DNA of 64,000 nt from Stappia sp. Its GTDB lineage: Bacteria; Pseudomonadota; Alphaproteobacteria; Rhizobiales; Stappiaceae. The notes under the pieces were generated by a model. That model was not told the DNA's origin. It did no database searches and was given only the letters and a program-made list of their open reading frames with translations. Shown one piece after another: positions 1 to 64,000 of the stretch. The position numbers and the translations under genes were made by a program. Position 1 is the stretch's first letter; every line of letters begins with the position of its first letter. The stretch covers positions 62,001 through 126,000 of the forward strand of contig PBLF01000021.1 of NCBI GenBank assembly GCA_002722295.1, written 5' to 3'.

Positions 1-2
1 GG

Positions 3-545
3 CGTGGTGATCGGCTCGGCGAGATCGAGGCGGCTTTCATCTCCCTGCGGGATGGCTTTTACCAGGCAAGCGTCAGCGAGACTGGCTGGCCCTATGTTCA
101 GTTTCGCGGCGGCCCGTGCGGTTTCTTGAAGGTGCTCGATGCGACCCGCATCGCCTATGCGGACTATCGCGGCAACCGGCAGTACCTGAGCGCCGGAAAC
201 ATCGCATCCGACGGACGGGTGGCCCTGATCCTCATGGACTATCCCAACCGCAGACGGTTGAAGATATGGGGGAGGGCGAGCCTTGTGGAGGCGGCGCAGG
301 ACCCGGGCCTGCTCACCAGGCTCATGCCGCGGGAGTATCCGGCCCGCCCCGAACGGGCCGTGGTGATCGATGTCGAGGCTTTCGACTGGAACTGTCCGGC
401 GCACATCCCTGAACGGTTTACCCTGGAGGAGTTGGAAACGGTGATTGCGCCTGTGCGGGAGGAAATGGAGACACTTCGTGCCGAGAATGACCGGCTGAAG
501 CGGGAAGTCGCCAGGCTGTCCTCCGACGTCGAAGGGTGCGGCTGA
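3..545 (+). CDS. Pyridoxamine 5'-phosphate oxidase-family FMN-binding protein, 5' end outside window
   Basis: The reading frame is open from the left window edge, so the start codon lies upstream. The visible part has the split beta-barrel flavin-binding pattern of PNPOx-like proteins: FISLRDGFYQASVSETGWPY, then the tract FLKVLDATRIAYADYRGNRQ and the NASD-like turn region before VALILMDYPNRRRLKIWGRA. The last ~35 residues form a charged heptad-like tail (EEMETLRAENDRLKREVARL), probably a short coiled coil. Members of this family act on flavin or heme-type substrates or are of unknown function, so the substrate cannot be named. It is followed by about 95 bp and then the TetR operator, so it is not part of the next operon. 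Confidence 0.8.
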   Translation, partial: RGDRLGEIEAAFISLRDGFYQASVSETGWPYVQFRGGPCGFLKVLDATRIAYADYRGNRQYLSAGNIASDGRVALILMDYPNRRRLKIWGRASLVEAAQDPGLLTRLMPREYPARPERAVVIDVEAFDWNCPAHIPERFTLEELETVIAPVREEMETLRAENDRLKREVARLSSDVEGCG

Positions 546-613
546 TCCGGTTGGGGCTGGCGGAGGCAAAACCCGAAGTCGCCTCACTTTCCGTCTCGCC
601 CCTTGCAAATACA

Positions 614-652
614 CCTCGAACATGAATTATGATTCATAATTCATGTTCGAGG
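614..652. promoter_or_regulatory. 39-bp perfect palindrome, putative TetR operator
   Basis: The two 19-bp arms, starting CCTCGAACATGAATTATGA on the left, are exact reverse complements around a single central base at 633. The palindrome sits immediately upstream of the TetR gene and covers an in-frame ATG (643) that would otherwise look like its start. Its right end merges with the GGGAGG ribosome binding site (651-656) used by the GTG at 664. Position and symmetry are those of an autoregulatory TetR-family operator; binding by the neighbouring TetR protein is inferred. The centre contains GATTC, a potential CcrM methylation site. Confidence 0.8.
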
Positions 653-663
653 GAGGATGCGAC

Positions 664-1416
664 GTGAAGAAGCCTTCGAGGCGACACGGCGGAACAAGAG
701 GTGACACGCCTGTGAAAGCGGCGGGCAAGGCCGCCGGAAGGGGGGCCCGCCAGACAGGCAAAGCGTCTGCGAAAGCGAGCGCCTCCGCAAGGGGGCAGTC
801 TGATCCTTTGCGGCCCAAGACCGCGCGAGGAGAGGCCACGCGACGCGCTATCCTTGGCGCTGCGGAGATTGTCATCGGCCGTCAGGGCTACAGCGAGGCT
901 TCCATCGGATCGATCACGCGCCAGGCAGGCGTGGCTCAGGGGACTTTCTACATCTATTTCGCCGGCAAGGACGAGGTGTTCTCCGAGCTTGTCGCGGAGA
1001 TGGGGCGGATGTTGCGCCATGTGATCGCCGAAGCGACGTCCGGTTTCGATGATCGCCTTGAAGCCGAACGGGAGGGGTTGCGAGCTTTTCTCACCTTCGT
1101 TTCCGCTCATCCCGAGTTGTACAGGATCGTGCAGGAGGCGCAGTTCGTCGATCCGGAAGCCTACCGCGCCTACTTCAGAACGTTTGCGCAAGGCTATCGC
1201 GAGGGCCTGGAAAAGGCCGCGTGGGAGGAAACGATCAGCGCCGGTGATGCGGAGATCCGCGCCTGGGCACTGATGGGGGTCGCACGCGCGCTCGGCGAGC
1301 TTCAGGTTGTCTTCAACGGAGGCCATTCCATCGATGCGCTGGTGGAAACGGCGCACGACCTGATAGAGAACGGTTTGCGTGCCGGGGTACCCTCCGGCGG
1401 AGGTGATCGTGGCTGA
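664..1416 (+). CDS. TetR/AcrR-family transcriptional regulator
   Basis: About 250 residues. A basic, Ala/Lys-rich N-terminal extension of ~50 residues precedes a typical TetR DNA-binding domain (TRRAILGAAEIVIGRQGYSE, then IGSITRQAGVAQGTFYIYFA), followed by a helical ligand-binding region. GTG 664 is preferred because GGGAGG lies 7 bases upstream, while the in-frame ATG at 643 falls inside the operator palindrome. It overlaps the following enoyl-CoA hydratase gene by 8 bases, so it is the first gene of an acyl-CoA operon. It probably represses this operon, and possibly the ABC operon at 5-11 kb, and is relieved by an acyl-CoA or the free acid (inference from context). Confidence 0.9.
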   Translation: MKKPSRRHGGTRGDTPVKAAGKAAGRGARQTGKASAKASASARGQSDPLRPKTARGEATRRAILGAAEIVIGRQGYSEASIGSITRQAGVAQGTFYIYFAGKDEVFSELVAEMGRMLRHVIAEATSGFDDRLEAEREGLRAFLTFVSAHPELYRIVQEAQFVDPEAYRAYFRTFAQGYREGLEKAAWEETISAGDAEIRAWALMGVARALGELQVVFNGGHSIDALVETAHDLIENGLRAGVPSGGGDRG

Positions 1417-2200
1417 GCGGGAGGATTCGTTTGTCGCGGTCGAACGCGTTGGAAGCGCCGTGCGCCTGGTTCTCGACCGGCCCGGCCGTGGCAATGCGCT
1501 CGTGCCGGAACTGCTGCGTGATCTGCGCGGGGCAATTGAGCGGGCGTCGACGCTTCATCCTCCGGCCTTGATTCTCACGGGACGCGGGCGGGCTTTTTCA
1601 GCCGGTGGCGATGTGTCCGCCTTTGCCGATGCCGCCGGTGATCCGGCCAGGTTGCAGGCGTTTTCTTCCGAGATTGTGGGTGAGCTGAATGGTGCGATCC
1701 TCGATCTTCTCGCCTTTCCGGCGCCGGTCATTGCGCTCGTCAACGGGCCTGTCACCGGTGGTTCGGCGGGGCTGGTTTTCGCCTCCGACATTGTTCTCAT
1801 GAGCGAGAGCGCCTTTCTTCAGCCCTGGTACTCGGAGGTGGGCTTTTGTCCCGATGGCGGGTGGACCGCGCTTCTGCCCGAGCGCATCGGCGCGGCCCGG
1901 GCGATGGCCGTACAGGTTTTCAACACGCGCTATTCGCCTGCCGACTGCCTGTCACTTGGTCTGGCGCACGCTCTGGCAGCGCCCGAGGATCTCGAGGCGC
2001 TTCTTCAAACGACTGTCGCCCAGATCACACAGAAGGATGCGGGCACGCTTGCCATGGCGCGTTCCCTCATTTGGTCGCCTGAACGCAGGGAGCGGGTGGC
2101 GTCGGCGCTTGAACGCGAGAGGCAGGGCTTCCTGCAGCTTGTCGGCCGTGCGGAGACCGCTCGGAGAATGAAGGCTTTCCTGGGAAAAGGCTCCACGTGA
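1409..2200 (+). CDS. Enoyl-CoA hydratase/isomerase (crotonase) family protein
   Basis: 263 residues, the usual crotonase length. The first oxyanion-hole segment is visible in LILTGRGRAFSAGGDV and the second in VNGPVTGGSAGLVFASDIVL. In the catalytic loop (EVGFCPDGGWTALLPERIG) the residue before GG is Asp, as in PaaG-like isomerases, instead of the Gly of classical hydratases, so isomerase or atypical hydratase activity on a CoA thioester is plausible. GTG 1409 has GGAGG 5 bases upstream and overlaps the TetR stop; an upstream in-frame start at 1379 has no clear ribosome site. It acts in the cytoplasm with the ligase and MaoC genes that follow. Confidence 0.88.
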   Translation: MAEREDSFVAVERVGSAVRLVLDRPGRGNALVPELLRDLRGAIERASTLHPPALILTGRGRAFSAGGDVSAFADAAGDPARLQAFSSEIVGELNGAILDLLAFPAPVIALVNGPVTGGSAGLVFASDIVLMSESAFLQPWYSEVGFCPDGGWTALLPERIGAARAMAVQVFNTRYSPADCLSLGLAHALAAPEDLEALLQTTVAQITQKDAGTLAMARSLIWSPERRERVASALERERQGFLQLVGRAETARRMKAFLGKGST

Positions 2201-2251
2201 GCGAATGGAAGCCGCTTGCGTGGAACATGCGGTGCATCGGGGAGAGGTGTT

Positions 2252-3820
2252 ATGGCGTTCGTGACGGACATGGCGGCGAAGCGGGCGGAAATATCTCCCG
2301 ACCGGACTGCGTTCATCGACGTGACTAGCGGAGCGCGGCTGACATTTGAGGGAGTAGAGGCGCGTGCAAATCGCATGGCCCGGGCCTTGCTGGCACTTGG
2401 GGTGAGACGCGGTGACCGGGTCGCGTTGCTCGCCCGCAATCATGCCGATGTCTTCGTCCTGCTTTTCGCGGCCCAGAAGACAGGCATCCTCCTGTTGCCG
2501 CTCAACTGGCGCCAGCCGGCTGCCGAGTTGGCGGCGACCATGACGCTGGCAGCGCCCGTGATGCTCCTGCATGACGAGGCAAGCCGGGAAACCGCCGAGG
2601 CGCTCGGGGTCTTGAGCGGACTGGAGCCGCTTGCCTTCGCCGATGCAAGGTCTGAAGCTGGAACCAAGGCCGCGCGTTTTCTGGAGGCGGTGGAGGCTGT
2701 CGCCTCATTGCCGACGGGCGACACCCGCGTTGATGGTGAGGCCCCCTGGTATCTCCTGGCGACATCCGGGACCACCGGTACGCCGAAGCTGGTCATCCAG
2801 ACCGCAGGCATGGCTTGGGCAAATGCCGTCAACTACACGCAGGCAACGGACCTGACCGGCACCGACCGGTCGGTCAATTTTCTGCCGCTGTTTCACACTG
2901 CGGGTATCAATCTTTTGACCTTGCCCCTGTTTCTCGCCGGTGGCGCGTCCCGCGTGCTGGCGAAGTTCGAAGCGGCAAGCGTCTTGTCGCTCATCGGATC
3001 GGGCGAAATCACGGCCTTCTTCGGCGTTCCCGCCATCTATCAGGCTCTGGCGCTCGAGGAGACATTCGACGCAACGGATTTCTCGTGCGTTAGAAGTCTC
3101 GGCTGTGGCGGCGCGCCCATGCCCGCGCCGCTTCTGGAGCGCTATCTGGCGCGTGGTGTGACGGTATGTAACGGCATGGGCATGACCGAGACCGGGCCGA
3201 CTGTGTTTCTTTCCGACCCGGAGCGGGCGGCGGAGAAGATCGGATCGGTCGGCAAGGCGCAGATGCTCGCCGACGTGAGGCTTGTCGATGCGGCCGGCAA
3301 GGTGGTTGAAGGAGAAGGCGAAGGCGAGCTTCAGATCCGAGGCCCCGGTGTGACCCTGGGCTATTTCGCGAATGAGCGCGCGACGGCCGAGGCCTTTGCC
3401 GAAGGTGGCTGGCTGCGGTCCGGCGATGTGGCGCGTCGCGATGCGGATGGCTATTTCTCCATCGTGGACCGGATCAAGGACATGTACATCTCCGGCGGCG
3501 AAAACGTCTATCCGGCGGAGGTCGAGCGGGTTCTCGTCGCTCATCCGGATGTTCTGGAAGCGGTCGTCGTGGGTGTGCCCGACGAGCGGTGGGGCGAAAC
3601 CGGCGCGGCATGGCTGATCCCGCGACCGGGCGCGCGGCCGGATGGCGACGAACTGGTCGCCTGGTGCCGCGAGCGACTCGCCGGGTACAAGGTGCCCCGA
3701 TACATCGAGATTGCCGGCGATCTGCCTCGCACCGCCGCCGGCAAGGTGCAGAAACACGTCCTCAAGGACCGTCTTGAGGGCACGCACGCTCAGCGCATGA
3801 CAGGGAAGGGAAAGACATGA
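2252..3820 (+). CDS. AMP-dependent acyl-CoA synthetase/ligase
   Basis: 522 residues. ANL-superfamily motifs appear in order: the P-loop LLATSGTTGTPKLVI, the A5 motif GMGMTETGP, the hinge segment GWLRSGDVARRDADGYFSIV followed by DRIKDMYISGGENVYPAEVE, and the C-terminal catalytic lysine in PRTAAGKVQK. It activates a carboxylic acid with ATP to an acyl-adenylate and then to a CoA thioester; the substrate is not evident. ATG 2252 is chosen because GGGGAGAG precedes it; an in-frame ATG at 2216 would add 12 unrelated residues. Its stop overlaps the next gene (ATGA), so it is translationally coupled to the MaoC genes. Confidence 0.93.
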   Translation: MAFVTDMAAKRAEISPDRTAFIDVTSGARLTFEGVEARANRMARALLALGVRRGDRVALLARNHADVFVLLFAAQKTGILLLPLNWRQPAAELAATMTLAAPVMLLHDEASRETAEALGVLSGLEPLAFADARSEAGTKAARFLEAVEAVASLPTGDTRVDGEAPWYLLATSGTTGTPKLVIQTAGMAWANAVNYTQATDLTGTDRSVNFLPLFHTAGINLLTLPLFLAGGASRVLAKFEAASVLSLIGSGEITAFFGVPAIYQALALEETFDATDFSCVRSLGCGGAPMPAPLLERYLARGVTVCNGMGMTETGPTVFLSDPERAAEKIGSVGKAQMLADVRLVDAAGKVVEGEGEGELQIRGPGVTLGYFANERATAEAFAEGGWLRSGDVARRDADGYFSIVDRIKDMYISGGENVYPAEVERVLVAHPDVLEAVVVGVPDERWGETGAAWLIPRPGARPDGDELVAWCRERLAGYKVPRYIEIAGDLPRTAAGKVQKHVLKDRLEGTHAQRMTGKGKT

Positions 3821-4230
3821 GCGACAAGCCCGTGCCGCGAGGCCGTGAGCCCGTGGTGATGGAGTGGACGCCGTCCCAGAGCGAGTTCGACCGCTTCGCG
3901 GCTCTTTCGGGGGATGACAACCCGATCCATGTGGATCCTGAGTTTTCGGCGAGAACCCGCTTCGGGCGCACCGTCTCCCACGGAATGCTGCTCTACACCA
4001 AGGTCTATGGCCTGATCCGCCGGGCGTGGCCTGAAGCTGACCATGTTGCCCAGTCATTGATGTTTCCCCATCCGGCTTTCGCCGGCGAACCGCTGAGCAT
4101 CGTGGTCACGCCAACTGACGACGACCCAAGGCTGCTCAACATCGAGGTTAGACGCAAGGCGGACGGAACACAGGTGCTTCTTGCCGAGTGCCGCCTTGAG
4201 CGATCCGGAAATGCGGGGGACGGACAATGA
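3817..4230 (+). CDS. MaoC-like (R)-enoyl-CoA hydratase subunit with catalytic motif
   Basis: 137 residues, single hot-dog domain. The hydratase-2 signature is intact: FAALSGDDNPIHVDPEFSA followed by RTVSHGMLLYTKV, where the Asp and His of the D-x-N-P-x-H motif are the catalytic pair. It overlaps the ligase upstream and a second MaoC-fold gene downstream by 4 bases on each side (ATGA). It probably hydrates or dehydrates a CoA thioester made by the ligase. Because the next gene lacks the catalytic residues, the two may form a heteromeric hydratase like the ChsH1-ChsH2 steroid enzymes (inference). Confidence 0.88.
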   Translation: MSDKPVPRGREPVVMEWTPSQSEFDRFAALSGDDNPIHVDPEFSARTRFGRTVSHGMLLYTKVYGLIRRAWPEADHVAQSLMFPHPAFAGEPLSIVVTPTDDDPRLLNIEVRRKADGTQVLLAECRLERSGNAGDGQ

Positions 4231-4607
4231 GCCTTGAGATCGGACAGATCGCGGAGACGACCGCGAGCTTCTCCAGGGAGGATGCTGCGGAGTTCGCGGC
4301 TCTCGCGGGTCTTGAAGATGTACCCTCGACAGTGCCTGAGCCACTGGTTGGCGGACTTTTTTCCTATCTGCTTGGAGTAAGACTGCCCGGATCGGGCACC
4401 AATTACCTCAAGCAGGAGATGACATTCCATGCAAGAGCGGGCCTCGATGTACCGCTGGTGGCCACGGTAACCGTGACGCGGTTGCGTCCGGAAAAGCATC
4501 TCGTCGACCTTGAAACGGTCTGCACCGATGCGCGTGGTCGTAAGATCGCGAGCGGTCGGGCACTTGTCTATGTGCGGGACGTGGCAAACGCCTTTGACGT
4601 GGCCTGA
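4227..4607 (+). CDS. MaoC-fold protein lacking the hydratase catalytic motif
   Basis: 126 residues with a MaoC/hot-dog pattern: FAALAGLEDV at the position where active members have a G-D-x-N-P-x-H motif, then PEPLVGGLFSYLLGVRLPGS and the strand segment TNYLKQEMTFHARAGL. The catalytic Asp and His are not present at the expected place, so it is probably a structural or substrate-binding partner of the active MaoC protein encoded just upstream (4-base overlap). It is the last gene of the operon; the bidirectional hairpin at 4618-4647 follows 10 bases later. Confidence 0.82.
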   Translation: MSLEIGQIAETTASFSREDAAEFAALAGLEDVPSTVPEPLVGGLFSYLLGVRLPGSGTNYLKQEMTFHARAGLDVPLVATVTVTRLRPEKHLVDLETVCTDARGRKIASGRALVYVRDVANAFDVA

Positions 4608-4617
4608 ACAGCGGCAC

Positions 4618-4647
4618 AAAAAACGCCGCCGGGTGACCGGCGGCGTT
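4618..4647 (-). terminator. Rho-independent terminator of the cold-shock gene, possibly bidirectional
   Basis: An 11-bp perfect stem (AACGCCGCCGG at 4622-4632 with its complement at 4637-4647) encloses a GTGA loop. Six A residues at 4618-4623 become a U tract for minus-strand transcripts, so it best fits the end of the cspA-type gene. It also lies directly after the plus-strand acyl-CoA operon and may stop both. Confidence 0.8.
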
Positions 4648-4691
4648 CGTGTTCTTTCACGGAGCGTGCGAGACGCCCTGTGCCTGAGTAA

Positions 4692-4904
4692 TCAGGCCAG
4701 CTCGAGCTGGGCAGCCTGCAGGCCGCGACCGCGACGGTCTTCCTCGGCGATGAAGGAGAGCGCGGTGCCCTCGGCCGGAACGGCCAGGCCCGAACGCTCG
4801 AAAGCGGTGATGTGGACAAAGATGTCCTTGCCGCCCTCGGCCGGGGTGACGAAGCCGAAACCACGCTCGTGGTTGAAGAACTTGAGGGTGCCGGTCTGGC
4901 GCAT
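4692..4904 (-). CDS. CspA-family cold-shock / nucleic-acid chaperone protein
   Basis: 70 residues, the whole length of a single cold-shock domain. RNP1 and RNP2 are visible as KFFNHERGFGFVTP and KDIFVHITAFERSG. Such proteins bind single-stranded RNA and DNA as chaperones. The ATG is preceded by GGGATAGGAGTTTCCC with GGAG about 7 bases away. The ~250-bp region upstream is AT-rich and gene-free, consistent with a long 5' leader, which is common for csp genes. It is monocistronic, with its own terminator. Confidence 0.95.
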   Translation of the reverse strand: MRQTGTLKFFNHERGFGFVTPAEGGKDIFVHITAFERSGLAVPAEGTALSFIAEEDRRGRGLQAAQLELA

Positions 4905-5062
4905 GGGAAACTCCTATCCCGTAGTCTGTTAGTCCAAAAAGAGCGCAAGTAAGCGCACTTGCTTGCGCGAGCGTTGCATTCAGAAACGGGAAAGGCAGTT
5001 CTTCTCGACATTCCCGGCTCTATGGCCGGTTATGCGCCGTATACCGAAACTTTCTTAACCGG

Positions 5063-5072
5063 GATTCGAATC
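5063..5072. other. Two adjacent GANTC sites (GATTCGAATC) upstream of the cold-shock gene
   Basis: Two CcrM-type recognition sites abut to form the 10-bp palindrome GATTCGAATC, about 160 bp upstream of the csp start in the gene-poor interval 4905-5157, with TTAAC at 5055. GANTC is uncommon by chance in GC-rich DNA. A methylation-dependent promoter is possible but not shown. Confidence 0.35.
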
Positions 5073-5157
5073 TTCAAGCCCGCTGGGCGAAAAACAATTT
5101 CACCCACCTCAATATAGGCGAAAGAGAGAATTCCAGCAAGTGAAGAAATTGTGGCGA

Positions 5158-5970
5158 TTACGCAGTGTTATTCTGCAGCAGGTCGCGGAGAATCTGGCTG
5201 AAAAGCGCGCTTTCTTCCAGATGTGGCGCGTGACCGGAATTGGCGAATGTGGCGAGACGCGCGTGCGCGACGTGCTTCTTTTGCCAAAGAGCGGCCTCGG
5301 CATCGTAGAGCTGGCTGTCGGTTCCGCACGCCAGAACCACCGGCAGTGTCAGGCGCGGCAGGAGGGGGCGAAAGTCCTGTTGTGTAAGGGAGGCCCACAT
5401 CTCGCACAGCGCCTCGCCGTCGGCCTTGCGGATTTCGTTTTCCATCCATGAGGCAAGCTCCGGATCGGGATCCTTCCTGAGGCAACGGCGCGCGGTGGCG
5501 CCGGCAAGGCGTGGCCACTGGGCGACAAGGGCGCGCATGAACACCTTGTTGCGTGCGGCGTCGAGCCCGTTGCGCGTGCCAAGCGCCCAGTCCGGTCCGT
5601 TGAGCACTTTCGGCGACATGTCCTCGATCACGAGTGCGGCCAACCGGTCCTCGCCATGGCGCTCGATCATCGACCAGGCGACCAGCGCGCCCATGGACCA
5701 GCCGACGACGACCACCTCCTGCAGATCTTCCGCGACGAGCAGTGCGTGAATCGCGTCCGCCGCGGCCTCGATGGTCCGCGCCCGCATTTCACTGCTGCGG
5801 CCGTGACCCGGCAGATCCGGTGCGAGCACGAGAGTCTCCCGGCCAAGACTCTCCATTTGTGGCCCGAAGAACCCTCCATGGCAGGACCACCCGTGCAGCA
5901 ACACGATCGGTCGCACGCCCGGGCGCAGCCGTCCGGCGCGGCGCACGTGAAGCGAACCGTTGGTGTTCAC
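5158..5970 (-). CDS. Alpha/beta-fold hydrolase
   Basis: 270 residues. The catalytic triad can be placed: nucleophile Ser in the elbow GWSMGA, Asp in ACGTDSQLYD, and His in NSGHAPHLEE; the oxyanion region is IVLLHGWSCHGGF. The family includes esterases, C-C hydrolases and lactonases. GTG 5970 is chosen because GTGA overlaps the livM stop codon, a classic coupled start. It is the last gene of the ABC operon, so it may cleave the imported substrate, for example an ester or lactone that the acyl-CoA ligase at 2252 then activates (inference). Confidence 0.9.
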   Translation of the reverse strand: MNTNGSLHVRRAGRLRPGVRPIVLLHGWSCHGGFFGPQMESLGRETLVLAPDLPGHGRSSEMRARTIEAAADAIHALLVAEDLQEVVVVGWSMGALVAWSMIERHGEDRLAALVIEDMSPKVLNGPDWALGTRNGLDAARNKVFMRALVAQWPRLAGATARRCLRKDPDPELASWMENEIRKADGEALCEMWASLTQQDFRPLLPRLTLPVVLACGTDSQLYDAEAALWQKKHVAHARLATFANSGHAPHLEESALFSQILRDLLQNNTA

Positions 5971-7025
5971 CGGCGGGACCTCAGCCGCCCGACGATGCCG
6001 TCCGGGAAGAAGTAGACGGACAGGACAAAGAGCACTCCGAGCCACAGAAGCCAGCGTTCCGGGGCAAGTAGCACAGGGATCAGGGGCAAGGCTTCCGTCG
6101 CCTTTTCCGCGGCGCCCATCAGCGTCTGCAGGTAGGTTTGCGCGAGCACGAAGAGTGTTGCGCCGATCATCGCGCCATACATGGTGCCCATGCCGCCGAT
6201 CACGACCATCAGCAGGATATCGATCATGATTTCCATGGACAGCGTTGTCGCCGGTCCGGTGTAGCGAAGCCAGATGGCGAGCAGGGCACCGGCAAGCGCG
6301 GCGACGACGGCGGACAGGACACTTGCGGTGGTGCGATACCAGACCACGCGATAGCCGATGGCCTCGGCGCGAAATGCATTGTCGCGAACGGCCTTCAGGG
6401 TGCGCCCGAAGGGAGAATTGACGATCCGCAACAACACAAGAAAGAGCAACGTCGCGCTGACGAAGACCAGATAGTAGGCCAGCAGCCGTCCGTCGAGCCG
6501 CACGTCGAGTATGCGGAAATCGGCGAAGCGGAACGCCGGCGTCAAGGCCCTGGGAATACGATAGGTGAGACCGTCCTCGCCGCCGGTCAGCCAGGAAAGC
6601 TGCGAGGCGAGAACGGCGAAGGCGCTCGCGACCGCGAGGGTCACCATGGCGAAGAAGATTGCCTTCACCCGAAGCGAGAACAGGCCGATCGCGAGCGCCA
6701 GAAGGCCAGCGAGTGCCGCGCCGCCGAGCGTGCCGAGCGCGATTGCGGCAAAGGAGGCGCCAAATGCCGAGAGCGTCAGTGCCACTCCATAGGCACCGAT
6801 GCCGAAGAACATCGTGTGGGCGAAGGAAACGATGCCTGTATAGCCCAGCAACAGGTCGTAGCTTGCCACCAGCACGATGAAGATCGAGATCCGTGCCGCC
6901 GTGTCGAGCGACTTGGTGCCGGGAAACAGGAACGGCGCGAAGGCGAGCCCCAGCGCGATGAGAAGCAGGATCGCGCCGAGCGTGCGGCTCTGCGGGCGGT
7001 CCCCGGAAACGAGCTTGTCGAACAT
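5967..7025 (-). CDS. livM: Branched-chain-type ABC transporter permease (LivM family)
   Basis: 352 residues, mostly hydrophobic, with 8-10 membrane segments. LivM signatures are present: YDLLLGYTGIVSFAHTMFFG near residue 55-75 and the permease loop NSPFGRTLKAVRDNAFRAEA. It forms the inner-membrane channel with LivH and is driven by LivF and LivG. It lies 10 bases downstream of livH and overlaps the hydrolase gene by GTGA. HAAT-family transporters carry branched-chain amino acids, amides, urea or aromatic and aliphatic acids; the substrate here is unknown. Confidence 0.93.
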   Translation of the reverse strand: MFDKLVSGDRPQSRTLGAILLLIALGLAFAPFLFPGTKSLDTAARISIFIVLVASYDLLLGYTGIVSFAHTMFFGIGAYGVALTLSAFGASFAAIALGTLGGAALAGLLALAIGLFSLRVKAIFFAMVTLAVASAFAVLASQLSWLTGGEDGLTYRIPRALTPAFRFADFRILDVRLDGRLLAYYLVFVSATLLFLVLLRIVNSPFGRTLKAVRDNAFRAEAIGYRVVWYRTTASVLSAVVAALAGALLAIWLRYTGPATTLSMEIMIDILLMVVIGGMGTMYGAMIGATLFVLAQTYLQTLMGAAEKATEALPLIPVLLAPERWLLWLGVLFVLSVYFFPDGIVGRLRSRR

Positions 7026-7035
7026 GTTGCGGCCC

Positions 7036-8065
7036 CTACTTCGCCTTGACCACGGGATAGAGCCCTTGTGGCCGCCACATGAGCACGCAGACCATCAGCG
7101 CGATGGTGGACACGAGAGCCGCCTTGGGCGCGAGAAAGGCCATGTAGTTCGACAGGAGTCCGACAAGCAGCGCGCCGATGAAGCAGCCCTCGACCGAGCC
7201 AAGGCCTCCGATGATGACCACGACGAAAACGAGGACCATGATCTCCGAGCCCATGTGCGAGGTGATCGTTTCCTGGTAGAGGCCCCACATGACGCCGCCG
7301 AGGCCGGCGAGAGCCGAGCCTGTCATGAAAACCAGCAGAAACAGGCGACGGATGCGGTAGCCGAGTGCTTCCACCATCTCGCCGTTCTCCACCCCCGCGC
7401 GCACCAGAAGGCCGATGCGGGTCGCCTTTCAGCACGTGACGCATGGCCAGGAACAGCACGAGGCCGACCGCCACGGCGAACAGTCGGTATTTTTCGATGA
7501 TGGCGTCGGCGACGACCAGTGAGCCCTGGAAGAGCGGCGGGCGCGCCACGTGGATCGCGTCCGGGCCCCAGATCACGTGGATCATCTGCTGTGCCACGAT
7601 CAGCCCGCCCATGGTGACGAGGATCTGCTTGAGGTGGTGCCCGTAGACCGGCTGCACGATGAGGCGCTCGAAACCGAGCCCGAGAAGCGCGGTAATCGCC
7701 ATCGCCGCAAGGATGGCAAGGAAAACCGCCGCAAGATTGGCGAAGGCCGCTTCCGACTGGCCGAGGCCGGACATCCACGCGAGCACAGAGAAGCCGACGA
7801 AGGCTCCGACGGTGACGAAGGCTCCGTGTCCGAAGTTGATGACGTCCATCAGTCCGAAGACCACGGTCAGGCCGGAAGCCATGATGAAGATCATCAGGCC
7901 CATGGCGAGACCGGCTACGGTGAGTGTCAGCCAGGTCGAGGGCGAGCCTATGGCCAGCAGGCCGAGGAGCGCCAGCGCGGGTGCGAGGAGCACCGGCGTC
8001 GCATTGACGAGCCGTTCGCGCGGAGTCGCGGCGACAAGCTTGGGGCGGATTGCGGTCTCGCTCAT
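7036..8065 (-). pseudogene. livH: Branched-chain-type ABC permease (LivH family), frameshifted
   Basis: The first 211 or so codons (8065 down to about 7427) encode a normal LivH N-terminal part: GLMIFIMASGLTVVFGLMDV, then INFGHGAFVTVGAFVGFSVL. The rest of the permease continues in another frame from about 7425 to 7036 (NGEMVEALGYRIRRLFLLVF, ending MWRPQGLYPVVKAK). One extra base (a G on the coding strand near 7426, in AAAGGCGACC where AAAGCGACC would restore the frame) separates the two. Read with the shift, the product would be ~342 residues, the family length. Either a recent null mutation or a sequencing error; all neighbouring transporter genes are intact, which favours error or a very recent event. 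Confidence 0.85.
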
Positions 8066-8787
8066 TGGTGCATCTCCAGACTGAGGCCCATGAGCCGTTC
8101 CTGAAGGACGGCGTCGCCGGCGAGGTCTTTCATGTCACCCGCATGCACGATGCGCCCGTCGTCCATGACGGCGACGGTGTCGCCGAGGGCGGCGGCCATG
8201 GAAAAGTTCTGCTCGACGAGAAGGATGGTCGTATCGGTACGCTTGAGTTCCTGCAGCGCTTCGGTCATTGCCGCGATGATCGCGGGCGCGAGGCCCTTGG
8301 ACGGCTCGTCGATGAGGATCATGCGCCGGGGCTCGATGATCGCGCGTGCGACGGAGAGCATCTGCTTCTGTCCGCCTGAAAGCGTGCCCGCCGCCTTCTC
8401 CCAGAAGGTGCCGATCGGGGGAAAAAGGTCCTTGATCCAGCCCAGGCGCTTCTCGTCCATCGGGCCGGAGCAGGCGGCAAGCCGCATGTTTTCCGCCACC
8501 GTGAGGTCGGAGAAGATCCCCATGTTTTCGGGCACGTAGGCGAGGCCGGAGCGCGAGATGTCCGGGGTGGTCTTGCCCGAGATCCGGTTCCCATCGAAGA
8601 CGATCTCGCCGGCCCCCGGCTTCCAGAGCCCCATGATGGTGCGCAAGGTGGTGGACTTGCCCGCTCCGTTGCGTCCGAGCAGCACGGTGACGCCGCCGCG
8701 CGGGACGTTGAGATCCACGCCCTGAAGGATGTGATAGGGGCCGATGTGGGTGTGTACGCCCGAAAGCGTCAGCAGCATGTCGGTCAT
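8062..8787 (-). CDS. livF: Branched-chain-type ABC transporter ATPase (LivF family)
   Basis: 241 residues. Walker A LLGRNGAGKST, signature LSGGQKQM, Walker B RMILIDEPSKGLAP and the H-loop region LLVEQNF are all visible. It powers uptake through the LivHM channel as a partner of LivG. The gene overlaps livH (ATGA) and livG (4 bases), showing tight coupling within the operon. Confidence 0.95.
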   Translation of the reverse strand: MTDMLLTLSGVHTHIGPYHILQGVDLNVPRGGVTVLLGRNGAGKSTTLRTIMGLWKPGAGEIVFDGNRISGKTTPDISRSGLAYVPENMGIFSDLTVAENMRLAACSGPMDEKRLGWIKDLFPPIGTFWEKAAGTLSGGQKQMLSVARAIIEPRRMILIDEPSKGLAPAIIAAMTEALQELKRTDTTILLVEQNFSMAAALGDTVAVMDDGRIVHAGDMKDLAGDAVLQERLMGLSLEMHQ

Positions 8788-9569
8788 GGACGTGCCTCCG
8801 CTCCCGCAGCCGGCGCTCGCCCGAGATACGCCTCCTGCACCACATCCATTTTCATGACTTCGCCCGGGTCGCCCTCGGCGACAAGTGTGCCGTTGTGCAG
8901 GACCACGATGCGATCGGCGAGCGAGCGGATCACATCCATCTTGTGCTCCACCAGGAGAATGGTGCGGTCGTGATCGGCCTTGAGATCGCGGATGAGATCC
9001 AGGATCACCGGGACTTCATCCACGCTCATGCCGGCGGTGGGTTCGTCGAACATGAGAACTTGCGGAGCGAGCGCGATCATCATGGCGACCTCGAGCTTGC
9101 GCTGATCGCCATGAGGCAGGGCCGAGACGGTCATGTCGCGCTTGTCGGCGAGCCGGACCTCGGCGAGCACGTGCTCCGCACGTTCGGCCAGTTCCACGTG
9201 GGAATCCGCCCGCGAAAACAGGTCGAAACCGCGCCTCGCCCGGGACTGCACCACCAGCCGCACGTTTTCGCGAACGCTGAGGCTCGGAAACAGGCTCGTG
9301 AGCTGAAAGGCGCGCCCGATGCCACGGTCGCAGCGAGCGGCCGGTCCGAGGCGGGTGATGTCCTCTGCGTTGAGGTGAACGCGCCCCGCGCTCGCGGTGA
9401 GCTGGCCCGAGATCAGATTGAAATAGGTGGTTTTTCCCGCACCGTTCGGACCGACGATCGCCGTCAGCGTCCCCCGGTCGAAGGCGCATGAAACCGCGTC
9501 GACGGCGACATGTCCGCCAAAGCGGATTGTCAGGTCCTGCGTTGCGAGAACGGGTGGTTCGCGCGTCAC
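8784..9569 (-). CDS. livG: Branched-chain-type ABC transporter ATPase (LivG family)
   Basis: 261 residues. Walker A IVGPNGAGKTTYFN, a Q-loop in GIGRAFQLTSLFP, Walker B QVLMFDEPTAGMS and the switch His in LLVEHKMD are present. The ABC signature reads ALPHGDQRKLE: the usual LSxGxQ is degenerate (SALPHGDQ), as in many LivG proteins. It lies 99 bp downstream of the binding-protein gene, the largest gap in the operon. Confidence 0.95.
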   Translation of the reverse strand: MTREPPVLATQDLTIRFGGHVAVDAVSCAFDRGTLTAIVGPNGAGKTTYFNLISGQLTASAGRVHLNAEDITRLGPAARCDRGIGRAFQLTSLFPSLSVRENVRLVVQSRARRGFDLFSRADSHVELAERAEHVLAEVRLADKRDMTVSALPHGDQRKLEVAMMIALAPQVLMFDEPTAGMSVDEVPVILDLIRDLKADHDRTILLVEHKMDVIRSLADRIVVLHNGTLVAEGDPGEVMKMDVVQEAYLGRAPAAGAEARP

Positions 9570-9668
9570 GTGGGCACTCCCGGTCGTGGGTGAGGGGGAA
9601 AATGCTGGCCGGGGACGATGAGGGGGCGGTGGCCCGAGCCTCGCTCCCTCGTCGCCCTGCTGCCATCT

Positions 9669-10850
9669 TCAGTTCCCAGTGCGTACCGGGATCTGCATGT
9701 CCTCGATCTTCAACTCGCGCACGAGTTCGGGAATGCCCCATTCGACATCGTCTTCGACGCGGATCTTGAAGTGATACATGGCCTGCAGCGCCTGATGATC
9801 TTCCGGGCGGAAGGTCATGGTGCCCTTCGGCGTCTCGAAGGACATGCCCTCCATGGCCGCGATCAGGTCGTCGGTCTCGGTGGACCCCGCGGTTCGGATG
9901 CCCTCGACAATGGCGATCGCGGCCGACATGCCGCCTGCGGTAAAGAAGTCCGGGGGCGTGCCGTAACGCTTCATGTGCTCGGAGACGAGCCAGTCATTGG
10001 CCGGATTCTGCGGGATGTCGTGATAATAGTAGGTCGCGCCCTCCATGCCGGGCAGGGCCGTGTAGGCCTTCATCGCGGCAAGGATGTTGCCTCCCGTGGC
10101 GATCTCGATGCCGAGCCGCTCCGGCTCCATCGCCTTGATCTTGCCGATCGGGTTGTTGCCGCCGGCCCAGATCACAAAGAGGAACTTGCGGCCTTCCGCG
10201 TCCTTCAGGGCATCGAAGATGCGCTGGGCGCTTGCCGTGAAGTCCTGCGTGTCGGTGGGGGCATATTCCTCGAAGACGAGCCTGGCTCCGGTCGGGGCCA
10301 GTGCCTCGCGGAAGGCGGCGACACCGTCGCGACCAAAAGCGTAGTCCTGCGCCAGCGTCGCGATGGTCACGCCCTCGGCGCCGAGGGCGACGGCGTTGGC
10401 GATCGCGTCCTGCGAGGAATTGCGACCCGTGCGGAAGATGTAGCGGTTCCAGTTTTCGCCGGTGATCGAGTCGGCGACAGCCGGTTCCACCAGGAGAATC
10501 TTGCCGTATTCCTCGGCGACCGGAAGCATGGCCAGTGCCACTCCCGAGGAAACGGGACCGACCGCAAGGTCCACCTCGTCGTCGCCATAGGCTTCCGCAA
10601 GCACCGCGCGGCCGATATCGGGTTTGCCCTGGGTGTCCTTCTCGATGACGGTGATCTTTCGCCCGTCGATCTCCATGGAGCCGTCCGTGGCGTACTCGAA
10701 GCCCATCATGAGACCGGTATGCGACTGCTTGGCATAGGCCTCGAGTGCACCGGTCTTGCCGTACACATGAGCGATGGTGATGTCGTCTGCGGCCTGGGCG
10801 GCCGTCATGCCGACCGCGACGAGCGCGACGGCGGCGAGAATGCGTTTCAT
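9669..10850 (-). CDS. Periplasmic substrate-binding protein, branched-chain amino acid/amide (HAAT) family
   Basis: 393 residues with a cleavable signal peptide (MKRILAAVALVAVGMTAAQA, cleavage after AQA). The mature protein shows the type I periplasmic fold: DDITIAHVYGKTGALEAYAK, GPVSSGVALAMLPVAEEYGK and ILLVEPAVADSITGENWNRY. The start was set at the ATG before KRIL with GGAGGAG upstream; an upstream in-frame ATG (11015) would bury the signal peptide. It is the first gene of the transporter operon, about 160 bp downstream of the ATGATTCAT dyad. The sequence resembles binding proteins for aromatic or aliphatic acids more than LivJ, but the ligand is unknown. Confidence 0.92.
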   Translation of the reverse strand: MKRILAAVALVAVGMTAAQAADDITIAHVYGKTGALEAYAKQSHTGLMMGFEYATDGSMEIDGRKITVIEKDTQGKPDIGRAVLAEAYGDDEVDLAVGPVSSGVALAMLPVAEEYGKILLVEPAVADSITGENWNRYIFRTGRNSSQDAIANAVALGAEGVTIATLAQDYAFGRDGVAAFREALAPTGARLVFEEYAPTDTQDFTASAQRIFDALKDAEGRKFLFVIWAGGNNPIGKIKAMEPERLGIEIATGGNILAAMKAYTALPGMEGATYYYHDIPQNPANDWLVSEHMKRYGTPPDFFTAGGMSAAIAIVEGIRTAGSTETDDLIAAMEGMSFETPKGTMTFRPEDHQALQAMYHFKIRVEDDVEWGIPELVRELKIEDMQIPVRTGN

Positions 10851-11319
10851 TCCCATCTCCTCCCTGAAAGTCCCGTCCCGGAAACAGACGTGCGGCCCGA
10901 GCCGGGTATGCGCCGGTTCTCCCGTACCGGCGGTCCGCCGTGTCCCGGCGAGCCTGCCGGTGCCTGGGACGCACGCGAGAGGCTGCCAGTCGGCAGCGAC
11001 AATTATATGACGCATGATTCATGTTTCATGTCAACGAGCGGCCCTGAAAGGAGGCCCGATGCCGGTCGGCATGGTGAGGGGCGGCGCCCTGGATTGTTGG
11101 GCCTGATGTCTATTCAAGGATTATAGGAAGATGATTTTTGAAATTACCTTGAGGAAAAATCTGATTGGAACGCATTCTGATAATTTTAGATCTTCGTGAT
11201 TCCGGTCACACATCGATTTCAGGAGTTTCGTTACAGATAAGGATATGGACGCGAGCAAGGTCGTCCTGAATACGAAAACAAGAAAACCCTTTTCAGGGTC
11301 CTTTAGAGGGATTGTCGTC
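10851..11319. other. Divergent intergenic region between the ABC operon and the BA14K gene
   Basis: No convincing gene is seen here. The left part (to ~11100) is GC-rich and holds the leader of the binding-protein gene and the dyad at 11013-11023. From ~11105 to 11250 it becomes distinctly AT-rich (for example ATTATAGGAAGATGATTTTTG), consistent with promoter DNA for the BA14K gene. Confidence 0.6.
11013..11023. promoter_or_regulatory. Putative second TetR operator in front of the ABC operon
   Basis: CATGATTCATG is an 11-bp perfect dyad around the central T at 11018. Its core ATGATTCAT is identical to the centre of the 39-bp palindrome at 614-652, and the AT-rich flank (AATTATATGA at 11001-11010) resembles that operator too. 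It lies about 165 bp upstream of the binding-protein start. Control of the transporter by the same TetR protein is inferred from this match. Confidence 0.5.
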
Positions 11320-11661
11320 ATGTTCAAGAAGATCGCAATGACCGGATGTGCCGTGGCATTGGGCGCGGGCGCCCTGATGAGTGTCTCCACCACGGGAGCC
11401 GAAGCCAAGAAGGGGTGGCACCACAACAACGGCTGGGCCGCCGCCGGTGGTTTTGTCGCCGGTGCGCTGGTCGGTTCGGCGCTGACCCAGCCGCGCTACT
11501 ACGAGCCGGCTCCCGAGTATGTTCCGGCGCCAGCCTACTACGGTCACCCCGAGCCCTGGACGCCTGCGTGGTATCGCTACTGCTCGTCGAAATATCGTTC
11601 GTTCAACCCGGACACGGGTTATTTCGTCACCTATTCGGGGCGCCAGCGTTTCTGTCGCTGA
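11320..11661 (+). CDS. BA14K-family small secreted/lectin-like protein
   Basis: 113 residues. An N-terminal signal peptide (MFKKIAMTGCAVALGAGALM, with AEA cleavage near residue 30) is followed by GWAAAGGFVAGALVGSALTQ, a glycine/alanine hydrophobic stretch, and a Tyr/Pro-rich linker. The C-terminus WYRYCSSKYRSFNPDTGYFV ending RQRFCR is the BA14K signature, with two cysteines that may pair. Family members (for example Brucella BA14K) are surface-exposed and immunoreactive; their biochemical role is uncertain. ATG 11320 is chosen over 11245 because it gives a proper signal peptide and has AGAGGG upstream. Confidence 0.85.
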   Translation: MFKKIAMTGCAVALGAGALMSVSTTGAEAKKGWHHNNGWAAAGGFVAGALVGSALTQPRYYEPAPEYVPAPAYYGHPEPWTPAWYRYCSSKYRSFNPDTGYFVTYSGRQRFCR

Positions 11662-11684
11662 CACAGGAACTCCGCCTGATCGAG

Positions 11685-11712
11685 AAAGGCCGGCTTCGTG
11701 CCGGCCTTTTCC
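11685..11712. terminator. Bidirectional rho-independent terminator
   Basis: A 10-bp stem AAAGGCCGGC / GCCGGCCTTT (11685-11694 and 11700-11709) with loop TTCGT is followed by T on the plus strand and preceded by A on the other. It lies between the convergent BA14K and flavoprotein genes and can serve both. Confidence 0.85.
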
Positions 11713-11723
11713 GCGTTTGCAGG

Positions 11724-12947
11724 TCAGATACCCAGGCGATGCGCGATAGCCGTTGCTGCCCGCGCTCCGGTCGCGAAGCTCGCCTGAAGCAGATAACCGC
11801 CCGTCGGTGCCTCCCAGTCCAGCATCTCGCCTGCGACGAACGTTCCCGGCATTGCCTTGAGCATGAGGTCGTCGTCAACGGCGTCAAAAGCGACGCCACC
11901 AGCACTGGAAATGGCCCGTTCCATGCCCGCGTGTCCGGTGACGGGGATATCGAGTGCCTTGATTCTCCCGGCCAGCTCTGCCGGCTCACCCGGCCTTGGC
12001 GAGAATTCCGACAGAAGCGCCACCGCGACCGGAGGCAGTCCGGCTGCCTTGCGCAGATGGGTCGAAAGGGACCGTTTGCCACGCGGTGCCGAAAGCCGGC
12101 GGCTCAACTCCTCAAGGGAGAGGTCGGGGCGCAGGTCGACGGTGAGTGAGACGCGTTCTCCTCGCACCAGCATTTCCCGGATGCCGGAAAAGAGCGCGTA
12201 GATCGCTCCGCCCTCCAATCCGCTTGCGCTGACCATGGCTTCGCCGGAAACGGTTTCTCCGGCGGCCGACACGACAATGCGTTTCAGCGGTACGCCTGCG
12301 AAGCGCTGGCGGAAGAAGTCCGACCAGGCAACGGTCACGCCGGCGTTTGCGGGGCGCAAGGGCGAGAGGGCGACCCCTTGCGGAGCAAGCAGATCCCGCC
12401 AGGTCCCGTCGCTGCCAAGACGCGGCCAGCTCGCTCCGCCAAGAGCGAGAAGCACGGCGTCGGGGCGTGGAAGTTCCAGCCGTCCGTCGGGGGTTTCGAA
12501 GGCAAGGGAGTCGCCTTCAAGGCCGACAAGTCGCCATCGGGTGCGAATCGTCACGCCACGGGTGCCGAGCCTGGCAAGCAGCGCCCGCACCAGCGGCGAT
12601 GCCTTCAGTGCCCTGGGGAACACACGGCCACTGGTCCCGGTGAAGGTCTCGATGCCGAGATCCTTGCACCAGGCAATCAGTTCTGCGGGGCTGAAGGCGT
12701 CCAGCATGGGCGCGAGCAGCGGCTCCGCCTCCCGGTAGCGGGCGTGGAATGTCTCACGGTCTTCGCTATGGGTGAGATTGAGCCCGCCGCGTCCCGCCAT
12801 CAGCAGCTTGCGCGCCACCGACGGCATGCGCTCATATATCGTGACGCGTGCGCCACGTGCGCTGAGGAGGTCGGCGGCGATCAGGCCGGCCGGCCCCGCA
12901 CCCACTATGGCGACGGTCGGAGCGTCGCGATTCTCAGGCATGTTCAT
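11724..12947 (-). CDS. HI0933/YhiN-like FAD-dependent flavoprotein (TIGR03862 type)
   Basis: 407 residues. The dinucleotide-binding motif VAIVGAGPAGLIAADLL is near the N-terminus, followed by the family signature VARKLLMAGRGGLNLTHSED, and the C-terminal FAD motif GEMLDWEAPTGGYLLQASFA. The biological substrate of these aminoacetone-oxidase-like flavoproteins is not established. ATG 12947 forms an ATGA overlap with the stop of the glycosyltransferase gene upstream, so the two are co-transcribed. It ends at a shared terminator. Confidence 0.9.
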   Translation of the reverse strand: MNMPENRDAPTVAIVGAGPAGLIAADLLSARGARVTIYERMPSVARKLLMAGRGGLNLTHSEDRETFHARYREAEPLLAPMLDAFSPAELIAWCKDLGIETFTGTSGRVFPRALKASPLVRALLARLGTRGVTIRTRWRLVGLEGDSLAFETPDGRLELPRPDAVLLALGGASWPRLGSDGTWRDLLAPQGVALSPLRPANAGVTVAWSDFFRQRFAGVPLKRIVVSAAGETVSGEAMVSASGLEGGAIYALFSGIREMLVRGERVSLTVDLRPDLSLEELSRRLSAPRGKRSLSTHLRKAAGLPPVAVALLSEFSPRPGEPAELAGRIKALDIPVTGHAGMERAISSAGGVAFDAVDDDLMLKAMPGTFVAGEMLDWEAPTGGYLLQASFATGARAATAIAHRLGI

Positions 12948-13741
12948 GTCTGGCTGTTTTTCCTGGTGCGCGCGAGGAGTTCGCGTTCGTAGGCCTTTGC
13001 GACGCGCAGGAAGCGCGAGTAGGCGTAGTTGGTCGCAATGACCAGCCCCCACCAGCCGTAGAGCGCATAGCGCCGCAGCACATAGGCCTTGAGAAAGGCA
13101 AGCGGGAACTCGCCCGGGATTCGCCAGCGGGCCAGGCGCCGTCCGCGCTGCTCCAGGTCATCGGCCTGCATCGTGGAATAACGGTTCATCTTCTCGACCT
13201 GAAAGGCGACCGAGCGGATCGAACGGTGGGACATCGCACCTTTGAGCCTGGCGAGCCTCGCGTCCTTCGGGGGGCGGACGGTGTCATGCACCGACGATTC
13301 GGAGAACCGCCCCGCGCGCCGGTCATAGAGGCGAATCTGGATGTAGCCGTAGGCCCATGGCGCGGGGCGGCTCTCATGGGCGAAGACATCGCGGATCGCC
13401 ACCTGCCAGAACGCGCAATCCGTCATCCGGCCCGAATCGCGCAGTTTGAGGATTTCCGCCGCAAGTTCTGGCGTGACGGCCTCGTCCGCATCGAGATTGA
13501 AGAGCCAGTCGTTGGTGCAGGCGTCTTCCCCGAACCGTTTCTGCGGACCATAGCCCGGCCACGGATTGTAAAGGACGCGCGCGCCGCGCGCCTCGGCGAC
13601 CGCACAGGTCTCGTCCCGTGAGCCGCTGTCGATGACAATCACCTCGTCGGCAAAGATGGAAACGCTGTCGATCGCGGCGCCGATCCGGTCCGCCTCGTCG
13701 CGCGCAATAATAAAGACGGAGATCGAGGGCCGTTGTGGCAT
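12944..13741 (-). CDS. Family 2 glycosyltransferase, LPS core type (WaaE/KdtX-like)
   Basis: 265 residues. The GT-A nucleotide-sugar region is clear: ISVFIIARDEADRIGAAIDS, DEVIVIDSGSRDET, and the DxD motif in WLFNLDADEAVTPELAAE. The WPGYGPQKRFG segment is typical of WaaE-like core glycosyltransferases. The C-terminal third is basic and ends with a hydrophobic, aromatic stretch (YALYGWWGLVIATNYAYSRF) that may touch the membrane. It probably adds a sugar to LPS core or a related glycolipid. ATG 13741 has AGGA upstream; longer in-frame starts add an unrelated region. Confidence 0.88.
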   Translation of the reverse strand: MPQRPSISVFIIARDEADRIGAAIDSVSIFADEVIVIDSGSRDETCAVAEARGARVLYNPWPGYGPQKRFGEDACTNDWLFNLDADEAVTPELAAEILKLRDSGRMTDCAFWQVAIRDVFAHESRPAPWAYGYIQIRLYDRRAGRFSESSVHDTVRPPKDARLARLKGAMSHRSIRSVAFQVEKMNRYSTMQADDLEQRGRRLARWRIPGEFPLAFLKAYVLRRYALYGWWGLVIATNYAYSRFLRVAKAYERELLARTRKNSQT

Positions 13742-14175
13742 CCCGTTTTCCTTCGCTCCTGTCTGTTTCGCGTGTTGGCGCTGGCGGATGATTCCCCCAG
13801 GTCCGATTCCCCACGGTACGCGTGGCGCGCCCGTGTGCGCGTCTTTACTGTACCCTCTGGTGGAAGGACAGGGAGCGGGAGGGGGCCTGTGCAGGCTGTT
13901 CGCCGCGATTTTTGCGCCCGGACGACCGAAATCGCGCAATTCAGCGGGAAAACGGGCCAATTCCTAACGGGAGGTAAATGAAGTCCTAACGGCGTCTTAA
14001 CAAGGTGTCACCACAAAGACACAGTGTGTCCGTTCAGTGCCGTGCAGGGGCATTTGCCGGTTGCGACCCGGGAGGGGGGTGGCTTAGAACCAAACTCGAG
14101 CTCGCGGGGAAGCTTGCTCAACTCATCACTCCCTCGGCCACAAGGTCATACAGGGAAAAACGACGAGGTCAGGAA
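13742..14175. other. Long porin promoter region
   Basis: No gene is supported in these 434 bp. It separates the divergent glycosyltransferase and porin genes and is likely to hold the porin promoter and a leader. It contains a CtrA-like half-site pair at 13986-14001 and a short GTGTC/GACAC inverted repeat near 14006-14023. Confidence 0.5.
13986..14001 (+). promoter_or_regulatory. Candidate CtrA-type site (CTAA-N7-TTAAC)
   Basis: CTAA at 13986-13989 and TTAAC at 13997-14001 are separated by exactly 7 bases; the CtrA consensus is TTAA-N7-TTAAC, so one base of the first half-site differs. It lies 175 bp upstream of the porin start. Function is conjectural. Confidence 0.35.
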
Positions 14176-15450
14176 ATGAACATCAAGAGCATCCTGCTCG
14201 GCGCTTCCGCTGCCGCCCTGGCGGCCACGGGCGCTCAGGCCGCCGATCTCCCGGTGGCTCCGGAGCCGGTCGACTACGTTCGCGTTTGCGACGCCTTCGG
14301 CACCGGCTACTTCTACATCCCGGGCACCGAGACCTGCCTGAAGATCGGCGGCGGCGTTCGCGTCGAGGCCCGCATGAACGACGTCCTCTCGGACGGCGGC
14401 AGCAACTGGGACGCTCGCACCGACGAGTCGACCCGCTTCCGTGCTCGTGGCTACTTCAACTTCGACAGCCGCACCAACACCGAGTATGGCCTGCTGCGCA
14501 CCTACGTGGCTGCCTACATCACGGCTGACAACCTGAACGGCGAGGTTCTGACCCTCGACGAGGCGTTCATCCAGCTCGGCGGTTTCGTCGCTGGTCGTAC
14601 CGCTTCGTACTTCCAGTTCTACACGGGTGACAACTGGGGTGCGGTTCTCGATCAGGGCTTCGCTGACTACGGCGAGACCAACCTGTTCGCTTACACGGCT
14701 CAGTTCGGCAACGGTCTTTCGGCCTCGGTGTCGGTCGAAGCTCCGAACAAGCGCGGCCAGATCGGCGTGACCGGCCTGCAGCTCGCGACCCCGGGCACCG
14801 CTGGTGTCGCTCTGCAGACCAACATCGACGGCTACGGCGGCATGAAGGTGCCGGACTTCGTCGCCAACCTGCGTGTTGACCAGGGTTGGGGTTCGGCTCA
14901 GATCATGGGTGCCCTGCACCACGTCTACGGCCGTTCGCTGGCTCCGACCGACCTCGCTGGCGGCGCTGCTCTCGGCGTTGGCATCCCGGGTAAGGGCAAG
15001 CTCGGCTGGGCGATCGGCGCTGGCGCCACGTTCAACCTGCCGATGATCGCTGCTGGTGACAGCTTCTCGATCCAGGCGACCTACGCTTCGGGTGCTGTCG
15101 GCTACGTTTCGTCCGCTTGGGACGGCGTCGGTGGTGCGTCTGATGGTTCCTACAACGCGGCTGGCCAGCTGAAGCTGTCCAACGCTTGGGGCATCGGCGC
15201 TGGCTTCACCCACTTCTGGACCCCGGCGATCTCCTCGTCGCTGACCGCGTCCTACAACAAGATCGACCAGGCTGCGACGCAGGCTGACTTCGCCGACATC
15301 AACGTCCAGGGTAACCTGGTGTGGCGTCCGGTTGCTGGTCTGTCGACCGGCATCGAGCTCGAGTACCGCAACCGCAACTTCAAGGCCGCTTCCGGCCTCG
15401 CGGACCAGGACACTCTGGCTGGTATCTTCCGCGTGCAGCGCACGTTCTAA
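14176..15450 (+). CDS. Omp2-type outer-membrane porin
   Basis: 424 residues. The signal peptide MNIKSILLGASAAALAATGA (cleavage after AQA) is followed by the conserved alphaproteobacterial porin N-terminus VDYVRVCDAFGTGYFYIPGT and CLKIGGGVRVEARM. The rest alternates amphipathic beta-strands and ends in phenylalanine (FRVQRTF), as needed for outer-membrane insertion. It forms a trimeric 16-strand diffusion pore. Codon use is strongly biased (many GCT, CGT, TCG, CTG), unlike its neighbours and as expected for one of the most abundant proteins. It is a single-gene unit with a strong terminator. Confidence 0.95.
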   Translation: MNIKSILLGASAAALAATGAQAADLPVAPEPVDYVRVCDAFGTGYFYIPGTETCLKIGGGVRVEARMNDVLSDGGSNWDARTDESTRFRARGYFNFDSRTNTEYGLLRTYVAAYITADNLNGEVLTLDEAFIQLGGFVAGRTASYFQFYTGDNWGAVLDQGFADYGETNLFAYTAQFGNGLSASVSVEAPNKRGQIGVTGLQLATPGTAGVALQTNIDGYGGMKVPDFVANLRVDQGWGSAQIMGALHHVYGRSLAPTDLAGGAALGVGIPGKGKLGWAIGAGATFNLPMIAAGDSFSIQATYASGAVGYVSSAWDGVGGASDGSYNAAGQLKLSNAWGIGAGFTHFWTPAISSSLTASYNKIDQAATQADFADINVQGNLVWRPVAGLSTGIELEYRNRNFKAASGLADQDTLAGIFRVQRTF

Positions 15451-15479
15451 TCTGATCCTTCATAGGATTTGATGGGAGA

Positions 15480-15510
15480 GACCCGGTGGGAAACCACCGG
15501 GTCTTTTCTT
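15480..15510 (+). terminator. Porin terminator
   Basis: A 10-bp perfect stem GACCCGGTGG / CCACCGGGTC with a GAAA tetraloop (15480-15503) is followed by TTTTCTTTT. It begins 29 bases after the porin stop. Confidence 0.93.
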
Positions 15511-15739
15511 TTGTGCATGCTGTTTCTGTTTGGGCAGGGGCGTGTGTCCCGGTTGCGACGGGGCGTGTTCGCAGCGCGGTACGGAAAGGCTCCGCTCGAA
15601 GCCATTGAGGCTTGGCGGGCCGAGGGTGTGAGAGGGCGCTTTCACACAAGAGCGGCTGGTCCAGCCAGTCGTTTTTTACTCCGCCGCCACGACGCCGAGT
15701 GCCCGGCACCGGGCCTTGCAAGCCTGCTCGTGAAATTCC

Positions 15740-17032
15740 CTACCAGCCGTCGCGGCGAAGTGCCTTGAGGTCACGTGCAAGCGTGGCAATGGTCTCGCGT
15801 GAAGTCGAGTGACCGCTTAGCGCGGCGTGTATCCTTGTGAAGATTGCTTGGGAGACCTGGGGGTAACGTGTCCCTGTCACGCCTGACGGTCGGGCAAAGG
15901 TCATGTCGAACGTATCGCGCAGCTTTTCGAGAAACGGCACTGCAGCCAGCACGTCGGGATCCCGGTAAAGCGCCGGAATCGTCGGATTGAAGCTTGCGCG
16001 TATGGCGCGGCGTTTCTGCTCGGCCCGGCCTGTGAGGTAGAGGACGAGGTCGGCAGCCTCGCGCGGGTAGATCGTGTTTCTGGCGACGGCCAACTGCCAG
16101 CCGCCGAGCGTTCCGCCGGCGGGTGCGCCATCCGCGCCACGTGGCAGATGGGCGACACCCACCTTGTCCCGTACGGTGCTGTCCTCGCCGTTGACGAGTG
16201 CCCAGGCATACGGCCAGTTGCGCATGAAGACGGCGTTCCCGGACTGGAAGACCCGACGGCTTTCCTCTTCCGTGTAGTTGAGAACGCCAACCGGGGCGAT
16301 GTGCCCTATCCAGGATGCGGCAAGGGCAAGAGCCTGCTCGGCCGCGGGGTTGTCGATGGAGATCTCTCCGTCGGAGGCAATGAACATTCCGCCACCGAAG
16401 CTTGCCACCCATTCCAGGGCGACACACGTAAGCCCCTCGTAGGCCCGTGCCTGAAAGACAAAACCCCAAAGATGGGGCTGACCATCCAGCCGTTCCGAGC
16501 GCTGGACAGCCTCAGCCGTGGAGGTCAGTTCCTGCCAGGTGGTCGGGACAGATTTGCCGTATTTTTCCAGCAGGTCCTTGCGATAGTACAGGAGCCCGGC
16601 GTCGCCGAACCAGGGCATGGCGACCAGGCGCCCCTCGACGGTATTGTTGGCTATGCTTGCAGGGAAATGTTCTGCCACGGCATCTTGCGCGTAGGGTGAG
16701 AGATCCATCAGCCCGCCGGCAAGGAGCCCCGGCCAGTAGACATCGATCTGAAAAACATCGATGTCACTCGTGCCGCCGGAGAGGATCTGCTGATACAGGG
16801 CCAGGCGCTCGGTGCTGGAATTCGGCGCCGGAATCACCGTGACATTGTGGCCGGTCTCGCGCTCCCAGGCCTGCACACCCTCGCGGCATACCCGATATTC
16901 CATCGCAACGGCGCCACAGGAGATGGTCAGTGTCGCGGCCAGGGCGGGTGATGAGATGGGCAGGCCCGGGAACCCTGGCAGAGAGACGCCGGCAGCAAGC
17001 ACAGTAGCCAAAAGCGCCAGCCGGCGGGTCAC
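15740..17032 (-). CDS. Orphan sugar ABC transporter substrate-binding protein (ThuE/trehalose-maltose-like)
   Basis: 430 residues with a signal peptide beginning TRRLALLATVLAAGVSLPGF. The mature part matches family 1 sugar-binding proteins: ERLALYQQILSGGTSDIDVF, QIDVYWPGLLAGGLMDLSPY and VAMPWFGDAGLLYYRKDLLE, the region that shapes the sugar site in ThuE-type proteins. The start is GTG 17032, with GGGAGGA 9 bases upstream; an in-frame ATG at 17152 gives a non-signal leader. No permease or ATPase gene is adjacent, so it must share a transporter encoded elsewhere or have a sensory role. Confidence 0.9.
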   Translation of the reverse strand: MTRRLALLATVLAAGVSLPGFPGLPISSPALAATLTISCGAVAMEYRVCREGVQAWERETGHNVTVIPAPNSSTERLALYQQILSGGTSDIDVFQIDVYWPGLLAGGLMDLSPYAQDAVAEHFPASIANNTVEGRLVAMPWFGDAGLLYYRKDLLEKYGKSVPTTWQELTSTAEAVQRSERLDGQPHLWGFVFQARAYEGLTCVALEWVASFGGGMFIASDGEISIDNPAAEQALALAASWIGHIAPVGVLNYTEEESRRVFQSGNAVFMRNWPYAWALVNGEDSTVRDKVGVAHLPRGADGAPAGGTLGGWQLAVARNTIYPREAADLVLYLTGRAEQKRRAIRASFNPTIPALYRDPDVLAAVPFLEKLRDTFDMTFARPSGVTGTRYPQVSQAIFTRIHAALSGHSTSRETIATLARDLKALRRDGW

Positions 17033-17503
17033 GGGTCCATTCCTCCCAGTGTTCCCCTTTGCCTGCATGTGGTCGCATGCAAACCGGAGCTTCTTTCCAT
17101 CGCGACAGTGAAAAGCGGTCACCGAAGGTGAGCGACGCGCTTCGCGATGCATTCTTGATACAAAGCGTGAGGGACGCGCTTTGCCAAGTTAATATTTCGC
17201 TGGGTGGAACAGCTTCGGGAAAATGCGGTTATCGTCCGTGATGTGAAGTTGCAAAGGGCAGCGTGGGACCGCTGCGGGGCACCTCGAGCGAACGGCTCTT
17301 GCGTAAAAATATCAATATAATACATTGTAATGTAATATAAAAACACGACTGATTGACGTATTGGTCAATAAACTTCTTGCCCGTCATGCGATGAAATGGA
17401 ATCGTGGAGGTCGAAATGTGTGATCCCGGCTGTCCCGAACGGATGAAGGGGCGCCAGGAACAAGGCCGGCGAAGCGGTCGGTGACGGGAAGGGAGAAACG
17501 GTC
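17033..17503. other. Divergent regulatory interval before the thiolase gene
   Basis: No gene is supported. The interval holds an imperfect 18-bp direct repeat (17128-17145 and 17167-17184, 16 of 18 identical), a markedly AT-rich segment (17300-17345) with a TACATT/AATGTA dyad (17321-17334), and the operator-like dyad at 17352-17369. Confidence 0.6.
17352..17369. promoter_or_regulatory. Operator-like inverted repeat ATTGAC-N6-GTCAAT
   Basis: Two perfect 6-base arms (17352-17357, 17364-17369) separated by 6 bases lie just after the AT-rich promoter-like tract and ~135 bp before the thiolase start. The spacing suits a TetR- or GntR-type dimer controlling fatty-acid genes; the regulator is unknown. 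Confidence 0.5.
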
Positions 17504-18670
17504 ATGACAGCTGCAATTGTGGGATGGGCGCACACGCCTTTCGGCAAGCATGCCGACGAGACGGTCGAGAGCCTCATCGTGTCGGTGGCGCGCGATGCCA
17601 TCGCCGATGCCGGCTTCGAGCCGGGCGATATTGACGAGATCGTTCTTGGCCACTTCAACGCGGGCTTTTCGGCCCAGGACTTTACGGCGTCGCTGGTGCT
17701 GCAGGCGGATCCGGGTCTGCGGTTCAAGCCCGCAACGCGCGTGGAGAACGCCTGCGCGACTGGCTCGGCCGCTGTACAGCAAGGCGTGCGTGCGGTCTCA
17801 AGCGGTGATGCGCGCGTGGTTCTGGTCGTGGGCGTGGAGCAGATGACCACGTCTCCCGGTCCGGAGATCGGCAAGAACCTCCTCAAGGCATCTTATCTGG
17901 CGGAGGAAGGCGATACGCCAGCCGGTTTCGCCGGCGTTTTCGGCAAGATCGCCCAGTCCTATTTCCAGAAATACGGTGACCGTTCAGATGCGCTGGCCGC
18001 CATTGCCGCCAAGAACCACAAGAACGGCGTCAACAATCCCTACGCGCAGATGCGCAAGGACCTCGGCTTCGACTTCTGCCGAAACGAGAGCGAAAAGAAC
18101 CCCTTCGTCGCGGGGCCCCTGAAGCGTACGGACTGCTCGCTTGTCTCCGACGGCGCGGCAGCACTTGTTCTGACGGACATTCCCACGGCGCTCGGTCGAG
18201 ACAAGGCGATCGCATTCCGTGGCACGTCTCACGTGCAGGATTACCTGCCAATGTCCAGGCGCGATATTCTGGCCTTCGAGGGATGCTCCGCCGCATGGCG
18301 CAAGGCGCTTGCCGATGCGGGGGTGACGCTCGACGACCTGTCCTTCGTCGAAACCCATGACTGCTTCACCATCGCCGAACTGCTGGAATATGAGGCCATG
18401 GGCCTTACGGCGCCGGGCGAGGGGCATCGCGCCATCCTCGAGGGCTGGACACAGATGGATGGCAAGCTGCCGGTCAATCCGTCCGGGGGGCTCAAGTCCA
18501 AGGGTCATCCCATTGGCGCCACGGGCGTGTCCATGCATGTGCTTTCCGCCATGCAGCTCAGCCAGCGGGCCGGCGACATCCAGGTCAGGGATGCGGAACT
18601 TGGTGGCATCTTCAACATGGGCGGCGCTGCGGTCGCAAACTACGTGTCGGTCCTTCAGGCCCTCAAGTAG
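17504..18670 (+). CDS. SCP2-type thiolase / acetyl-CoA acetyltransferase
   Basis: 388 residues. The nucleophilic cysteine is in RVENACATGSAAVQQGVRAV (about residue 86). The second block HDCFTIAELLEYEAMGL and the C-terminal NPSGGLKSKGHPIGATGVS motif with its catalytic His are those of SCP2-like thiolases, not of PhaA/FadA, which end in a CxGxGxG block. It probably catalyses thiolytic cleavage or condensation of an acyl-CoA. It stands alone on its strand with its own terminator. Confidence 0.92.
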   Translation: MTAAIVGWAHTPFGKHADETVESLIVSVARDAIADAGFEPGDIDEIVLGHFNAGFSAQDFTASLVLQADPGLRFKPATRVENACATGSAAVQQGVRAVSSGDARVVLVVGVEQMTTSPGPEIGKNLLKASYLAEEGDTPAGFAGVFGKIAQSYFQKYGDRSDALAAIAAKNHKNGVNNPYAQMRKDLGFDFCRNESEKNPFVAGPLKRTDCSLVSDGAAALVLTDIPTALGRDKAIAFRGTSHVQDYLPMSRRDILAFEGCSAAWRKALADAGVTLDDLSFVETHDCFTIAELLEYEAMGLTAPGEGHRAILEGWTQMDGKLPVNPSGGLKSKGHPIGATGVSMHVLSAMQLSQRAGDIQVRDAELGGIFNMGGAAVANYVSVLQALK

Positions 18671-18722
18671 GAACAACACGGGAGGCTGAAGCTCCTGCCG
18701 GTTTCAGCCTGAATACGCAAGG

Positions 18723-18759
18723 AAGGGGCGCGAGCGCGAATGCGCTGGCGCCCTTTTTC
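18723..18759 (+). terminator. Thiolase terminator
   Basis: A nested hairpin (outer GGGCGC at 18726-18731 with GCGCCC at 18748-18753, inner AGCGC/GCGCT around GAAT) is followed by TTTTT. A weaker AGGCTGAA/TTCAGCCT stem (18683-18710) lies just upstream. Confidence 0.75.
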
Positions 18760-18778
18760 GTTTGCGTCGCCGGCCGGC

Positions 18779-19480
18779 TCAGTAGAGCGCTGCCTCCAGA
18801 TGGCGGGCGAGGTCGAGCAGATCGAACGCCACGATATCCCACGCTTCCGCCGGTGCCAGATCGGCCTCCTGATGGGGGCCGTGCTCTCGTGGCCTGGAGA
18901 AGAACCCGGTCCTGAAGCCGCTGGCCCGGGCAACCGCGAGATCGGCATTGTGGGCCGAAACGATCATGATCTGTTCGGGGTCAAGCGCAAGGAGGCGCGC
19001 CGACGCCAGATAGTGCTCGGGGTCCGGAAGGCGAGTACCGGTTATGTCCGGTCCGATGATTATGTCCCACGGCAGGCCCGCGGTCTTGGCGAGCCAGGTC
19101 ATGGTCGAGACGGGAGCATCGCAGCAGGGGGCGATGACATACTCGCGGCGTAGCGCCCGCAAGCCTGGCACGGCATCCGGCCAGGCCGGAAGGCGCTCCC
19201 ATGCCCGTACCAGCGTCTCGTAGTCCCGTTCCGTCAGCGGCAGCTCGCCTGCGTGAGCACGAAGTGCCGCCTCGAGACCGGTGCGGCAGCTTGCCTTCCA
19301 GGAGCCGGATGATGTTCCGGCCCTTGCCTGCTCCTGCCTTATCTGGTCGACCCAAGTCCCGGTAAGCGCGGGTATGTCGATGTCGGCGCCGAAACGGGCG
19401 AGTCCGCGTCCCAGTCCCTCCGTCAGCCCCTTGCGCCAATCCACGATGGTTCCGAAAACATCAAAGAAAATTGCTTTCAC
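18779..19480 (-). CDS. HAD-superfamily hydrolase, 2-haloacid dehalogenase-like
   Basis: 233 residues. The nucleophile loop is AIFFDVFGTIVDWRKG, with Asp first, as in L-2-haloacid dehalogenases. The third and fourth motifs are GPDITGTRLPDPEHYLASAR and IMIVSAHNADLAVARASGFR. The lysine normally found just before P-D-P in dehalogenases (K-P-D-P) is replaced by Leu, with Arg one position earlier, so dehalogenase activity is doubtful. The start is uncertain: GTG at 19480, 19483 or 19492 are all in frame and none has a strong ribosome site. The gene is divergent from cysG. Confidence 0.82.
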   Translation of the reverse strand: MKAIFFDVFGTIVDWRKGLTEGLGRGLARFGADIDIPALTGTWVDQIRQEQARAGTSSGSWKASCRTGLEAALRAHAGELPLTERDYETLVRAWERLPAWPDAVPGLRALRREYVIAPCCDAPVSTMTWLAKTAGLPWDIIIGPDITGTRLPDPEHYLASARLLALDPEQIMIVSAHNADLAVARASGFRTGFFSRPREHGPHQEADLAPAEAWDIVAFDLLDLARHLEAALY

Positions 19481-19529
19481 CACAGCATGCACCCAGCTTG
19501 AAACTGTCCGAGTGTGGCGGGCCTGACGG

Positions 19530-19554
19530 GGTTGTTCAACCTGTTGAATCAACC
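19530..19554. promoter_or_regulatory. Interrupted dyad between the HAD gene and cysG
   Basis: Arms GGTTG/CAACC and TTCAA/TTGAA flank a CCTG centre, with one extra T on the right side. It lies in the 249-bp divergent promoter region, where a regulator of sulfur assimilation such as a LysR-type CysB/Cbl protein or another factor could bind. Binding is conjectural. Confidence 0.35.
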
Positions 19555-19729
19555 GAGGGTATCCGCGCGTGCTCTGGCATCCGCCTTTTTCGCAGGATGG
19601 TCTATCCGGTGCACTTGGACCGCGCTGCCTCGGCCGCGCCTTCCGGCGCGGGATGTTTTTTCTCCCCCATGCCCCGGCTTTGAAAAGCCATGCCCGGCAC
19701 ACTTCCCCTCAAGCCCTTATGTCTTTGGA

Positions 19730-21214
19730 ATGCTCGACGCAATGCCGGAGACGATTGGCATGGACCGGATGGCGCATACAGATGATGCCGCGCGCGACGA
19801 CCGCAAGCTTGCGGTGTTTCCGACCTTCCACAAGGTCGAGGGGCGACGAGTCGTGGTCGTCGGCGAGGGCGAGGAGGCAGCGGCGAAACTGCGGCTCTTG
19901 AATGAGACCCGCGCCCGTCTCGTGGTCGTTGCCGTGTCTCCGGAAACGGCGCTTTTGTCCGCGATCGAGAAATCCGGGGCCGAACTGGTCGCGGAGCCTT
20001 TCGCGCCCGCGCATCTCCAGGGCGCAGCGCTTGTTTTCGCCGCAAGTGGTGACGAAGCCGTGGACACAGGCGTGGTCCGGGCCGCGCGTGCGGCCGGCAT
20101 TCCCGCCAATGCCGTCGACCGGCCCGAGATCTGCGACTTCTACGTTGGCGCGCTGGTCAACCGCGCCCCTGTTGCCGTTGCCATTACCTCGACGGGCGTC
20201 GGGCCGGTTCTGGCACGCCACATTCGTGCGCGCATCGAAGCGATGTTGCCACGCGAGACCGGAGACCTGGCGCGCCTCGCGGAGAGTTTCCGAACCACGG
20301 TCGCGCGCGTCCTGACCGACGGATCCTCTCGCCGGCGTTTCTGGGCGCGGTTCTTCTCCGGAGCCGTGGCGGCCAATGTCGAGGCGGGACAGCCGGGAGC
20401 TGCGCGCACCGAGGCGCAGAAGCTGCTCAATGGTACGGCGGAGGATGCCGGTTTTGTCTGGTTGGTGGGAGCAGGGCCCGGCGCGGAAGACCTTCTCACG
20501 CTCCGTGCTCAGCGTCTGCTTCAGGAAGCCGACGTGATCGTGCATGACGCGCTGGTCCCCGATGTCGTGGTCGCGATGGGGCGACGTGATGCGGAGCGTA
20601 TTGCCGTTGGAAAACGCAAGGGAGCGCATTCGGTCTCCCAGGGTGAGATCAACCGAATTCTGGTGGACGAGGCCGGGAAGGGACGTCGCGTGGTGCGTCT
20701 CAAGGCTGGTGACCCGATGATCTTCGGGCGCGCGGGAGAGGAGCTGGACGCCCTGCGTGCCGCAGGTGTCGCGCATGACGTGGTGCCCGGCGTTACCGCC
20801 GCGCTGGCGGCCGCCGCCAGCCTGCGCCTGCCGCTGTCGCTGCGCGGTGTCGCCTCGAGTATCGTTTTTGCCACGGGTCACGACCGGGATGGCGAGACCC
20901 TTCCCGCATGGGGCGATCTGGCGCTGAAGGGAGCGACGGTCGCTGTCTACATGGGGCGCACCGTCGCTGGTCGTGTCGCTGCGCGTTTGAGCGAGGCCGG
21001 GCTTTCAGCGGGGACACCCGTCGCGGTGGTCGAGAATGCGGCCCATGCGGACGAGGTCGTTCTGGCCGGGTCCCTTGCCGACCTTGGTGCGCTGTCCGAG
21101 CGCGAGGACGTGAACGGTCCGGTTCTCATCATTATCGGCGATGTGGTCGGCGCGGCGGATCTTGCCGCCGCAGGACCGCTTGCCGCGTCCGAGCGTGCGG
21201 TGGCTGCGGCGTGA
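19730..21214 (+). CDS. cysG: Siroheme synthase (multifunctional CysG)
   Basis: About 494 residues, a full fusion. The N-terminal precorrin-2 dehydrogenase/ferrochelatase half begins at FPTFHKVEGRRVVVVGEGEE (its nucleotide loop is GEGEEA instead of GGGxVA) and includes FYVGALVNRAPVAVAITSTG. The C-terminal uroporphyrinogen III methyltransferase half starts at VWLVGAGPGAEDLLTLRAQR and includes RLKAGDPMIFGRAGEELDAL. It makes siroheme for the sulfite reductase encoded two genes downstream. The start is uncertain (ATG 19730, 19742 or 19760), as none has a clear ribosome site. Confidence 0.93.
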   Translation: MLDAMPETIGMDRMAHTDDAARDDRKLAVFPTFHKVEGRRVVVVGEGEEAAAKLRLLNETRARLVVVAVSPETALLSAIEKSGAELVAEPFAPAHLQGAALVFAASGDEAVDTGVVRAARAAGIPANAVDRPEICDFYVGALVNRAPVAVAITSTGVGPVLARHIRARIEAMLPRETGDLARLAESFRTTVARVLTDGSSRRRFWARFFSGAVAANVEAGQPGAARTEAQKLLNGTAEDAGFVWLVGAGPGAEDLLTLRAQRLLQEADVIVHDALVPDVVVAMGRRDAERIAVGKRKGAHSVSQGEINRILVDEAGKGRRVVRLKAGDPMIFGRAGEELDALRAAGVAHDVVPGVTAALAAAASLRLPLSLRGVASSIVFATGHDRDGETLPAWGDLALKGATVAVYMGRTVAGRVAARLSEAGLSAGTPVAVVENAAHADEVVLAGSLADLGALSEREDVNGPVLIIIGDVVGAADLAAAGPLAASERAVAAA

Positions 21215-21243
21215 CGCATGACGTGAAAGGAAGGCTTGGAAGC

Positions 21244-21552
21244 ATGAAGGCACTGACGGCAAACCGCTTGATCGATGGCGAGGTCGTCTGGCTCGGGCGC
21301 ACCGGCGGCTGGGTCGAGACCCTCGATCTGGCCCGTGTCCTGGAGACGAAGGATGGCGAGGAAGAGGCGCTTGGCATCGGTGCCGAGGCCGTCGCCACAC
21401 GTGAGATCGTGGACCCCTATCTGATCGACCTTCGTCGCAACGGCGATGCCGCCGTCGAGCCCGTCCGCTTTCGCGAGAGAATTCGGGCGCAAGGCCCCAC
21501 GAACCGCCACGACCTCGGCAAGCAGGCCCGGCGGGAAAGTTCTGCTGCCTGA
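21244..21552 (+). CDS. DUF2849 family protein of the sulfate-assimilation operon
   Basis: 102 residues. The sequence MKALTANRLIDGEVVWLGRT with LGIGAEAVATREIVDPYLID is characteristic of the small DUF2849 protein found between cysG and cysI in rhizobial genomes. Its biochemical role is unknown; position suggests a role in assimilatory sulfite reduction. ATG 21244 follows AAGGAAGG; a GTG start overlapping the cysG stop (21211) is also possible. Confidence 0.85.
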   Translation: MKALTANRLIDGEVVWLGRTGGWVETLDLARVLETKDGEEEALGIGAEAVATREIVDPYLIDLRRNGDAAVEPVRFRERIRAQGPTNRHDLGKQARRESSAA

Positions 21553-21641
21553 CAGGCGGCCGCCGCTGCCCGTTTCATCCGGCAGGGCGACGTCCGGCGC
21601 ACGGCACAGGCGCGCCGGCCTGCCCGAGGGAGAGTGAAGAC

Positions 21642-23297
21642 ATGTACCGATATGACGAGTTCGACACCCAGTTCGTGTCCGCCCGTGTCGATCAGTTTCG
21701 TGATCAGGTCAGGCGACGCCTCGCTGGCGACCTGACCGAGGAGCAGTTCAAGCCGCTGCGCCTGATGAACGGGGTCTACCTCCAGCTTCATGCCTACATG
21801 CTGCGCGTTGCGGTGCCCTATGGCACGCTCAATGGTGCGCAGATGCGACGGCTTGCCCATGTTGCGCGCACGTATGACCGCGGGTACGGGCATTTCACCA
21901 CGCGACAGAACATCCAGTTCAACTGGCCGCGGCTCAAGGACATTCCCGATATCCTGGCAGAGCTTGCCGAGGTGGAGATGCACGCGATCCAGACCTCGGG
22001 CAACTGCATCCGCAATGTGACCGCGGACCATTTCTCGGGTGCCGCCGCCGACGAGATCGTCGACCCGCGTCCCTATGCCGAGATCCTGCGCCAGTGGTCG
22101 TCGCTCCATCCCGAGTTCACCTTCCTGCCGCGCAAGTTCAAGATCGCCGTCACCGGCGCGCCGCACGACCGGGCGGCGGTCCAGGTGCATGACATCGGCC
22201 TGCAGGCGGTTCGCGCCGAGGATGGTGGTGTCGGTTTCGCGGTTTATGTCGGCGGGGGACTGGGGCGCACGCCGATGATCGGACGCAAGGTGCGCGATTT
22301 CCTGCCCGAAGAGGACCTTCTGGCTTATTGCGAGGCCATTCTTCGCGTCTACAATCGCTATGGGCGGCGCGACAACAAGTACAAGGCGCGTATCAAGATC
22401 CTCGTCCATGAGACGGGGCTCGAGGCCCTGAAGGCGGACATCGAGAGCGAGTTCGCCGAGACGCGTGGCGGCGTGCTGACGCTGCCGCAATCGGAGATCG
22501 ACCGGATCGTGGCCTATTTCGCCCCGCCAACTCTGGACGGGAATGCGGGCACCGGAGAGTTCGACGTGGCCTGCGCCTCCGATCCCGCGTTTGCCGCGTT
22601 CGCCGAGCGGAATGTGCATGCCCACCACGCCGCGGGACATGCCAGCGTGACGATTTCGCTGAAGCCGGTCGGCAAGGCTCCGGGCGACGCCAGCGCCGAC
22701 CAGATGGATGTTGTCGCGGATCTGGCCGAGACCTACGGGCACGACGAGATCCGTGTCAGCCATGAGCAGAACCTGGTGCTGCCGCATGTCCGCAAGGACG
22801 ATATTCCGGCCATCTTCGCAAGGCTTGCGGAAGCGGGACTCGCAGAGGCAAACGCGGGGCTCGTGACCGACATCATTGCCTGTCCGGGCATGGACTATTG
22901 CGCGCTTGCCACCGCACGCTCGATCCCGGTTGCGGAGCGTATTTCCGAGCGGTTCGCGAGCCAGGACCGCCAGCGGGAGATCGGCGATCTGAAGATCAAG
23001 ATCTCCGGCTGCATCAATGCCTGCGGTCATCACCACGTGGGCCACATCGGCATCCTGGGCGTGGAGAAGAAGGGCGAGGAATTCTACCAGATCACACTCG
23101 GCGGCTCGGCCGACGAAAACACCTCCATCGGTGAGATCATCGGACGCGGCTTTGCCTACGATGAAGTCGTGGATGCGATCGAGAAGCTGGTCGATACCTA
23201 TATCGACTTGCGTGAAAGCCGTGACGAGGACTTCCTCGCGGCCTACCGCCGGGTTGGCGAGGCTCCCTTCAAGGAGGCGCTTTATGGCACGGCTTGA
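21642..23297 (+). CDS. cysI: Assimilatory sulfite (nitrite/sulfite) reductase hemoprotein
   Basis: 551 residues. It has the duplicated ferredoxin-like repeats of sulfite/nitrite reductases (HVARTYDRGYGHFTTRQNIQ, TSGNCIRNVTADHFSG). The four cysteines that bind the 4Fe-4S cluster coupled to siroheme are in IACPGMDYCALA and KISGCINACGHHHVG. It reduces sulfite to sulfide with six electrons. The preceding cysG supplies siroheme, the following cysH supplies sulfite, and in this operon type the electron donor is thought to be ferredoxin or a flavodoxin rather than CysJ, which is absent here. Confidence 0.95.
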   Translation: MYRYDEFDTQFVSARVDQFRDQVRRRLAGDLTEEQFKPLRLMNGVYLQLHAYMLRVAVPYGTLNGAQMRRLAHVARTYDRGYGHFTTRQNIQFNWPRLKDIPDILAELAEVEMHAIQTSGNCIRNVTADHFSGAAADEIVDPRPYAEILRQWSSLHPEFTFLPRKFKIAVTGAPHDRAAVQVHDIGLQAVRAEDGGVGFAVYVGGGLGRTPMIGRKVRDFLPEEDLLAYCEAILRVYNRYGRRDNKYKARIKILVHETGLEALKADIESEFAETRGGVLTLPQSEIDRIVAYFAPPTLDGNAGTGEFDVACASDPAFAAFAERNVHAHHAAGHASVTISLKPVGKAPGDASADQMDVVADLAETYGHDEIRVSHEQNLVLPHVRKDDIPAIFARLAEAGLAEANAGLVTDIIACPGMDYCALATARSIPVAERISERFASQDRQREIGDLKIKISGCINACGHHHVGHIGILGVEKKGEEFYQITLGGSADENTSIGEIIGRGFAYDEVVDAIEKLVDTYIDLRESRDEDFLAAYRRVGEAPFKEALYGTA

Positions 23298-24033
23298 GAC
23301 ATTCGCCGATGGTGCCGATGGACTTGTCGCGGAAGCGGTAAGGCTTGACCGGCTCTACCGTGGCGCACGGGCGCGGGAAATTCTCTCGGTCGCACGCGAT
23401 CGCTATGGCGACGGGCTGGCACTGGTCTCCTCCTTCGGCGCCGAGTCGGCGGTACTCCTGCATCTGGCGGCCGAGGTCGACCCGACGATTCCCGTGTTGT
23501 TCATCGACACGCGCAAGCTTTTTCCCGACACGCTGCGCTACCGCGACACGCTGGTCGAGCGTTTCGGCCTCACGGACGTACGCACGCTCGGCCCGGATCG
23601 GGACGACCTTGCCGAACGCGATCCGGGTGGATCGCTTTGGATGTCGGACACCGACACCTGCTGCGACATCCGAAAGGTGCGTCCGCTGGCGCGTGGACTT
23701 GCAGGGTTTTCCGCATGGATTTCCGGGCGAAAGCGCTTCCAGGCGAGTTCGCGTTCCGACATTCCCGTCTTCGAAAGCGACGGTCTGCGGATCAAGGTGA
23801 ACCCGCTTGCGGATTGGGATCCGTCGGATCTCCGGGCCCATGTGGTCGAACACGACCTTCCCGCCCACCCACTGGTGGCAAAGGGGTACCCCTCGATCGG
23901 CTGCATGCCGTGCACCAGCCCGGTGGCCGAGGGAGAGGATCCACGTGCCGGACGCTGGCGGGGCAAGGACAAGACGGAATGCGGCATCCATCTCGCGCTG
24001 CCGCTCGAGAATGAGCAGGGAGCGGGGATCTGA
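23284..24033 (+). CDS. cysH: Adenylylsulfate (APS/PAPS) reductase
   Basis: 249 residues. The PP-loop region ALVSSFGAESAVLLHLAAEV and the substrate segment FIDTRKLFPDTLRYRD are typical. Cysteine pairs that bind a 4Fe-4S cluster in APS reductases are present (DTCCDIRKVRP and SIGCMPCTSP), and the catalytic Cys is in KTECGIH. The cluster ligands argue for APS rather than PAPS as substrate. ATG 23284 overlaps the cysI stop by 14 bases. Confidence 0.95.
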   Translation: MARLETFADGADGLVAEAVRLDRLYRGARAREILSVARDRYGDGLALVSSFGAESAVLLHLAAEVDPTIPVLFIDTRKLFPDTLRYRDTLVERFGLTDVRTLGPDRDDLAERDPGGSLWMSDTDTCCDIRKVRPLARGLAGFSAWISGRKRFQASSRSDIPVFESDGLRIKVNPLADWDPSDLRAHVVEHDLPAHPLVAKGYPSIGCMPCTSPVAEGEDPRAGRWRGKDKTECGIHLALPLENEQGAGI

Positions 24034-24035
24034 CC

Positions 24036-24566
24036 ATGACTGCGACGCTATACCGCGACGGGGCCTTTGTGCCCGATGACTGGACCTTTCTCGATCTCGA
24101 GGCTCCCGTTCCCGACGCGGGCGAGGCGATCGTGCTTCCGCTCGAGCGGTTTCTGGAGGTCTTTTCCGGTCTTGGCCCGGACCTGCGGCTTGGTGTCCTC
24201 GTGGCAAGCGGCGAGGATGTCTCCAGGCTCGTCCCGCATCTCGACCGGGTTGAGATGGTCGCGGTCGATTTTCCCGTGTTCTCAGACGGTCGCGGCTATT
24301 CGAGTGCCCGTCTCCTGCGTCAGCGCATGGCGTTTTCCGGTGAGATCCGCGCGGTCGGCGATGTCCTTCTCGACCAGATTCCGCTCATGAAGCGGGTTGG
24401 TTTCACGGCATTCTCCATAACCCATGAGCCGACGCGGCGCGCGCTGGAGGCTGGTCAGGACGTCGGCGTCCCGCTATATCTCCAACCCGTCGGATGCACG
24501 CGTGAAGTGCCCGGCGGCGCCCGGTCATGGGCGCGGCGCCCCTCCACCGGTGCGCAGCAATACTGA
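24036..24566 (+). CDS. DUF934 family protein (CysX-like) of the cys operon
   Basis: 176 residues. It shows the DUF934 pattern: DGRGYSSARLLRQRM, then VGDVLLDQIPLMKRVGFTAF. These proteins accompany cysI/cysH in many proteobacteria and have been called putative oxidoreductase or sulfite reductase accessory proteins. The last ~25 residues (after LYLQPV) are Arg/Pro-rich and unlike the family, perhaps a low-value extension. It starts 2 bases after the cysH stop. Confidence 0.88.
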   Translation: MTATLYRDGAFVPDDWTFLDLEAPVPDAGEAIVLPLERFLEVFSGLGPDLRLGVLVASGEDVSRLVPHLDRVEMVAVDFPVFSDGRGYSSARLLRQRMAFSGEIRAVGDVLLDQIPLMKRVGFTAFSITHEPTRRALEAGQDVGVPLYLQPVGCTREVPGGARSWARRPSTGAQQY

Positions 24567-24664
24567 AGCCGGATCGCCCGGATGCGGTTATTTTGGCCAG
24601 CACGTGCAGTGCAAGCTGATTGAGTTTCAAGAAGACCCGAGATCTTGACGTCAAGGATAGAGCC

Positions 24665-25477
24665 ATGAACCTGGTCAACGTTGCCGCGGACCCGAGCACG
24701 GTCGTGCCGGCCGGCGCCACCGCCGAGACCGTCACCGAGGTGCAGCATTACACCGACGCGCTGTTTCGCTTCCGTATCACGCGTCCGGCGAGCTTCCGCT
24801 TCCGGTCGGGCGAATTCGTGATGATCGGTCTGATGGTCGGTGAGAAACCGGTTTTCCGGGCATACTCCATTGCCTCGCCATCCTGGGACGAGGAATTGGA
24901 GTTCTTCTCGATCAAGGTTCAGGACGGACCCTTGACCCAGCACCTGCAGAAGATCAGGCCGGGCGATACGGTCCTCATGAAGAAGAAGCCGACCGGAACG
25001 CTCGTCAACGACGCGCTCGTGCCCGGCAAGCGGGTCTACATGTTCTCCACCGGTACCGGTTTTGCGCCGTTCGCAAGCCTGATCCGGGATCCGGAGACCT
25101 ACGAGAAGTTCGAGGAAGTGATCGTCACGCACACCTGCCGGAACGTGGCCGACCTTGCCTATTCCCGCGAGCTCGTTGCAGCGATCAAGGAAGATCCGCT
25201 CATCGGCGAGCTGGCTGCCGACAAGCTCAAGCTCTTCACCTCGACGACCCGCGAACCCTACGAGACCATGGGGCGCATCACCACACTGATCGAGAACGGC
25301 GAACTGTTCGAGAAACTCGGCGTGCCGCCGCTTGATCCGGCCGTCGACCGTGCGATGATCTGCGGTTCCATGGCCATGCTCAAGGACACCAAGGTGCTTC
25401 TCGAGGAGCGGGGGCTGACCGAGGGTGCCAACAACAAGCCTGCGGAGTTCGTCATCGAGCGCGCCTTCGTCGGCTGA
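24665..25477 (+). CDS. fpr: Ferredoxin/flavodoxin-NADP+ reductase
   Basis: 270 residues. FAD binding is seen in PVFRAYSIASPSWDEELEFF, the NADP site in YMFSTGTGFAPFASLIRDPE, and the C-terminus FVIERAFVG is the bacterial subclass I FPR ending. It transfers electrons from NADPH to ferredoxin or flavodoxin. It lies ~100 bp after the cys operon on the same strand, so it may supply the sulfite reductase. ATG 24665 is preceded by AAGGA; the in-frame upstream start at 24620 adds a non-conserved stretch. Confidence 0.95.
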   Translation: MNLVNVAADPSTVVPAGATAETVTEVQHYTDALFRFRITRPASFRFRSGEFVMIGLMVGEKPVFRAYSIASPSWDEELEFFSIKVQDGPLTQHLQKIRPGDTVLMKKKPTGTLVNDALVPGKRVYMFSTGTGFAPFASLIRDPETYEKFEEVIVTHTCRNVADLAYSRELVAAIKEDPLIGELAADKLKLFTSTTREPYETMGRITTLIENGELFEKLGVPPLDPAVDRAMICGSMAMLKDTKVLLEERGLTEGANNKPAEFVIERAFVG

Positions 25478-25502
25478 TTGCAGACAACCGACTGATATGC
25501 GG

Positions 25503-25533
25503 ACGCGGGAAGGTGAAACACCTTTCCGCGTTC
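25503..25533 (+). terminator. Terminator after fpr
   Basis: A 13-bp stem (25503-25515 with 25519-25531, one G-T wobble) with loop AAA ends in TTCTTGCGTTTT. It lies 26 bases after the fpr stop. Confidence 0.8.
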
Positions 25534-25660
25534 TTGCGTTTTCCAGGAGGCATGACGGCGCTTGCCCCGGCATTGCTTTCACGGACCGGTGCCTCGACAA
25601 TTTGCGCGGGATTTCGTCAGTTCCGTCCCGAACGCAGGACAGAGCCGGGAGAACGACAGC

Positions 25661-26263
25661 ATGACCAAATCTTCCCGTAGCGCCCGTGTTATCGCTCATC
25701 GGGTCCTCTATCAGGGCTTCGGCGCCTACGAGGAAATGGACGTGGAGCAGGAGAGGGGGAACGGCGACACCTTCCGGATTTCACGTGAGTACCAGATACG
25801 CTCGGACGTGGTTGCGGTGCTGCCGTTCGATCCGGTGCGAAAGTGCGTGCGTCTTGCCCGCCAGCTCCGGGTGCCACTGATGGCGCGGGGCGACCAGGAC
25901 GGCTTTCTGATTGAGGTCCCGGCAGGGCATATCGACGAGGGGGAGACGCCCGAGGAGAGTGCACGTCGGGAAGCCTTCGAGGAGGTTGGCGTGCGGCTTG
26001 CGCGGCTCGATCCCGTTGGTGAGGTGTTCGTGTCGCCAGGGGCGATTACAGAGCGCCTGTCGCTTTTCCTGGCCGAGTTCGGTGAGGAGGACGTCCACGA
26101 GGGCGAAGGCGGTGGCCTTGACCACGAGGGCGAGGATATCGAAATCCTCGAGATGCCTCTTGTCGGGCTGGAGGAGGCCCTTTCCAGGGATGGCGGCATC
26201 GATGCCAAGACGCTGCTTCTTCTCCAGGCCCTGCGCCTGAAGCGGCCCGAACTCTTCTGCTGA
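25661..26263 (+). CDS. Nudix hydrolase, ADP-ribose pyrophosphatase type
   Basis: 200 residues. The Nudix box is complete: GHIDEGETPEESARREAFEE followed by VGV, matching GX5EX7REUXEEXGU, which binds Mg2+ and cleaves a nucleoside diphosphate linked to X. The layout around it (strand VAVLPFDPVRKCVRLARQLR before, and the SPGAITERLSLFLAEF segment after) is that of ADP-sugar pyrophosphatases (NudF/TrgB type). ATG 25661 is preferred to an in-frame start at 25562, which lies in the terminator-promoter region. Confidence 0.9.
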   Translation: MTKSSRSARVIAHRVLYQGFGAYEEMDVEQERGNGDTFRISREYQIRSDVVAVLPFDPVRKCVRLARQLRVPLMARGDQDGFLIEVPAGHIDEGETPEESARREAFEEVGVRLARLDPVGEVFVSPGAITERLSLFLAEFGEEDVHEGEGGGLDHEGEDIEILEMPLVGLEEALSRDGGIDAKTLLLLQALRLKRPELFC

Positions 26264-26299
26264 ACCCGAAACTGCCACGACTTCACAGGAAGGTTTCAC

Positions 26300-27304
26300 A
26301 TGACACGGAACACGACCGTCCGCCTAGCCCGCCGCCCCGCGCCGGGAGTGCTTACGCCCGACGTGTTCGAGATCCGGGACGAGCCGCTGCCCGAACCCGG
26401 GGAGGGGGAGTTCCGTGTGCGCATCGAGTATGTCTCGCTCGATCCGGCCATGCGCGGCTGGGTCAACGAGGGCAAGTCGTACATTTCTCCGGTCGGCATC
26501 GGCGAGGTGATGCGCGCCTTCTCGGCCGGCTACGTTGAAACCTCCCGTCATCCGGACTTTCGCGAGGGAGACGCGGTGGCGGGTTTGCTCGGGGCACAAA
26601 GCCATGCTGTTTCCGACGGCCGAAACGTACAGCGTGCCGATACGTCCATCGCGCCGCTCCAGACCTGGATCGGGGGTCTGGGAATGCCGGGATGGACGGC
26701 CTATTTCGGCTTGCTGCGCGTGGGCGAGCTGAAGGAGGGCGACACCGTGGTCGTTTCCGCGGCTTCCGGTGCCGTTGGCCAGATTGTCGGGCAGATCGCA
26801 CGCATCAAGGGCGCGCGCGCAGTCGGCATTGCCGGTGGCGCGAAAAAATGCCGTGCTCTCGTGGAGGAGCATGGTTTCGACGCCGCGGTCGACTACAAGG
26901 CGGGGAACCTCTTCAAGGATCTTGGCGCGGCCTGCCCCGAGGGTATCGACGTCTATTTCGAGAATGTCGGCGGCGAGGTGCTGGATGCGGTCCTACCGAA
27001 CATGAACACCTTCGGCCGTATTGCGGTGTGCGGTCTGATCTCCGCTTACAATGCCACGACGCCGCCTCCGGGGCCGCAGAACCTGCGCCATGTTCTGACG
27101 TCCCGCCTCAAGATGCAGGGGTTCATCGTCTTTGATTTCGCTTCGGAGATCCCGATCGCGCTCGCCGATCTTTCGCAGTGGGTTGCCCAGGAGAAGCTCA
27201 CCTTCCGCGAGGATGTGCGCGAGGGCGGACTGAAGGCCTTCCCCGAAACCCTGAACCTTCTCTTCTCGGGCGAGAACTTCGGTAAGCTCAGCCTCAAGGT
27301 CTGA
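26300..27304 (+). CDS. Zinc-free MDR NADP-dependent oxidoreductase (CurA/leukotriene B4 dehydrogenase-like)
   Basis: 334 residues. The N-terminal DEPLPEPGEGEFRVRIEYVS and SLDPAMRGWVNEGKSYISPV are typical of the prostaglandin reductase group; no zinc-binding cysteines are visible. The NADP-binding loop is VVVSAASGAVGQIVGQIARI. The conserved YFENVGGEVLDAVLPNMNTF and GPQNLRHVLTSRLKMQGFIV segments confirm the family. It reduces alpha,beta-unsaturated ketones or aldehydes. It sits 36 bp after the Nudix gene and could share its transcript. Confidence 0.92.
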   Translation: MTRNTTVRLARRPAPGVLTPDVFEIRDEPLPEPGEGEFRVRIEYVSLDPAMRGWVNEGKSYISPVGIGEVMRAFSAGYVETSRHPDFREGDAVAGLLGAQSHAVSDGRNVQRADTSIAPLQTWIGGLGMPGWTAYFGLLRVGELKEGDTVVVSAASGAVGQIVGQIARIKGARAVGIAGGAKKCRALVEEHGFDAAVDYKAGNLFKDLGAACPEGIDVYFENVGGEVLDAVLPNMNTFGRIAVCGLISAYNATTPPPGPQNLRHVLTSRLKMQGFIVFDFASEIPIALADLSQWVAQEKLTFREDVREGGLKAFPETLNLLFSGENFGKLSLKV

Positions 27305-27409
27305 GTTCTCGCCCCTGCTGTGTGGAGGAGCCGCCATCATGGTGACAAGATGGCGCGGTGAACTTCCGCTGCAAAATGGTGCATGTGCGTGGAGCGGGGA
27401 GGGAGGCCA

Positions 27410-28636
27410 ATGGGCGTTTTCGGGACGAGGCCCGGGTGTTGGCGGCAAAGCCGGCGCCCGTTTCTACGGACGCTGCTTCTGCCTTTCGTGCTCGCCGCCA
27501 TGGTGCTTCCCGCCTCGGCTGCAGGTTTCGACACTTGTCTGTCCCGTCTGCGCCAGCAGGCGGTAAAGGCCGGCGTGAGCGAGCGTACCGTGAATGCGGC
27601 GCTCGGGTCCGTGGCCTTCGATGAAAAGGCGGTGCGCTTCTCCCGTGCCCAGCCCGAATACAAGACCCCGATCTGGGACTACCTCGCGTTTCTGGTGGAC
27701 AAGGAGCGTATTGCCGACGGCAAGGCGATGCTCAGGAAGCACGCCAACACCCTCGCCGCCGTTGAAAAGGCCTATGGGGTTGACCGGTACATCGTGCTGG
27801 CCGTGTGGGGTGTGGAAAGCGACTACGGCCAGTTCCATGGCGACTTCCACGTGCCGCATGCGCTGGCCAATGTCGCCTGTGCGGGACGGAGGGCCAAATA
27901 CTTCCGATCCGAACTCATCGAGGTGCTGAAGATCGTGGACCGTGGCGATGTACGCCTGTCAGACCTGAAGGGGTCCTGGGCGGGAGCGTTCGGCCAGACC
28001 CAGTTCATGCCCTCCACCTATCGTCGGCTCGCGGTCGATCACGATGGCGACGGGCGAAAGGATCTCGTCAACTCCGTTCCCGACGCACTGGCCTCGACGG
28101 CCAACTATCTGAAGAAGGCCGGCTGGGTCACGGGCATGCCCTGGGGATATGAGGTCAAGCTACCCAAGGGCTACAAGGGGCCTTCAGGGCGAAAGCGGAA
28201 GGCGAGCGTGACATCCTGGGGCAAGCGCGGGGTGACCCATCTCGATGGTGGCAGGCTTCAGGGGGATGCGAGTGCCGGGTTGCTGCTGCCTGCCGGAGAG
28301 AATGGTCCGGCTTTCCTCGTGTTCCGGAACTTCGACGCCATCTACTCCTACAATGTGGCCGAGAGTTACGCGCTGGCGATCTCCCATCTCTCGGACCGCC
28401 TGTGGGGAGCGGGATCCTTCGCGACAGACTGGCCGACCGACGATCCGGGGTTGTCGCGTGCCGAGCGGCTCGGATTGCAGGAGCTCCTGCTGCGCGCGGG
28501 GTTCGATATTGGCGAGGCTGACGGACGGGTCGGGCAGGCCACGCGCGAGGGTATTCGCAAGGCGGAGGCGCGCCACGGCCTCCCTGTCACCGGTCGTCCC
28601 GGGCGCAAGATCTATGAGGCGCTCGGCGGACGATAG
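27410..28636 (+). CDS. Lytic murein transglycosylase (MltB family, SLT_2 plus peptidoglycan-binding domain)
   Basis: 408 residues. A signal sequence (RTLLLPFVLAAMVLPASAAG) is followed by the transglycosylase domain, with catalytic Glu in YIVLAVWGVESDYGQFHGDF and the substrate-groove segment GSWAGAFGQTQFMPSTYRRL. The last ~60 residues (LSRAERLGLQELLLRAGFDI onward) form a peptidoglycan-binding type 1 domain. It cleaves murein glycan strands in the periplasm. ATG 27410 has GGGAGG upstream; the ATG at 27383 would precede the ribosome site. The gene converges with the cyclase gene, 10 bp apart. Confidence 0.93.
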   Translation: MGVFGTRPGCWRQSRRPFLRTLLLPFVLAAMVLPASAAGFDTCLSRLRQQAVKAGVSERTVNAALGSVAFDEKAVRFSRAQPEYKTPIWDYLAFLVDKERIADGKAMLRKHANTLAAVEKAYGVDRYIVLAVWGVESDYGQFHGDFHVPHALANVACAGRRAKYFRSELIEVLKIVDRGDVRLSDLKGSWAGAFGQTQFMPSTYRRLAVDHDGDGRKDLVNSVPDALASTANYLKKAGWVTGMPWGYEVKLPKGYKGPSGRKRKASVTSWGKRGVTHLDGGRLQGDASAGLLLPAGENGPAFLVFRNFDAIYSYNVAESYALAISHLSDRLWGAGSFATDWPTDDPGLSRAERLGLQELLLRAGFDIGEADGRVGQATREGIRKAEARHGLPVTGRPGRKIYEALGGR

Positions 28637-28646
28637 GGACCACACC

Positions 28647-29936
28647 CTAGTTGGTGTTGACCAGAACCCGGCTCGTCTCCTCACCAAAGCCGACCATGCG
28701 GTTGCGACCGGCGTTCTTGGCCTCATAGAGGCGTGCGTCGGCCTTGCGCAGGGCTTCGTCCAGACTGGATTCCGTGCCGTTCGAGACGCCGGCACTCATG
28801 GTGATCGGGCCGATGTCCTCCAGTCCGCCACCCGGGTGGCCGAGGCCTGGAAGGGCCTCGACGACGGACCGTACGAACGCATGGCGCTCCCGGGGGCCGA
28901 TTTCCGGCAGGATCACGCAGAACTCGTCGCCGCCGAGACGCGCGGGAAAGGCACCGGCCGGCGCCATGCGTGCCAGGAGTTCACCAAAGGCGCGGATCAG
29001 TGCGTCGCCGCGTTCGTGACCGTGGCGATCGTTCACGGCCTTGAGCATGTCGAGGTCGAGAGCCGCGACTGCGATCTGCGAGCCTGCGCGGCGCGTCTGA
29101 TCGTAGAGGACCCGGCCTTGTGAAAACAGATGCCGACGATTCGAAAGCCCTGTCAGTTCATCGCGATGAGCCATGCGGGACAGGTCGTCGAGCCGGTCGA
29201 GCATGTCCAGGTTCTGCGAGATGCGCAGCATGAACTCTTCCGGCGAGCACGACTTCATCATGAAATCGTTCGCGCCTGACTTGAGAAAGCGCGCGACCGC
29301 GCCAGGCTCCGCATGTCCGGACAAGCCGACGACGGCGAGATCCTCCGGGGCGAAGCGGCGCCTCAAGGTTTGAAGAAGCGAGAAGCCGTCGACCTTGGGC
29401 ATCACATAGTCGAGGATGACGAGGCGAAGGTTTTCGGTTGCTTCGATGTGGGCAAGAGCCGCCTCGAAACCGTTCGCCACATGGACCCTCAGGCGATAGC
29501 GGCGCAGTCTGCGCACAATCACTTCCGCATCGACCTTGCTGTCATCGACAACCAGGGCATCCACTTCCCTGTTCCTGTAGATCCGCTTCACCAGCGAGGT
29601 GAGATAGGTGAGGCTCGCAGGATTTTCCTTGAGGATGTAGTCGACGACGCCCTTGGCCAGCAGCGTGTGACGCATGCGCTCGTCGAAACGCCCGGAAAAG
29701 ACGATTGTCGGAAGGTCGGCGGCGAGCACCAGGTCCACGATCTCGCCGTCCGGTGCGTCGGGCAGTGTGAGGTCAACGAGTGCCAGGACCGGGTTTACGT
29801 CGGGTCGTGCCAACAGCTCCCGGGCCTCCTCATGTGAGGCGGCCGACAGAACCGTCAGACCGGGAAGTTCGGAGAGCTGGCGCCGGATGACGCGCTCGAA
29901 GAACGCGGTGTCCTCGACAAGCAAAACCTGCGACAT
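28647..29936 (-). CDS. Two-receiver diguanylate cyclase (REC-REC-GGDEF, PleD-like)
   Basis: 429 residues. REC1 (1-120) has its phosphoacceptor Asp in LALVDLTLPD and Lys in DYILKE; REC2 (about 128-245) has Asp in RLVILDYVMPKVDGFSLLQT and Lys in DFMMKS, so both look phosphorylatable. The GGDEF domain has an intact active site ARLGGDEFCVIL. The RxxD product-inhibition site expected nine residues before it is replaced by PAGA, so the enzyme may escape c-di-GMP feedback. No kinase or DivK gene is adjacent. The start ATG has GGAG upstream. Confidence 0.93.
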   Translation of the reverse strand: MSQVLLVEDTAFFERVIRRQLSELPGLTVLSAASHEEARELLARPDVNPVLALVDLTLPDAPDGEIVDLVLAADLPTIVFSGRFDERMRHTLLAKGVVDYILKENPASLTYLTSLVKRIYRNREVDALVVDDSKVDAEVIVRRLRRYRLRVHVANGFEAALAHIEATENLRLVILDYVMPKVDGFSLLQTLRRRFAPEDLAVVGLSGHAEPGAVARFLKSGANDFMMKSCSPEEFMLRISQNLDMLDRLDDLSRMAHRDELTGLSNRRHLFSQGRVLYDQTRRAGSQIAVAALDLDMLKAVNDRHGHERGDALIRAFGELLARMAPAGAFPARLGGDEFCVILPEIGPRERHAFVRSVVEALPGLGHPGGGLEDIGPITMSAGVSNGTESSLDEALRKADARLYEAKNAGRNRMVGFGEETSRVLVNTN

Positions 29937-30061
29937 GGCGAGTGCTCCAGAAATACGATGTAATTCATGTAGTTAATGCAGGGATGAAGTAAAATGGATG
30001 ATAATACCGATGTGGACGGAATCCGGTAGGAGAGCGGCTAAGTTGCTTTCTGCGCTGCGTC

Positions 30062-30096
30062 AATAAAAGCCTCCCGCCGGAGATCCGGCGGGAGGC
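30062..30096 (-). terminator. Terminator of the CoA-transferase operon
   Basis: A 12-13 bp GC-rich stem (30069-30081 with 30084-30096; arm GCCTCCCGCCGGA) is flanked by AATAAAA at 30062-30068, which gives a U-rich tail on minus-strand RNA. Confidence 0.88.
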
Positions 30097-30140
30097 GCGA
30101 CGATTGGTCCCGTTGTGACGGAGGCTTCAAGCCCCCGACG

Positions 30141-30776
30141 TCAGGCGGGAATGGTGAGCTTTGCCTTGGTTGCCGCCTTCACTTCGTCCACCGTTACGTC
30201 AGGGGCGAGTTCGACCAGCAGAAGGCCGTCATCTGTCACATCGAAGACGCCGAGATTGGTGATGATGCGGTTGACGCAGTGCACGCCGGTAAGCGGCAGC
30301 GTGCACTCGGGCAGAAGCTTCGGATCGCCCGCCTTGGACGTGTGGTCCATGAGGATGACGACACGCTTGACGCCGGCGACGAGATCCATCGCGCCACCCA
30401 TGCCCTTGACCATCTTGCCCGGGATCATCCAGTTGGCGAGATCGCCCTTCTCCGACACTTCCATGGCGCCGAGAATGGCCATGTCGATGTGGCCGCCGCG
30501 GATCATCGCAAAGCTGTCGGCGGAGGAGAAGAAGCTCGTCTGCGGCAGTTCGGTGATGGTCTGCTTGCCGGCATTGATGAGATCGGGGTCGACCTCGTCC
30601 TCGGTCGGGAAGGGGCCCATGCCGAGCATTCCGTTCTCCGACTGAAGCGTGACGCTCACGCCATCGGGAATGTAGTTGGAAACGAGTGTCGGGATCCCGA
30701 TGCCGAGATTGACGTAAAATCCGTCCTCGAGTTCCTGCGCGGCCCTGCGGGCCATGTCGTCGCGTGTCCAGGCCAT
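30141..30776 (-). CDS. scoB: 3-oxoacid CoA-transferase subunit B
   Basis: 211 residues. The catalytic glutamate lies in [20 protein letters not shown]. The start ([20 protein letters not shown]) and the [20 protein letters not shown] motif are standard for SCOT beta subunits. With subunit A it swaps CoA between succinyl-CoA and a 3-oxoacid such as acetoacetate, which would link to polyhydroxybutyrate and ketone-body metabolism. It lies 119 bp downstream of subunit A in the same operon. Confidence 0.93.
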
Positions 30777-30895
30777 GTCCGTATCCTCCTTGCTGCCGCG
30801 GGGCCGCCAGCGCCTTCAGGACGCGGCGCCACCGGGGCGCCGGCCGACGCGTGCAAGCACGGGTCGGCCCATCTGTCGATCGTTCGGGTTCCGCC

Positions 30896-31591
30896 TCAGG
30901 CGGCGCGAGTCGTGCGCTTTTCGATCCGCTTTTCGTGGCTGCCCACGATGATACGGTCGACATAGATGCCCGGCGTGTGGATGGCGTTGGAATCGAGCTC
31001 GCCGGCCTCGACCACTTCCTCGACCTCGACCACGGTGACCTTGCCGGCGGTTGCCATCATCGGATTGAAGTTCCCCGCGGTCTTCCGGTAGATCAGGTTG
31101 CCTTCGGTGTCCGCCTTCCACGCCTTGACCAGTGACAGGTCGGCGACGAGGCCGGTCTCGAGGATGTAGGTTTCGCCGTTGAAATCCTTGTGCTCCTTGC
31201 CTTCACCGATCAGCGTGCCGACGCCGGTCTTGGTGTAGAAGCCGGGAATGCCCGCGCCGCCCGCGCGAATGCGCTCGGCCATGGTGCCCTGCGGGTTGAA
31301 CTCGAGTTCGAGTTCACCGTTGAGGTACTGGCGCTCGAAGGTGGCGTTCTCGCCGACGTAGGACGAGATCATCTTTCTGATCTGGCGCGTCTGCAACAGC
31401 AGGCCGAGACCGAAATCGTCCACACCGGCGTTGTTGGAAATGGCGGTCATGTTCTTCGCGCCGCTGTCGCGAAGCGCGGCGATGAGATTCTCTGGGATGC
31501 CGCACAGGCCGAACCCGCCGGCCATCACCGTCATGCCGTCGAAGGTCAATCCCGAAAGCGCGGCGGCCGCGTCGGGGTAGATCTTATTCAT
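30896..31591 (-). CDS. scoA: 3-oxoacid CoA-transferase subunit A
   Basis: 231 residues. The signature [20 protein letters not shown]-like stretch ([20 protein letters not shown]) and [20 protein letters not shown] are typical of SCOT alpha subunits; PcaI-like 3-oxoadipate transferases are close relatives and cannot be excluded. It is the first gene of the scoAB operon; GAGGAGACGCTG precedes the ATG. Confidence 0.92.
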
Positions 31592-31839
31592 CAGCGTCTC
31601 CTCGCAAGAACCTCTCCCTGTGCCCGCAGTTGCGACGCGAGCACCTCCCGCCAGGCCGGCGGGAGCGTGACCCCGTGATACCGCTGATACCCGCTTTCCT
31701 CAAGCGCCAACCCCGCACCTGGCGGATGGCTGCGGCCTTTCGGCTTGAACGCGGTTCAAAGAGCGCCTATTCCCGGGCCGGGAAGGCTGAACGCGCGGTG
31801 TCGGCCATGAGAACCCGCTCCAGCGGCGCGTGAACACCA

Positions 31840-33678
31840 ATGATGAAACGCCTCTTCTTGGGGATGGCGGTGCTTGCCGCCGTCCTGGCAATCGGTTTCG
31901 TATCGCTGTCCGCTTTCGTCACGGGCGAGAGCACCCGTGCGCGCGTCGAATCGGAGTTGTCGCGCTGGCTTGGTGCCAGCGTCAGCGTCGGATCGCCGGT
32001 CGCGCTGTCCCTGCGCACGACGCCTGTTCTTACCCTGCGCGATGTGGATCTCGAGGACACGCGTGGGGGGTGGTCGCTTCATGGAGCGACGATCGACGTT
32101 GACCTGGCCCTGTCGGGGCTTGTGTCCGGGCAGGCGCGGGTTTCGTCCATCTCGATCTCCGGTGGACGCATCCTTCTGCCCGATTGGCATGGCGACAATG
32201 GCGTGTTCGCCGATGCAGGCGCACTTGCGTCCTCACTCTCCGAAGAGCTCCGGCGTCTCCTGCGCCATCCGCTGACGGTCGGTGGTACTACGCTTGTGCA
32301 AGTGAATCCGGAGGGCAGGGAAAGCGTTCTGGCACGTGACGTTTCCTTGCGGCTGTCCGCGTCCGGTGCAGGCGCCGTCACCCTGCGCGGTTCACTCAAT
32401 GCCGGCGACCAGACCTTGCAGTGGACGGCAACCCTTTCCGACCGGGCGGTTCTGGAGGGGCCGGGAGAAGCGGCGCTTCTCGTCAATCTTGCATCACCGC
32501 TCGCGACCTTGCGTCTCGACGGCACGCTGTTGCGCGCGGACATGGCCTGGTTTCGCGGCAACATGGAGTTTGCCGCAAGCGATCTGCGCGGACTTGTCGA
32601 ACGCTTCGGCCATGATCTCGACGGAGAAGGGGCGGCCTTTGGTGCGGTTCGCCTCGCGGGGTCTGGAGAGATCTCCGCAACCGCTCTTTCCATGACACGT
32701 GCGGACATCGAATTCGACGGAAATTCCGGCGACGGACGGCTGGTTCTTGACCTCGCCGGTCCACGCCCGCGCCTGGAGGGGACACTGGCGTTCGACACGC
32801 TGGATCTCTCCGCGCATGTGACTGAAGGTATTGCCGGGGTCGGCGATGAAGCGGCCGCGGCGGGTTGGCTGCGACAGCCTCTGCAAGAGGTGCTTGCGCC
32901 TGCCGATATCGACCTGCGGCTGTCGGCCACGCGCCTTGTCACCGGCGATGTCTCCATCGGTCCGACCGCGGTTTCCATCTTGTTGCGCGATCGCGACCTG
33001 AGCATCGATGTGGGCGAGACCCGGGTCGATGGTGGCGGGCTCGATCTCTCCGCGCGGCTGCGCCCCGACCCGGCGGGGGAAGGTTTTCTGGGAGCGGCGA
33101 CCCTGGTGCTCGACGCCATCCCGGCCGGACGCCTGCCGCTTCCCGTGGAAGGGCCCGTCCCGGTCGCTGGCACTCTCTCCGGACGAACACAATGGAACGG
33201 GCGGGGGAAGGATCTTGATGCCCTCCTCACCTCCGCGAGCGGCACGGTACTCCTGAAGGCCTCCGGTCTTCGGTTTTCCGGGGGTGGCGCGGATACGCTG
33301 CTTGCCGGTCTTCTTGGTTCGGACACGGTGGCGGATCCCAATCTGCCGAGCAGCTTCGACTTCGTGTCCGTGGAACTGGTCGGGTCGGCTGAAACGCTTG
33401 ACCTCTCATCCGCCGAGGCTTTCACGCCGGACCATGTCCTGAGCGCAAGCGGACGCGTGAGCCTGCCCTCGGGAACGCTTTCCCTGCGAGGACGCCTGAG
33501 GAAACGCCTTCCTGGGGATGGTCCTGCACAAACCAGTGACGGGGCTTCCACCGGCGGGTCGGTGGAGCCGGAAGCGTCAGGAGAGACGGCAGGCTTGCCC
33601 GTGCTCGTCCGCGGTACGGTGTTCGAGCCGCTGATCGTCCCTGACCTTACGCGCGTGGACGAGCGGCCCACGCGGTAG
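31840..33678 (+). CDS. AsmA-family inner-membrane-anchored protein
   Basis: 612 residues. One N-terminal membrane anchor (MMKRLFLGMAVLAAVLAIGF) is followed by the AsmA core, where VESELSRWLGASVSVGSPVA leads into repeated short beta-strands. The C-terminal part (SGTLSGRTQWNGRGKDL and onward) fits the AsmA_2 domain. AsmA-like proteins are periplasmic, rope-shaped beta proteins involved in phospholipid transport or envelope assembly. It is divergent from scoA and converges with potI 11 bases away. Confidence 0.85.
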   Translation: MMKRLFLGMAVLAAVLAIGFVSLSAFVTGESTRARVESELSRWLGASVSVGSPVALSLRTTPVLTLRDVDLEDTRGGWSLHGATIDVDLALSGLVSGQARVSSISISGGRILLPDWHGDNGVFADAGALASSLSEELRRLLRHPLTVGGTTLVQVNPEGRESVLARDVSLRLSASGAGAVTLRGSLNAGDQTLQWTATLSDRAVLEGPGEAALLVNLASPLATLRLDGTLLRADMAWFRGNMEFAASDLRGLVERFGHDLDGEGAAFGAVRLAGSGEISATALSMTRADIEFDGNSGDGRLVLDLAGPRPRLEGTLAFDTLDLSAHVTEGIAGVGDEAAAAGWLRQPLQEVLAPADIDLRLSATRLVTGDVSIGPTAVSILLRDRDLSIDVGETRVDGGGLDLSARLRPDPAGEGFLGAATLVLDAIPAGRLPLPVEGPVPVAGTLSGRTQWNGRGKDLDALLTSASGTVLLKASGLRFSGGGADTLLAGLLGSDTVADPNLPSSFDFVSVELVGSAETLDLSSAEAFTPDHVLSASGRVSLPSGTLSLRGRLRKRLPGDGPAQTSDGASTGGSVEPEASGETAGLPVLVRGTVFEPLIVPDLTRVDERPTR

Positions 33679-33689
33679 CGGGGTGGGTC

Positions 33690-34511
33690 TCAGGCCTGGG
33701 CCTCGGCCTGACGCATGTCGCGTTCGCGGCGCATCTCCTGGCGCTTGGTGACGATCGACGCGGCGATCACCACGAGCGAGACAAGCCCCACGAGAATGGT
33801 ACAGACCGCGTTGATCTCTGGTGTCACGCCGAGGCGTACCTGCGAATAGATCTTCATCGGCAATGTGGTGGCTTCCGGCCCCGTGGTGAAGCTCGCGATC
33901 ACCAGATCGTCGAGCGAGAGCGTGAAGGCCAGCATCCATCCGGCTATGACGCCCGGCAGGATGATCGGCAGCGTGATGAAAAAAAACGTCTGAAGCGGCG
34001 GGCAGCCGAGGTCGAGGGCGGCCTCTTCCAGCGAACGGTCGAAGCCGGCGAGCCGCGACTGGACGACGACCGCCACATAGCACATGGCGAATGTCGTATG
34101 CGCGATCATGATGGTCCAGAAGCCGCGCGCCTGGTCAATGGCCACGAAAAGCAGCAGCAGGGACAGGCCGAGGATCACTTCCGGCATCACGAGCGGCGCA
34201 TAGACCATGCCTGAAAAGACCGACCGGCCGATAAAGCGCCCCGAACGGGACAGCACCAATGCCGCCAGCGTGCCCAGAACGGTGGCGAGCGATGCCGAGA
34301 CGAAGGCGATGCGCAGCGTCACCCAGGCCGCGTCGAGAAGCTGCTGGTTGTTGAGCAGTTCCGCATACCATTTGGTCGAAAATCCGCCCCATACGGTCAC
34401 GAGCCGGGATTCGTTGAACGAATAGATCACGAGCAGGACGATCGGCAGGTAGAGGAACGAAAAGCCCAGCACCAGCGACGTCACGTTGAACCAGCTTGGA
34501 CCCTGGCGCAT
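33690..34511 (-). CDS. potI: Polyamine ABC transporter permease (PotI/PotC family)
   Basis: 273 residues with six predicted membrane segments. It begins LGFSFLYLPIVLLVIYSFNE and carries the EAA loop EEAALDLGCPPLQTFFFITL that contacts the ATPase, and TLSLDDLVIASFTTGP near the end, typical of PotI/PotC. It is the last gene of potFGHI and is separated from potH by 23 bp. Confidence 0.95.
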   Translation of the reverse strand: MRQGPSWFNVTSLVLGFSFLYLPIVLLVIYSFNESRLVTVWGGFSTKWYAELLNNQQLLDAAWVTLRIAFVSASLATVLGTLAALVLSRSGRFIGRSVFSGMVYAPLVMPEVILGLSLLLLFVAIDQARGFWTIMIAHTTFAMCYVAVVVQSRLAGFDRSLEEAALDLGCPPLQTFFFITLPIILPGVIAGWMLAFTLSLDDLVIASFTTGPEATTLPMKIYSQVRLGVTPEINAVCTILVGLVSLVVIAASIVTKRQEMRRERDMRQAEAQA

Positions 34512-34534
34512 CTACCTGTTCCCCTTCTTGCCGC

Positions 34535-35527
34535 TCATGTGCCCTTCTCCTGGGCTTTCTGCTGCTGGTTCTGGAACAGCACGATCGGCACCACGAGAAT
34601 GAGGAGCAGAACCACGGCGACCGCCGAGGACACCGGCCAGTCGCGGTTGGTGAAGAACTCCATCCACAGCGTCTTGCCGATCATGAGCGTCTCGGAACCG
34701 CCGAGCAGATCGGGAATGACAAATTCGCCCACCGCCGGAATGAACACCAGGAAGCAGCCTGCGATGACGCCGGGCAGCGACAGCGGCACCGTGATGGTCC
34801 AGAACGCGCGCCAGGGAGGGCAGCCCAGGTCGCCTGCGGCCTCGAGCAGCGAGGTGTCGAGCTTTTCCAGGCTTGCATAGAGCGGCAGGACCAGAAACGG
34901 CAGGTACGAGTAGACGATGCCGATATAGACCGCGGCATTGGTGTTCAGGATCGTCAGCGGTTGGTCGATCACGCCCAGCCAGAGCAGGGCCTGGTTCAGA
35001 AGTCCCTCGTTCTTGAGGATGCCGATCCAAGCGTAGACGCGGATCAGGAAGCTCGTCCAGAACGGCAGGATGACGAGCATCAGCAGTGTCGCACGCCAGG
35101 CCTTGGGCGCCCGTGCCATCCCGTAGGCGAGCGGATAACCGACGATCAGGGTGATGAGCGTCGAGATGGCCGCGATCGACACGCTTGAGAGATAGGACCG
35201 CCAGTAGAGGTCGTCCTCCGTCAGCCACAGGTAGTTGTCGAAGGAGAAGGCGGCGAACATGGCCTTGATGCCTTCCCAGCCGGCGGCCGGATCGAACACC
35301 GGGGCATACGGCGGGATCGCCACGGCGATCTCGGAAAAGGAGATCTTGAAGACGATGAAGAACGGCAGAAGAAAGAAGAAGAGCAGCCACGCATAGGGCA
35401 TGGCGATGAGAAGTATGCCGCCAAGCGCCCGGCGCCGGCGCACGGGTCGAGCCACGACGCGGCGCTCCGGGTCCTCGCCCGTCGGCTCCGGTGCAGGAAC
35501 TGCGGCAACCTGCTCCACATTGCTCAT
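34535..35527 (-). CDS. potH: Polyamine ABC transporter permease (PotH/PotB family)
   Basis: 330 residues. A ~30-residue basic cytoplasmic leader precedes the first membrane segment (GGILLIAMPYAWLLFFFLLP). The EAA loop is EAAGDLGCPPWRAFWTITVP, with the characteristic FIPAVGEFVIPDLLGGSETL motif of PotH. It pairs with PotI to form the channel. Confidence 0.95.
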   Translation of the reverse strand: MSNVEQVAAVPAPEPTGEDPERRVVARPVRRRRALGGILLIAMPYAWLLFFFLLPFFIVFKISFSEIAVAIPPYAPVFDPAAGWEGIKAMFAAFSFDNYLWLTEDDLYWRSYLSSVSIAAISTLITLIVGYPLAYGMARAPKAWRATLLMLVILPFWTSFLIRVYAWIGILKNEGLLNQALLWLGVIDQPLTILNTNAAVYIGIVYSYLPFLVLPLYASLEKLDTSLLEAAGDLGCPPWRAFWTITVPLSLPGVIAGCFLVFIPAVGEFVIPDLLGGSETLMIGKTLWMEFFTNRDWPVSSAVAVVLLLILVVPIVLFQNQQQKAQEKGT

Positions 35528-35560
35528 GGCCGTTCCCCGTGTCCTTCGCCCTTCACCTGC

Positions 35561-36715
35561 CTAGCGTGTCAGGATCAGGCCCGCGTCCCGATCCCAGCTC
35601 AGCCAAACCTTGTCGTCCCAGCCCACCGGCTTCTCGACCGTGCGGCTGCGGTTCGCGACCGTGGCGCGGACCGTTTCCTCATCGGCGATGTGCGTATGAT
35701 AGATCGAGACGTCGCCCAGGTAGGCGATGTCCCAGACCTCGCCATGCACGGCGTTGACCTTGCTATCCGGCTCGTCGAAGGAGATCCGCACCTTCTCCGG
35801 ACGAATGGCGAACCACACGGTCTCGCCAATGCCGGCCTCAACCTTTTGCGCCACGTCGATGTCGCAGGAAAACAGCGGGCAGTGCAGCCGCATCCCGTCC
35901 TCGGCATGCGCGACGACCTTGCATTCCATCATGTTGATGTCGCCGATGAAGTCCGCAACGAACCGGGAGTTGGGGACCTCATAGATCTCCGCCGGCGTGG
36001 CGATCTGGATGATGCGTCCCTTGTCCATCACCGCGATGCGGTCGGCCACCGTCATGGCCTCTTCCTGGTCGTGGGTGACGATCAGGAATGTCATGCCGAG
36101 CTCGTACTGCAGGTCCATGAGCTCGAACTGGGTATCCTCGCGCAGTTTGCGGTCGAGAGCGCCGAGTGGCTCGTCGAGAAGGAGCACTTTCGGCTTCTTG
36201 GCAAGGGAACGCGCCAGGGCCACACGCTGGCGCTGGCCGCCGGAAAGCTGGTGAGGCTTGCGTTTGGCGAAATGCTCGAGCCGCACGAGCTTGAGCATTT
36301 CCGACACGCGCAAGGCGATATCGGTCCGGGGCATGCCCTCCTGCCTGAGGCCGAAGGCGACATTCGCCTCCACGCTCATGTGCGGAAACAGGGCATAGGA
36401 CTGGAACATCATGTTCACCGGTCGCCGGTAGGGGGGCACGCCGGCGAGGTTCTGTCCGTCGAGAAGGATCTCTCCGGCGTTCGGCGTCTCGAAGCCGGCG
36501 AGCATGCGCATCATCGTCGTCTTGCCGCAGCCGGACCCGCCGAGAAGAGCGAAGAACTCCCGCTCGTGGATTTTCAGGCTGAGGTCATCGACGGCGGTGA
36601 AGTCGCCGAAGGTCTTCGTCACGTTTCGGAATTCGATGAACGGTCGTGCCGCTGGGTCCTCCCAGGGCGCAAAGTCGCGACGGACGGGTCCAACCGGTTT
36701 CTTCGCCAAGATCAC
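35561..36715 (-). CDS. potG: Polyamine ABC transporter ATPase (PotG/PotA family)
   Basis: 384 residues. Walker A LLGGSGCGKTTMMR, signature LSGGQRQRVALARSLAKKPK, Walker B VLLLDEPLGALDRKLRED and switch His in LIVTHDQEEAMTVADRIAV are intact. The C-terminal TOBE_2 domain (IRPEKVRISFDEPD) is present. The predicted start is GTG 36715. A hairpin at 36803-36828 lies between it and potF. Confidence 0.95.
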   Translation of the reverse strand: MILAKKPVGPVRRDFAPWEDPAARPFIEFRNVTKTFGDFTAVDDLSLKIHEREFFALLGGSGCGKTTMMRMLAGFETPNAGEILLDGQNLAGVPPYRRPVNMMFQSYALFPHMSVEANVAFGLRQEGMPRTDIALRVSEMLKLVRLEHFAKRKPHQLSGGQRQRVALARSLAKKPKVLLLDEPLGALDRKLREDTQFELMDLQYELGMTFLIVTHDQEEAMTVADRIAVMDKGRIIQIATPAEIYEVPNSRFVADFIGDINMMECKVVAHAEDGMRLHCPLFSCDIDVAQKVEAGIGETVWFAIRPEKVRISFDEPDSKVNAVHGEVWDIAYLGDVSIYHTHIADEETVRATVANRSRTVEKPVGWDDKVWLSWDRDAGLILTR

Positions 36716-36802
36716 CCCCTCTGAGATCTCCGGCGGGCCTCTTCGGGAGGGCGACCGGACTGCGGCGAAACGAAAGAGAAACGCGAAAGATCCGGAAAGG
36801 CG

Positions 36803-36828
36803 AAGGGCCGGCGCTCAGGCCGGCCCTT
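36803..36828 (-). terminator. Intercistronic hairpin between potF and potG
   Basis: A 10-bp stem (AAGGGCCGGC at 36803-36812 with its complement at 36819-36828) and loop GCTCAG start 10 bases after the potF stop. It has no strong U tract, so it probably acts as a partial terminator or RNA-stabilising element that lets the binding protein be made in excess. Confidence 0.65.
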
Positions 36829-36837
36829 GCCCGGGCA

Positions 36838-37929
36838 TCACTGGCCGGTCTTCACCTTGGTCCACTCGCGGGTGCGGGACCGCAGCGCCTTCGGCGACTT
36901 GGTGGTGGTGGAGAACAGCTTGTCGATCGTGGACTGGGGCGGATAGATCGCCGGGTCGTCCAGGACGTCCTTGCTGACGAACTCCTGGCTGGCCTTGTTG
37001 CCGTTGGCATAGAAGACGTAGTCGGTCGCCTTGGCGATCACTTCCGGCTTCATGATGTAGTTGAGGAAGGCGTGAGCCTCCTCGACATGCGGAGCGTCCG
37101 CCGGGATGGCCATGTTGTCGAACCACATCATGGCGCCTTCCTTCGGGATCGAATAGGCAACTGTGACGCCGTTGTCGGCCTCCGCCGCGCGATCGCGCGC
37201 CTGCAGCACGTCGCCGGACCAGCCGATGGCGATGCAGATGTCTCCGTTCGCCAGCGCGTTGATGTACTCCGAGGAGTGGAACTTCTGGATATAGGGGCGG
37301 ACCTTCAGCAGGAGTTCCGTCGCCTTGGCGAAGTCTTCCGGATCGCTGCTGTCCGGATCCAGCCCCAGGTAGTTGAGCGCGGCCGGGAAAATCTCGTCGG
37401 CGGTGTCGAGGAAATGGATGCCGCAGTCGGCGAACTTGGCCGCGATCTCCGGATCGAACACCATGTCCCAGCTGTCGACCGGCGCGTCGGGCATGCGCTC
37501 CTTGATCTTCTCGACGTTGTAGCCGATGCCGGTCGTGCCCCACATGTAGTTGATGGCATGCTCGTTGCCCGGATCGAACTTCTCGATGCGCTGCATGATC
37601 TGCGGCCACAGGTTGTCGATGTTCGGAAGCTTGGACTTGTCGAGCTTCTGGAACACGCCTGCCTGGATCTGCCGGCCCAGGAACGTGCCGGTCGGCACGA
37701 CGACGTCATAGCCCGTCCCGCCCGCGAGCAGCTTCGTCTCCAGCATCTCGTTGCTGTCGAACACGTCGTAGACGACCTTGATCCCGGTTTCCTTGGTGAA
37801 ATCCTCCAGGATGGATTCGTCGATATAGTCCGACCAGTTGTAGACGCGGACCGTCTTCTCCTGGGCGCTGGCCCCGGAAATGCCGGCGATCGTTGCAAGG
37901 GCAATGCCCGTCAACAAGAGCTTCTTCAT
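36838..37929 (-). CDS. potF: Putrescine/spermidine periplasmic binding protein (PotF family)
   Basis: 363 residues. The signal peptide MKKLLLTGIALATIAGISGA is cleaved after SAQ. The mature N-terminus VRVYNWSDYIDESILEDFTK is a hallmark of PotD/PotF, and AIGWSGDVLQARDRAAEADN shapes the polyamine site. It delivers polyamine to PotGHI. It is first in the operon, 178 bp after a glutamine-synthetase-like gene transcribed in the same direction. Confidence 0.96.
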   Translation of the reverse strand: MKKLLLTGIALATIAGISGASAQEKTVRVYNWSDYIDESILEDFTKETGIKVVYDVFDSNEMLETKLLAGGTGYDVVVPTGTFLGRQIQAGVFQKLDKSKLPNIDNLWPQIMQRIEKFDPGNEHAINYMWGTTGIGYNVEKIKERMPDAPVDSWDMVFDPEIAAKFADCGIHFLDTADEIFPAALNYLGLDPDSSDPEDFAKATELLLKVRPYIQKFHSSEYINALANGDICIAIGWSGDVLQARDRAAEADNGVTVAYSIPKEGAMMWFDNMAIPADAPHVEEAHAFLNYIMKPEVIAKATDYVFYANGNKASQEFVSKDVLDDPAIYPPQSTIDKLFSTTTKSPKALRSRTREWTKVKTGQ

Positions 37930-38107
37930 TCTTCCTGCCTCCGTTCTGGCGATCCGCGCCCCTCGTCCGCGCGATGGTCGTACGGGCGAAGTCTGGGGGC
38001 TTTTCGTGACGCGTCTTGCGATGCGCGATGATCTCGAGGACGTAGCGTAGAAGCGATGGGCGGCCGGCTCAAGTGCATGATTGCGTTACAGGAGCCCCAA
38101 CTCCCCA

Positions 38108-39499
38108 TCAAAGATACGTCTGACGTTCCAGAGAGGAAATCTCGCGGCCGAATGCGAAGAGCTCATGACGCTTGATGTCGGTCAGGACCTTGTGCATGTC
38201 GGTGCCGACAGCGTCGACCATGCGCCGTGAGGCCGAGAAGGCGTCGATCGCCTCGTCCATCCACGGCGTCAGGTGCGGGGCGGTCTTTTCATAGGCATTG
38301 CCCTCGACCGGCGGCGGCGGGGCGACCTTGCCGAGCACGCCCTGCAGCATTCCCGCCAGGACTCCCGTCAGTACCAGATAGGGATTGGCGTCCGCGCCCG
38401 CGATCCGGTGCTCGATACGCGCCGATTCCGGCGTGCCGGCTGGAACGCGCAGGGCCACGGACCGGTTGTCGTGTCCCCAGCAGATCGACGTGGGGGCGTA
38501 GGAGCCCGGCTGCATGCGACGAAAGCCGTTGAACGTGGACACGAAGAGGAGGTGGGCCTCCTGCATCGTGTCGAGCAGGCCCTTGATGGCATGGCCGAGA
38601 CGGGCTTCTCCCTGTTCGGGGTCGGCGAAGATGTTGCCCGATCCGTCCTCCATGGAGACATGCACATGCATTCCGTTGCCCGGCCATTCCACGAAGGGCT
38701 TGGCCATGAAGGAGGCCTTGAGATTGTGCTTGCGTGCCACGCCCGCGACGAGCCTTCGCAACAGGACGGCATCGTCGGCCGCCAGCAGCGGGTCGCGCCG
38801 ATAGTGCAGATTGAGCTCGAACTGGCCGGGCGCGGCCTCCGAGACGGCCGCATCTGCCGGAATTCCTTGCGCATCGGCGGAACGGCGCAACTCGTCCACC
38901 ACCCCCATCAGCGCTTCGAGGTCGGACAGCGCATACATGTTCTGGCGGGCAGGGCCGAGGTGGGTCGCGAAGACCGGAGTCGGCGCGCCCGACCAGTCGC
39001 CGTCGTCCTGATCCTCGAAGAGGTAGAACTCGAGCTCGAAGGCCGCCGTCGCGCTCAGTCCGTGTTCGGCGAGCCTGTCGCGCATTCGCGCCAGAACGTG
39101 GCGCGGGTCGCACAGAAACGCCTTGCCGTCCCGGTCGTGCATGGAAAGCAGGACCTGTGCCGTGGGCCGGTCCATCCAGGGTACGAGATTGAGCGTTCCC
39201 GGCACCGGCCAGCACACCCCGTCCTTGTCGCCGGTCTCGATGTGCATTCCCGTTTCCTCGACCTCGCGGCCCCAGACATCGAGGCCGAAGAGGGAGAACG
39301 GCAACGCGACTCCATTTTCGAAGACCTTGCGCAGGGCGCTTCCAGGAAGCCACTTGCCACGCAGCACGCCGTTGCTGTCTGGCAGGATGACCTCAAGCGT
39401 GTCGAGATCGCCGTGACGCTCCTCGAAGCGTCGCACCACCTCCTCCCAGTTCTCGCAACTGGCCGGCCGGCTCCAGGCCGCGCGCCGGGTGTGCAACAT
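38108..39499 (-). CDS. Glutamine synthetase-family protein, probable glutamyl-polyamine synthetase (PuuA-like)
   Basis: 463 residues. Glutamine-synthetase motifs are present: LEVILPDSNGVLRGKWLPGS, the metal-binding AAFELEFYLF, GQFELNLHYRRDPLLAADDA and the ammonia/ATP block MAKPFVEWPGNGMHVHVSME. In a polyamine cluster such proteins gamma-glutamylate putrescine or other amines. ATG 39499 is chosen because GGAGG precedes it; the ATG at 39544 lies in the operator. It is divergent from the GntR gene and may lead the transcript into potFGHI. Confidence 0.9.
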   Translation of the reverse strand: MLHTRRAAWSRPASCENWEEVVRRFEERHGDLDTLEVILPDSNGVLRGKWLPGSALRKVFENGVALPFSLFGLDVWGREVEETGMHIETGDKDGVCWPVPGTLNLVPWMDRPTAQVLLSMHDRDGKAFLCDPRHVLARMRDRLAEHGLSATAAFELEFYLFEDQDDGDWSGAPTPVFATHLGPARQNMYALSDLEALMGVVDELRRSADAQGIPADAAVSEAAPGQFELNLHYRRDPLLAADDAVLLRRLVAGVARKHNLKASFMAKPFVEWPGNGMHVHVSMEDGSGNIFADPEQGEARLGHAIKGLLDTMQEAHLLFVSTFNGFRRMQPGSYAPTSICWGHDNRSVALRVPAGTPESARIEHRIAGADANPYLVLTGVLAGMLQGVLGKVAPPPPVEGNAYEKTAPHLTPWMDEAIDAFSASRRMVDAVGTDMHKVLTDIKRHELFAFGREISSLERQTYL

Positions 39500-39534
39500 G
39501 AATGCCTCCGAGGTCGATTGCCGAAACTGTGAAA

Positions 39535-39544
39535 ATGTGATCAC
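39535..39544. promoter_or_regulatory. Putative GntR operator, copy 1
   Basis: ATGTGATCAC contains the dyad GTGATCAC and lies 35 bp upstream of the GntR gene and 36 bp before the divergent glutamine-synthetase-like start. The identical decamer is found at 40377-40386 after the regulator gene. Binding by the GntR protein encoded between them is inferred. Confidence 0.6.
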
Positions 39545-39579
39545 TTGTCGGCAAAGCTGTCAAGCGAGGCCGGAGACGG

Positions 39580-40365
39580 ATGGTGGATGAAAGGGGCCGG
39601 ATATCGCGGCGCACGCCGTCGCCAGCCCGGCGTGAGGCGGCGGCCGGGATGACCGGGCCGGTTGCGGATGCGGCGGGCGAGCAGGCGATATCCGGTGAGA
39701 TGCCCGGGCCGAACGGTTCCCCCCAAAGAGGTGTGAGGCGGGGCGAGGTGGAGCGCGCCCTGCGCGATGCGCTGTTGACCGGCCGCTTCGTTCCCGGACG
39801 GCCTGTGACCTTGCGCGGGCTCGCCGGAGAGCTGGGTGTGAGCCCGATGCCGGTGCGGGAGGCCCTGCGGACGGTGGCTGCGGGCAATGCGCTGGAGATC
39901 CGCGAGAACGGGCGCATCCAGGTGCCGCGCATGACGGCGGAGCGGTTTGGCGAAATCCTTGATGCACGACTGCTTCTGGAGCCGGAGCTGGCGCGCCGGG
40001 CGGCGCCGACCCTGGGGCGCGGGGATGCGGCGGAGCTGGAGGCGATCGACACGGAGATCGACGCCAGTCTCGAGAACGGCGATGTGGACACCTACATGCG
40101 CCTCAACCACGCCTTCCATTTTCGCATCTATTCTGCCGCCGGTTCGAGTGTCATCCTGCCGCTGGTGGAAACCCTTTGGCTGCAGTTCGGTCCCTTCATG
40201 CGTACGGTCTACGGTCGGCTCGGAACGGCCGCCCTGGTGGACCATCACAAGGAAGCGGTGTCCGCGATCCGTGCGGCGGACACCGAGGCGCTGGCGGCAG
40301 CGGTCGCGGGAGACATCCGCTGCGGGATGACGCTTCTGGCGGATGCCGGTCTGGCCGCAGATTGA
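39580..40365 (+). CDS. GntR-family regulator (FCD/FadR type) of polyamine genes
   Basis: 261 residues. A ~50-residue, unconserved N-terminus precedes the winged helix (RRGEVERALRDALLTGRFVP, VTLRGLAGELGVSPMPVREA, then EIRENGRIQVPRMT). The C-terminal FCD ligand domain shows the metal-binding pattern (Asp in LDARLLLEPELARR, His in LNHAFHFRIYSAAG, His in VDHHKEAVSAIR). The true start may be the ATG at 39649, which gives a shorter leader. It lies between two divergent halves of a polyamine locus, and its likely operators flank it on both sides. Confidence 0.9.
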   Translation: MVDERGRISRRTPSPARREAAAGMTGPVADAAGEQAISGEMPGPNGSPQRGVRRGEVERALRDALLTGRFVPGRPVTLRGLAGELGVSPMPVREALRTVAAGNALEIRENGRIQVPRMTAERFGEILDARLLLEPELARRAAPTLGRGDAAELEAIDTEIDASLENGDVDTYMRLNHAFHFRIYSAAGSSVILPLVETLWLQFGPFMRTVYGRLGTAALVDHHKEAVSAIRAADTEALAAAVAGDIRCGMTLLADAGLAAD

Positions 40366-40376
40366 CAATGGACGAT

Positions 40377-40386
40377 ATGTGATCAC
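40377..40386. promoter_or_regulatory. Putative GntR operator, copy 2
   Basis: An identical ATGTGATCAC, extended to TGTGATCACA, 12 bp after the GntR stop and ~100 bp upstream of the second glutamine-synthetase-like gene. It marks a separate promoter for that gene and the aminotransferase and oxidase that follow. Confidence 0.6.
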
Positions 40387-40484
40387 AAGATTGGCGCGTT
40401 GAGGTCGAGGCGCGCGATCGGTCCTGCCCGGGACCGGCGGCTTCGTCAGGTGCATCCCACGCGCGCCGGAAAGGCAGGACTGTC

Positions 40485-41882
40485 GTGAGCAAGAAGAAGA
40501 AAGTCGCGCGCCAGATCGAAAGCCGGCGCGGCGTCGCCTCCCTGGACGAGGCGCGCATGTGGCTTTCGGAGCGTGGCATCGAGGACATCGAGTGCATCGT
40601 GCCGGATCTTGCCGGCGTCGCGCGAGGCAAGATGATGCCGACGGAGAAGTTCTTCTCCGGTCCGGTCATGACCATGCCCTCGTCGATCTTCGCCCAGACC
40701 ATTTCGGGCGACTATCCGCCCGACGACGAGCGCTTTCAGCACAATCCCACCGACGGCGACCTCTTCTTCCGCGCCGACTATGCGACGTTGACACGCGTTC
40801 CGTGGGAGAGCGATCCGACCGCCCAGCTTATTCACGATGCCTACACCCGTGACGGCATCCCCGTCGAGACCTCGCCGCGCAACGTGCTCAAGCGCGTTCT
40901 GGCGCTTTACGAGGACGAGGGCTGGGATCCGGTGGTCGCGCCGGAAATGGAATTCTACCTCGTGCGCCCCAACACCGACCCCGACTATCCGCTGGAGCCG
41001 CCCACGGGCCGCTCGGGCCGTCCGGAGGTTGGCCGACAGTCCTATTCCATTTCGGCGCTCAACGAGTTCGACGACCTCATCGACGACATCTACGACCTTT
41101 CCGAGGCGCAGGGTCTGGAGATCGACACGCTGATCCACGAGGAGGGAGCGGCGCAGATGGAGATCAACCTGCGTCACGGCCACCCGCTGGAACTGGCCGA
41201 CCAGGTGTTCCTGTTCAAGCGCACCATCCGGGAGGCGGCGCTTCGGCACGAGATGTATGCGACCTTCATGGCCAAGCCGATGACCAACCAGCCCGGCTCG
41301 TCCATGCATATCCACCAGTCGGTCATGGACAAGGAGACCGGCGCCAACATCTTCTCGCGTGACGACGGAGAGGCGAGCCGGGAGTTCCTGTCCTTCATTG
41401 CCGGTCATCAGGCCTATCTTCCCGCCGTGACCTGCATCCTGGCTCCCTACGTGAATTCCTATCGCCGCTATACCCGCGGGACCACGGCGCCGGTGAACGT
41501 GCACTGGGGATACGACAATCGCACCGTGGGCCTGCGTGTGCCCAATTCGAAGCCGGCCGCGCGTCGGCTCGAGAACCGCGTGCCCTCGTCGGACACGAAC
41601 CCCTATCTCGCCATCGCGGCGTCACTCGCCTGCGGTTACCTCGGCATCAAGCAGAAGCTGACCCCCGGAGAGCCGATTGCGGGGAACTTCAGCGAGCACA
41701 TGCACGCGCTGCCGCGTGGCCTGCTGGAGGCGGTCGACCTGTTCGGAGAGTGCGATGATCTCATCGACGTCTTCGGCGAGAAGTTCGTCGCGACCTACCG
41801 GGCGGTGAAGCAGGAGGAATTCGAGACCTTCATGAGCGTCATCAGTCCGTGGGAGCGCGAGTACCTGCTGCTCAACGTTTGA
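40485..41882 (+). CDS. puuA: Glutamine synthetase-family protein, probable gamma-glutamylputrescine synthetase
   Basis: 465 residues. Family motifs: IECIVPDLAGVARGKMMPTE, VVAPEMEFYLVRPNTDPDYP, EEGAAQMEINLRHGHPLELA and MAKPMTNQPGSSMHIHQSVM, followed by PVNVHWGYDNRTVGLRVPNS with the catalytic Arg region. It ligates glutamate to putrescine at ATP cost, the first step of the Puu pathway. GTG 40485 has AGGA 7 bases upstream. A second family member is encoded at 38108-39499, so two substrates or two roles are likely. Confidence 0.88.
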   Translation: MSKKKKVARQIESRRGVASLDEARMWLSERGIEDIECIVPDLAGVARGKMMPTEKFFSGPVMTMPSSIFAQTISGDYPPDDERFQHNPTDGDLFFRADYATLTRVPWESDPTAQLIHDAYTRDGIPVETSPRNVLKRVLALYEDEGWDPVVAPEMEFYLVRPNTDPDYPLEPPTGRSGRPEVGRQSYSISALNEFDDLIDDIYDLSEAQGLEIDTLIHEEGAAQMEINLRHGHPLELADQVFLFKRTIREAALRHEMYATFMAKPMTNQPGSSMHIHQSVMDKETGANIFSRDDGEASREFLSFIAGHQAYLPAVTCILAPYVNSYRRYTRGTTAPVNVHWGYDNRTVGLRVPNSKPAARRLENRVPSSDTNPYLAIAASLACGYLGIKQKLTPGEPIAGNFSEHMHALPRGLLEAVDLFGECDDLIDVFGEKFVATYRAVKQEEFETFMSVISPWEREYLLLNV

Positions 41883-41891
41883 GGACATGCG

Positions 41892-41917
41892 TGCCCGGGT
41901 GATCAGCCTCCCGGGCA
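41892..41917 (+). other. Intercistronic hairpin puuA-aminotransferase
   Basis: An 8-bp stem TGCCCGGG / CCCGGGCA with a 10-base loop lies 10 bases after the puuA-type stop. No T tract follows, so it is more likely an RNA-processing or partial termination element than a full terminator. Confidence 0.45.
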
Positions 41918-41980
41918 TGTGTTCATAACCACGCCCCGCAAGATCGGGACATCAACAACAAGATCGGGAGACGCGCCGCC

Positions 41981-43378
41981 ATGACCGCTGCCTCGAACCG
42001 TTATCCGACCGCCGAATATCGCGCCCGCGACGCGGCTCACCACATGCACCCCTTCACCGACACGGGCGAATTGAACCGGGAGGGTGCCCGCGTCATCACG
42101 TCGGCGCGTGGCGTGTGGCTCACCGATAGCGAGGGAAAGCAGTACCTCGATGGAATGGCCGGGCTCTGGTGCAGCCAGGTGGGCCACGGGCGTGAGGAGA
42201 TCGTCGAGGCGGTCGAGAAGCAGATGCGCGAACTCGACTACTACAACACCTTCTTCAAGACGACCCATCCGCCGGTCGTCGAGCTTGCCGACAAGCTCGC
42301 CAGTATCGCGCCTGACAATTTCAACCGTGTCTTCTTCTGCTCCTCCGGGTCCGAGGCCAATGACACCGTGTTCCGCATGGTGCGCACCTACTGGGATCTC
42401 ATGGGCAAGCCGGAGAAGAAGGCGATCATCGGCCGCTGGAACGGCTACCACGGCTCAACACTCGCCGGAACGAGCCTTGGCGGCATGACCGCAATGCACG
42501 GTCAGGGCGATCTGCCGGTGCCGGGCGTCCATCACGTCGCGCAGCCCTACTGGTTCGGTGAAGGGGCGGCCATGGATCCGGGCGAGTTCGGCATCTGGGC
42601 GGCGCGCGAACTGGAACGCAAGATCGACGAACTGGGCGAGGGCGCGGTGGCGGCCTTCATCGCGGAGCCGATCCAGGGCGCGGGCGGCGTGATCATTCCG
42701 CCCGACACCTATTGGCCGGAGATCATGCGCATCTGTCGCGAGCGGGACATCCTGCTTGTCGCCGATGAGGTGATTTGCGGTTTCGGCCGCCTCGGACGCT
42801 GGTTCGGCTCGCAATACTACGGCATCGAGCCGGATCTGATGCCGATCGCCAAGGGCGTCTCTTCCGGCTACCTGCCGATCGGCGGGGTCATGGTGTCCGA
42901 CCGCGTGGCCGACGCCTTTATCGAAAAGGGAGGCGAGTTCTTTCACGGCTACACCTATTCCGGCCATCCGGCCTGTTGTGCGGCCGCGCTTGCCAACCTG
43001 GAGATCATGCAGCGCGAGAAGTTGGTGGAGCGCGTCGCCGACGACATCGGCCCCTACCTGCAGAAGAAGTGGATCGCGCTGGGCGACCATCCCCTGGTTG
43101 GCGAGGCGCGTATGGTGGGATTGGTCGGGGCTCTGGAGCTTGTGCCCGACAAGGGCGCGCCGGCGACACGCTTCGCTCCCGTGGGCGAGGTCGGGACGCT
43201 TGCCCGCGACATCTCCTTCGACAACGGCCTGGTTATGCGGGCGGTGCGTGACAGCATGATCATCTCGCCACCGCTCGTGCTGACGCATGAGGAGGCGGAC
43301 GAACTGGTCGAACGCGCTGAAAAGACGCTCGACGAAACCTATTCCGCATTGAAGAAACAGGGCCGTATCGCGGCGTGA
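41981..43378 (+). CDS. spuC: Class III PLP aminotransferase, probable putrescine-pyruvate type (SpuC-like)
   Basis: 465 residues. PLP motifs: FFCSSGSEANDTVFRMVRTY, NGYHGSTLAGTSLGGM, LLVADEVICGFGRLGRWFGS and the Schiff-base lysine in LMPIAKGVSSGYLPIGGVMV. The N-terminus HHMHPFTDTGEL is typical of the SpuC/omega-amino acid:pyruvate group. It can move an amino group from putrescine or a related diamine to pyruvate, an alternative to the glutamylated route encoded by its neighbours. Confidence 0.88.
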   Translation: MTAASNRYPTAEYRARDAAHHMHPFTDTGELNREGARVITSARGVWLTDSEGKQYLDGMAGLWCSQVGHGREEIVEAVEKQMRELDYYNTFFKTTHPPVVELADKLASIAPDNFNRVFFCSSGSEANDTVFRMVRTYWDLMGKPEKKAIIGRWNGYHGSTLAGTSLGGMTAMHGQGDLPVPGVHHVAQPYWFGEGAAMDPGEFGIWAARELERKIDELGEGAVAAFIAEPIQGAGGVIIPPDTYWPEIMRICRERDILLVADEVICGFGRLGRWFGSQYYGIEPDLMPIAKGVSSGYLPIGGVMVSDRVADAFIEKGGEFFHGYTYSGHPACCAAALANLEIMQREKLVERVADDIGPYLQKKWIALGDHPLVGEARMVGLVGALELVPDKGAPATRFAPVGEVGTLARDISFDNGLVMRAVRDSMIISPPLVLTHEEADELVERAEKTLDETYSALKKQGRIAA

Positions 43379-43412
43379 CGCCGCGCCCGTCCGTCGTTCC
43401 GGAGACCAGGTC

Positions 43413-44708
43413 TTGGCACCCGTTCGCAGCCACCATGCGGCGTCCTACTACGCGGCAACCGTGCCCGAGCAACCGCCGCGCCCGTCCCTTTCGGGGGGCG
43501 CGCGCGCGGATGTGGCGATTGTCGGAGCCGGCTTCACGGGCCTCAACGCGGCGCTGACTCTTGCCGAGGCGGGGCGCAGCGTTGTCGTTCTGGAGGCGGA
43601 ACGGGTCGGCTGGGGCGCGAGCGGGCGCAACGGCGGGCAGCTTCACTCCGGCCAGCGGCGCGACCAGCACTACCTGCATGACACCTACGGCCCCGAAATG
43701 GCGCGTCGTCTCTGGGAAATGGCGGAAGAGGCGAAGAGCCTGTTGCACGGACGTGCGGCCCGCTACGGCATCGACATGGACTGGATGCCGGGGCTCATCG
43801 AGGCGGCGCACAAGCCTCGGTTTGTCCAGGAAGAGTGGGACTACGCCGATTTTCTTGCCCGTGAATACGGCTACGAGGGGATCGAGCGACTGGAAAGCGA
43901 CGAGCTTGCCGCCGCGATCGGCACGGATCTCTATCATGGTGGCGTGCGGGATCCAGGGGCCGGGCACCTTCATCCGCTCAAGCTTGCGCAGGGGTTGGCA
44001 CGGGCGCTGGAGACGACAGGGGGTGTCATTCACGAAGAGAGCCCTGTCACGCGGCTGGAGGATCTCGCCGGCGGTCGCGTCCGGGTCGTGACCGAAGGCG
44101 GCTTCGTGGAGGCGGATATGGTGCTCCTTGCCGGAAACGGCTATCTCTCTGGCCTCGATGCGGACAGCGAGGCCCGCGTCATGCCGATCAGCAACTACAT
44201 CCTGACCAGCGAACCTCTCGACGAGGCTGCGGCCGATGCCCTTATCCCCGGGCGTGAAGCTGTTTCGGACAGCCGTTTCGTCGTCTACTACTGGCGCCTG
44301 ACGAAGGATCGCCGGTTGCTGTTTGGCGGCGGCGAAACCTATCGCAAGGGTGGTCCGCGTGACGTGGCGGCCTTCGTGCGCGGGCATCTGGCCAATGTCT
44401 ATCCGGAGCTCACGGGGCTGAAGGTGTCGCACGCCTGGGGCGGAACCCTCGCCGTCACCCAGACGCGCCTGCCGTGCCTGCGCCGCACCCGGCCCGGTGT
44501 GTATGTGGCCGCGGGCTTTTCCGGCCATGGCGTCGCCATCTCGGGGTTCGCGGGCCATGCCGCAGCGCTCGCCATGCTGGGCGAGAGCGAGCGTTTCGAC
44601 GTCTTTGCGAAACTGAAAACACCGGCATTCCCCGGCGGGCGCCTCTTCCGCTGGCCGATCCTTGTCCTTGCCATGAGCTGGTTTGCCCTGCGCGACCGGA
44701 TCGGCTGA
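43413..44708 (+). CDS. puuB: FAD-dependent amine oxidase, probable gamma-glutamylputrescine oxidase (PuuB-like)
   Basis: 431 residues. The FAD-binding motif DVAIVGAGFTGLNAALTLAE is followed by the PuuB signature VGWGASGRNGGQLHSGQRRD. The C-terminus GVYVAAGFSGHGVAISGFAG binds FAD and shapes the active site in the DAO fold. It oxidises gamma-glutamylputrescine to the aldehyde; the downstream puuC and puuD steps are not encoded in this window. The start is a TTG (43413) 34 bases after the aminotransferase stop; a GTG at 43461 is an alternative. Confidence 0.88.
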   Translation: MAPVRSHHAASYYAATVPEQPPRPSLSGGARADVAIVGAGFTGLNAALTLAEAGRSVVVLEAERVGWGASGRNGGQLHSGQRRDQHYLHDTYGPEMARRLWEMAEEAKSLLHGRAARYGIDMDWMPGLIEAAHKPRFVQEEWDYADFLAREYGYEGIERLESDELAAAIGTDLYHGGVRDPGAGHLHPLKLAQGLARALETTGGVIHEESPVTRLEDLAGGRVRVVTEGGFVEADMVLLAGNGYLSGLDADSEARVMPISNYILTSEPLDEAAADALIPGREAVSDSRFVVYYWRLTKDRRLLFGGGETYRKGGPRDVAAFVRGHLANVYPELTGLKVSHAWGGTLAVTQTRLPCLRRTRPGVYVAAGFSGHGVAISGFAGHAAALAMLGESERFDVFAKLKTPAFPGGRLFRWPILVLAMSWFALRDRIG

Positions 44709-44717
44709 GACTGGGTA

Positions 44718-46433
44718 TCAGCCTGCCTGGCGGGCCGATCCCCTGTCGCGGAAGCTTCTGGCCGAGGTTCGTGCCAGAAGGATCGCCGGCACAAGTCCCA
44801 CCAGAACGATGACGAGCGCGGGCAGGGCGCCATCTCCGAAGGCCTCCCGCGATGCGGCGTTGTAGACGGTGGTCGCCAGGGTCTCGAAATTGAAGGGCCG
44901 CAGCAGGATCGTTGCCGGCAGTTCCTTCATGCAGTCGACGAAGGCGAGAAGCAGGGCTGTCAGCAGCACGGGCCGGATCATCGGCACATGGACTTCCCAG
45001 AGCACCTTGCCTGAGGTGCGCCCGAGCGTTCGCGCGGCCATGTCGAGGTGGGGCGTCACCTTGCCGAGCCCGCCCTCGATCTGGCCGTGGGCGACGGCCA
45101 GGAAGCGGACCATGTAGGCATAGACGAGTGCCGTTCCCGTGCCGACCAGCAGGAGACCCGTCGAGACGCCGAAGGTGGAGCGTGCGAAGGCGTCCACCAT
45201 GTTGTCGAAGCGAGCGAGAGGGATAAGGATGCCGACGGCCAGAACGGTTCCTGGAATGGCGTAGCCGATGGCGGCAATCCTGCCGCAAACGCGCGTGAGC
45301 GCGTTGTGTCGCACCCGCTGGGCGAAAACCAGCACGATCGCGATCACCACGGTCATCAGCGAAGCGATCACGGACAGCGTGAGCGTGTTGGTCATCGCGG
45401 AGACCAGCGCCGGCGAGGTCAGTTCGTCGAGCCGGCGGCTGGCGTAGTCCGCAAGCAGCATCGCGGGAAACACGAAGCCGACGAGGATCGGCACCGCGCA
45501 GGCGATCATGGCGCCGAGCGCGCGCGCGCCACCGAGACGGTATCCGGGCAATGCCTGATAGCGGGAGGAGGTGACGTGGAAGCGCTGACGCCGGCGGGCA
45601 TGGCGCTCGATCCACAACAACGCGAAAACCAGCGCCAGCATCGCGACTGCAAGCTGGGAGGCACCGGCCAGGCTTGAGCGGTTGATCCAGGTGTCATAGA
45701 CCGAGAACGTCATGGTCTGGACGCCGAAGAAGGTTACCGCGCCGATGTCGTTCAGGCACTCCATCAGCGCAAGCGACACGCCGACGACGATCGCCGGGCG
45801 GGCAAGCGGCAGCGCCACGCGGAAGAACAGCCGCATGGGGCCCGCGCCCAGCGTGCGTGACACATCCAGCGCGCAGGCGGACTGGAGCAGGAAGGATGCT
45901 CGTGTCGTCAGGTAGACGTAGGGGTAGAGCACGAAGCCCATGACGAAGATGGCGCCGCCAAGGGAACGCACCTCGGGAAACCAGTAGTCCCGTGAGGTGG
46001 TGAAGCCGAAGATCGCGCGGATCACGGACTGGACCGGACCCGTGTAGTCGAGAATTTCGACGTATGTGTAGGCGATGATGTAGGTGGGCACCGCCAGCGG
46101 AACGAGCAGCGCCCAGTCGAAGAAGGCGCGTCCGGGGAAGCGGCACATGGTCACGAGCCAGGCCGTGCCCACCCCGAGGGTAAGTGTCAGCGCGCCGACA
46201 CCGGCCATCAGCAGGAAGGTCGTCCACAGCGAGCGAGGGAGCACGGTGCCGACCAGATGCGTCCAGACGTCTCCCGTCGGCTGGGCGGCCAGAAGCGCGA
46301 GCGACAGCACGGGAAGCAGGGTGAGGGCGGCGACGATGACGCCCGCCAGGGTCCACAGCCGGTCGGAGCGTGTCGCGGCTGAGCGCGGTGCCTGCGCGGC
46401 GTCGGACCGCAAGGGATGGGACAGGTCGGTCAT
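44718..46433 (-). CDS. fbpB: Fe(III) ABC transporter permease (FbpB family)
   Basis: 571 residues with ~12 membrane segments in two repeated halves. Each half carries an EAA-type loop (SRTLGAGPMRLFFRVALPLA and ARTLGRTSGKVLWEVHVPMI), as in the fused iron permeases. The segment MECLNDIGAVTFFGVQTMTF is typical of the group. It imports ferric iron or a thiamine-like compound with FbpA. It lies 150 bp downstream of fbpA behind a hairpin. Confidence 0.92.
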   Translation of the reverse strand: MTDLSHPLRSDAAQAPRSAATRSDRLWTLAGVIVAALTLLPVLSLALLAAQPTGDVWTHLVGTVLPRSLWTTFLLMAGVGALTLTLGVGTAWLVTMCRFPGRAFFDWALLVPLAVPTYIIAYTYVEILDYTGPVQSVIRAIFGFTTSRDYWFPEVRSLGGAIFVMGFVLYPYVYLTTRASFLLQSACALDVSRTLGAGPMRLFFRVALPLARPAIVVGVSLALMECLNDIGAVTFFGVQTMTFSVYDTWINRSSLAGASQLAVAMLALVFALLWIERHARRRQRFHVTSSRYQALPGYRLGGARALGAMIACAVPILVGFVFPAMLLADYASRRLDELTSPALVSAMTNTLTLSVIASLMTVVIAIVLVFAQRVRHNALTRVCGRIAAIGYAIPGTVLAVGILIPLARFDNMVDAFARSTFGVSTGLLLVGTGTALVYAYMVRFLAVAHGQIEGGLGKVTPHLDMAARTLGRTSGKVLWEVHVPMIRPVLLTALLLAFVDCMKELPATILLRPFNFETLATTVYNAASREAFGDGALPALVIVLVGLVPAILLARTSARSFRDRGSARQAG

Positions 46434-46530
46434 GTCTGCTCGGTATGGCCGGTCCCGTCGCCCGTCGGCAGGCCGGTCCGTTCGCTCATCGGTGTGTCAT
46501 GTCCGTTTGCCGCCCTCTCCGGAAAACGGC

Positions 46531-46558
46531 AAAGGCGCCCGGTCATGGACCGGGCGCC
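46531..46558 (-). terminator. Intercistronic hairpin between fbpA and fbpB
   Basis: An 11-bp perfect stem GGCGCCCGGTC / GACCGGGCGCC (46534-46544, 46548-46558) with a 3-base loop starts 26 bases after the fbpA stop and is followed on the minus strand by TTTGCCGTTTT. It should attenuate transcription into the permease gene. Confidence 0.75.
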
Positions 46559-46584
46559 GGAAGCTTGCGGGGATCGCGCCAGGA

Positions 46585-47634
46585 TCAGCTCGCGGGACCG
46601 TCGTTGTAGCCGACCTTGTCGACCAGCTCACTGGCGGTCTTGCGGTTCTTGGCGATCTCCTCGAGCGGCAGCGTATCGGGCTTGAATGTGCCCCAGGACG
46701 CGACCAGCTCGGACGGCTCGATACCCGGCTCGACCGGATATTCGTTGTTGGCCTCCGCGTAGATCTTCTGCGCCTCGTCCGAGCTGAGGAACTCGATGAG
46801 CTTCATCGCTTCGGCCTTGCTCGGCGCGTGCTTGGCCAGGATCATGCCCGAGATGTTCACATGTGTGGAACCGTCCTCGAAGGTCGGGAACAGGATCTTG
46901 GCGGAGTTCGCCCATTCCTTCTGTTCCGGCTCCTTCTCGTTCTGGAGCATGGCGCCCATGTAGTAGGTGTTGCCGATCGAGATGTCGCACTCGCCCGAAT
47001 AGATGCCCTGGACCTGGGCGCGGTCGTTGCCGGCGGGCTTGCGGGCGAGATTGTCGCGCAGACCCTCGAGCCACGTCTCGGTGGCTTCCTCACCCTTGTG
47101 GGCGACCATGGCTGCGAACAGGGCAACGTTGTAGACGTGCTGGCCGCTGCGGGTGCAGATGCGTCCCTTCCACTTCGGGTCGGCCAGCTCCTCGTAGGTG
47201 ATGGCGTCCTGCTCGACGCGATCCTTCGAGGCGTAGACCACGCGGGCGCGGGTGGTGACACCAACCCAGTGGCCTTCGGAGTCACGGTACTGCGCGGGGA
47301 TGTTCTCGTTGACCACGTCCGACTCGATCGGCTGGGTGATGCCCAGCTGCTTGGCGCCGTCGAGGCGCCCGATGTCGACGGTCAGCAGCACGTCGGCCGG
47401 CGAGTTCTCGCCCTCGGCCTGGATGCGCTCGCTGAGGCCGCTCGAGGCGAAGATCACATTCGTCTTGATACCGGTTTCCTCGGTGAACGCCTTCAGCAGC
47501 GGCTCGATGAGGAACGGCTGGCGATAGGAATAAATGTTCACCTCGCCGTCGGCGAAGGCCGGCGTGGCGCCAACTGCGGCGAGCACGAGGCCCGAGACCA
47601 GGGTCTTGCGGGTCTTGTCGAGGAAGCGTGTCAT
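46585..47634 (-). CDS. fbpA: Fe(III) ABC transporter periplasmic binding protein (FbpA family)
   Basis: 349 residues. Signal peptide: MTRFLDKTRKTLVSGLVLAA, cleaved near AFA-DG. The mature start EVNIYSYRQPFLIEPLLKAF is the ferric-binding protein signature, and the paired iron-ligand tyrosines are in CDISIGNTYYMGAMLQ. ATG 47634 has GGAG 6 bases upstream; an in-frame ORF upstream to 47904 has no ribosome site and no signal sequence. No ATPase gene (fbpC) follows, so it must be encoded elsewhere. Confidence 0.93.
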   Translation of the reverse strand: MTRFLDKTRKTLVSGLVLAAVGATPAFADGEVNIYSYRQPFLIEPLLKAFTEETGIKTNVIFASSGLSERIQAEGENSPADVLLTVDIGRLDGAKQLGITQPIESDVVNENIPAQYRDSEGHWVGVTTRARVVYASKDRVEQDAITYEELADPKWKGRICTRSGQHVYNVALFAAMVAHKGEEATETWLEGLRDNLARKPAGNDRAQVQGIYSGECDISIGNTYYMGAMLQNEKEPEQKEWANSAKILFPTFEDGSTHVNISGMILAKHAPSKAEAMKLIEFLSSDEAQKIYAEANNEYPVEPGIEPSELVASWGTFKPDTLPLEEIAKNRKTASELVDKVGYNDGPAS

Positions 47635-47649
47635 CACTGTCTCCAAACG

Positions 47650-47737
47650 GTCAGGGGTCAAGACCCTGACGTGGGGGGATATGCTCGAGATGACGTTAGG
47701 ACACTCAAGCGCGCGTATCTTAAAAACAGGAGTGTCC
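47650..47737. promoter_or_regulatory. fbpA leader with two inverted repeats
   Basis: Close to the fbpA start is GTCAGGG/CCCTGAC around a 7-base centre (47650-47670), and further upstream GGACACTC (47699-47706) is repeated inverted as GAGTGTCC (47730-47737), 23 bases apart, around an AT-rich core containing TCTTAAAAAC. This could hold the promoter and a metal-dependent operator. It does not match the RirA TGA-N9-TCA or Irr consensus that I know. Confidence 0.35.
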
Positions 47738-47872
47738 GTGTCAAGATATATCGGGTGCGAAATCAATAGTTTGGAATGATTATAAAGTCGCGGGTTCCCG
47801 TGCGCGTGGGCCGCTGGCGGGAAATGCGGCGCATCCGCCGCATCCAGGATGCCACTTCGTGTCGACGCGGCT

Positions 47873-48835
47873 TCAGACGCGCGGCGTTTCGCCGGCAAGG
47901 ACACGGGCCATCAGATCCGCGTCGATGTTCTGCCCGCTCAGGATGACGCCGGTGGTTTCGCCTCTGTGCGTGTCGTTCATGAGCGCGGCGAGGGCGGCGG
48001 CGCCCGCGCCTTCAGCCAGCGAGTGGGTGGCGCGATAGTAGAGGCGCGTCGCCTCGGCGATCTGGTCGTCGCTGACCCGCACGACGTCTTCCGCGCCTGC
48101 GCGGATCACGGCAAGTGCGGCCTCGTCCGGGCAGCGAACGGCCATGCCGTCCGCGAAGGTTGCCGCGCTTGCGGTGTCCGTGAGCGTGCCGCTCTCGAAG
48201 GAGCGGGCATAGGCATCGGCCTGGTCGGACACGACGCCGACGACCTTCGTCTTGCGGTTCAGCACGTCGCGTGCGGAAATCACGCCGCATATGCCCGATC
48301 CGAGCCCGATTGGAACGTAGATCACGTCGAGATCCTTGACGGCGCGCAGGAACTCGGTCGCGTAGGTGGCGACGCCGCGCACGAGGTCCACATGGAAACT
48401 CGGCACCATGGTCAGCCCGCGCTCCTCCGACAGCATAACGGCGTGCGCCTTGGCTGCATCGAAGTCCTCGCCGTGCTCGATCAGGTCCGCGCCGAAAGCG
48501 CGCATGGCGGCATTCTTCTCGCGCGAATTTCCTTCCGGCACGACGATGGTGCAGGCAAGCCCGTAACGCGCGGCCGCAAAGGCCATGCTCTGTCCATGGT
48601 TGCCGCGCGTCGCGGAAATGACGCCGGAGCCGCTCGGCAGCCTTTCGGCAAGCCCTTTCATCATGACGAGACCGCCGCGCACCTTGAAGGCCCCGGTCGG
48701 CGTGTGGTTCTCGTGCTTGACCCAGGCCTTGCGTCCGATGGCCTCCCCGAGCAGCGGCCAGGAGTATTGCGGGGTCGGGTTCATGGCGCGGTAGACGATG
48801 TCCGCGGCATCCTCGATGGCAGCGAGTGTCAGCAT
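47873..48835 (-). CDS. Threonine/serine dehydratase-like PLP enzyme
   Basis: 320 residues. The PLP lysine is in TPTGAFKVRGGLVMMKGLAE and the phosphate-binding glycine loop in VPIGLGSGICGVISARDVLN; the SATRGNHGQSMAFAAARYGL motif is typical of the threonine dehydratase family. It deaminates a hydroxy amino acid to a keto acid; the exact substrate (threonine, serine or hydroxyaspartate) is open. No C-terminal ACT regulatory domain is present. ATG 48835 (MLTLAAIED) is the most family-like start. It ends ~240 bp before fbpA on the same strand. Confidence 0.88.
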   Translation of the reverse strand: MLTLAAIEDAADIVYRAMNPTPQYSWPLLGEAIGRKAWVKHENHTPTGAFKVRGGLVMMKGLAERLPSGSGVISATRGNHGQSMAFAAARYGLACTIVVPEGNSREKNAAMRAFGADLIEHGEDFDAAKAHAVMLSEERGLTMVPSFHVDLVRGVATYATEFLRAVKDLDVIYVPIGLGSGICGVISARDVLNRKTKVVGVVSDQADAYARSFESGTLTDTASAATFADGMAVRCPDEAALAVIRAGAEDVVRVSDDQIAEATRLYYRATHSLAEGAGAAALAALMNDTHRGETTGVILSGQNIDADLMARVLAGETPRV

Positions 48836-48963
48836 GGCAGGTCCGGCGTGAAAGGACGCGCACATCGGTTGCGTGCACGTCGTTTGGAATGGGTTGCCAA
48901 GACTGGCCCGGAGGCCACGCGCGGTCAATGCCCGCGCTGGCCGCCGCGTGCCGTTGGGCCTGC

Positions 48964-51900
48964 CTATTCGGCGAGTACGCGCTGAGGCGGGAAGGTGATC
49001 TCGATCAGCGTGCCGTGATTGAGCTCGGAGTCGATGCGGAAGCTCGCCCTGTTTGCCTCCACCAGAGCCTTGGTCAACGGCAGGCCGAGGCCCGTGCCGC
49101 CGCCGTGGCGGGCGGTGTGCAACTGCCGGAAGGGCTCCATCGCCGCCGCGAGATCCTGATTGCTCATGCCGAGCCCCGTGTCCCGCACGCGCAGGATCAC
49201 CTCGCCGCTGTCTTCCAGCGCCGTCGACACGATCACCTGTCCGCCCGGCTGGTTGAACTTGATCGCGTTGGACAGGAGGTTGAGCACGATCTGGCGCACC
49301 GAGCGTCCGTCGGCGACGACCTTGGGAACCGACGTCGGCAGGCTGGCGCGAATGATGACGCGCTCGCGGTTGGCCTGCGGCTGCATCAGCGCAACGCACT
49401 CGCGGATGATGTCGTTGGCGCAGACCGCCTCGAAGGTCAGGTCCAGCTTTCCCGCCTCGATCTTCGACAGGTCGAGAAGGTCGTTGATCAGGCTCATGAT
49501 GTGCGAGCCCGAATTGTGGATGTCGCGCAGGTAGCCCTTGTAGCGGTCGTTGCCCACGGGGCCGAAGCGCTCCTCCATCATCACCTCGGAAAACCCGATG
49601 ATGGCGTTCAGCGGCGTGCGGATCTCGTGGCTGATCTTGGCCAGGAAGTCGGACTTCTTGGAGCTGGCGCTTTCCGCCTGGCGCTTGGCGTCGGTGAGTT
49701 CCTCCTCCGCCTTCTTCCACTGGGTGATGTCGCGCAGGACCGTGCAGAAGCGCGGCCCGTCCGCGCCATGGCCGACCCGGCCGATGGTCATGAACAGCGG
49801 AATGAGACCACCCGATCCCACCTGGCCGATCACCTCGCGTCCGTCGTTGAGCACGCTCGCGACCCCGTTGCGGGCCAGCCCGTCGAGATAGTCGAGCGCG
49901 TCGCGGTGGCTTTCCGGCGCCAGGTAATTGATGAGGGGCGCGCCGTTCATCTCGTCGCGGGAGGCGTTGAACAGGGCCTCCGCCGAGCGGTTCACCTTCA
50001 CGATGGCGCCGTTCTCATCGAGAATGAGCACGCCGTCGGTCGCGGTCTCGAGCACGGCGTCCATTTCGGCGACCTGCTCTTCCGAAAGGGCCAGTGCGGT
50101 CTGTACCTCGTGCAGCCGGTCGAGCGCGGCTTCCTGCGCCGGATCGTGACGGTCGACGAGCGACATCATCAGTGCCGTGTCGTCGTTCCACTCCACGCTG
50201 TGCAGGCGGGCCTTCACCGGCTTGGCGCCGCCATCTGCGAGCCGCAGGCGCATGGTGCGCTCGGTCATGGAGCCGGGCAGGGAGCTGGGCCAGTCCTCCG
50301 GTTCGGCAAACAGGGCGTCTAGACCGCCGGCTTCCTGCAGGGCGGCAAGATTGGCGTATCCCGACAGCGTGAGCAGCGTCGTATTGGCGTAGATGACGGT
50401 ATCGTCGGCGATGATCGCGACGCCAACCGGCAGCTTGTCGAGAAGCGACGTGCGCGGCGTGCGCTTTGCCGGTTCGACCGGACGCGCGATGATGCCAAGC
50501 GGCTCCACCACACCATGGCCGGCACGCTCTGGCGCCCGGGGAGCGGCTTGTCCGTCCGTCGCATGGGGCTCGGGTTCGGCCTCGTCCGCCGTGCGGGCAC
50601 CCAGCGCCTCGGCGATCTTGCGGAAGGCGTCCCGCTCCGGCTTCGACAGGCGCGAGGTCTCCAGCGCCGTGTCGACCGGCGTCCCCGTATCGTCCCTCAT
50701 TGACGCCGGGAGGTCGGGCATGTCTCGCTCGGAGACGGCTTCCTCACCCTCGACGGGATCGGCTTGCTGGTCGTCCGGCTCGATCTCCTCGAACTCGGCT
50801 TCCAGGAACTCTTCCACCTCCGCCTCGGGCTGCTGCCGGGGCGCGTCGTCGTCGGTTTCCGACAGGACCACGGCCGCTGCCGCCGAAGCCGCCGCAGCAG
50901 CGGCGGGAGCGAAAAGATCCTCGTCCATCTCCAGAACGGAGGAGGGCTCCGCGTTGTCGTCCGTGTCCGTCAGGCCGGCATCGGCAGGGGACGCCGAAAT
51001 CTCGTCGGATGCTTCTTGCGGCTTCTCTTCGGCACCTGAGACGTCTTCAACGTCCTCGTCCACCGCGTCGATGGCGGCCTCGTCCTCGGGCTCTGCCTCC
51101 TCGAGGAAGTCGTTCTCATCGACCGTTGCGTCATCCGCATCGAATGCATGTCCGGTGGGTTCCGGCTCGGTCTCCTCGAGCTCGTCCTGTCCGGCTTCCG
51201 GCTCGACAACCGCAGCCTCGTCGTCCGCGTCCTCTTCGGCGGCTTCGGCCGCGTCTGATTCTGGCGTTTCAGACACCTCAGGCTCCGGAGTCTCCCCGGC
51301 GTTGTCCGGGGCGTCTTCCAGGTCCGATGCGAGCGCAACCGCCGCGCCATCGGCTGCGGAGGTTGGCGCGATGGCCGCTGCCGCGCCGCTCTCATCAGGA
51401 TCGCCGGCGGCCTGAGGCTCATCCTGGGCGGGCTGGTCTTCGGGCTGCGCCGGCGTGTCCTCGATGGCCAGGCGAATGCCAAGGGCCTCCGGATCCGTCT
51501 CCGCCTCGCCGGTGCGGCACACGCCGAACCCGCGGAAGCCTTCGAACACCCGTTGCCGGTCGAAGGCCGGCAGGGCGGCCATGTCCACCGGAACGCGCAG
51601 TGCATGGCCGCTTACCGGCCACAGCACGGTGCGGCCGCTCCACGTGTCGCGGCGCTTCAGCGCGGCGGCGACGCGTCCGTCGGTATCGATTTCGAAGCGT
51701 TCGGCGATCTCGTCCCAGCTCTTGCCAACGATATCGGCGGCAAGCGGTCCGAGCGCGTCCTCGAACTCCGGCGAGAGGAAGGTGAACCGGCGCTCCACAT
51801 CCATCTTCCATGCAAAGCGGATGGCCCGGTCGCGCGGTTCGAAGACGAAATCATCATCGGCATGTGCGGCGAGCGCCGGCGCGGCACGTGGCTCATCGAC

Positions 51901-53280
51901 CGTTTCCTCGTCGCCAGTCCGGGCTTCCTCGACAGTCTCGTCCGTCTCGCTCCCGACGGGCATCGCCTCGGTGAAATCGGCCGGGGCCGGAAGGGTTACA
52001 TCCGTGCGCGAGTCGTCTGCCACCAGGGGACGGGAGTGGGCTGCCTCCGTGACGGATTCCCCGAAAGTGTTTTCCGCTTCGGCGTGCGCTTCCGCACTCG
52101 CCCCGACTGTGGCCTCGGGATCGGTTGTGTCGTCTTCCGAGACGGACTGCTCATCCTGCGAAGGGGCCTCCTCCGCAGAGGGCTCTTCACCCAGAAGTTC
52201 CTCCGCGAGCATTTCCTCGGCCGCAAGCGTCTCCGCCGAGAGTGTGTCCTCGCGCCCCGTTTCCGGCAGGTGCGAAGCGGAAACACCCTCCTGGGGCGAA
52301 GTGGCGTCAGCGGTGGACGTCTCCGGGGCGTCGGGCTCGCTGGCCTCTTGATTTTCCGAGGTCACGGGCTCGGCGGCAGGCTCCTTGCGTGCCAGAAACC
52401 GTGTCGCGCTGGCGAAGGCGAAGAGACCCGTGGCGCTTGCAATGCGTTGCCGCACGGGCGACCCGTCACGGGCATCCGGCACGGTCTCCTCGTCGGCTTC
52501 CGGTTCGGATGCGCTGTCGGCAACGTCCTCGCCCGGGGCCTCGTCTGCCGCGATGGCATCCGTGGTGTCGATCTCCGAGATGGCATCCGGCGCGTCAGGG
52601 GGGGCGGTTTCATCGACGCCGGCCTGTGCCTCATTATCGAGAAGCACTAGGGTCTCGCCGCTGTCGAGCATCAGCAGAACACTCGCGTGATCGCCGTCGC
52701 CAAGCGAAAGCATGGCGCGCGCCGGGGCATGTTTGGCCGCGCGCAGGGCCCTGGACACATCGTCGAAGTCCGGAGTGCCGAGCGTTGAGGAGCTTGCGGC
52801 GACCTGACCCTTCGCGTCGAAGACGATCGCGGAGGTTTCGCGTGCGGCGGCCCCGCCTGACACGAGGTCGACGAGTGCCTGCGAGAGCGGCGTGGTCACG
52901 GCGGTGCCGGCATCGAGGGCGACAATGAGCGCTCCGCTTTCCCCGCCGGGAAGTGTGATGCGGCGGCAGGAGCAGGTCACCAGCATGACACGCAGGCCGC
53001 GATAGAAGCGAAGCCGGTCCGTCGTGTCGCGGTCGACCGGGCCGCTTTCAGCGACGCGCATGATGTGCGGGCGCGCGGGAGCGCGCTCATGGCCGGACAG
53101 GTCGGACAGGGCTGCCAGGGAGCGCACGCCGAAGAAGGCGGCTCCGGCCGGATTCGCCCAGAGCACCGTCTTGCCGTCCCGTGCCCAGATCCAGGCCGGT
53201 CTTTGATCACCCAGATGCAGGCTCGCGGCCGCGAAGCCGCTCAATGTCATGAAGGTGCTCAACTGGCTGTCCATTGGCAT
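48964..53280 (-). CDS. Very large cytoplasmic PAS histidine kinase with acidic linkers (PdhS/PleC/DivJ-like)
   Basis: 1438 residues with no clear membrane segments. Order: an N-terminal PAS-like domain (~1-220), an Asp/Glu/Ala/Pro-rich linker (~230-470), a second PAS unit (~477-607, with RFAWKMDVERRFTFLSPEFE), a second acidic linker (~610-925), two PAS units (~936-1190), and the kinase: HisKA with the phosphorylated His in LAKISHEIRTPLNAIIGFSE (~1217), then HATPase boxes VLNLLSNAIKFNQPGG, DTGLGMS and GGTGLGLPL. The dimerisation helix FGPVGNDRYKGYLRDIHNSG matches kinases that talk to DivK. No receiver domain follows. The linker length is unusual. Confidence 0.9.
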   Translation of the reverse strand: MPMDSQLSTFMTLSGFAAASLHLGDQRPAWIWARDGKTVLWANPAGAAFFGVRSLAALSDLSGHERAPARPHIMRVAESGPVDRDTTDRLRFYRGLRVMLVTCSCRRITLPGGESGALIVALDAGTAVTTPLSQALVDLVSGGAAARETSAIVFDAKGQVAASSSTLGTPDFDDVSRALRAAKHAPARAMLSLGDGDHASVLLMLDSGETLVLLDNEAQAGVDETAPPDAPDAISEIDTTDAIAADEAPGEDVADSASEPEADEETVPDARDGSPVRQRIASATGLFAFASATRFLARKEPAAEPVTSENQEASEPDAPETSTADATSPQEGVSASHLPETGREDTLSAETLAAEEMLAEELLGEEPSAEEAPSQDEQSVSEDDTTDPEATVGASAEAHAEAENTFGESVTEAAHSRPLVADDSRTDVTLPAPADFTEAMPVGSETDETVEEARTGDEETVDEPRAAPALAAHADDDFVFEPRDRAIRFAWKMDVERRFTFLSPEFEDALGPLAADIVGKSWDEIAERFEIDTDGRVAAALKRRDTWSGRTVLWPVSGHALRVPVDMAALPAFDRQRVFEGFRGFGVCRTGEAETDPEALGIRLAIEDTPAQPEDQPAQDEPQAAGDPDESGAAAAIAPTSAADGAAVALASDLEDAPDNAGETPEPEVSETPESDAAEAAEEDADDEAAVVEPEAGQDELEETEPEPTGHAFDADDATVDENDFLEEAEPEDEAAIDAVDEDVEDVSGAEEKPQEASDEISASPADAGLTDTDDNAEPSSVLEMDEDLFAPAAAAAASAAAAVVLSETDDDAPRQQPEAEVEEFLEAEFEEIEPDDQQADPVEGEEAVSERDMPDLPASMRDDTGTPVDTALETSRLSKPERDAFRKIAEALGARTADEAEPEPHATDGQAAPRAPERAGHGVVEPLGIIARPVEPAKRTPRTSLLDKLPVGVAIIADDTVIYANTTLLTLSGYANLAALQEAGGLDALFAEPEDWPSSLPGSMTERTMRLRLADGGAKPVKARLHSVEWNDDTALMMSLVDRHDPAQEAALDRLHEVQTALALSEEQVAEMDAVLETATDGVLILDENGAIVKVNRSAEALFNASRDEMNGAPLINYLAPESHRDALDYLDGLARNGVASVLNDGREVIGQVGSGGLIPLFMTIGRVGHGADGPRFCTVLRDITQWKKAEEELTDAKRQAESASSKKSDFLAKISHEIRTPLNAIIGFSEVMMEERFGPVGNDRYKGYLRDIHNSGSHIMSLINDLLDLSKIEAGKLDLTFEAVCANDIIRECVALMQPQANRERVIIRASLPTSVPKVVADGRSVRQIVLNLLSNAIKFNQPGGQVIVSTALEDSGEVILRVRDTGLGMSNQDLAAAMEPFRQLHTARHGGGTGLGLPLTKALVEANRASFRIDSELNHGTLIEITFPPQRVLAE

Positions 53281-53735
53281 GTCGCCTCCGCCTTTCAGCC
53301 CGTCTGGCTCCGCTGTCCCGGCCGCCGCGACTGTTGCACGCGAACAAGGTCGCGGAAATGGCCGTCACTTGGCCTCACTGCGCCCGGTGCGGTAAACAGA
53401 GTGTAAATATCGCCTTGCCCACGAGTCGTCCACGTTCCGGGCGGTTGATTGGCCGATTCTTTCCCGCAGTGGTTAACCTGACGTCTGCCCGCTCGAAGTC
53501 CCGACGATAGACGGGGCTCCATTTCATCGCGATTTCATCTAGGATCGCTAAGGGTTGCATCCAGGGCGAAAGTGCTCCCGGCGCGGTTGTGTGCCCCCAG
53601 ACGGAGGCATGCGGTGTTCGGGCGCTTCGGCTTGTGATGTGACCATGTGACGTTTCCAGGGTCGCTGCGATGAATGCCCATTGCAGCCGACGACCAGTGC
53701 AACGAACGACCACCGGCAATGCAAGGAGAGGCGAT
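53281..53735. other. Long intergenic region between the kinase and the first phasin gene
   Basis: No gene is supported in 455 bp. It contains the divergent kinase and phaP promoters, a cluster of three TGTGA repeats (53633-53651), and the inverted pair TTGCA (53681-53685) / TGCAA (53698-53702) 34 bp upstream of the phasin start. The TGCAA words recur at the second phasin promoter. Confidence 0.55.
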
Positions 53736-54152
53736 ATGACGACGGGCAAGACACCTGGCTTCGAGATCCCCGACCAGATGCGTGATCTCGCCGACCGCAG
53801 CGTCGAGCAGGCCCGCAAGGCCTTCGATGACTATATGGTGGCCGCGCGCAAGGCGGTCGGCACGGTCGAGGACCAGGCGAAAACGGCCAAGGCGGACGCG
53901 GACAACATCCAGCGCACGGCGCTGGAGTACAGCGAGGAAAACATCGCCGCCGCCTTCGAACTGGCGCAGAAGATGGTGCGCGCCGGAGATGTCAACGAGA
54001 TGGTGAAGCTTCAGAGCGACTACCTGCGCAAGCAGATGGAGTCGCTGGGCGAGCAGGTGCGCGATCTCGGCGACAAGGCGACCAAGGCGGCGCAGACGGC
54101 GGCCCAGTCCGCCGCCCAGTCGGCAACGCGCGGCGGATCCTCCGGCGACTGA
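53736..54152 (+). CDS. phaP: Phasin-family protein (PHA granule-associated)
   Basis: 138 residues. A short leader is followed by the amphipathic phasin helices: DQMRDLADRSVEQARKAFDD, VEDQAKTAKADADNIQRTAL and VNEMVKLQSDYLRKQMESLG. The tail is Ala/Gln/Ser-rich (AAQSAAQSATRGGSSGD). Phasins coat polyhydroxyalkanoate granules. ATG 53736 has AAGGAGAGG upstream; the in-frame ATG 53670 has none. A strong terminator follows before the second phasin gene. Confidence 0.9.
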   Translation: MTTGKTPGFEIPDQMRDLADRSVEQARKAFDDYMVAARKAVGTVEDQAKTAKADADNIQRTALEYSEENIAAAFELAQKMVRAGDVNEMVKLQSDYLRKQMESLGEQVRDLGDKATKAAQTAAQSAAQSATRGGSSGD

Positions 54153-54178
54153 GCCAATCCGCAGGCTTGTATATCCAG

Positions 54179-54229
54179 GGCGGAAGGAGGGCGTGCATCA
54201 TGCACGCCCTCCTTCCGCCCAATTTTTTT
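54179..54229 (+). terminator. Strong terminator with a 43-bp perfect palindrome
   Basis: The dyad spans 54179-54221 with arms starting GGGCGGAAGGAGGGCGTGCA around one base at 54200, followed by TTTTTT (54224-54229). It begins 27 bases after the phaP stop and cleanly separates the two phasin genes. The size of the stem is unusual. Confidence 0.93.
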
Positions 54230-54236
54230 GTGCGTC

Positions 54237-54277
54237 GCAATAATTATGTTGCAATGCACAAGAGGTGCTCCTATATT
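54237..54277 (+). promoter_or_regulatory. Promoter of the second phasin gene
   Basis: TTGCAA (54249-54254) and TATATT (54272-54277) are separated by exactly 17 bases, a good sigma-70 match. A GCAA-N8-TTGC dyad (54237-54252) overlaps the -35 box. Its TTGCA word is also found upstream of the first phasin, so a common repressor such as PhaR is plausible, by analogy only. Confidence 0.6.
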
Positions 54278-54392
54278 GGAGGTCGTACAACGGCGATCGG
54301 AGCATGTGTTGCTTGGCGATCGCACGACCTCTTCCCGCACCGCCGGGCAGGCCCCTGCCGGGCGGTCTGGAGCGGAACAAGGAGTTGCAAGC

Positions 54393-54908
54393 ATGACCGA
54401 GACGCAGACCAAGACCGCCGCGCCGAAAGCACCGCGCGCCAAGACCACCAAGACCGCTGACGAGACTGTCGTCGCGTTCCCGAATTTCGAGGCTTTTGCC
54501 ATGCCGAAGATGGAAATCCCCGCCGCCACCCGCGAGATGGCCGAGAAGGGCATCGAGCAGGCGCGTGAGACCTACGCACGCATGAAGACCATGGCCGAGG
54601 ACGCCACGGACATGATGGAAGACAGCTTCGAGACCAGCCGTCGCGGCGTTCTCGACCTGAACCACAAGGCCCTCGACGCCGCCAAGGCCAACTCCGACGC
54701 GACCTTCCAGTTCGCGAAGGACCTGTTCGAGGTGAAGTCGCTGGCCGAGGCGATCGAGCTGCAGACCGGCTTCATCCGCAGCCAGTTCGACGCCTTCACG
54801 GCGCAGGCCAAGGACATGCAGGAGCTTGCCACCAAGCTCTCCGGCGAAGTGTCGGACACGGTCAAGGGCGCCGTCGAGAAGGCGTCCAAGGACTTCAAGG
54901 TCGCGTAA
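54393..54908 (+). CDS. phaP: Phasin-family protein
   Basis: 171 residues. A ~30-residue Lys/Ala/Thr-rich leader (KTAAPKAPRAKTTKTA) precedes the phasin core: MAEKGIEQARETYARMKTMA, then VLDLNHKALDAAKANSDATF and ELQTGFIRSQFDAFTAQAKD, ending KGAVEKASKDFKVA. This matches the second phasin type of rhizobia. Sequence is clearly diverged from the first phasin, so the two are old duplicates or recruited separately. ATG 54393 has AAGGAG upstream. The basic leader might bind DNA or granule-surface components (speculative). Confidence 0.9.
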   Translation: MTETQTKTAAPKAPRAKTTKTADETVVAFPNFEAFAMPKMEIPAATREMAEKGIEQARETYARMKTMAEDATDMMEDSFETSRRGVLDLNHKALDAAKANSDATFQFAKDLFEVKSLAEAIELQTGFIRSQFDAFTAQAKDMQELATKLSGEVSDTVKGAVEKASKDFKVA

Positions 54909-54932
54909 ATCGCGCCTGAACACAGCACCTGT

Positions 54933-54968
54933 GAAGGGGCCCGCCGCGAGACCGTGGCGGGCCCCTTC
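54933..54968 (+). terminator. Terminator-like hairpin after the second phasin
   Basis: A 13-bp GC-rich stem (54933-54945 with 54956-54968; arm GAAGGGGCCCGCC) and a 10-base loop, 24 bases after the stop. No U run follows, so strength is uncertain. Confidence 0.7.
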
Positions 54969-55091
54969 GCGCTTGGCGGTTTGTGGTGTCGCGCCCGCTT
55001 TCCCTCACCTGTGGACGAGCGTGGTCGCGGCGTGTCGCGGGCTCTTGCATTCCCGCTGAATTGGCACTAGGTTCCGCCACCGAATTGACGT

Positions 55092-55168
55092 GCAGACGTA
55101 GCTCAGTTGGTTAGAGCGTCGGATTGTGGCTCCGAAGGTCGTTGGTTCAACTCCAACCGTCTGTACCA
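55092..55168 (+). tRNA. tRNA-His (anticodon GTG)
   Basis: 77 nt with an encoded CCA. Acceptor arm GCAGACG pairs with CGTCTGT, the D arm is GCTC...GAGC, the anticodon arm TCGGA/TCCGA encloses TTGTGGC with anticodon GTG at 55126-55128, and the T arm is GTTGG/CCAAC. The discriminator is A and position 72 is T, giving a G1-U72 wobble with no C73 partner for a G-1. This differs from the near-universal His tRNA and matches the form known from the alphaproteobacterial clade. Confidence 0.97.
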
Positions 55169-55350
55169 TTCGCCTCCTTCCTTAAAATCGGCTTCGGTGA
55201 CAAGCGCTCTTCGCGGTCCATCGCGATAGTTGCCGGCCTTCCTGCGTTCCCTGCGCGGCACGTTGCGTGTCGCGTGCCCTTCGGGCAGTCTTGTGGAAGG
55301 GCTGCGCGGGAGGCGTGCCCGCGAGGTCTGAACGGGAGCGGTCGGGAGCG

Positions 55351-55764
55351 GTGCCCAGAAAACGACAGGAGCCGCAGTCAGGCGGTCCGTCGGGATGCGG
55401 AGGAGCTTCCTTCCGCACGCGCCGTCTGCTCGAAAGCTATTTCGACCTGACACTCCAGATCCAGGATCACCTCGGCGTCGAGGATGTCTCCGATGTGCTC
55501 ATGCTTGTGCTCATCGGTATCGCGGATCTGCGTGGCGCACCCATGGATGCCGAACTCCTCGCCGAGAAGCTCCTTTCCTCCCGTTCGACCGTAGAGCGCC
55601 GGCTGCGCTCCTATCTGGCCTCGGGCCGCGTGCTCAAGGAGCGGCGCGGAAAGTCCGTCGTCTACCTTCTCTCCTTCGACCATCACGAAAAGCCGGAGCC
55701 GGACATGAGCGTGGACATGGTTCGCTCGGTCATGGCCATGGTTCTCGACATTTCCAACGATTGA
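55351..55764 (+). CDS. Small winged-helix DNA-binding protein, GC-rich paralogue
   Basis: About 137 residues. The first ~20 are disordered and basic. The core LLESYFDLTLQIQDHLGVED then DVLMLVLIGIADLRGAPMDA leads to a winged helix with recognition helix LLSSRSTVERRLRSYLASGR and wing VLKERRGKSVVYLLSF. It looks MarR-like but I cannot assign a known family. Its layout is matched by the gene 170 bp downstream. The start is uncertain; GTG 55351 has GGGAG just upstream. It lies 182 bp after tRNA-His. Confidence 0.7.
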   Translation: MPRKRQEPQSGGPSGCGGASFRTRRLLESYFDLTLQIQDHLGVEDVSDVLMLVLIGIADLRGAPMDAELLAEKLLSSRSTVERRLRSYLASGRVLKERRGKSVVYLLSFDHHEKPEPDMSVDMVRSVMAMVLDISND

Positions 55765-55827
55765 CATGGCGTAACAACGTTGCCGTCAAAACATGTGGAA
55801 AACTGAAACAAGCATGGATTTACGTGC

Positions 55828-55849
55828 GAATCGAAAGCCGAGCCGATTC
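55828..55849 (+). promoter_or_regulatory. Paired GANTC sites before the AT-rich wHTH gene
   Basis: GAATC (55828-55832) and GATTC (55845-55849) lie ~85-105 bp upstream of the second winged-helix gene. In alphaproteobacteria GANTC is methylated by CcrM and, through GcrA, can set cell-cycle promoter activity. gcrA is encoded 0.7 kb downstream. Function here is conjectural. Confidence 0.35.
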
Positions 55850-55934
55850 CCCGAATGCTCGGGGCTGGCCAATAAGACCGAAAAATGGCGTACTTTTCGT
55901 CAAATTGACGAAGTTTGAGCGGAGGGATCGAGCC

Positions 55935-56357
55935 ATGGCGTTGGGAGACGGCACGCTTTCAACTGAGTCTCATCGTATTTTGAGAATTTACGAGATGTTT
56001 TTCGCGCTCATGTTCCGTTTCATGGAAGAGTATGGGGTAAAGGATCTTGGAAATCTGATGATCATCACAACGATTTCCATCGCGAATGCCAATAGAATAC
56101 ATCCTGATATTGAAACGATCTCGGAAGAAACGGATATTCCGTATTCGACTGTCAGGAGAAAGGTCGAAAAACTGTGCGAAGACGGCGTCCTGATCTCGAA
56201 AAAAGAAGCGGGAAAGATATATTTTTCGATATCCGATGATGTTGGTTTCGCTCATCCGGATCAAGGGGATGAATTCGTAAATAATATTTTTCAAAGAGAT
56301 GTATTGGATGCGGTCGTAAAATCCCTTACGGCAATAATATTGGAAAGAAGTAAGTAA
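55935..56357 (+). CDS. Small winged-helix DNA-binding protein, AT-rich paralogue
   Basis: 140 residues. The core ILRIYEMFFALMFRFMEEYG, KDLGNLMIITTISIANANRI and the helix-turn-helix IETISEETDIPYSTVRRKVE, with wing CEDGVLISKKEAGKIYFSIS, align along the whole length with the protein encoded just upstream. Codon use is strikingly AT-rich (AAA, ATA, GAT, TTT), unlike everything around it, which suggests horizontal acquisition or relaxed composition. GGAGGG precedes ATG 55935. No named family recognised; a transcriptional regulator is likely. Confidence 0.8.
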   Translation: MALGDGTLSTESHRILRIYEMFFALMFRFMEEYGVKDLGNLMIITTISIANANRIHPDIETISEETDIPYSTVRRKVEKLCEDGVLISKKEAGKIYFSISDDVGFAHPDQGDEFVNNIFQRDVLDAVVKSLTAIILERSK

Positions 56358-56390
56358 AAATCATTCTGGAAAATAGATTAAATTGACTTG

Positions 56391-56406
56391 TTAAACATTG
56401 ATTAAT
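56391..56406 (+). promoter_or_regulatory. CtrA-type box upstream of gcrA (TTAA-N7-TTAAT)
   Basis: TTAA at 56391-56394 and TTAA at 56402-56405 are exactly 7 bases apart, the CtrA spacing (consensus TTAA-N7-TTAAC). A third TTAA lies at 56378. The site is ~210 bp upstream of gcrA. In Caulobacter CtrA represses gcrA, so the placement is meaningful, though the AT-rich context raises the chance of coincidence. Confidence 0.5.
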
Positions 56407-56613
56407 TATATTCTACGCATACTCGATCACGACATCGAGCACGTGACCCGGAAGCACATATAAAGCGACACCCCCGGGTCGACCCATCGGCGATCTCGAT
56501 CGCACAGTGAGGACGAAGCTTGGCATTGGGCCGCATTACCCTGCGGAACCAAACGGGACCCTTGTATCCGCGTCTCGGTCACTGGCCGGCTATAACAAGA
56601 AGCGAGGCAGACC

Positions 56614-57156
56614 ATGTCTTGGAACCAGGAACGCGAAGATTTGCTCCGTAAGCTGTGGCTGCAGGGCTTGAGTGCCAGCCAGATCGCCTATGTCATGTCG
56701 GGTATCACGCGCAACGCAGTGATCGGCAAGGCTCATCGAATGGGGCTTCCCAAGCGTTCTCCGGCGACGAGCCAGCGTCCCAAGGTCCGCGTGCAGCGTG
56801 GAAAGCCCTCTCTTGCCTGCGTCGGCGGTCGTCCCTCCGCCCGTCCCGATGTTCGGGAAGCTCCGGTGCGCGACGAGTTTGCGTTCGCTCTGGCGAAGGC
56901 CAATTTCGAGGCCGTTCAGGGTCCTCGCGATGCCAGCGAGCGCGTCACGCTGATGACGCTGACGAGCCGCACCTGCAAGTGGCCGATCGGTGATCCGGCG
57001 GATCCCGACTTCCACTTCTGCAGTGTGGATGCCGAAAGCGGCCGCTCCTACTGCGAGTTCCATCACCGCCTTGCCTATCGCGGCCAGCGCCGCCGGGCCG
57101 AGACGGTCGAGACCGCTCCGGCGCGCCAGGCGCGCATCGAAGCCATCGCGGTCTGA
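56614..57156 (+). CDS. gcrA: GcrA cell-cycle regulator
   Basis: 180 residues. The N-terminal helix-turn-helix MSWNQEREDLLRKLWLQGLS with ITRNAVIGKAHRMGLPKR is the invariant GcrA domain that recognises GANTC-methylated promoters. A variable basic linker is followed by the C-terminal sigma70-binding region with conserved CKWPIGDPADPDFHFC and SYCEFHHRLAYR. It binds RNA polymerase sigma70 and directs transcription from CcrM-methylated promoters. It is a monocistronic gene preceded by 256 bp with a CtrA-type site. Confidence 0.96.
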   Translation: MSWNQEREDLLRKLWLQGLSASQIAYVMSGITRNAVIGKAHRMGLPKRSPATSQRPKVRVQRGKPSLACVGGRPSARPDVREAPVRDEFAFALAKANFEAVQGPRDASERVTLMTLTSRTCKWPIGDPADPDFHFCSVDAESGRSYCEFHHRLAYRGQRRRAETVETAPARQARIEAIAV

Positions 57157-57560
57157 CCGAACGCGACCGGGTCACATACCCGGTCGTCTCCCCCCACGTA
57201 TTGGGTTGAACGACGCTCGACCTCCCCCCTCCCGGGTCCTGCGTTGTTTGCCCCGGCGGGACCGGCTTGCCGGTCCCGCCTTTTTTATCTCCACGTGGCA
57301 GGGACCGGCTTGCCGGTCCCGCCTTTTTGTCTCTCATGGCAGGGGCCGGCTCGCCGGTCCCATCCTTCCCGTCTCCGGCGCCGGGGCGTTTGCCGCGTCC
57401 TCTCGCGTCTGTCCCCTTGACCTTGCTCAATGTTTTCCTCCGCGCCTGTGTCAGGGTACCCTGAATGCGGTTTGTTCCTTCCCGGTGAGGGCGGGAGTGA
57501 ACCGGACACAAGACGACAAGGGCCGGCTCGATCAGCCGGCGGCAAGGGAGTGAAGCCTTC
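57157..57560. other. Intergenic region after gcrA with terminators and repeats
   Basis: 404 bp without a supported gene. It starts with an 8-bp stem-loop (57164-57186, CGACCGGG/CCCGGTCG) close to the gcrA stop, continues into a pyrimidine-rich stretch, then the three tandem hairpins at 57258-57361, and ends in the leader of the small conserved gene at 57561. Confidence 0.7.
57258..57361 (+). repeat. Three tandem terminator-like hairpin repeats
   Basis: The 20-mer GGGACCGGCTTGCCGGTCCC occurs at 57258-57277 and 57301-57320, with a third, slightly diverged copy (GGGGCCGGCTCGCCGGTCCC) at 57342-57361. Period is 43 then 41 bp. The first two copies are followed by GCC plus six or five T, giving complete rho-independent terminators, and the flanks (TCTC, GTGGCAGG / ATGGCAGG) are repeated too. 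It looks like a local duplication of a gcrA terminator or a short extragenic repeat. Confidence 0.88.
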
Positions 57561-57941
57561 ATGAGCGATTCCGTGGACCTGAAGCTGATCCGGCTCAACC
57601 TCGCCCGGACGAAGGAGTTCCCCGGCGGCTCCGCGCGGCACGGATACGAGTTCACCGCCCCGCTCGACGCGGACGGGCACATCGATGCGGCAGCCTGGAA
57701 AAAGCTGCGCGAGAAGTGTCGCGTGCGCCGGTTCTGGGCGGACGAGGAGGAGGATATCGGCCACCTCATGCACCGGCCGGGCGGGTCCTGGGCGTTCCAT
57801 TACGACATCGGCGGCGACGAGGATGACGAGGCCGGCTACAGGTTTGGAAGTCACGCCTTCAACGTGGGCGAGTATGTCTCGATCCGCGACGAGGACGGCG
57901 AACTCCACACGTTCCAGGTCGTCACCGTCCAGGACGTGTAG
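57561..57941 (+). CDS. Conserved hypothetical protein (rhizobial type)
   Basis: 126 residues, acidic. Recognisable features are LKLIRLNLARTKEFPGGSAR, HGYEFTAPLDADGHIDAAAW and a glycine-aspartate-rich middle (HYDIGGDEDDEAGYRFGSHA), ending in a beta-rich segment (YVSIRDEDGELHTFQVVTVQ). No cysteine cluster, membrane segment or catalytic motif is seen. I recognise it as a small conserved protein of related genomes but know no function. Context gives no clue; it is monocistronic. Confidence 0.8.
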   Translation: MSDSVDLKLIRLNLARTKEFPGGSARHGYEFTAPLDADGHIDAAAWKKLREKCRVRRFWADEEEDIGHLMHRPGGSWAFHYDIGGDEDDEAGYRFGSHAFNVGEYVSIRDEDGELHTFQVVTVQDV

Positions 57942-58079
57942 GCCTGCGGGGCAGGGCGTGCCGGCCGTCCGGAGTCATTCCAATTCGGAATTGGTTGGCG
58001 ATGTTCCCGGCTTTGCACGGGGCCTTTCCCGTCGCTATACCCGGATCAGTCAGTTTCTTGATGGATCGGGGTAATCGAC

Positions 58080-59750
58080 ATGGCCAACCGGGGTGAACGG
58101 CACAGCGGCACGGGCGGCGCGCTCATCGTGCGCGCGCTGGAGGAACTGGGCGCGGAGCGCGTGTTCTGCGTTCCGGGCGAAAGCTACCTGCCCGTGCTCG
58201 ATGCGCTTCACGATGCCAGCATTCCGGTGACGCTGTGCCGTCAGGAAGGCGGTGCGGCCATGATGGCGGATGCCTGGGGGAAGATGACCGGCAAGCCCGG
58301 CATCTGCATGGTCACCCGTGGGCCCGGTGCCACCAATGCGGCCGCCGGCGTGCATGTGGCCCAGCAGGATTCCACGCCGATGATCCTCTTCGTCGGCCAG
58401 ATCGAGACCGGAATGCGTGGCCGTGACGCCTTCCAGGAGGTGGACTACGTCCAGGTGTTCGGCTCGATCGCGAAGTGGGTCGCCGAGGTCGAGGATGCGG
58501 CCCGTATCCCCGAGATGATCGCCCGCGCCTATGCAACCGCCACCTCGGGTCGGCCGGGGCCGGTGGTGCTGGCATTGCCCGAGGATGTGCTGGCCGAGGT
58601 TGCGGAGGTTGCGAGCCTGTCCGCGCACCAGCCGCTGGAGACCCATCCCTCGCTTGCCCAGATGGCGGACCTGCAAAAGCGCCTTTGGGCCGCGAAACGT
58701 CCGCTGGCGATCCTGGGCGGCAGCCGCTGGAGCGAGCAGGCCCGCGCGGCCTTCGCCCGCTTTGCCGAGCGTTTCCAGCTTCCCGTCGCCTGCTCCTTCC
58801 GCCGGCAGATGCTGTTCGACAACCTTCACGAGAACTACGCCGGCGACGTCGGCATCGGCATCAACCCGAAGCTTGCAGCGCGGGTGCGCGAGGCGGATCT
58901 TCTGCTTCTCGTCGGCGGGCGCATGTCGGAGATGCCGAGCCAATCCTATGCGTTGCTCGACATTCCCCGGCCCGGCCAGACCCTCGTGCATGTTCACGCA
59001 GGTGCGGAAGAGCTTGGCCGCGTCTATCAGGCGGATCTGCCGGTCAACGCGACGCCGAACGGATTTTGTGCGGCGCTCGAGGCCGTGCAGCCGCCCAATG
59101 CCTGCCCGTGGGAAGGTGCCGCCGCCGAGGCCCACGCGGATTATCTCGCCTGGTCGGGCGCGCGGCCGAAGGTGCCGGGCGCGCTTCAGATGGCGCAGGT
59201 CATGGACTGGCTGGAGGGCAATCTTCCCGAGGACGCGATTCTGACCAATGGCGCGGGCAATTACGCCACCTGGGTGCATCGTTTTCACAGGTTCCGCAGG
59301 CTCAATACCCAGCTTGCGCCGACCAGCGGCTCCATGGGCTATGGCCTTCCGGCGGCGGTTGCCGGCAAGCTCAGGTATCCCGAGCGCGAGGTCGTGTGCT
59401 TTGCCGGAGACGGCTGCCTGCAGATGACCATGCAGGAGTTCGGCACCGCCTGCCAGGAGAAGGCGAACATCATCCTCGTGGTGGTGGACAACGGCATGTA
59501 CGGCACCATCCGGATGCACCAGGAGCGCGAGTTCCCGGGGCGTGTCTCGGCGACGACCCTTGTGAACCCGGACTTCGCGGCCCTTGCGCGGGCCTATGGC
59601 GCCCATGCGGAAACGGTCGAGCGTGCGGAGGACTTCGGTCCGGCCTTCGAGCGGGCGCGGGCGTCCGGGACGCCGGCGCTCCTGCACCTCAAGCTCGACC
59701 CGGAAGCCATCACGCCGGTGCGCAGCCTGAGCGAGATCCGCGCCGGCTGA
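58080..59750 (+). CDS. ThDP-binding enzyme, acetolactate synthase large-subunit family
   Basis: 556 residues. The activating Glu is in LCRQEGGAAMMADAWGKMTG, the ThDP/Mg2+ motif is VVCFAGDGCLQMTMQEFGTA ending IILVVVDNGMYGT, and the central domain has LPVACSFRRQMLFDN. No ilvN-like small-subunit gene is adjacent, so this is more likely a decarboxylase, sulfoacetaldehyde acetyltransferase-like or glyoxylate-type paralogue than the biosynthetic IlvB. The first gene of its own unit; converges with the acetyltransferase gene. Confidence 0.88.
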   Translation: MANRGERHSGTGGALIVRALEELGAERVFCVPGESYLPVLDALHDASIPVTLCRQEGGAAMMADAWGKMTGKPGICMVTRGPGATNAAAGVHVAQQDSTPMILFVGQIETGMRGRDAFQEVDYVQVFGSIAKWVAEVEDAARIPEMIARAYATATSGRPGPVVLALPEDVLAEVAEVASLSAHQPLETHPSLAQMADLQKRLWAAKRPLAILGGSRWSEQARAAFARFAERFQLPVACSFRRQMLFDNLHENYAGDVGIGINPKLAARVREADLLLLVGGRMSEMPSQSYALLDIPRPGQTLVHVHAGAEELGRVYQADLPVNATPNGFCAALEAVQPPNACPWEGAAAEAHADYLAWSGARPKVPGALQMAQVMDWLEGNLPEDAILTNGAGNYATWVHRFHRFRRLNTQLAPTSGSMGYGLPAAVAGKLRYPEREVVCFAGDGCLQMTMQEFGTACQEKANIILVVVDNGMYGTIRMHQEREFPGRVSATTLVNPDFAALARAYGAHAETVERAEDFGPAFERARASGTPALLHLKLDPEAITPVRSLSEIRAG

Positions 59751-59810
59751 GGCCGCCTGGGGACGGCGGGTGGCGCGTGGTGCGCCTCCCGTCCGGCCTT
59801 TCCCATCCCA

Positions 59811-62540
59811 TCAGTCCGCGGCGGTGTGACCGGCCGCCACGGGCAGGGTTACCTCGGCGATCGACTCGTCGTCGGGCGAGGGGTGCACGGAAAAGCCGAG
59901 TGCGCCGCACATGGCGAGCATGGTCGTGTTTTCCTTCAGCACCTCGCCCTTGATCGTGGCGATTCCGTCGGCGGCGGCATAGTCGATGATGAGCTGCATC
60001 AGCGCCCAGCCCAGCCCTTTGCCCTTCAGGCCCGACTGCACGATGATCGCGTATTCGCCGGTCTGGTGGTCCGGATCGGCGTGCAGGCGCACGACACCGA
60101 GGATCTCGCCGCTCGCCGGATCCGACGCGGCGAAGGCCATGGCGCGCGCATAGTCGAGTTGCACCAGGCGGGCCATGAACGCGTGGCTGAACTCCTTGAC
60201 GGGCGCGAAGAAACGAAGACGAAGGTCCTCGGGCGTCACCTTTTCCTCGAAGAAGCGGCGATAGCGGTCCTCGTCCTCGGGTTTTACCGGCGACACCTTG
60301 ACCGTGCTGCCGTCCTTGAGCGTGAGCATCCGCTCCCATTCCTGCGGATAAGGCAGGACGGCAAGCCGCGAGCGTCCGCTACGGCCCGGATGCACGACCG
60401 GCTCGGCGACGGCGATGCGTCCGTCGAGAGCCAGTGCGCCGCGATGGTCGGCGGCCAGCGGGTTGAGGTCCATCTCGCGGATCTCGGGAATGTCGATGGC
60501 GATCTGCGACACCTTCACCAGCGTGAGGGCGATGGCATGCATGTCGGCGCGCGGACGGTCGCGGAAACCCTCCAGAAGGCGGCTGACCCGCGTCCGGCGG
60601 ATGAGCGCCTCGGCAAGGTTGAGGTCGAGCGGGGGCAGCGCAAGGGCCACGTCTCCCATGACCTCGACCCCCGTTCCGCCGTGGCCGAAGGCGATGACGG
60701 GACCGAAGGTCGCATCGTCCGCGAGACCGATGAAGATCTCGCTCGCATGGGCGTGGCGCACCATGGGTTGAAGCACGATGCCCGTGACCCGTGCCTGCGG
60801 GTGGGTCGTCGCGATGCGGGCCAGCAGGTCGCCGGCCGCGGCCTCCACGGCCTCGGGCGTGGTCAGGTCGAGCACCACGCCACCCACGTCGGACTTGAAG
60901 GGCAACTCGGGCGAGACGAGTTTCAGCGCCAGCCGGCCCGCGGCCGGCAGCATCTCGGTGGCAATCGCGGCGGCCTGCGCCGGGTCGCTGGCGAAACGGC
61001 TTTCCACCTGCGCGATGCCGTAGGCGGCAAGCACCTTGCGCACGTCGGGTGGCGTCAGCCAGGTCTCGCCACGGTCCAGGGTCGCGCGAACGACGGCGCG
61101 CGCGCTTTCCACATCGGGTGAAAAATCGGTGGGCAGGCTGGGCGGAGCGGCCATGAGCTGGTCGCGGGCTTCCGCATAGCGTGCCAGATGCATGAAGGCG
61201 CGAACGGATTCCGACGCGGTGCCGTGGCAGGGCACGCGGGCCGCGTCCAGCGCCTTGCGGGGAAGGGGCGCGCCGGCGGTCAATGCCACGAGCAACGGCT
61301 TGCGTCGCGCATGTCCGCCCCGCCCCGGCGTGGCCAGCGAGGCGAGCGCGTTTGCCGTTTCGCTCATGTCCACGAAGGGGGAGGGGGCGACGACCGTCAG
61401 AACCGCGTCGACATTCCTGTCACCTAGCATCGTCGAGGCCGCACTCGCATAGCGTTCGGAGGGGGCGGTCTCGTCGAGCGTGAGCGGATTGGCCTCCGCA
61501 AGGCCCGGCCTTTGCAGGGACGCGAGTGCCCCGGTGGTTTCCTCGGACAGGCTGGCGAGTTCGCCGCCGAGCCGCTTGAGGTGATCGCCGGCGAGTGTCG
61601 CGAGGGAGCCGCCCGTGGCGACGATGCCGAGCCGCCGTCCCGTGACGGGCTTGAGCCGGCTCACGGTCTCCGCCGCCTCGAACATCTCGTCCAGCGTGTC
61701 GACCCTGAGCACGCCGGCGCGGGCGAGCGCCGCATCGAAGACCGCGTCGGGGCGCGCGATGCGCCCGGCGTGGGTGATGCCGTCATGGGAGCGCTCGCGG
61801 CTGGCGCCGGAGCGCAGCACCACCACCGGCTTGGACCGCGCCGCGGCCCGGGCGGCGGACAGGAACTTGCGCGGGTGCACGATGGTTTCGAGGTGCAGCA
61901 GGATCGCCCGGGTGCGGTAGTCGAGGGCGAACCAGTCGAGAAGGTCGGAGGCATCCACGTCCGAGCGCTGGCCGAGCGAGACGATGCCGGAGAACCCGGT
62001 TCCATTCGCCCTGGCCCAGGAGAGCGTGGCGTTCACCACCGTGCCCGAACGGGCGACGAAGGCGAGGTCACCCGCTCCGGCCTCGCAGGCGCCCAGATGT
62101 GCGGCAAGCCGGCTTGCCGGTGCCGCGACCCCGAGGCTGCCCGGCCCCAGAAGGCGCAGAAGGTGAGGCCGTGCGGCCAGAAGGGCGGCGTGTGAATCTT
62201 CCGCGCTCCACCGGTCGTAGCCGGCCGAAAGCGCAATCGCCGCACGGGTTCCGGCGGCACCGGCGGCGGAAACGAGAGAGGCCGCCTCGCCCGGAGCCCC
62301 GGTCAGGATCAGCAGGTCGGGAGGTGTCGCGAGATCCTCGATCGCGCGCGCGTGCGAGAACCGTTCGGGCATGTCGGCAAGATCGGACTCGCTGCCGCCA
62401 ACGAGCGACAACGGCCCCGTGAAGCCGCTTTGTGCCAGCCGGTCGAGAAGGAGCTTCAGCGCGCCGCCGGGCAATCTGCTTGGCCCCGCGACGGCGATGG
62501 AGGTCGGACGAAACAGTCCTTCGAGGTTTCGGATCGTCAC
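59811..62540 (-). CDS. Bifunctional ADP-forming acyl-CoA synthetase-like / GNAT protein acetyltransferase (Pat family)
   Basis: About 909 residues. Order: CoA-binding domain (FRPTSIAVAGPSRLPGG), succinyl-CoA ligase-like domains (KPVVVLRSGASRERSHDGIT), ATP-grasp (LKLVSPELPFKSDVGGVVLD and FGHGGTGVEVMGDVALALPP), and a C-terminal GNAT domain with acetyl-CoA site VQSGLKGKGLGWALMQLIID. This is the PatZ/Pka architecture that acetylates lysines, for example to silence acyl-CoA synthetases. GTG 62540 is chosen because AAAGGA lies upstream; ATG 62567 sits directly on its Shine-Dalgarno sequence. Confidence 0.9.
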   Translation of the reverse strand: MTIRNLEGLFRPTSIAVAGPSRLPGGALKLLLDRLAQSGFTGPLSLVGGSESDLADMPERFSHARAIEDLATPPDLLILTGAPGEAASLVSAAGAAGTRAAIALSAGYDRWSAEDSHAALLAARPHLLRLLGPGSLGVAAPASRLAAHLGACEAGAGDLAFVARSGTVVNATLSWARANGTGFSGIVSLGQRSDVDASDLLDWFALDYRTRAILLHLETIVHPRKFLSAARAAARSKPVVVLRSGASRERSHDGITHAGRIARPDAVFDAALARAGVLRVDTLDEMFEAAETVSRLKPVTGRRLGIVATGGSLATLAGDHLKRLGGELASLSEETTGALASLQRPGLAEANPLTLDETAPSERYASAASTMLGDRNVDAVLTVVAPSPFVDMSETANALASLATPGRGGHARRKPLLVALTAGAPLPRKALDAARVPCHGTASESVRAFMHLARYAEARDQLMAAPPSLPTDFSPDVESARAVVRATLDRGETWLTPPDVRKVLAAYGIAQVESRFASDPAQAAAIATEMLPAAGRLALKLVSPELPFKSDVGGVVLDLTTPEAVEAAAGDLLARIATTHPQARVTGIVLQPMVRHAHASEIFIGLADDATFGPVIAFGHGGTGVEVMGDVALALPPLDLNLAEALIRRTRVSRLLEGFRDRPRADMHAIALTLVKVSQIAIDIPEIREMDLNPLAADHRGALALDGRIAVAEPVVHPGRSGRSRLAVLPYPQEWERMLTLKDGSTVKVSPVKPEDEDRYRRFFEEKVTPEDLRLRFFAPVKEFSHAFMARLVQLDYARAMAFAASDPASGEILGVVRLHADPDHQTGEYAIIVQSGLKGKGLGWALMQLIIDYAAADGIATIKGEVLKENTTMLAMCGALGFSVHPSPDDESIAEVTLPVAAGHTAAD

Positions 62541-62725
62541 GGTGGGTCCTTTCCTTCCGCGGTCCATCCTCCCCGAAGTCTGTGTCAGCCTTGCGGTCGT
62601 TGCCACCCCGTTACGGCATTTCCCCGCCACGGGTGGTAGGCGGGACGCCGCCATCCCCCCGAACGGCGGCGTCCCCGTGCCTGTCGCATCCCCTCAGGAT
62701 ACCCCCCAGGCACGTTGGCTTGCGA

Positions 62726-62752
62726 AAAGGGCGCCGATACATGGCGCCCTTT
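62726..62752 (-). terminator. Terminator of the universal stress gene
   Basis: A 10-bp stem AAAGGGCGCC / GGCGCCCTTT with loop GATACAT; A-rich on the plus side at 62725-62728, giving a short U tract on minus-strand RNA. It lies 10 bases after the usp stop. Confidence 0.75.
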
Positions 62753-62761
62753 CCGTCTGTG

Positions 62762-63589
62762 TCAGTGGGCCATCAGCACCGGTACGGTCATGGCCGCGAG
62801 AATCTCGCGCGTTGCGCCGCCGAACAGGAACTCGCGCATCCGCGAATGGCCGTAGCCGCCCATCGCAACGAGATCGATCGACTTGTCGGACACGTAGTTG
62901 AGGATCGCGTCGGCAACACCGCCGCTCGGGCGCGGAACCACGTCGATGGTCACGTCGAGGCCGTGGCGGGCGAGATAGGTGGCGATGTCGCTGCCCGGCT
63001 CGCCGTGGGCGCGCCGGCCGTTCTCGACGATCATCACGGTGACCTTGTCGGCCATCTGCAGCATCGGCATCGCCGCATGCACGGCGCGGCTCGCGGTCGG
63101 GCTGCCGTCCCAGGCGACCATGACGTTCTTCAGCGGAAGCTGCCCGCCGATATAGGGCACCATGAGAACCGGCACGCCGGACTCGAACAGGATCGATTCG
63201 ATGAGCATCTCGCGCATCGGCTCCGGCTCGTCCGGGTTTTCCTGGCCGACGACGACCAGATCCGTGAGCCGGCAATGGGCAAGCACCGTCTCCGCCGATC
63301 CGCCGGTGATCATCTCGGCGGTGCGCACTTCCGCCTTCACACCGGCCATGCGGGCCATGTCATTGAAGGTCTTGCCCGCGTCCTGTGCGGCCTTGAGCGC
63401 CTGGTTGCGCGCCAGTTCGATGTAGTCGGCCGGCATGGGTGCCGCGACGAAGCCGGGAACGACCGGCTCGAAGGCAATGGTCAGGCCGGTGGCATGGGCG
63501 TCGCAGCGCGACGCGAAGTCCAGGGCCGCGCGCGCCGCGTGCTGCTTGCCGGCAAGATCGACCAGCGTGAGAATGTCCTTGATTGCCAT
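62762..63589 (-). CDS. Universal stress protein (two-domain UspA family)
   Basis: 275 residues, two tandem Usp domains. The C-terminal domain carries VMVAWDGSPTASRAVHAAMP and the ATP-binding-type pattern IDLVAMGGYGHSRMREFLFG with GATREIL; the N-terminal one is more divergent (AIKDILTLVDLAGKQHAARA). These proteins respond to starvation or redox stress. ATG 63589 has a strong AAAGGAGGGA upstream. It is monocistronic and followed by a terminator. Confidence 0.9.
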   Translation of the reverse strand: MAIKDILTLVDLAGKQHAARAALDFASRCDAHATGLTIAFEPVVPGFVAAPMPADYIELARNQALKAAQDAGKTFNDMARMAGVKAEVRTAEMITGGSAETVLAHCRLTDLVVVGQENPDEPEPMREMLIESILFESGVPVLMVPYIGGQLPLKNVMVAWDGSPTASRAVHAAMPMLQMADKVTVMIVENGRRAHGEPGSDIATYLARHGLDVTIDVVPRPSGGVADAILNYVSDKSIDLVAMGGYGHSRMREFLFGGATREILAAMTVPVLMAH

Positions 63590-63801
63590 TGGGTAGTCCC
63601 TCCTTTGCGTGACACGGATCCGAAGCGTGTCCGCTGATCCGTTCACCGTTGAATGCAGGTTAGGCGGATCGGGATCACCGGTCCTTGACCGGAATCAAAC
63701 GGGTTCGTTTCGCGTCGCGTCCAGTTAACGCAATGAAGGGCAAGGCATTCAATAGGTGGATTTCCCATGCCGTAGGGACAGTTTCGCCGTTCGTGCCGCT
63801 C

Positions 63802-64000
63802 TCACACCATCTTCATCGTCTCGCGGGCGATGATCAGGCGCTGGATCTCGGAGGTGCCCTCGTAGATCGTCGTGATGCGCGCGTCGCGTGCATGGCGCTC
63901 CAGCGGATAGTCCTGCACATAGCCGGCTCCGCCGTGGAGCTGCAGCGCGGTGTAGGTTGCGCGCTGGGCCGCCTCGGAGGCAAACAGCTTGGCCATGGAG
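63802..64000 (-). CDS. Acyl-CoA dehydrogenase, C-terminal fragment (rest outside window)
   Basis: 66 residues are visible from the right edge to the stop. [20 protein letters not shown] and [20 protein letters not shown] are diagnostic of the C-terminal helical domain; the Glu in YEGT is the catalytic base of butyryl- and medium-chain enzymes. It oxidises an acyl-CoA to the enoyl-CoA with FAD. Chain-length preference cannot be judged. Confidence 0.95.

Follow-up and report, generated by a model that had tools for sequence, protein, structure and literature searches.

A conserved dyad next to a TetR-type gene very probably joins a Liv-type importer operon and an acyl-CoA operon of Stappia in one regulated pathway

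Two neighbouring operons of the analysed window (the whole stretch of 64,000 nucleotides from a contig of Stappia sp.) very probably form one regulated pathway, since a conserved DNA switch, located next to a TetR-type gene, is common to both of them. In this way two loosely annotated operons, a branched-chain amino acid ABC transporter and a set of acyl-CoA enzymes, are brought together as a single defined regulon, for which an operator can be named (Table 1). The regulon occurs in numerous Alphaproteobacteria, and four plasmids carry it as well. No published description of it was found in the open-access literature, most subscription journals lying outside the search. One operator, one regulator and one binding protein offer a direct handle for the substrate of a widespread and probably mislabelled importer.

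Table 1. Features of the two operons and of their predicted operators (window coordinates)
Feature	Position	Strand	Basis
Palindrome, 39 bp, contains operator 1	614..652	.	sequence symmetry
Operator 1 (predicted), 25-bp dyad CATGAATTATGATTCATAATTCATG, before tetR	621..645	.	sequence, cross-genome conservation
TetR-family regulator	664..1416	+	PF00440 7.1e-12, 45.4 bits (cut-off 24)
Crotonase (enoyl-CoA hydratase/isomerase family), isomerase-like active site; start uncertain	1406..2200	+	PF00378, alignment
AMP-forming acyl-CoA ligase; start uncertain	2216..3820	+	PF00501, PF13193; nearest solved 8weu/8wev
MaoC1, hot-dog protein with (R)-hydratase D...H segment	3817..4230	+	PF01575; best 1iq6 PhaJ 2.2e-18
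MaoC2, partner-like, without D...H segment	4227..4607	+	best 1iq6 5.8e-21; no Pfam match
Alpha/beta hydrolase, esterase-like	5158..5970	-	PF12697; alignment; structure model, fold search
livM permease	5967..7025	-	PF02653
livH permease, frame broken near 7430 in draft assembly	7034..8065	-	profile and sequence inspection
livF ATPase	8062..8787	-	PF00005
livG ATPase	8784..9569	-	PF00005
livK substrate-binding protein	9669..10850	-	PF13458; 3n0x 7.9e-174
Operator 2 (predicted), 25-bp dyad TATGACGCATGATTCATGTTTCATG, before livK	11006..11030	.	sequence, cross-genome conservation
-35-like box TTGACA, overlaps operator 2	11029..11034	-	sequence; this position top-scoring in at least 28 of 51 relatives (best-of-many score of a scan without control)

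The segment before tetR is a perfect odd palindrome, in which two 19-nt arms flank a single base. The first-pass annotation had connected its centre with positions 11013-11023 (CATGATTCATG) through a 9-bp core of the same symmetry, and this was borne out: ATGATTCAT is present in the window in two exact copies, at 629 and 11014. The distance of 8 kb given there for the operons has to be corrected, the dyads being in fact 10.4 kb apart. Taken alone, the 9-mer is weak evidence for a link between the operons, because at least two copies were also found in 5 of 100 shuffles (0.32 copies are expected in the window). The real common element is 25 bp long, with the 9-bp core as its centre; the two copies are identical at 19 of 25 bases around the same centre of symmetry, and the pattern can be written as (C/T)ATGA-N4-TGAWTCA-N4-TCAT(A/G). 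In the draft genome of the window only two exact sites of the pattern ATGANNNNTGAWTCANNNNTCAT were obtained, and the other 20 matches listed all had 3 mismatches. The outer arms of the 39-bp palindrome were not retained in the relatives inspected, which leaves the DNA dyad as the conserved part, and an RNA hairpin was rejected as the main function of this segment. As side observations, CCTC of the palindrome could pair with GAGG beside the ribosome-binding region of tetR, and the half pattern gave three weak matches with 2 mismatches in the genome of the window (L004, L006 and L007). Another palindrome of the window (54178-54220, 43 bp) was set aside, since the T run after it makes it read as a terminator.

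It could be argued that two AT-rich palindromes have nine bases in common by chance, as the shuffles of the 9-mer would allow; the conservation of 25 bp at both promoters leaves this a practically negligible probability. The strict dyad pattern had 44 exact sites, distributed over 24 of 61 related genomes, where about 0.04 would be expected from base composition (with 64% GC assumed), and the reversed pattern, used as a control in the same 61 genomes, had none. The motif search that had been proposed for related genomes thus gave 24 sites before livK and 19 before tetR, while the remaining one lies on a contig end and was read as a tetR promoter. Among the named loci the livK site reached at least 10 bits in 51 of 52 testable cases, compared with 6 of 3663 control blocks, in a scoring for which 38 of the sites had served to train the matrix, the threshold was set after the scores were known and the loci are related. 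These scores and the strict-site counts ruled out a chance 9-mer. Strict-pattern sites away from the module were also noted in the class genomes G235, G331, G133, G225, G117 and G358, of which those in G235 and G331 were retrieved.

The presence of the site followed that of the regulator. TetR was carried by 26 genomes, all of them with LivK as well, and LivK by 31; the livK site was detected in 24 of 25 TetR carriers and in none of five genomes without TetR. In a wider test the numbers were 6 of 10 with TetR and 0 of 18 for LivK orthologs without it (the 18 include the earlier five, and 13 of the 18 genomes were examined as long stretches), and among plasmid copies 4 of 4 and 0 of 2, respectively. 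Exceptions were found on the TetR side: L132/G014 has TetR but no livK site and a tetR site in degenerate form only, the site scan found no clear site in G411, weak copies (3.6 bits) accompany TetR in G238 and G334, and the tetR site is lost or weakened in L142 and on a Hoeflea plasmid. Apart from these and from the livK-first loci described below, the dyad at the promoter of tetR itself is conserved with the gene.

The two operons, tetR-crotonase-ligase-MaoC-MaoC and livKGFHM-hydrolase, were repeatedly found together across Alphaproteobacteria in several layouts, hence the separation in relatives that would have spoken against the earlier proposal was not seen. For some loci between L115 and L123 the survey covered the sites only. 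Divergent loci have one site common to both operons (8/8). Of 10 loci in which livK stands upstream of tetR and both are read from one strand, 8 have lost the tetR site but retained that of livK; in G361, with tetR first and livK last on a single strand, the only site is at tetR. Both sites persist even with the operons separated by 160 kb.

From these comparisons we consider it highly probable that both operons would be controlled jointly by the TetR of 664-1416, as the first-pass annotation had suggested. This is supported by the 25-bp dyad, conserved before both operons, together with the gene linkage, by the lack of a livK site in genomes that have no TetR ortholog, by the loss of the tetR site in livK-first loci and by the retention of both sites at large distance. 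Binding of the dyad mainly by another regulator, for example a paralogous TetR, with the dyad standing near tetR for other reasons, would be compatible with L228, where two TetR paralogs at one locus are near similar dyads, and with the 7 further weak TetR matches in the genome of the window. Nevertheless, the site tracks this TetR ortholog and shifts with its operon layout, and self-linked operators are typical of TetR regulators, so this explanation is very improbable.

The regulator has the TetR_N helix-turn-helix at its N-terminus. Its start is likely GTG 664 after GGGAGGA, a choice made by eye in a frame that is open from ATG 643. Weak whole-protein matches were obtained to ScbR, FadR, FabR, AcuR and PsrA of NCBIfam (best 51.9 versus 150 bits), and none of the equivalogs FadR, FabR, AcuR, PsrA and FasR was reached (best scores 19.6-51.9 bits, cut-offs at least 150); PADLOC gave no match to this protein. 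FadR of Bacillus, FabR, PsrA and AcuR likewise combine TetR_N, a linked operon of acyl-CoA enzymes and a dyad at their own promoter, but the TetR described here is also tied to a Liv-type importer, with matches far below the curated cut-offs. The operator sequence had no match in the searched papers. As promoter-like boxes and the dyad overlap, the most likely mode of action is repression by occlusion. As a local repressor, TetR would bind operator 1 before its own operon of crotonase, acyl-CoA ligase and two MaoC-type proteins, and operator 2 before livKGFHM and the alpha/beta hydrolase. Promoter elements would stay covered until an inducer, presumably a pathway compound such as the acyl-CoA, frees the DNA.

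The pathway itself may start with ABC import, followed by ester hydrolysis and CoA ligation; (R)-specific hydration/dehydration and double-bond isomerisation might then lead to beta-oxidation. The gene set agrees with the earlier proposal that an ester or carboxylic acid is taken up and activated. Among the hydratases of that proposal, the crotonase looks more like an isomerase type in its alignment, with the roles that we assume for its catalytic residues. The PhaJ-type motif, the conserved D and H in a MaoC fold, to which we presumptively assign the hydratase roles, was found by alignment in MaoC1 only. Among solved structures PhaJ (1iq6) comes closest to both MaoC profiles, but here two small proteins stand in its place, one without the catalytic segment, and the (R)-hydratase activity is putative.

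The importer operon contains a binding protein, two permeases and two ATPases, the composition of a Liv-type (HAAT) ABC importer, and the LivH frame is open in relative L097. All five subunits and gene kinds of LivKGFHM/UrtABCDE-type importers are present; the differences are the linkage to acyl-CoA genes and a hydrolase, and the scores of LivM, LivH, LivF and LivG, the four run, all below the Liv/Urt equivalog cut-offs of NCBIfam. Branched-chain amino acids appear an unlikely cargo. The entries 3n0x and 3nnd are, we presume, R. palustris proteins; 'RPA4397', '3N0X' and '3NND' are absent from the main text of PMC3223731. An orthologous importer, linked to sigma-54, occurs in TetR-less genomes (L178, L207, L208, L210, L212 and L214; LivK 61-78% identical), with an alpha/beta hydrolase in most loci, but with a different hydrolase, a different regulator and no TetR operator. 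For the hydrolase of the window an AidH-like lactonase was the best single-sequence match (8.3e-18); it was rejected, as profile and fold prefer general esterases.

The substrate is most likely a carboxylic ester or a hydroxy acid. Our first guess, a distinctly tentative one, is (R)-3-hydroxyacyl esters, because PhaJ is the top match of both MaoC profiles and because a 3-hydroxybutyrate dehydrogenase adjoins the importer in 2 of 15 TetR-less loci. In its full form the proposal is an alphaproteobacterial, also plasmid-borne system scavenging extracellular (R)-3-hydroxyacyl esters, e.g. oligomers from polyhydroxyalkanoate breakdown, with one TetR governing Liv-type importer, ester hydrolase, acyl-CoA ligase and split PhaJ-like (R)-dehydratase, and with a second, sigma-54-linked importer version in other genomes; as a whole this is rather unlikely.

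The same regulon could instead serve an aromatic or hydroxycinnamic ester, from which the hydrolase would release a phenolic acid for the ligase to convert to its CoA ester. The usual hydratase-lyase route fits poorly with an (R)-hydratase-like MaoC pair and an isomerase-like crotonase, and the conserved module in the gene-order survey had no ring-cleavage or oxygenase gene. A feruloyl-CoA synthetase is among the nearest solved ligases, beside a fatty-acyl-CoA synthase, and the hydrolase model resembles aryl and feruloyl esterases among many others; these likenesses are too general to fix the substrate. Aromatic acids are among the possible ligands of Liv-type binding proteins (PMC3223731), and still we regard the aromatic reading as improbable.

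Fatty or dicarboxylic acids, with the hydrolase as a thioesterase or acting on simple esters, are possible though doubtful. The same paper reports shifts of 17 binding proteins of R. palustris in the presence of fatty and/or dicarboxylic acids, and one such importer adjoining the pim beta-oxidation operon (PMC3223731). The ligase, too, belongs to the fatty-acyl type. The conserved module of the gene-order survey, however, has no acyl-CoA dehydrogenase or thiolase, although housekeeping enzymes could take their place, and almost all of the observed layouts retain a hydrolase, which free acids would not require. As further substrate clues, gap ORFs were considered around a selection of 21 of the 108 mapped loci, and the 18 proteins judged by eye looked mostly unrelated; exceptions were found in L161, with a CaiB-type transferase and another crotonase, and in Pannonibacter, with a pair of dehydrogenases.

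The 9-bp core that the first-pass annotation had recognized in both dyads, with the same symmetry, was found to lie within a longer 25-bp element: on alignment the operators before tetR and livK (see the table below) are identical at 19 of 25 bases and have the same centre of symmetry. The 9-mer ATGATTCAT alone is not convincing, since its two copies in the window (0.32 expected) are also reached by 5 of 100 shuffled windows. The centres of the two dyads are 10.4 kb apart and not 8 kb, as had been stated. The outer arms of the palindrome before tetR are not conserved in the promoters of relatives that were compared. The reading frame of livH is broken in the draft assembly of the window (the draft genome is 89% complete and 6.6% contaminated) and open in a relative (L097); the break may be either a sequencing error or real damage.

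Features of the window and of related loci (L-numbers) with their coordinates
Feature	Position	Strand	Remark
Perfect odd palindrome	614-652		two 19-nt arms flanking a single central base
Palindrome as RNA	614-657		CCTC (614-617) could pair with GAGG (649-652), adjoining the tetR ribosome-binding region
Operator before tetR	621-645		CATGAATTATGATTCATAATTCATG
TetR regulator, crotonase, AMP-forming acyl-CoA ligase, two small MaoC-type proteins	downstream of first operator	+	
Cold-shock-like gene	4695-4904		named by eye; point where both operons converge
Frame shift in livH	near 7430		
livK, livG, livF, livH, livM, alpha/beta hydrolase	starting from second operator	-	
Operator before livK	11006-11030		TATGACGCATGATTCATGTTTCATG
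Second dyad	11013-11023		CATGATTCATG
GC-rich perfect odd palindrome	54178-54220		43 bp, then seven T; probably a strong terminator
Second dyad copy, Hoeflea plasmid	L176:11483-11507		ahead of another Liv-type operon
Related dyads	L228:1607-1631, L228:4781-4805		locus with two TetR paralogs
MaoC2 orthologs	L176:17604-17960, L177:17598-17957, L180:17474-17848		labelled phosphate acetyltransferase in public plasmid records

The palindromic pattern ATGANNNNTGAWTCANNNNTCAT has two exact sites in the window's own genome, and among the matches listed there the other 20 all have three mismatches, none having one or two. When the search was extended to 61 genomes (the own genome together with members of the genus, family and order), 44 exact sites were obtained in 24 genomes, where base composition would predict about 0.04 if the GC content is taken as 64%, and the pattern read backwards gave no site in the same set. 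Of these sites 24 precede livK and 19 precede tetR, and one stands at a contig end (genome G004), where the open frame after the site is taken for the TetR N-terminus absent from the other contig.

In the 61 genomes LivK orthologs were present in 31 and TetR orthologs (E below 1e-60) in 26, and all 26 TetR carriers also had LivK. Among 385 genomes of the class (E limits: LivK 1e-110, TetR profile 1e-50) both were found in 11, LivK only in 13, TetR only in four and neither in 357; the Fisher p values for the two sets, 1.6e-12 and 5e-12, ignore shared ancestry. Within the 61-genome set the livK site was detected in 24 of 25 tested TetR carriers (the exception is G014) and in none of the five LivK genomes without TetR, which are among 18 TetR-less genomes whose livK promoters all stayed below 10 bits (best score 6.6). 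Elsewhere in the class, six of ten livK promoters accompanied by a TetR ortholog reached 10 bits; the other four belong to G238 and G334 (3.6 bits each), G411 (0.7) and G361, which has an exact site at tetR, the first gene in a one-strand layout that ends with livK. A LivK relative was present on six plasmids: four of these also have TetR, ligase and MaoC genes together with the livK site, and the other two have neither TetR nor the site. Breoghania (G017) retains the site at both operons, which are separated there by 160 kb.

The importer is absent from two genomes that have TetR, ligase, the MaoC pair and hydrolase; between their tetR and hydrolase genes there is no more than a degenerate dyad (6.0 bits). 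In two others a solitary TetR relative adjoins a weak dyad. The dyads beside the paralogs of L228 suggest an operator type common to this TetR branch, and the second Liv-type operon of the Hoeflea plasmid looks as if it had been recruited into the regulon. At the E limits used, one species of the window's own genus (G007) has neither TetR nor LivK and no exact site. In genus g6, four loci (L091-L094 from G018, G023, G035 and G032) have a LivK about 77% identical without TetR and operator, and G028 of this genus retains both TetR and operator.

Gene order was mapped on 80 named loci, the best 80 of 241 relatives from a species-genome scan with the TetR alignment (including Stappia, Roseibium/Labrenzia, Pannonibacter, Pararhodobacter, Phreatobacter, Hoeflea, Leisingera and others), and on 28 further stretches, many from overlapping genomes. 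A weight matrix built from 38 sites was applied to all loci, the 10-bit threshold being chosen after the scores were seen. At least 10 bits was reached by 51 of 52 testable livK promoters and by 6 of the 3663 blocks of 450 bp that served as controls; the site counts are not independent, as a single family supplies many of the loci, some of which were also used to train the matrix. The convergent layout occurs in 32 of the 80 loci, with the tetR site in 30 and the livK site in 31 (L100 and L172 are end-truncated, and L142 has lost the tetR site). In all three loci where livK follows tetR on the same strand both sites are present, and all eight divergent loci have a single site common to both genes. 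Where livK lies upstream on the same strand (10 loci), eight have the livK site (21.7 to 36.5 bits) and no tetR site (-15 to -31 bits), L136 has both, weak, and L132 neither. The remaining 27 loci have no livK within the stretch examined, and 26 have the tetR site (exception L163).

In at least 28 of the 51 livK promoters the top-scoring -35/-10 pair begins 4 bp before the operator, because the junction of TTGA and CATGA creates TTGACA; the window's livK promoter, with TTGACA overlapping the operator, is of this kind. In 17 others among those listed the pair lies 27-32 bp upstream, which would put the start region beneath the operator. The scan took the best of many scores with no control set, and no single register dominates in the tetR promoters. 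This overlap fits TetR as a repressor, short of proof. The proposal that one TetR governs both operons is supported as well as sequence comparison allows, and the system would join a known class, the TetR-controlled catabolic regulons with a dedicated importer.

As for the enzymes, the reading as an acyl-CoA ligase plus hydratases held for the ligase (nearest solved structures 8weu/8wev; 3n0x for LivK) and probably does not hold for the crotonase: a GF-x-PDGGW motif is invariant in its alignment and both hydratase positions lack Glu, hence an isomerase type is more likely. PhaJ, the (R)-specific enoyl-CoA hydratase (1iq6), is the top match of both MaoC profiles (2.2e-18 for MaoC1, 5.8e-21 for MaoC2), and since the D...H segment is present in MaoC1 and absent from MaoC2, a heteromer is expected. 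This PhaJ-like pair, together with the 3-hydroxybutyrate dehydrogenase neighbours of two TetR-less importer loci (L178, where the protein exceeds the TIGR01963 cut-off, and L207, whose protein shares 68% identity with that of L178), gives a doubtful hint of (R)-3-hydroxy acids or their esters as substrate. Counting against it, 13 of the 15 such loci (13 genome stretches and two plasmids, query loci included) lack this dehydrogenase; another hydrolase is the neighbour in seven, and a sigma-54 PAS activator in six (L178, L207, L208, L210, L212, L214).

The rival substrates are aromatic esters on the one hand and fatty or dicarboxylic acids on the other. The hydrolase has conserved GWS-x-G and GH residues, and its structure model (mean pLDDT 95.9) is closest to bacterial esterases, e.g. 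5h3h at 22% identity; judged from this model, the fold does not settle the substrate. A carboxylic ester or hydroxy acid route is plausible but unproven. TetR, ligase, hydrolase and importer look like the core, since at least six loci (L063, L156, L157, L159, L165, L168) carry only these at E 1e-8. The phosphate acetyltransferase label of the MaoC2 orthologs was probably inherited from the fused family PRK08190, which MaoC2 matches in part.
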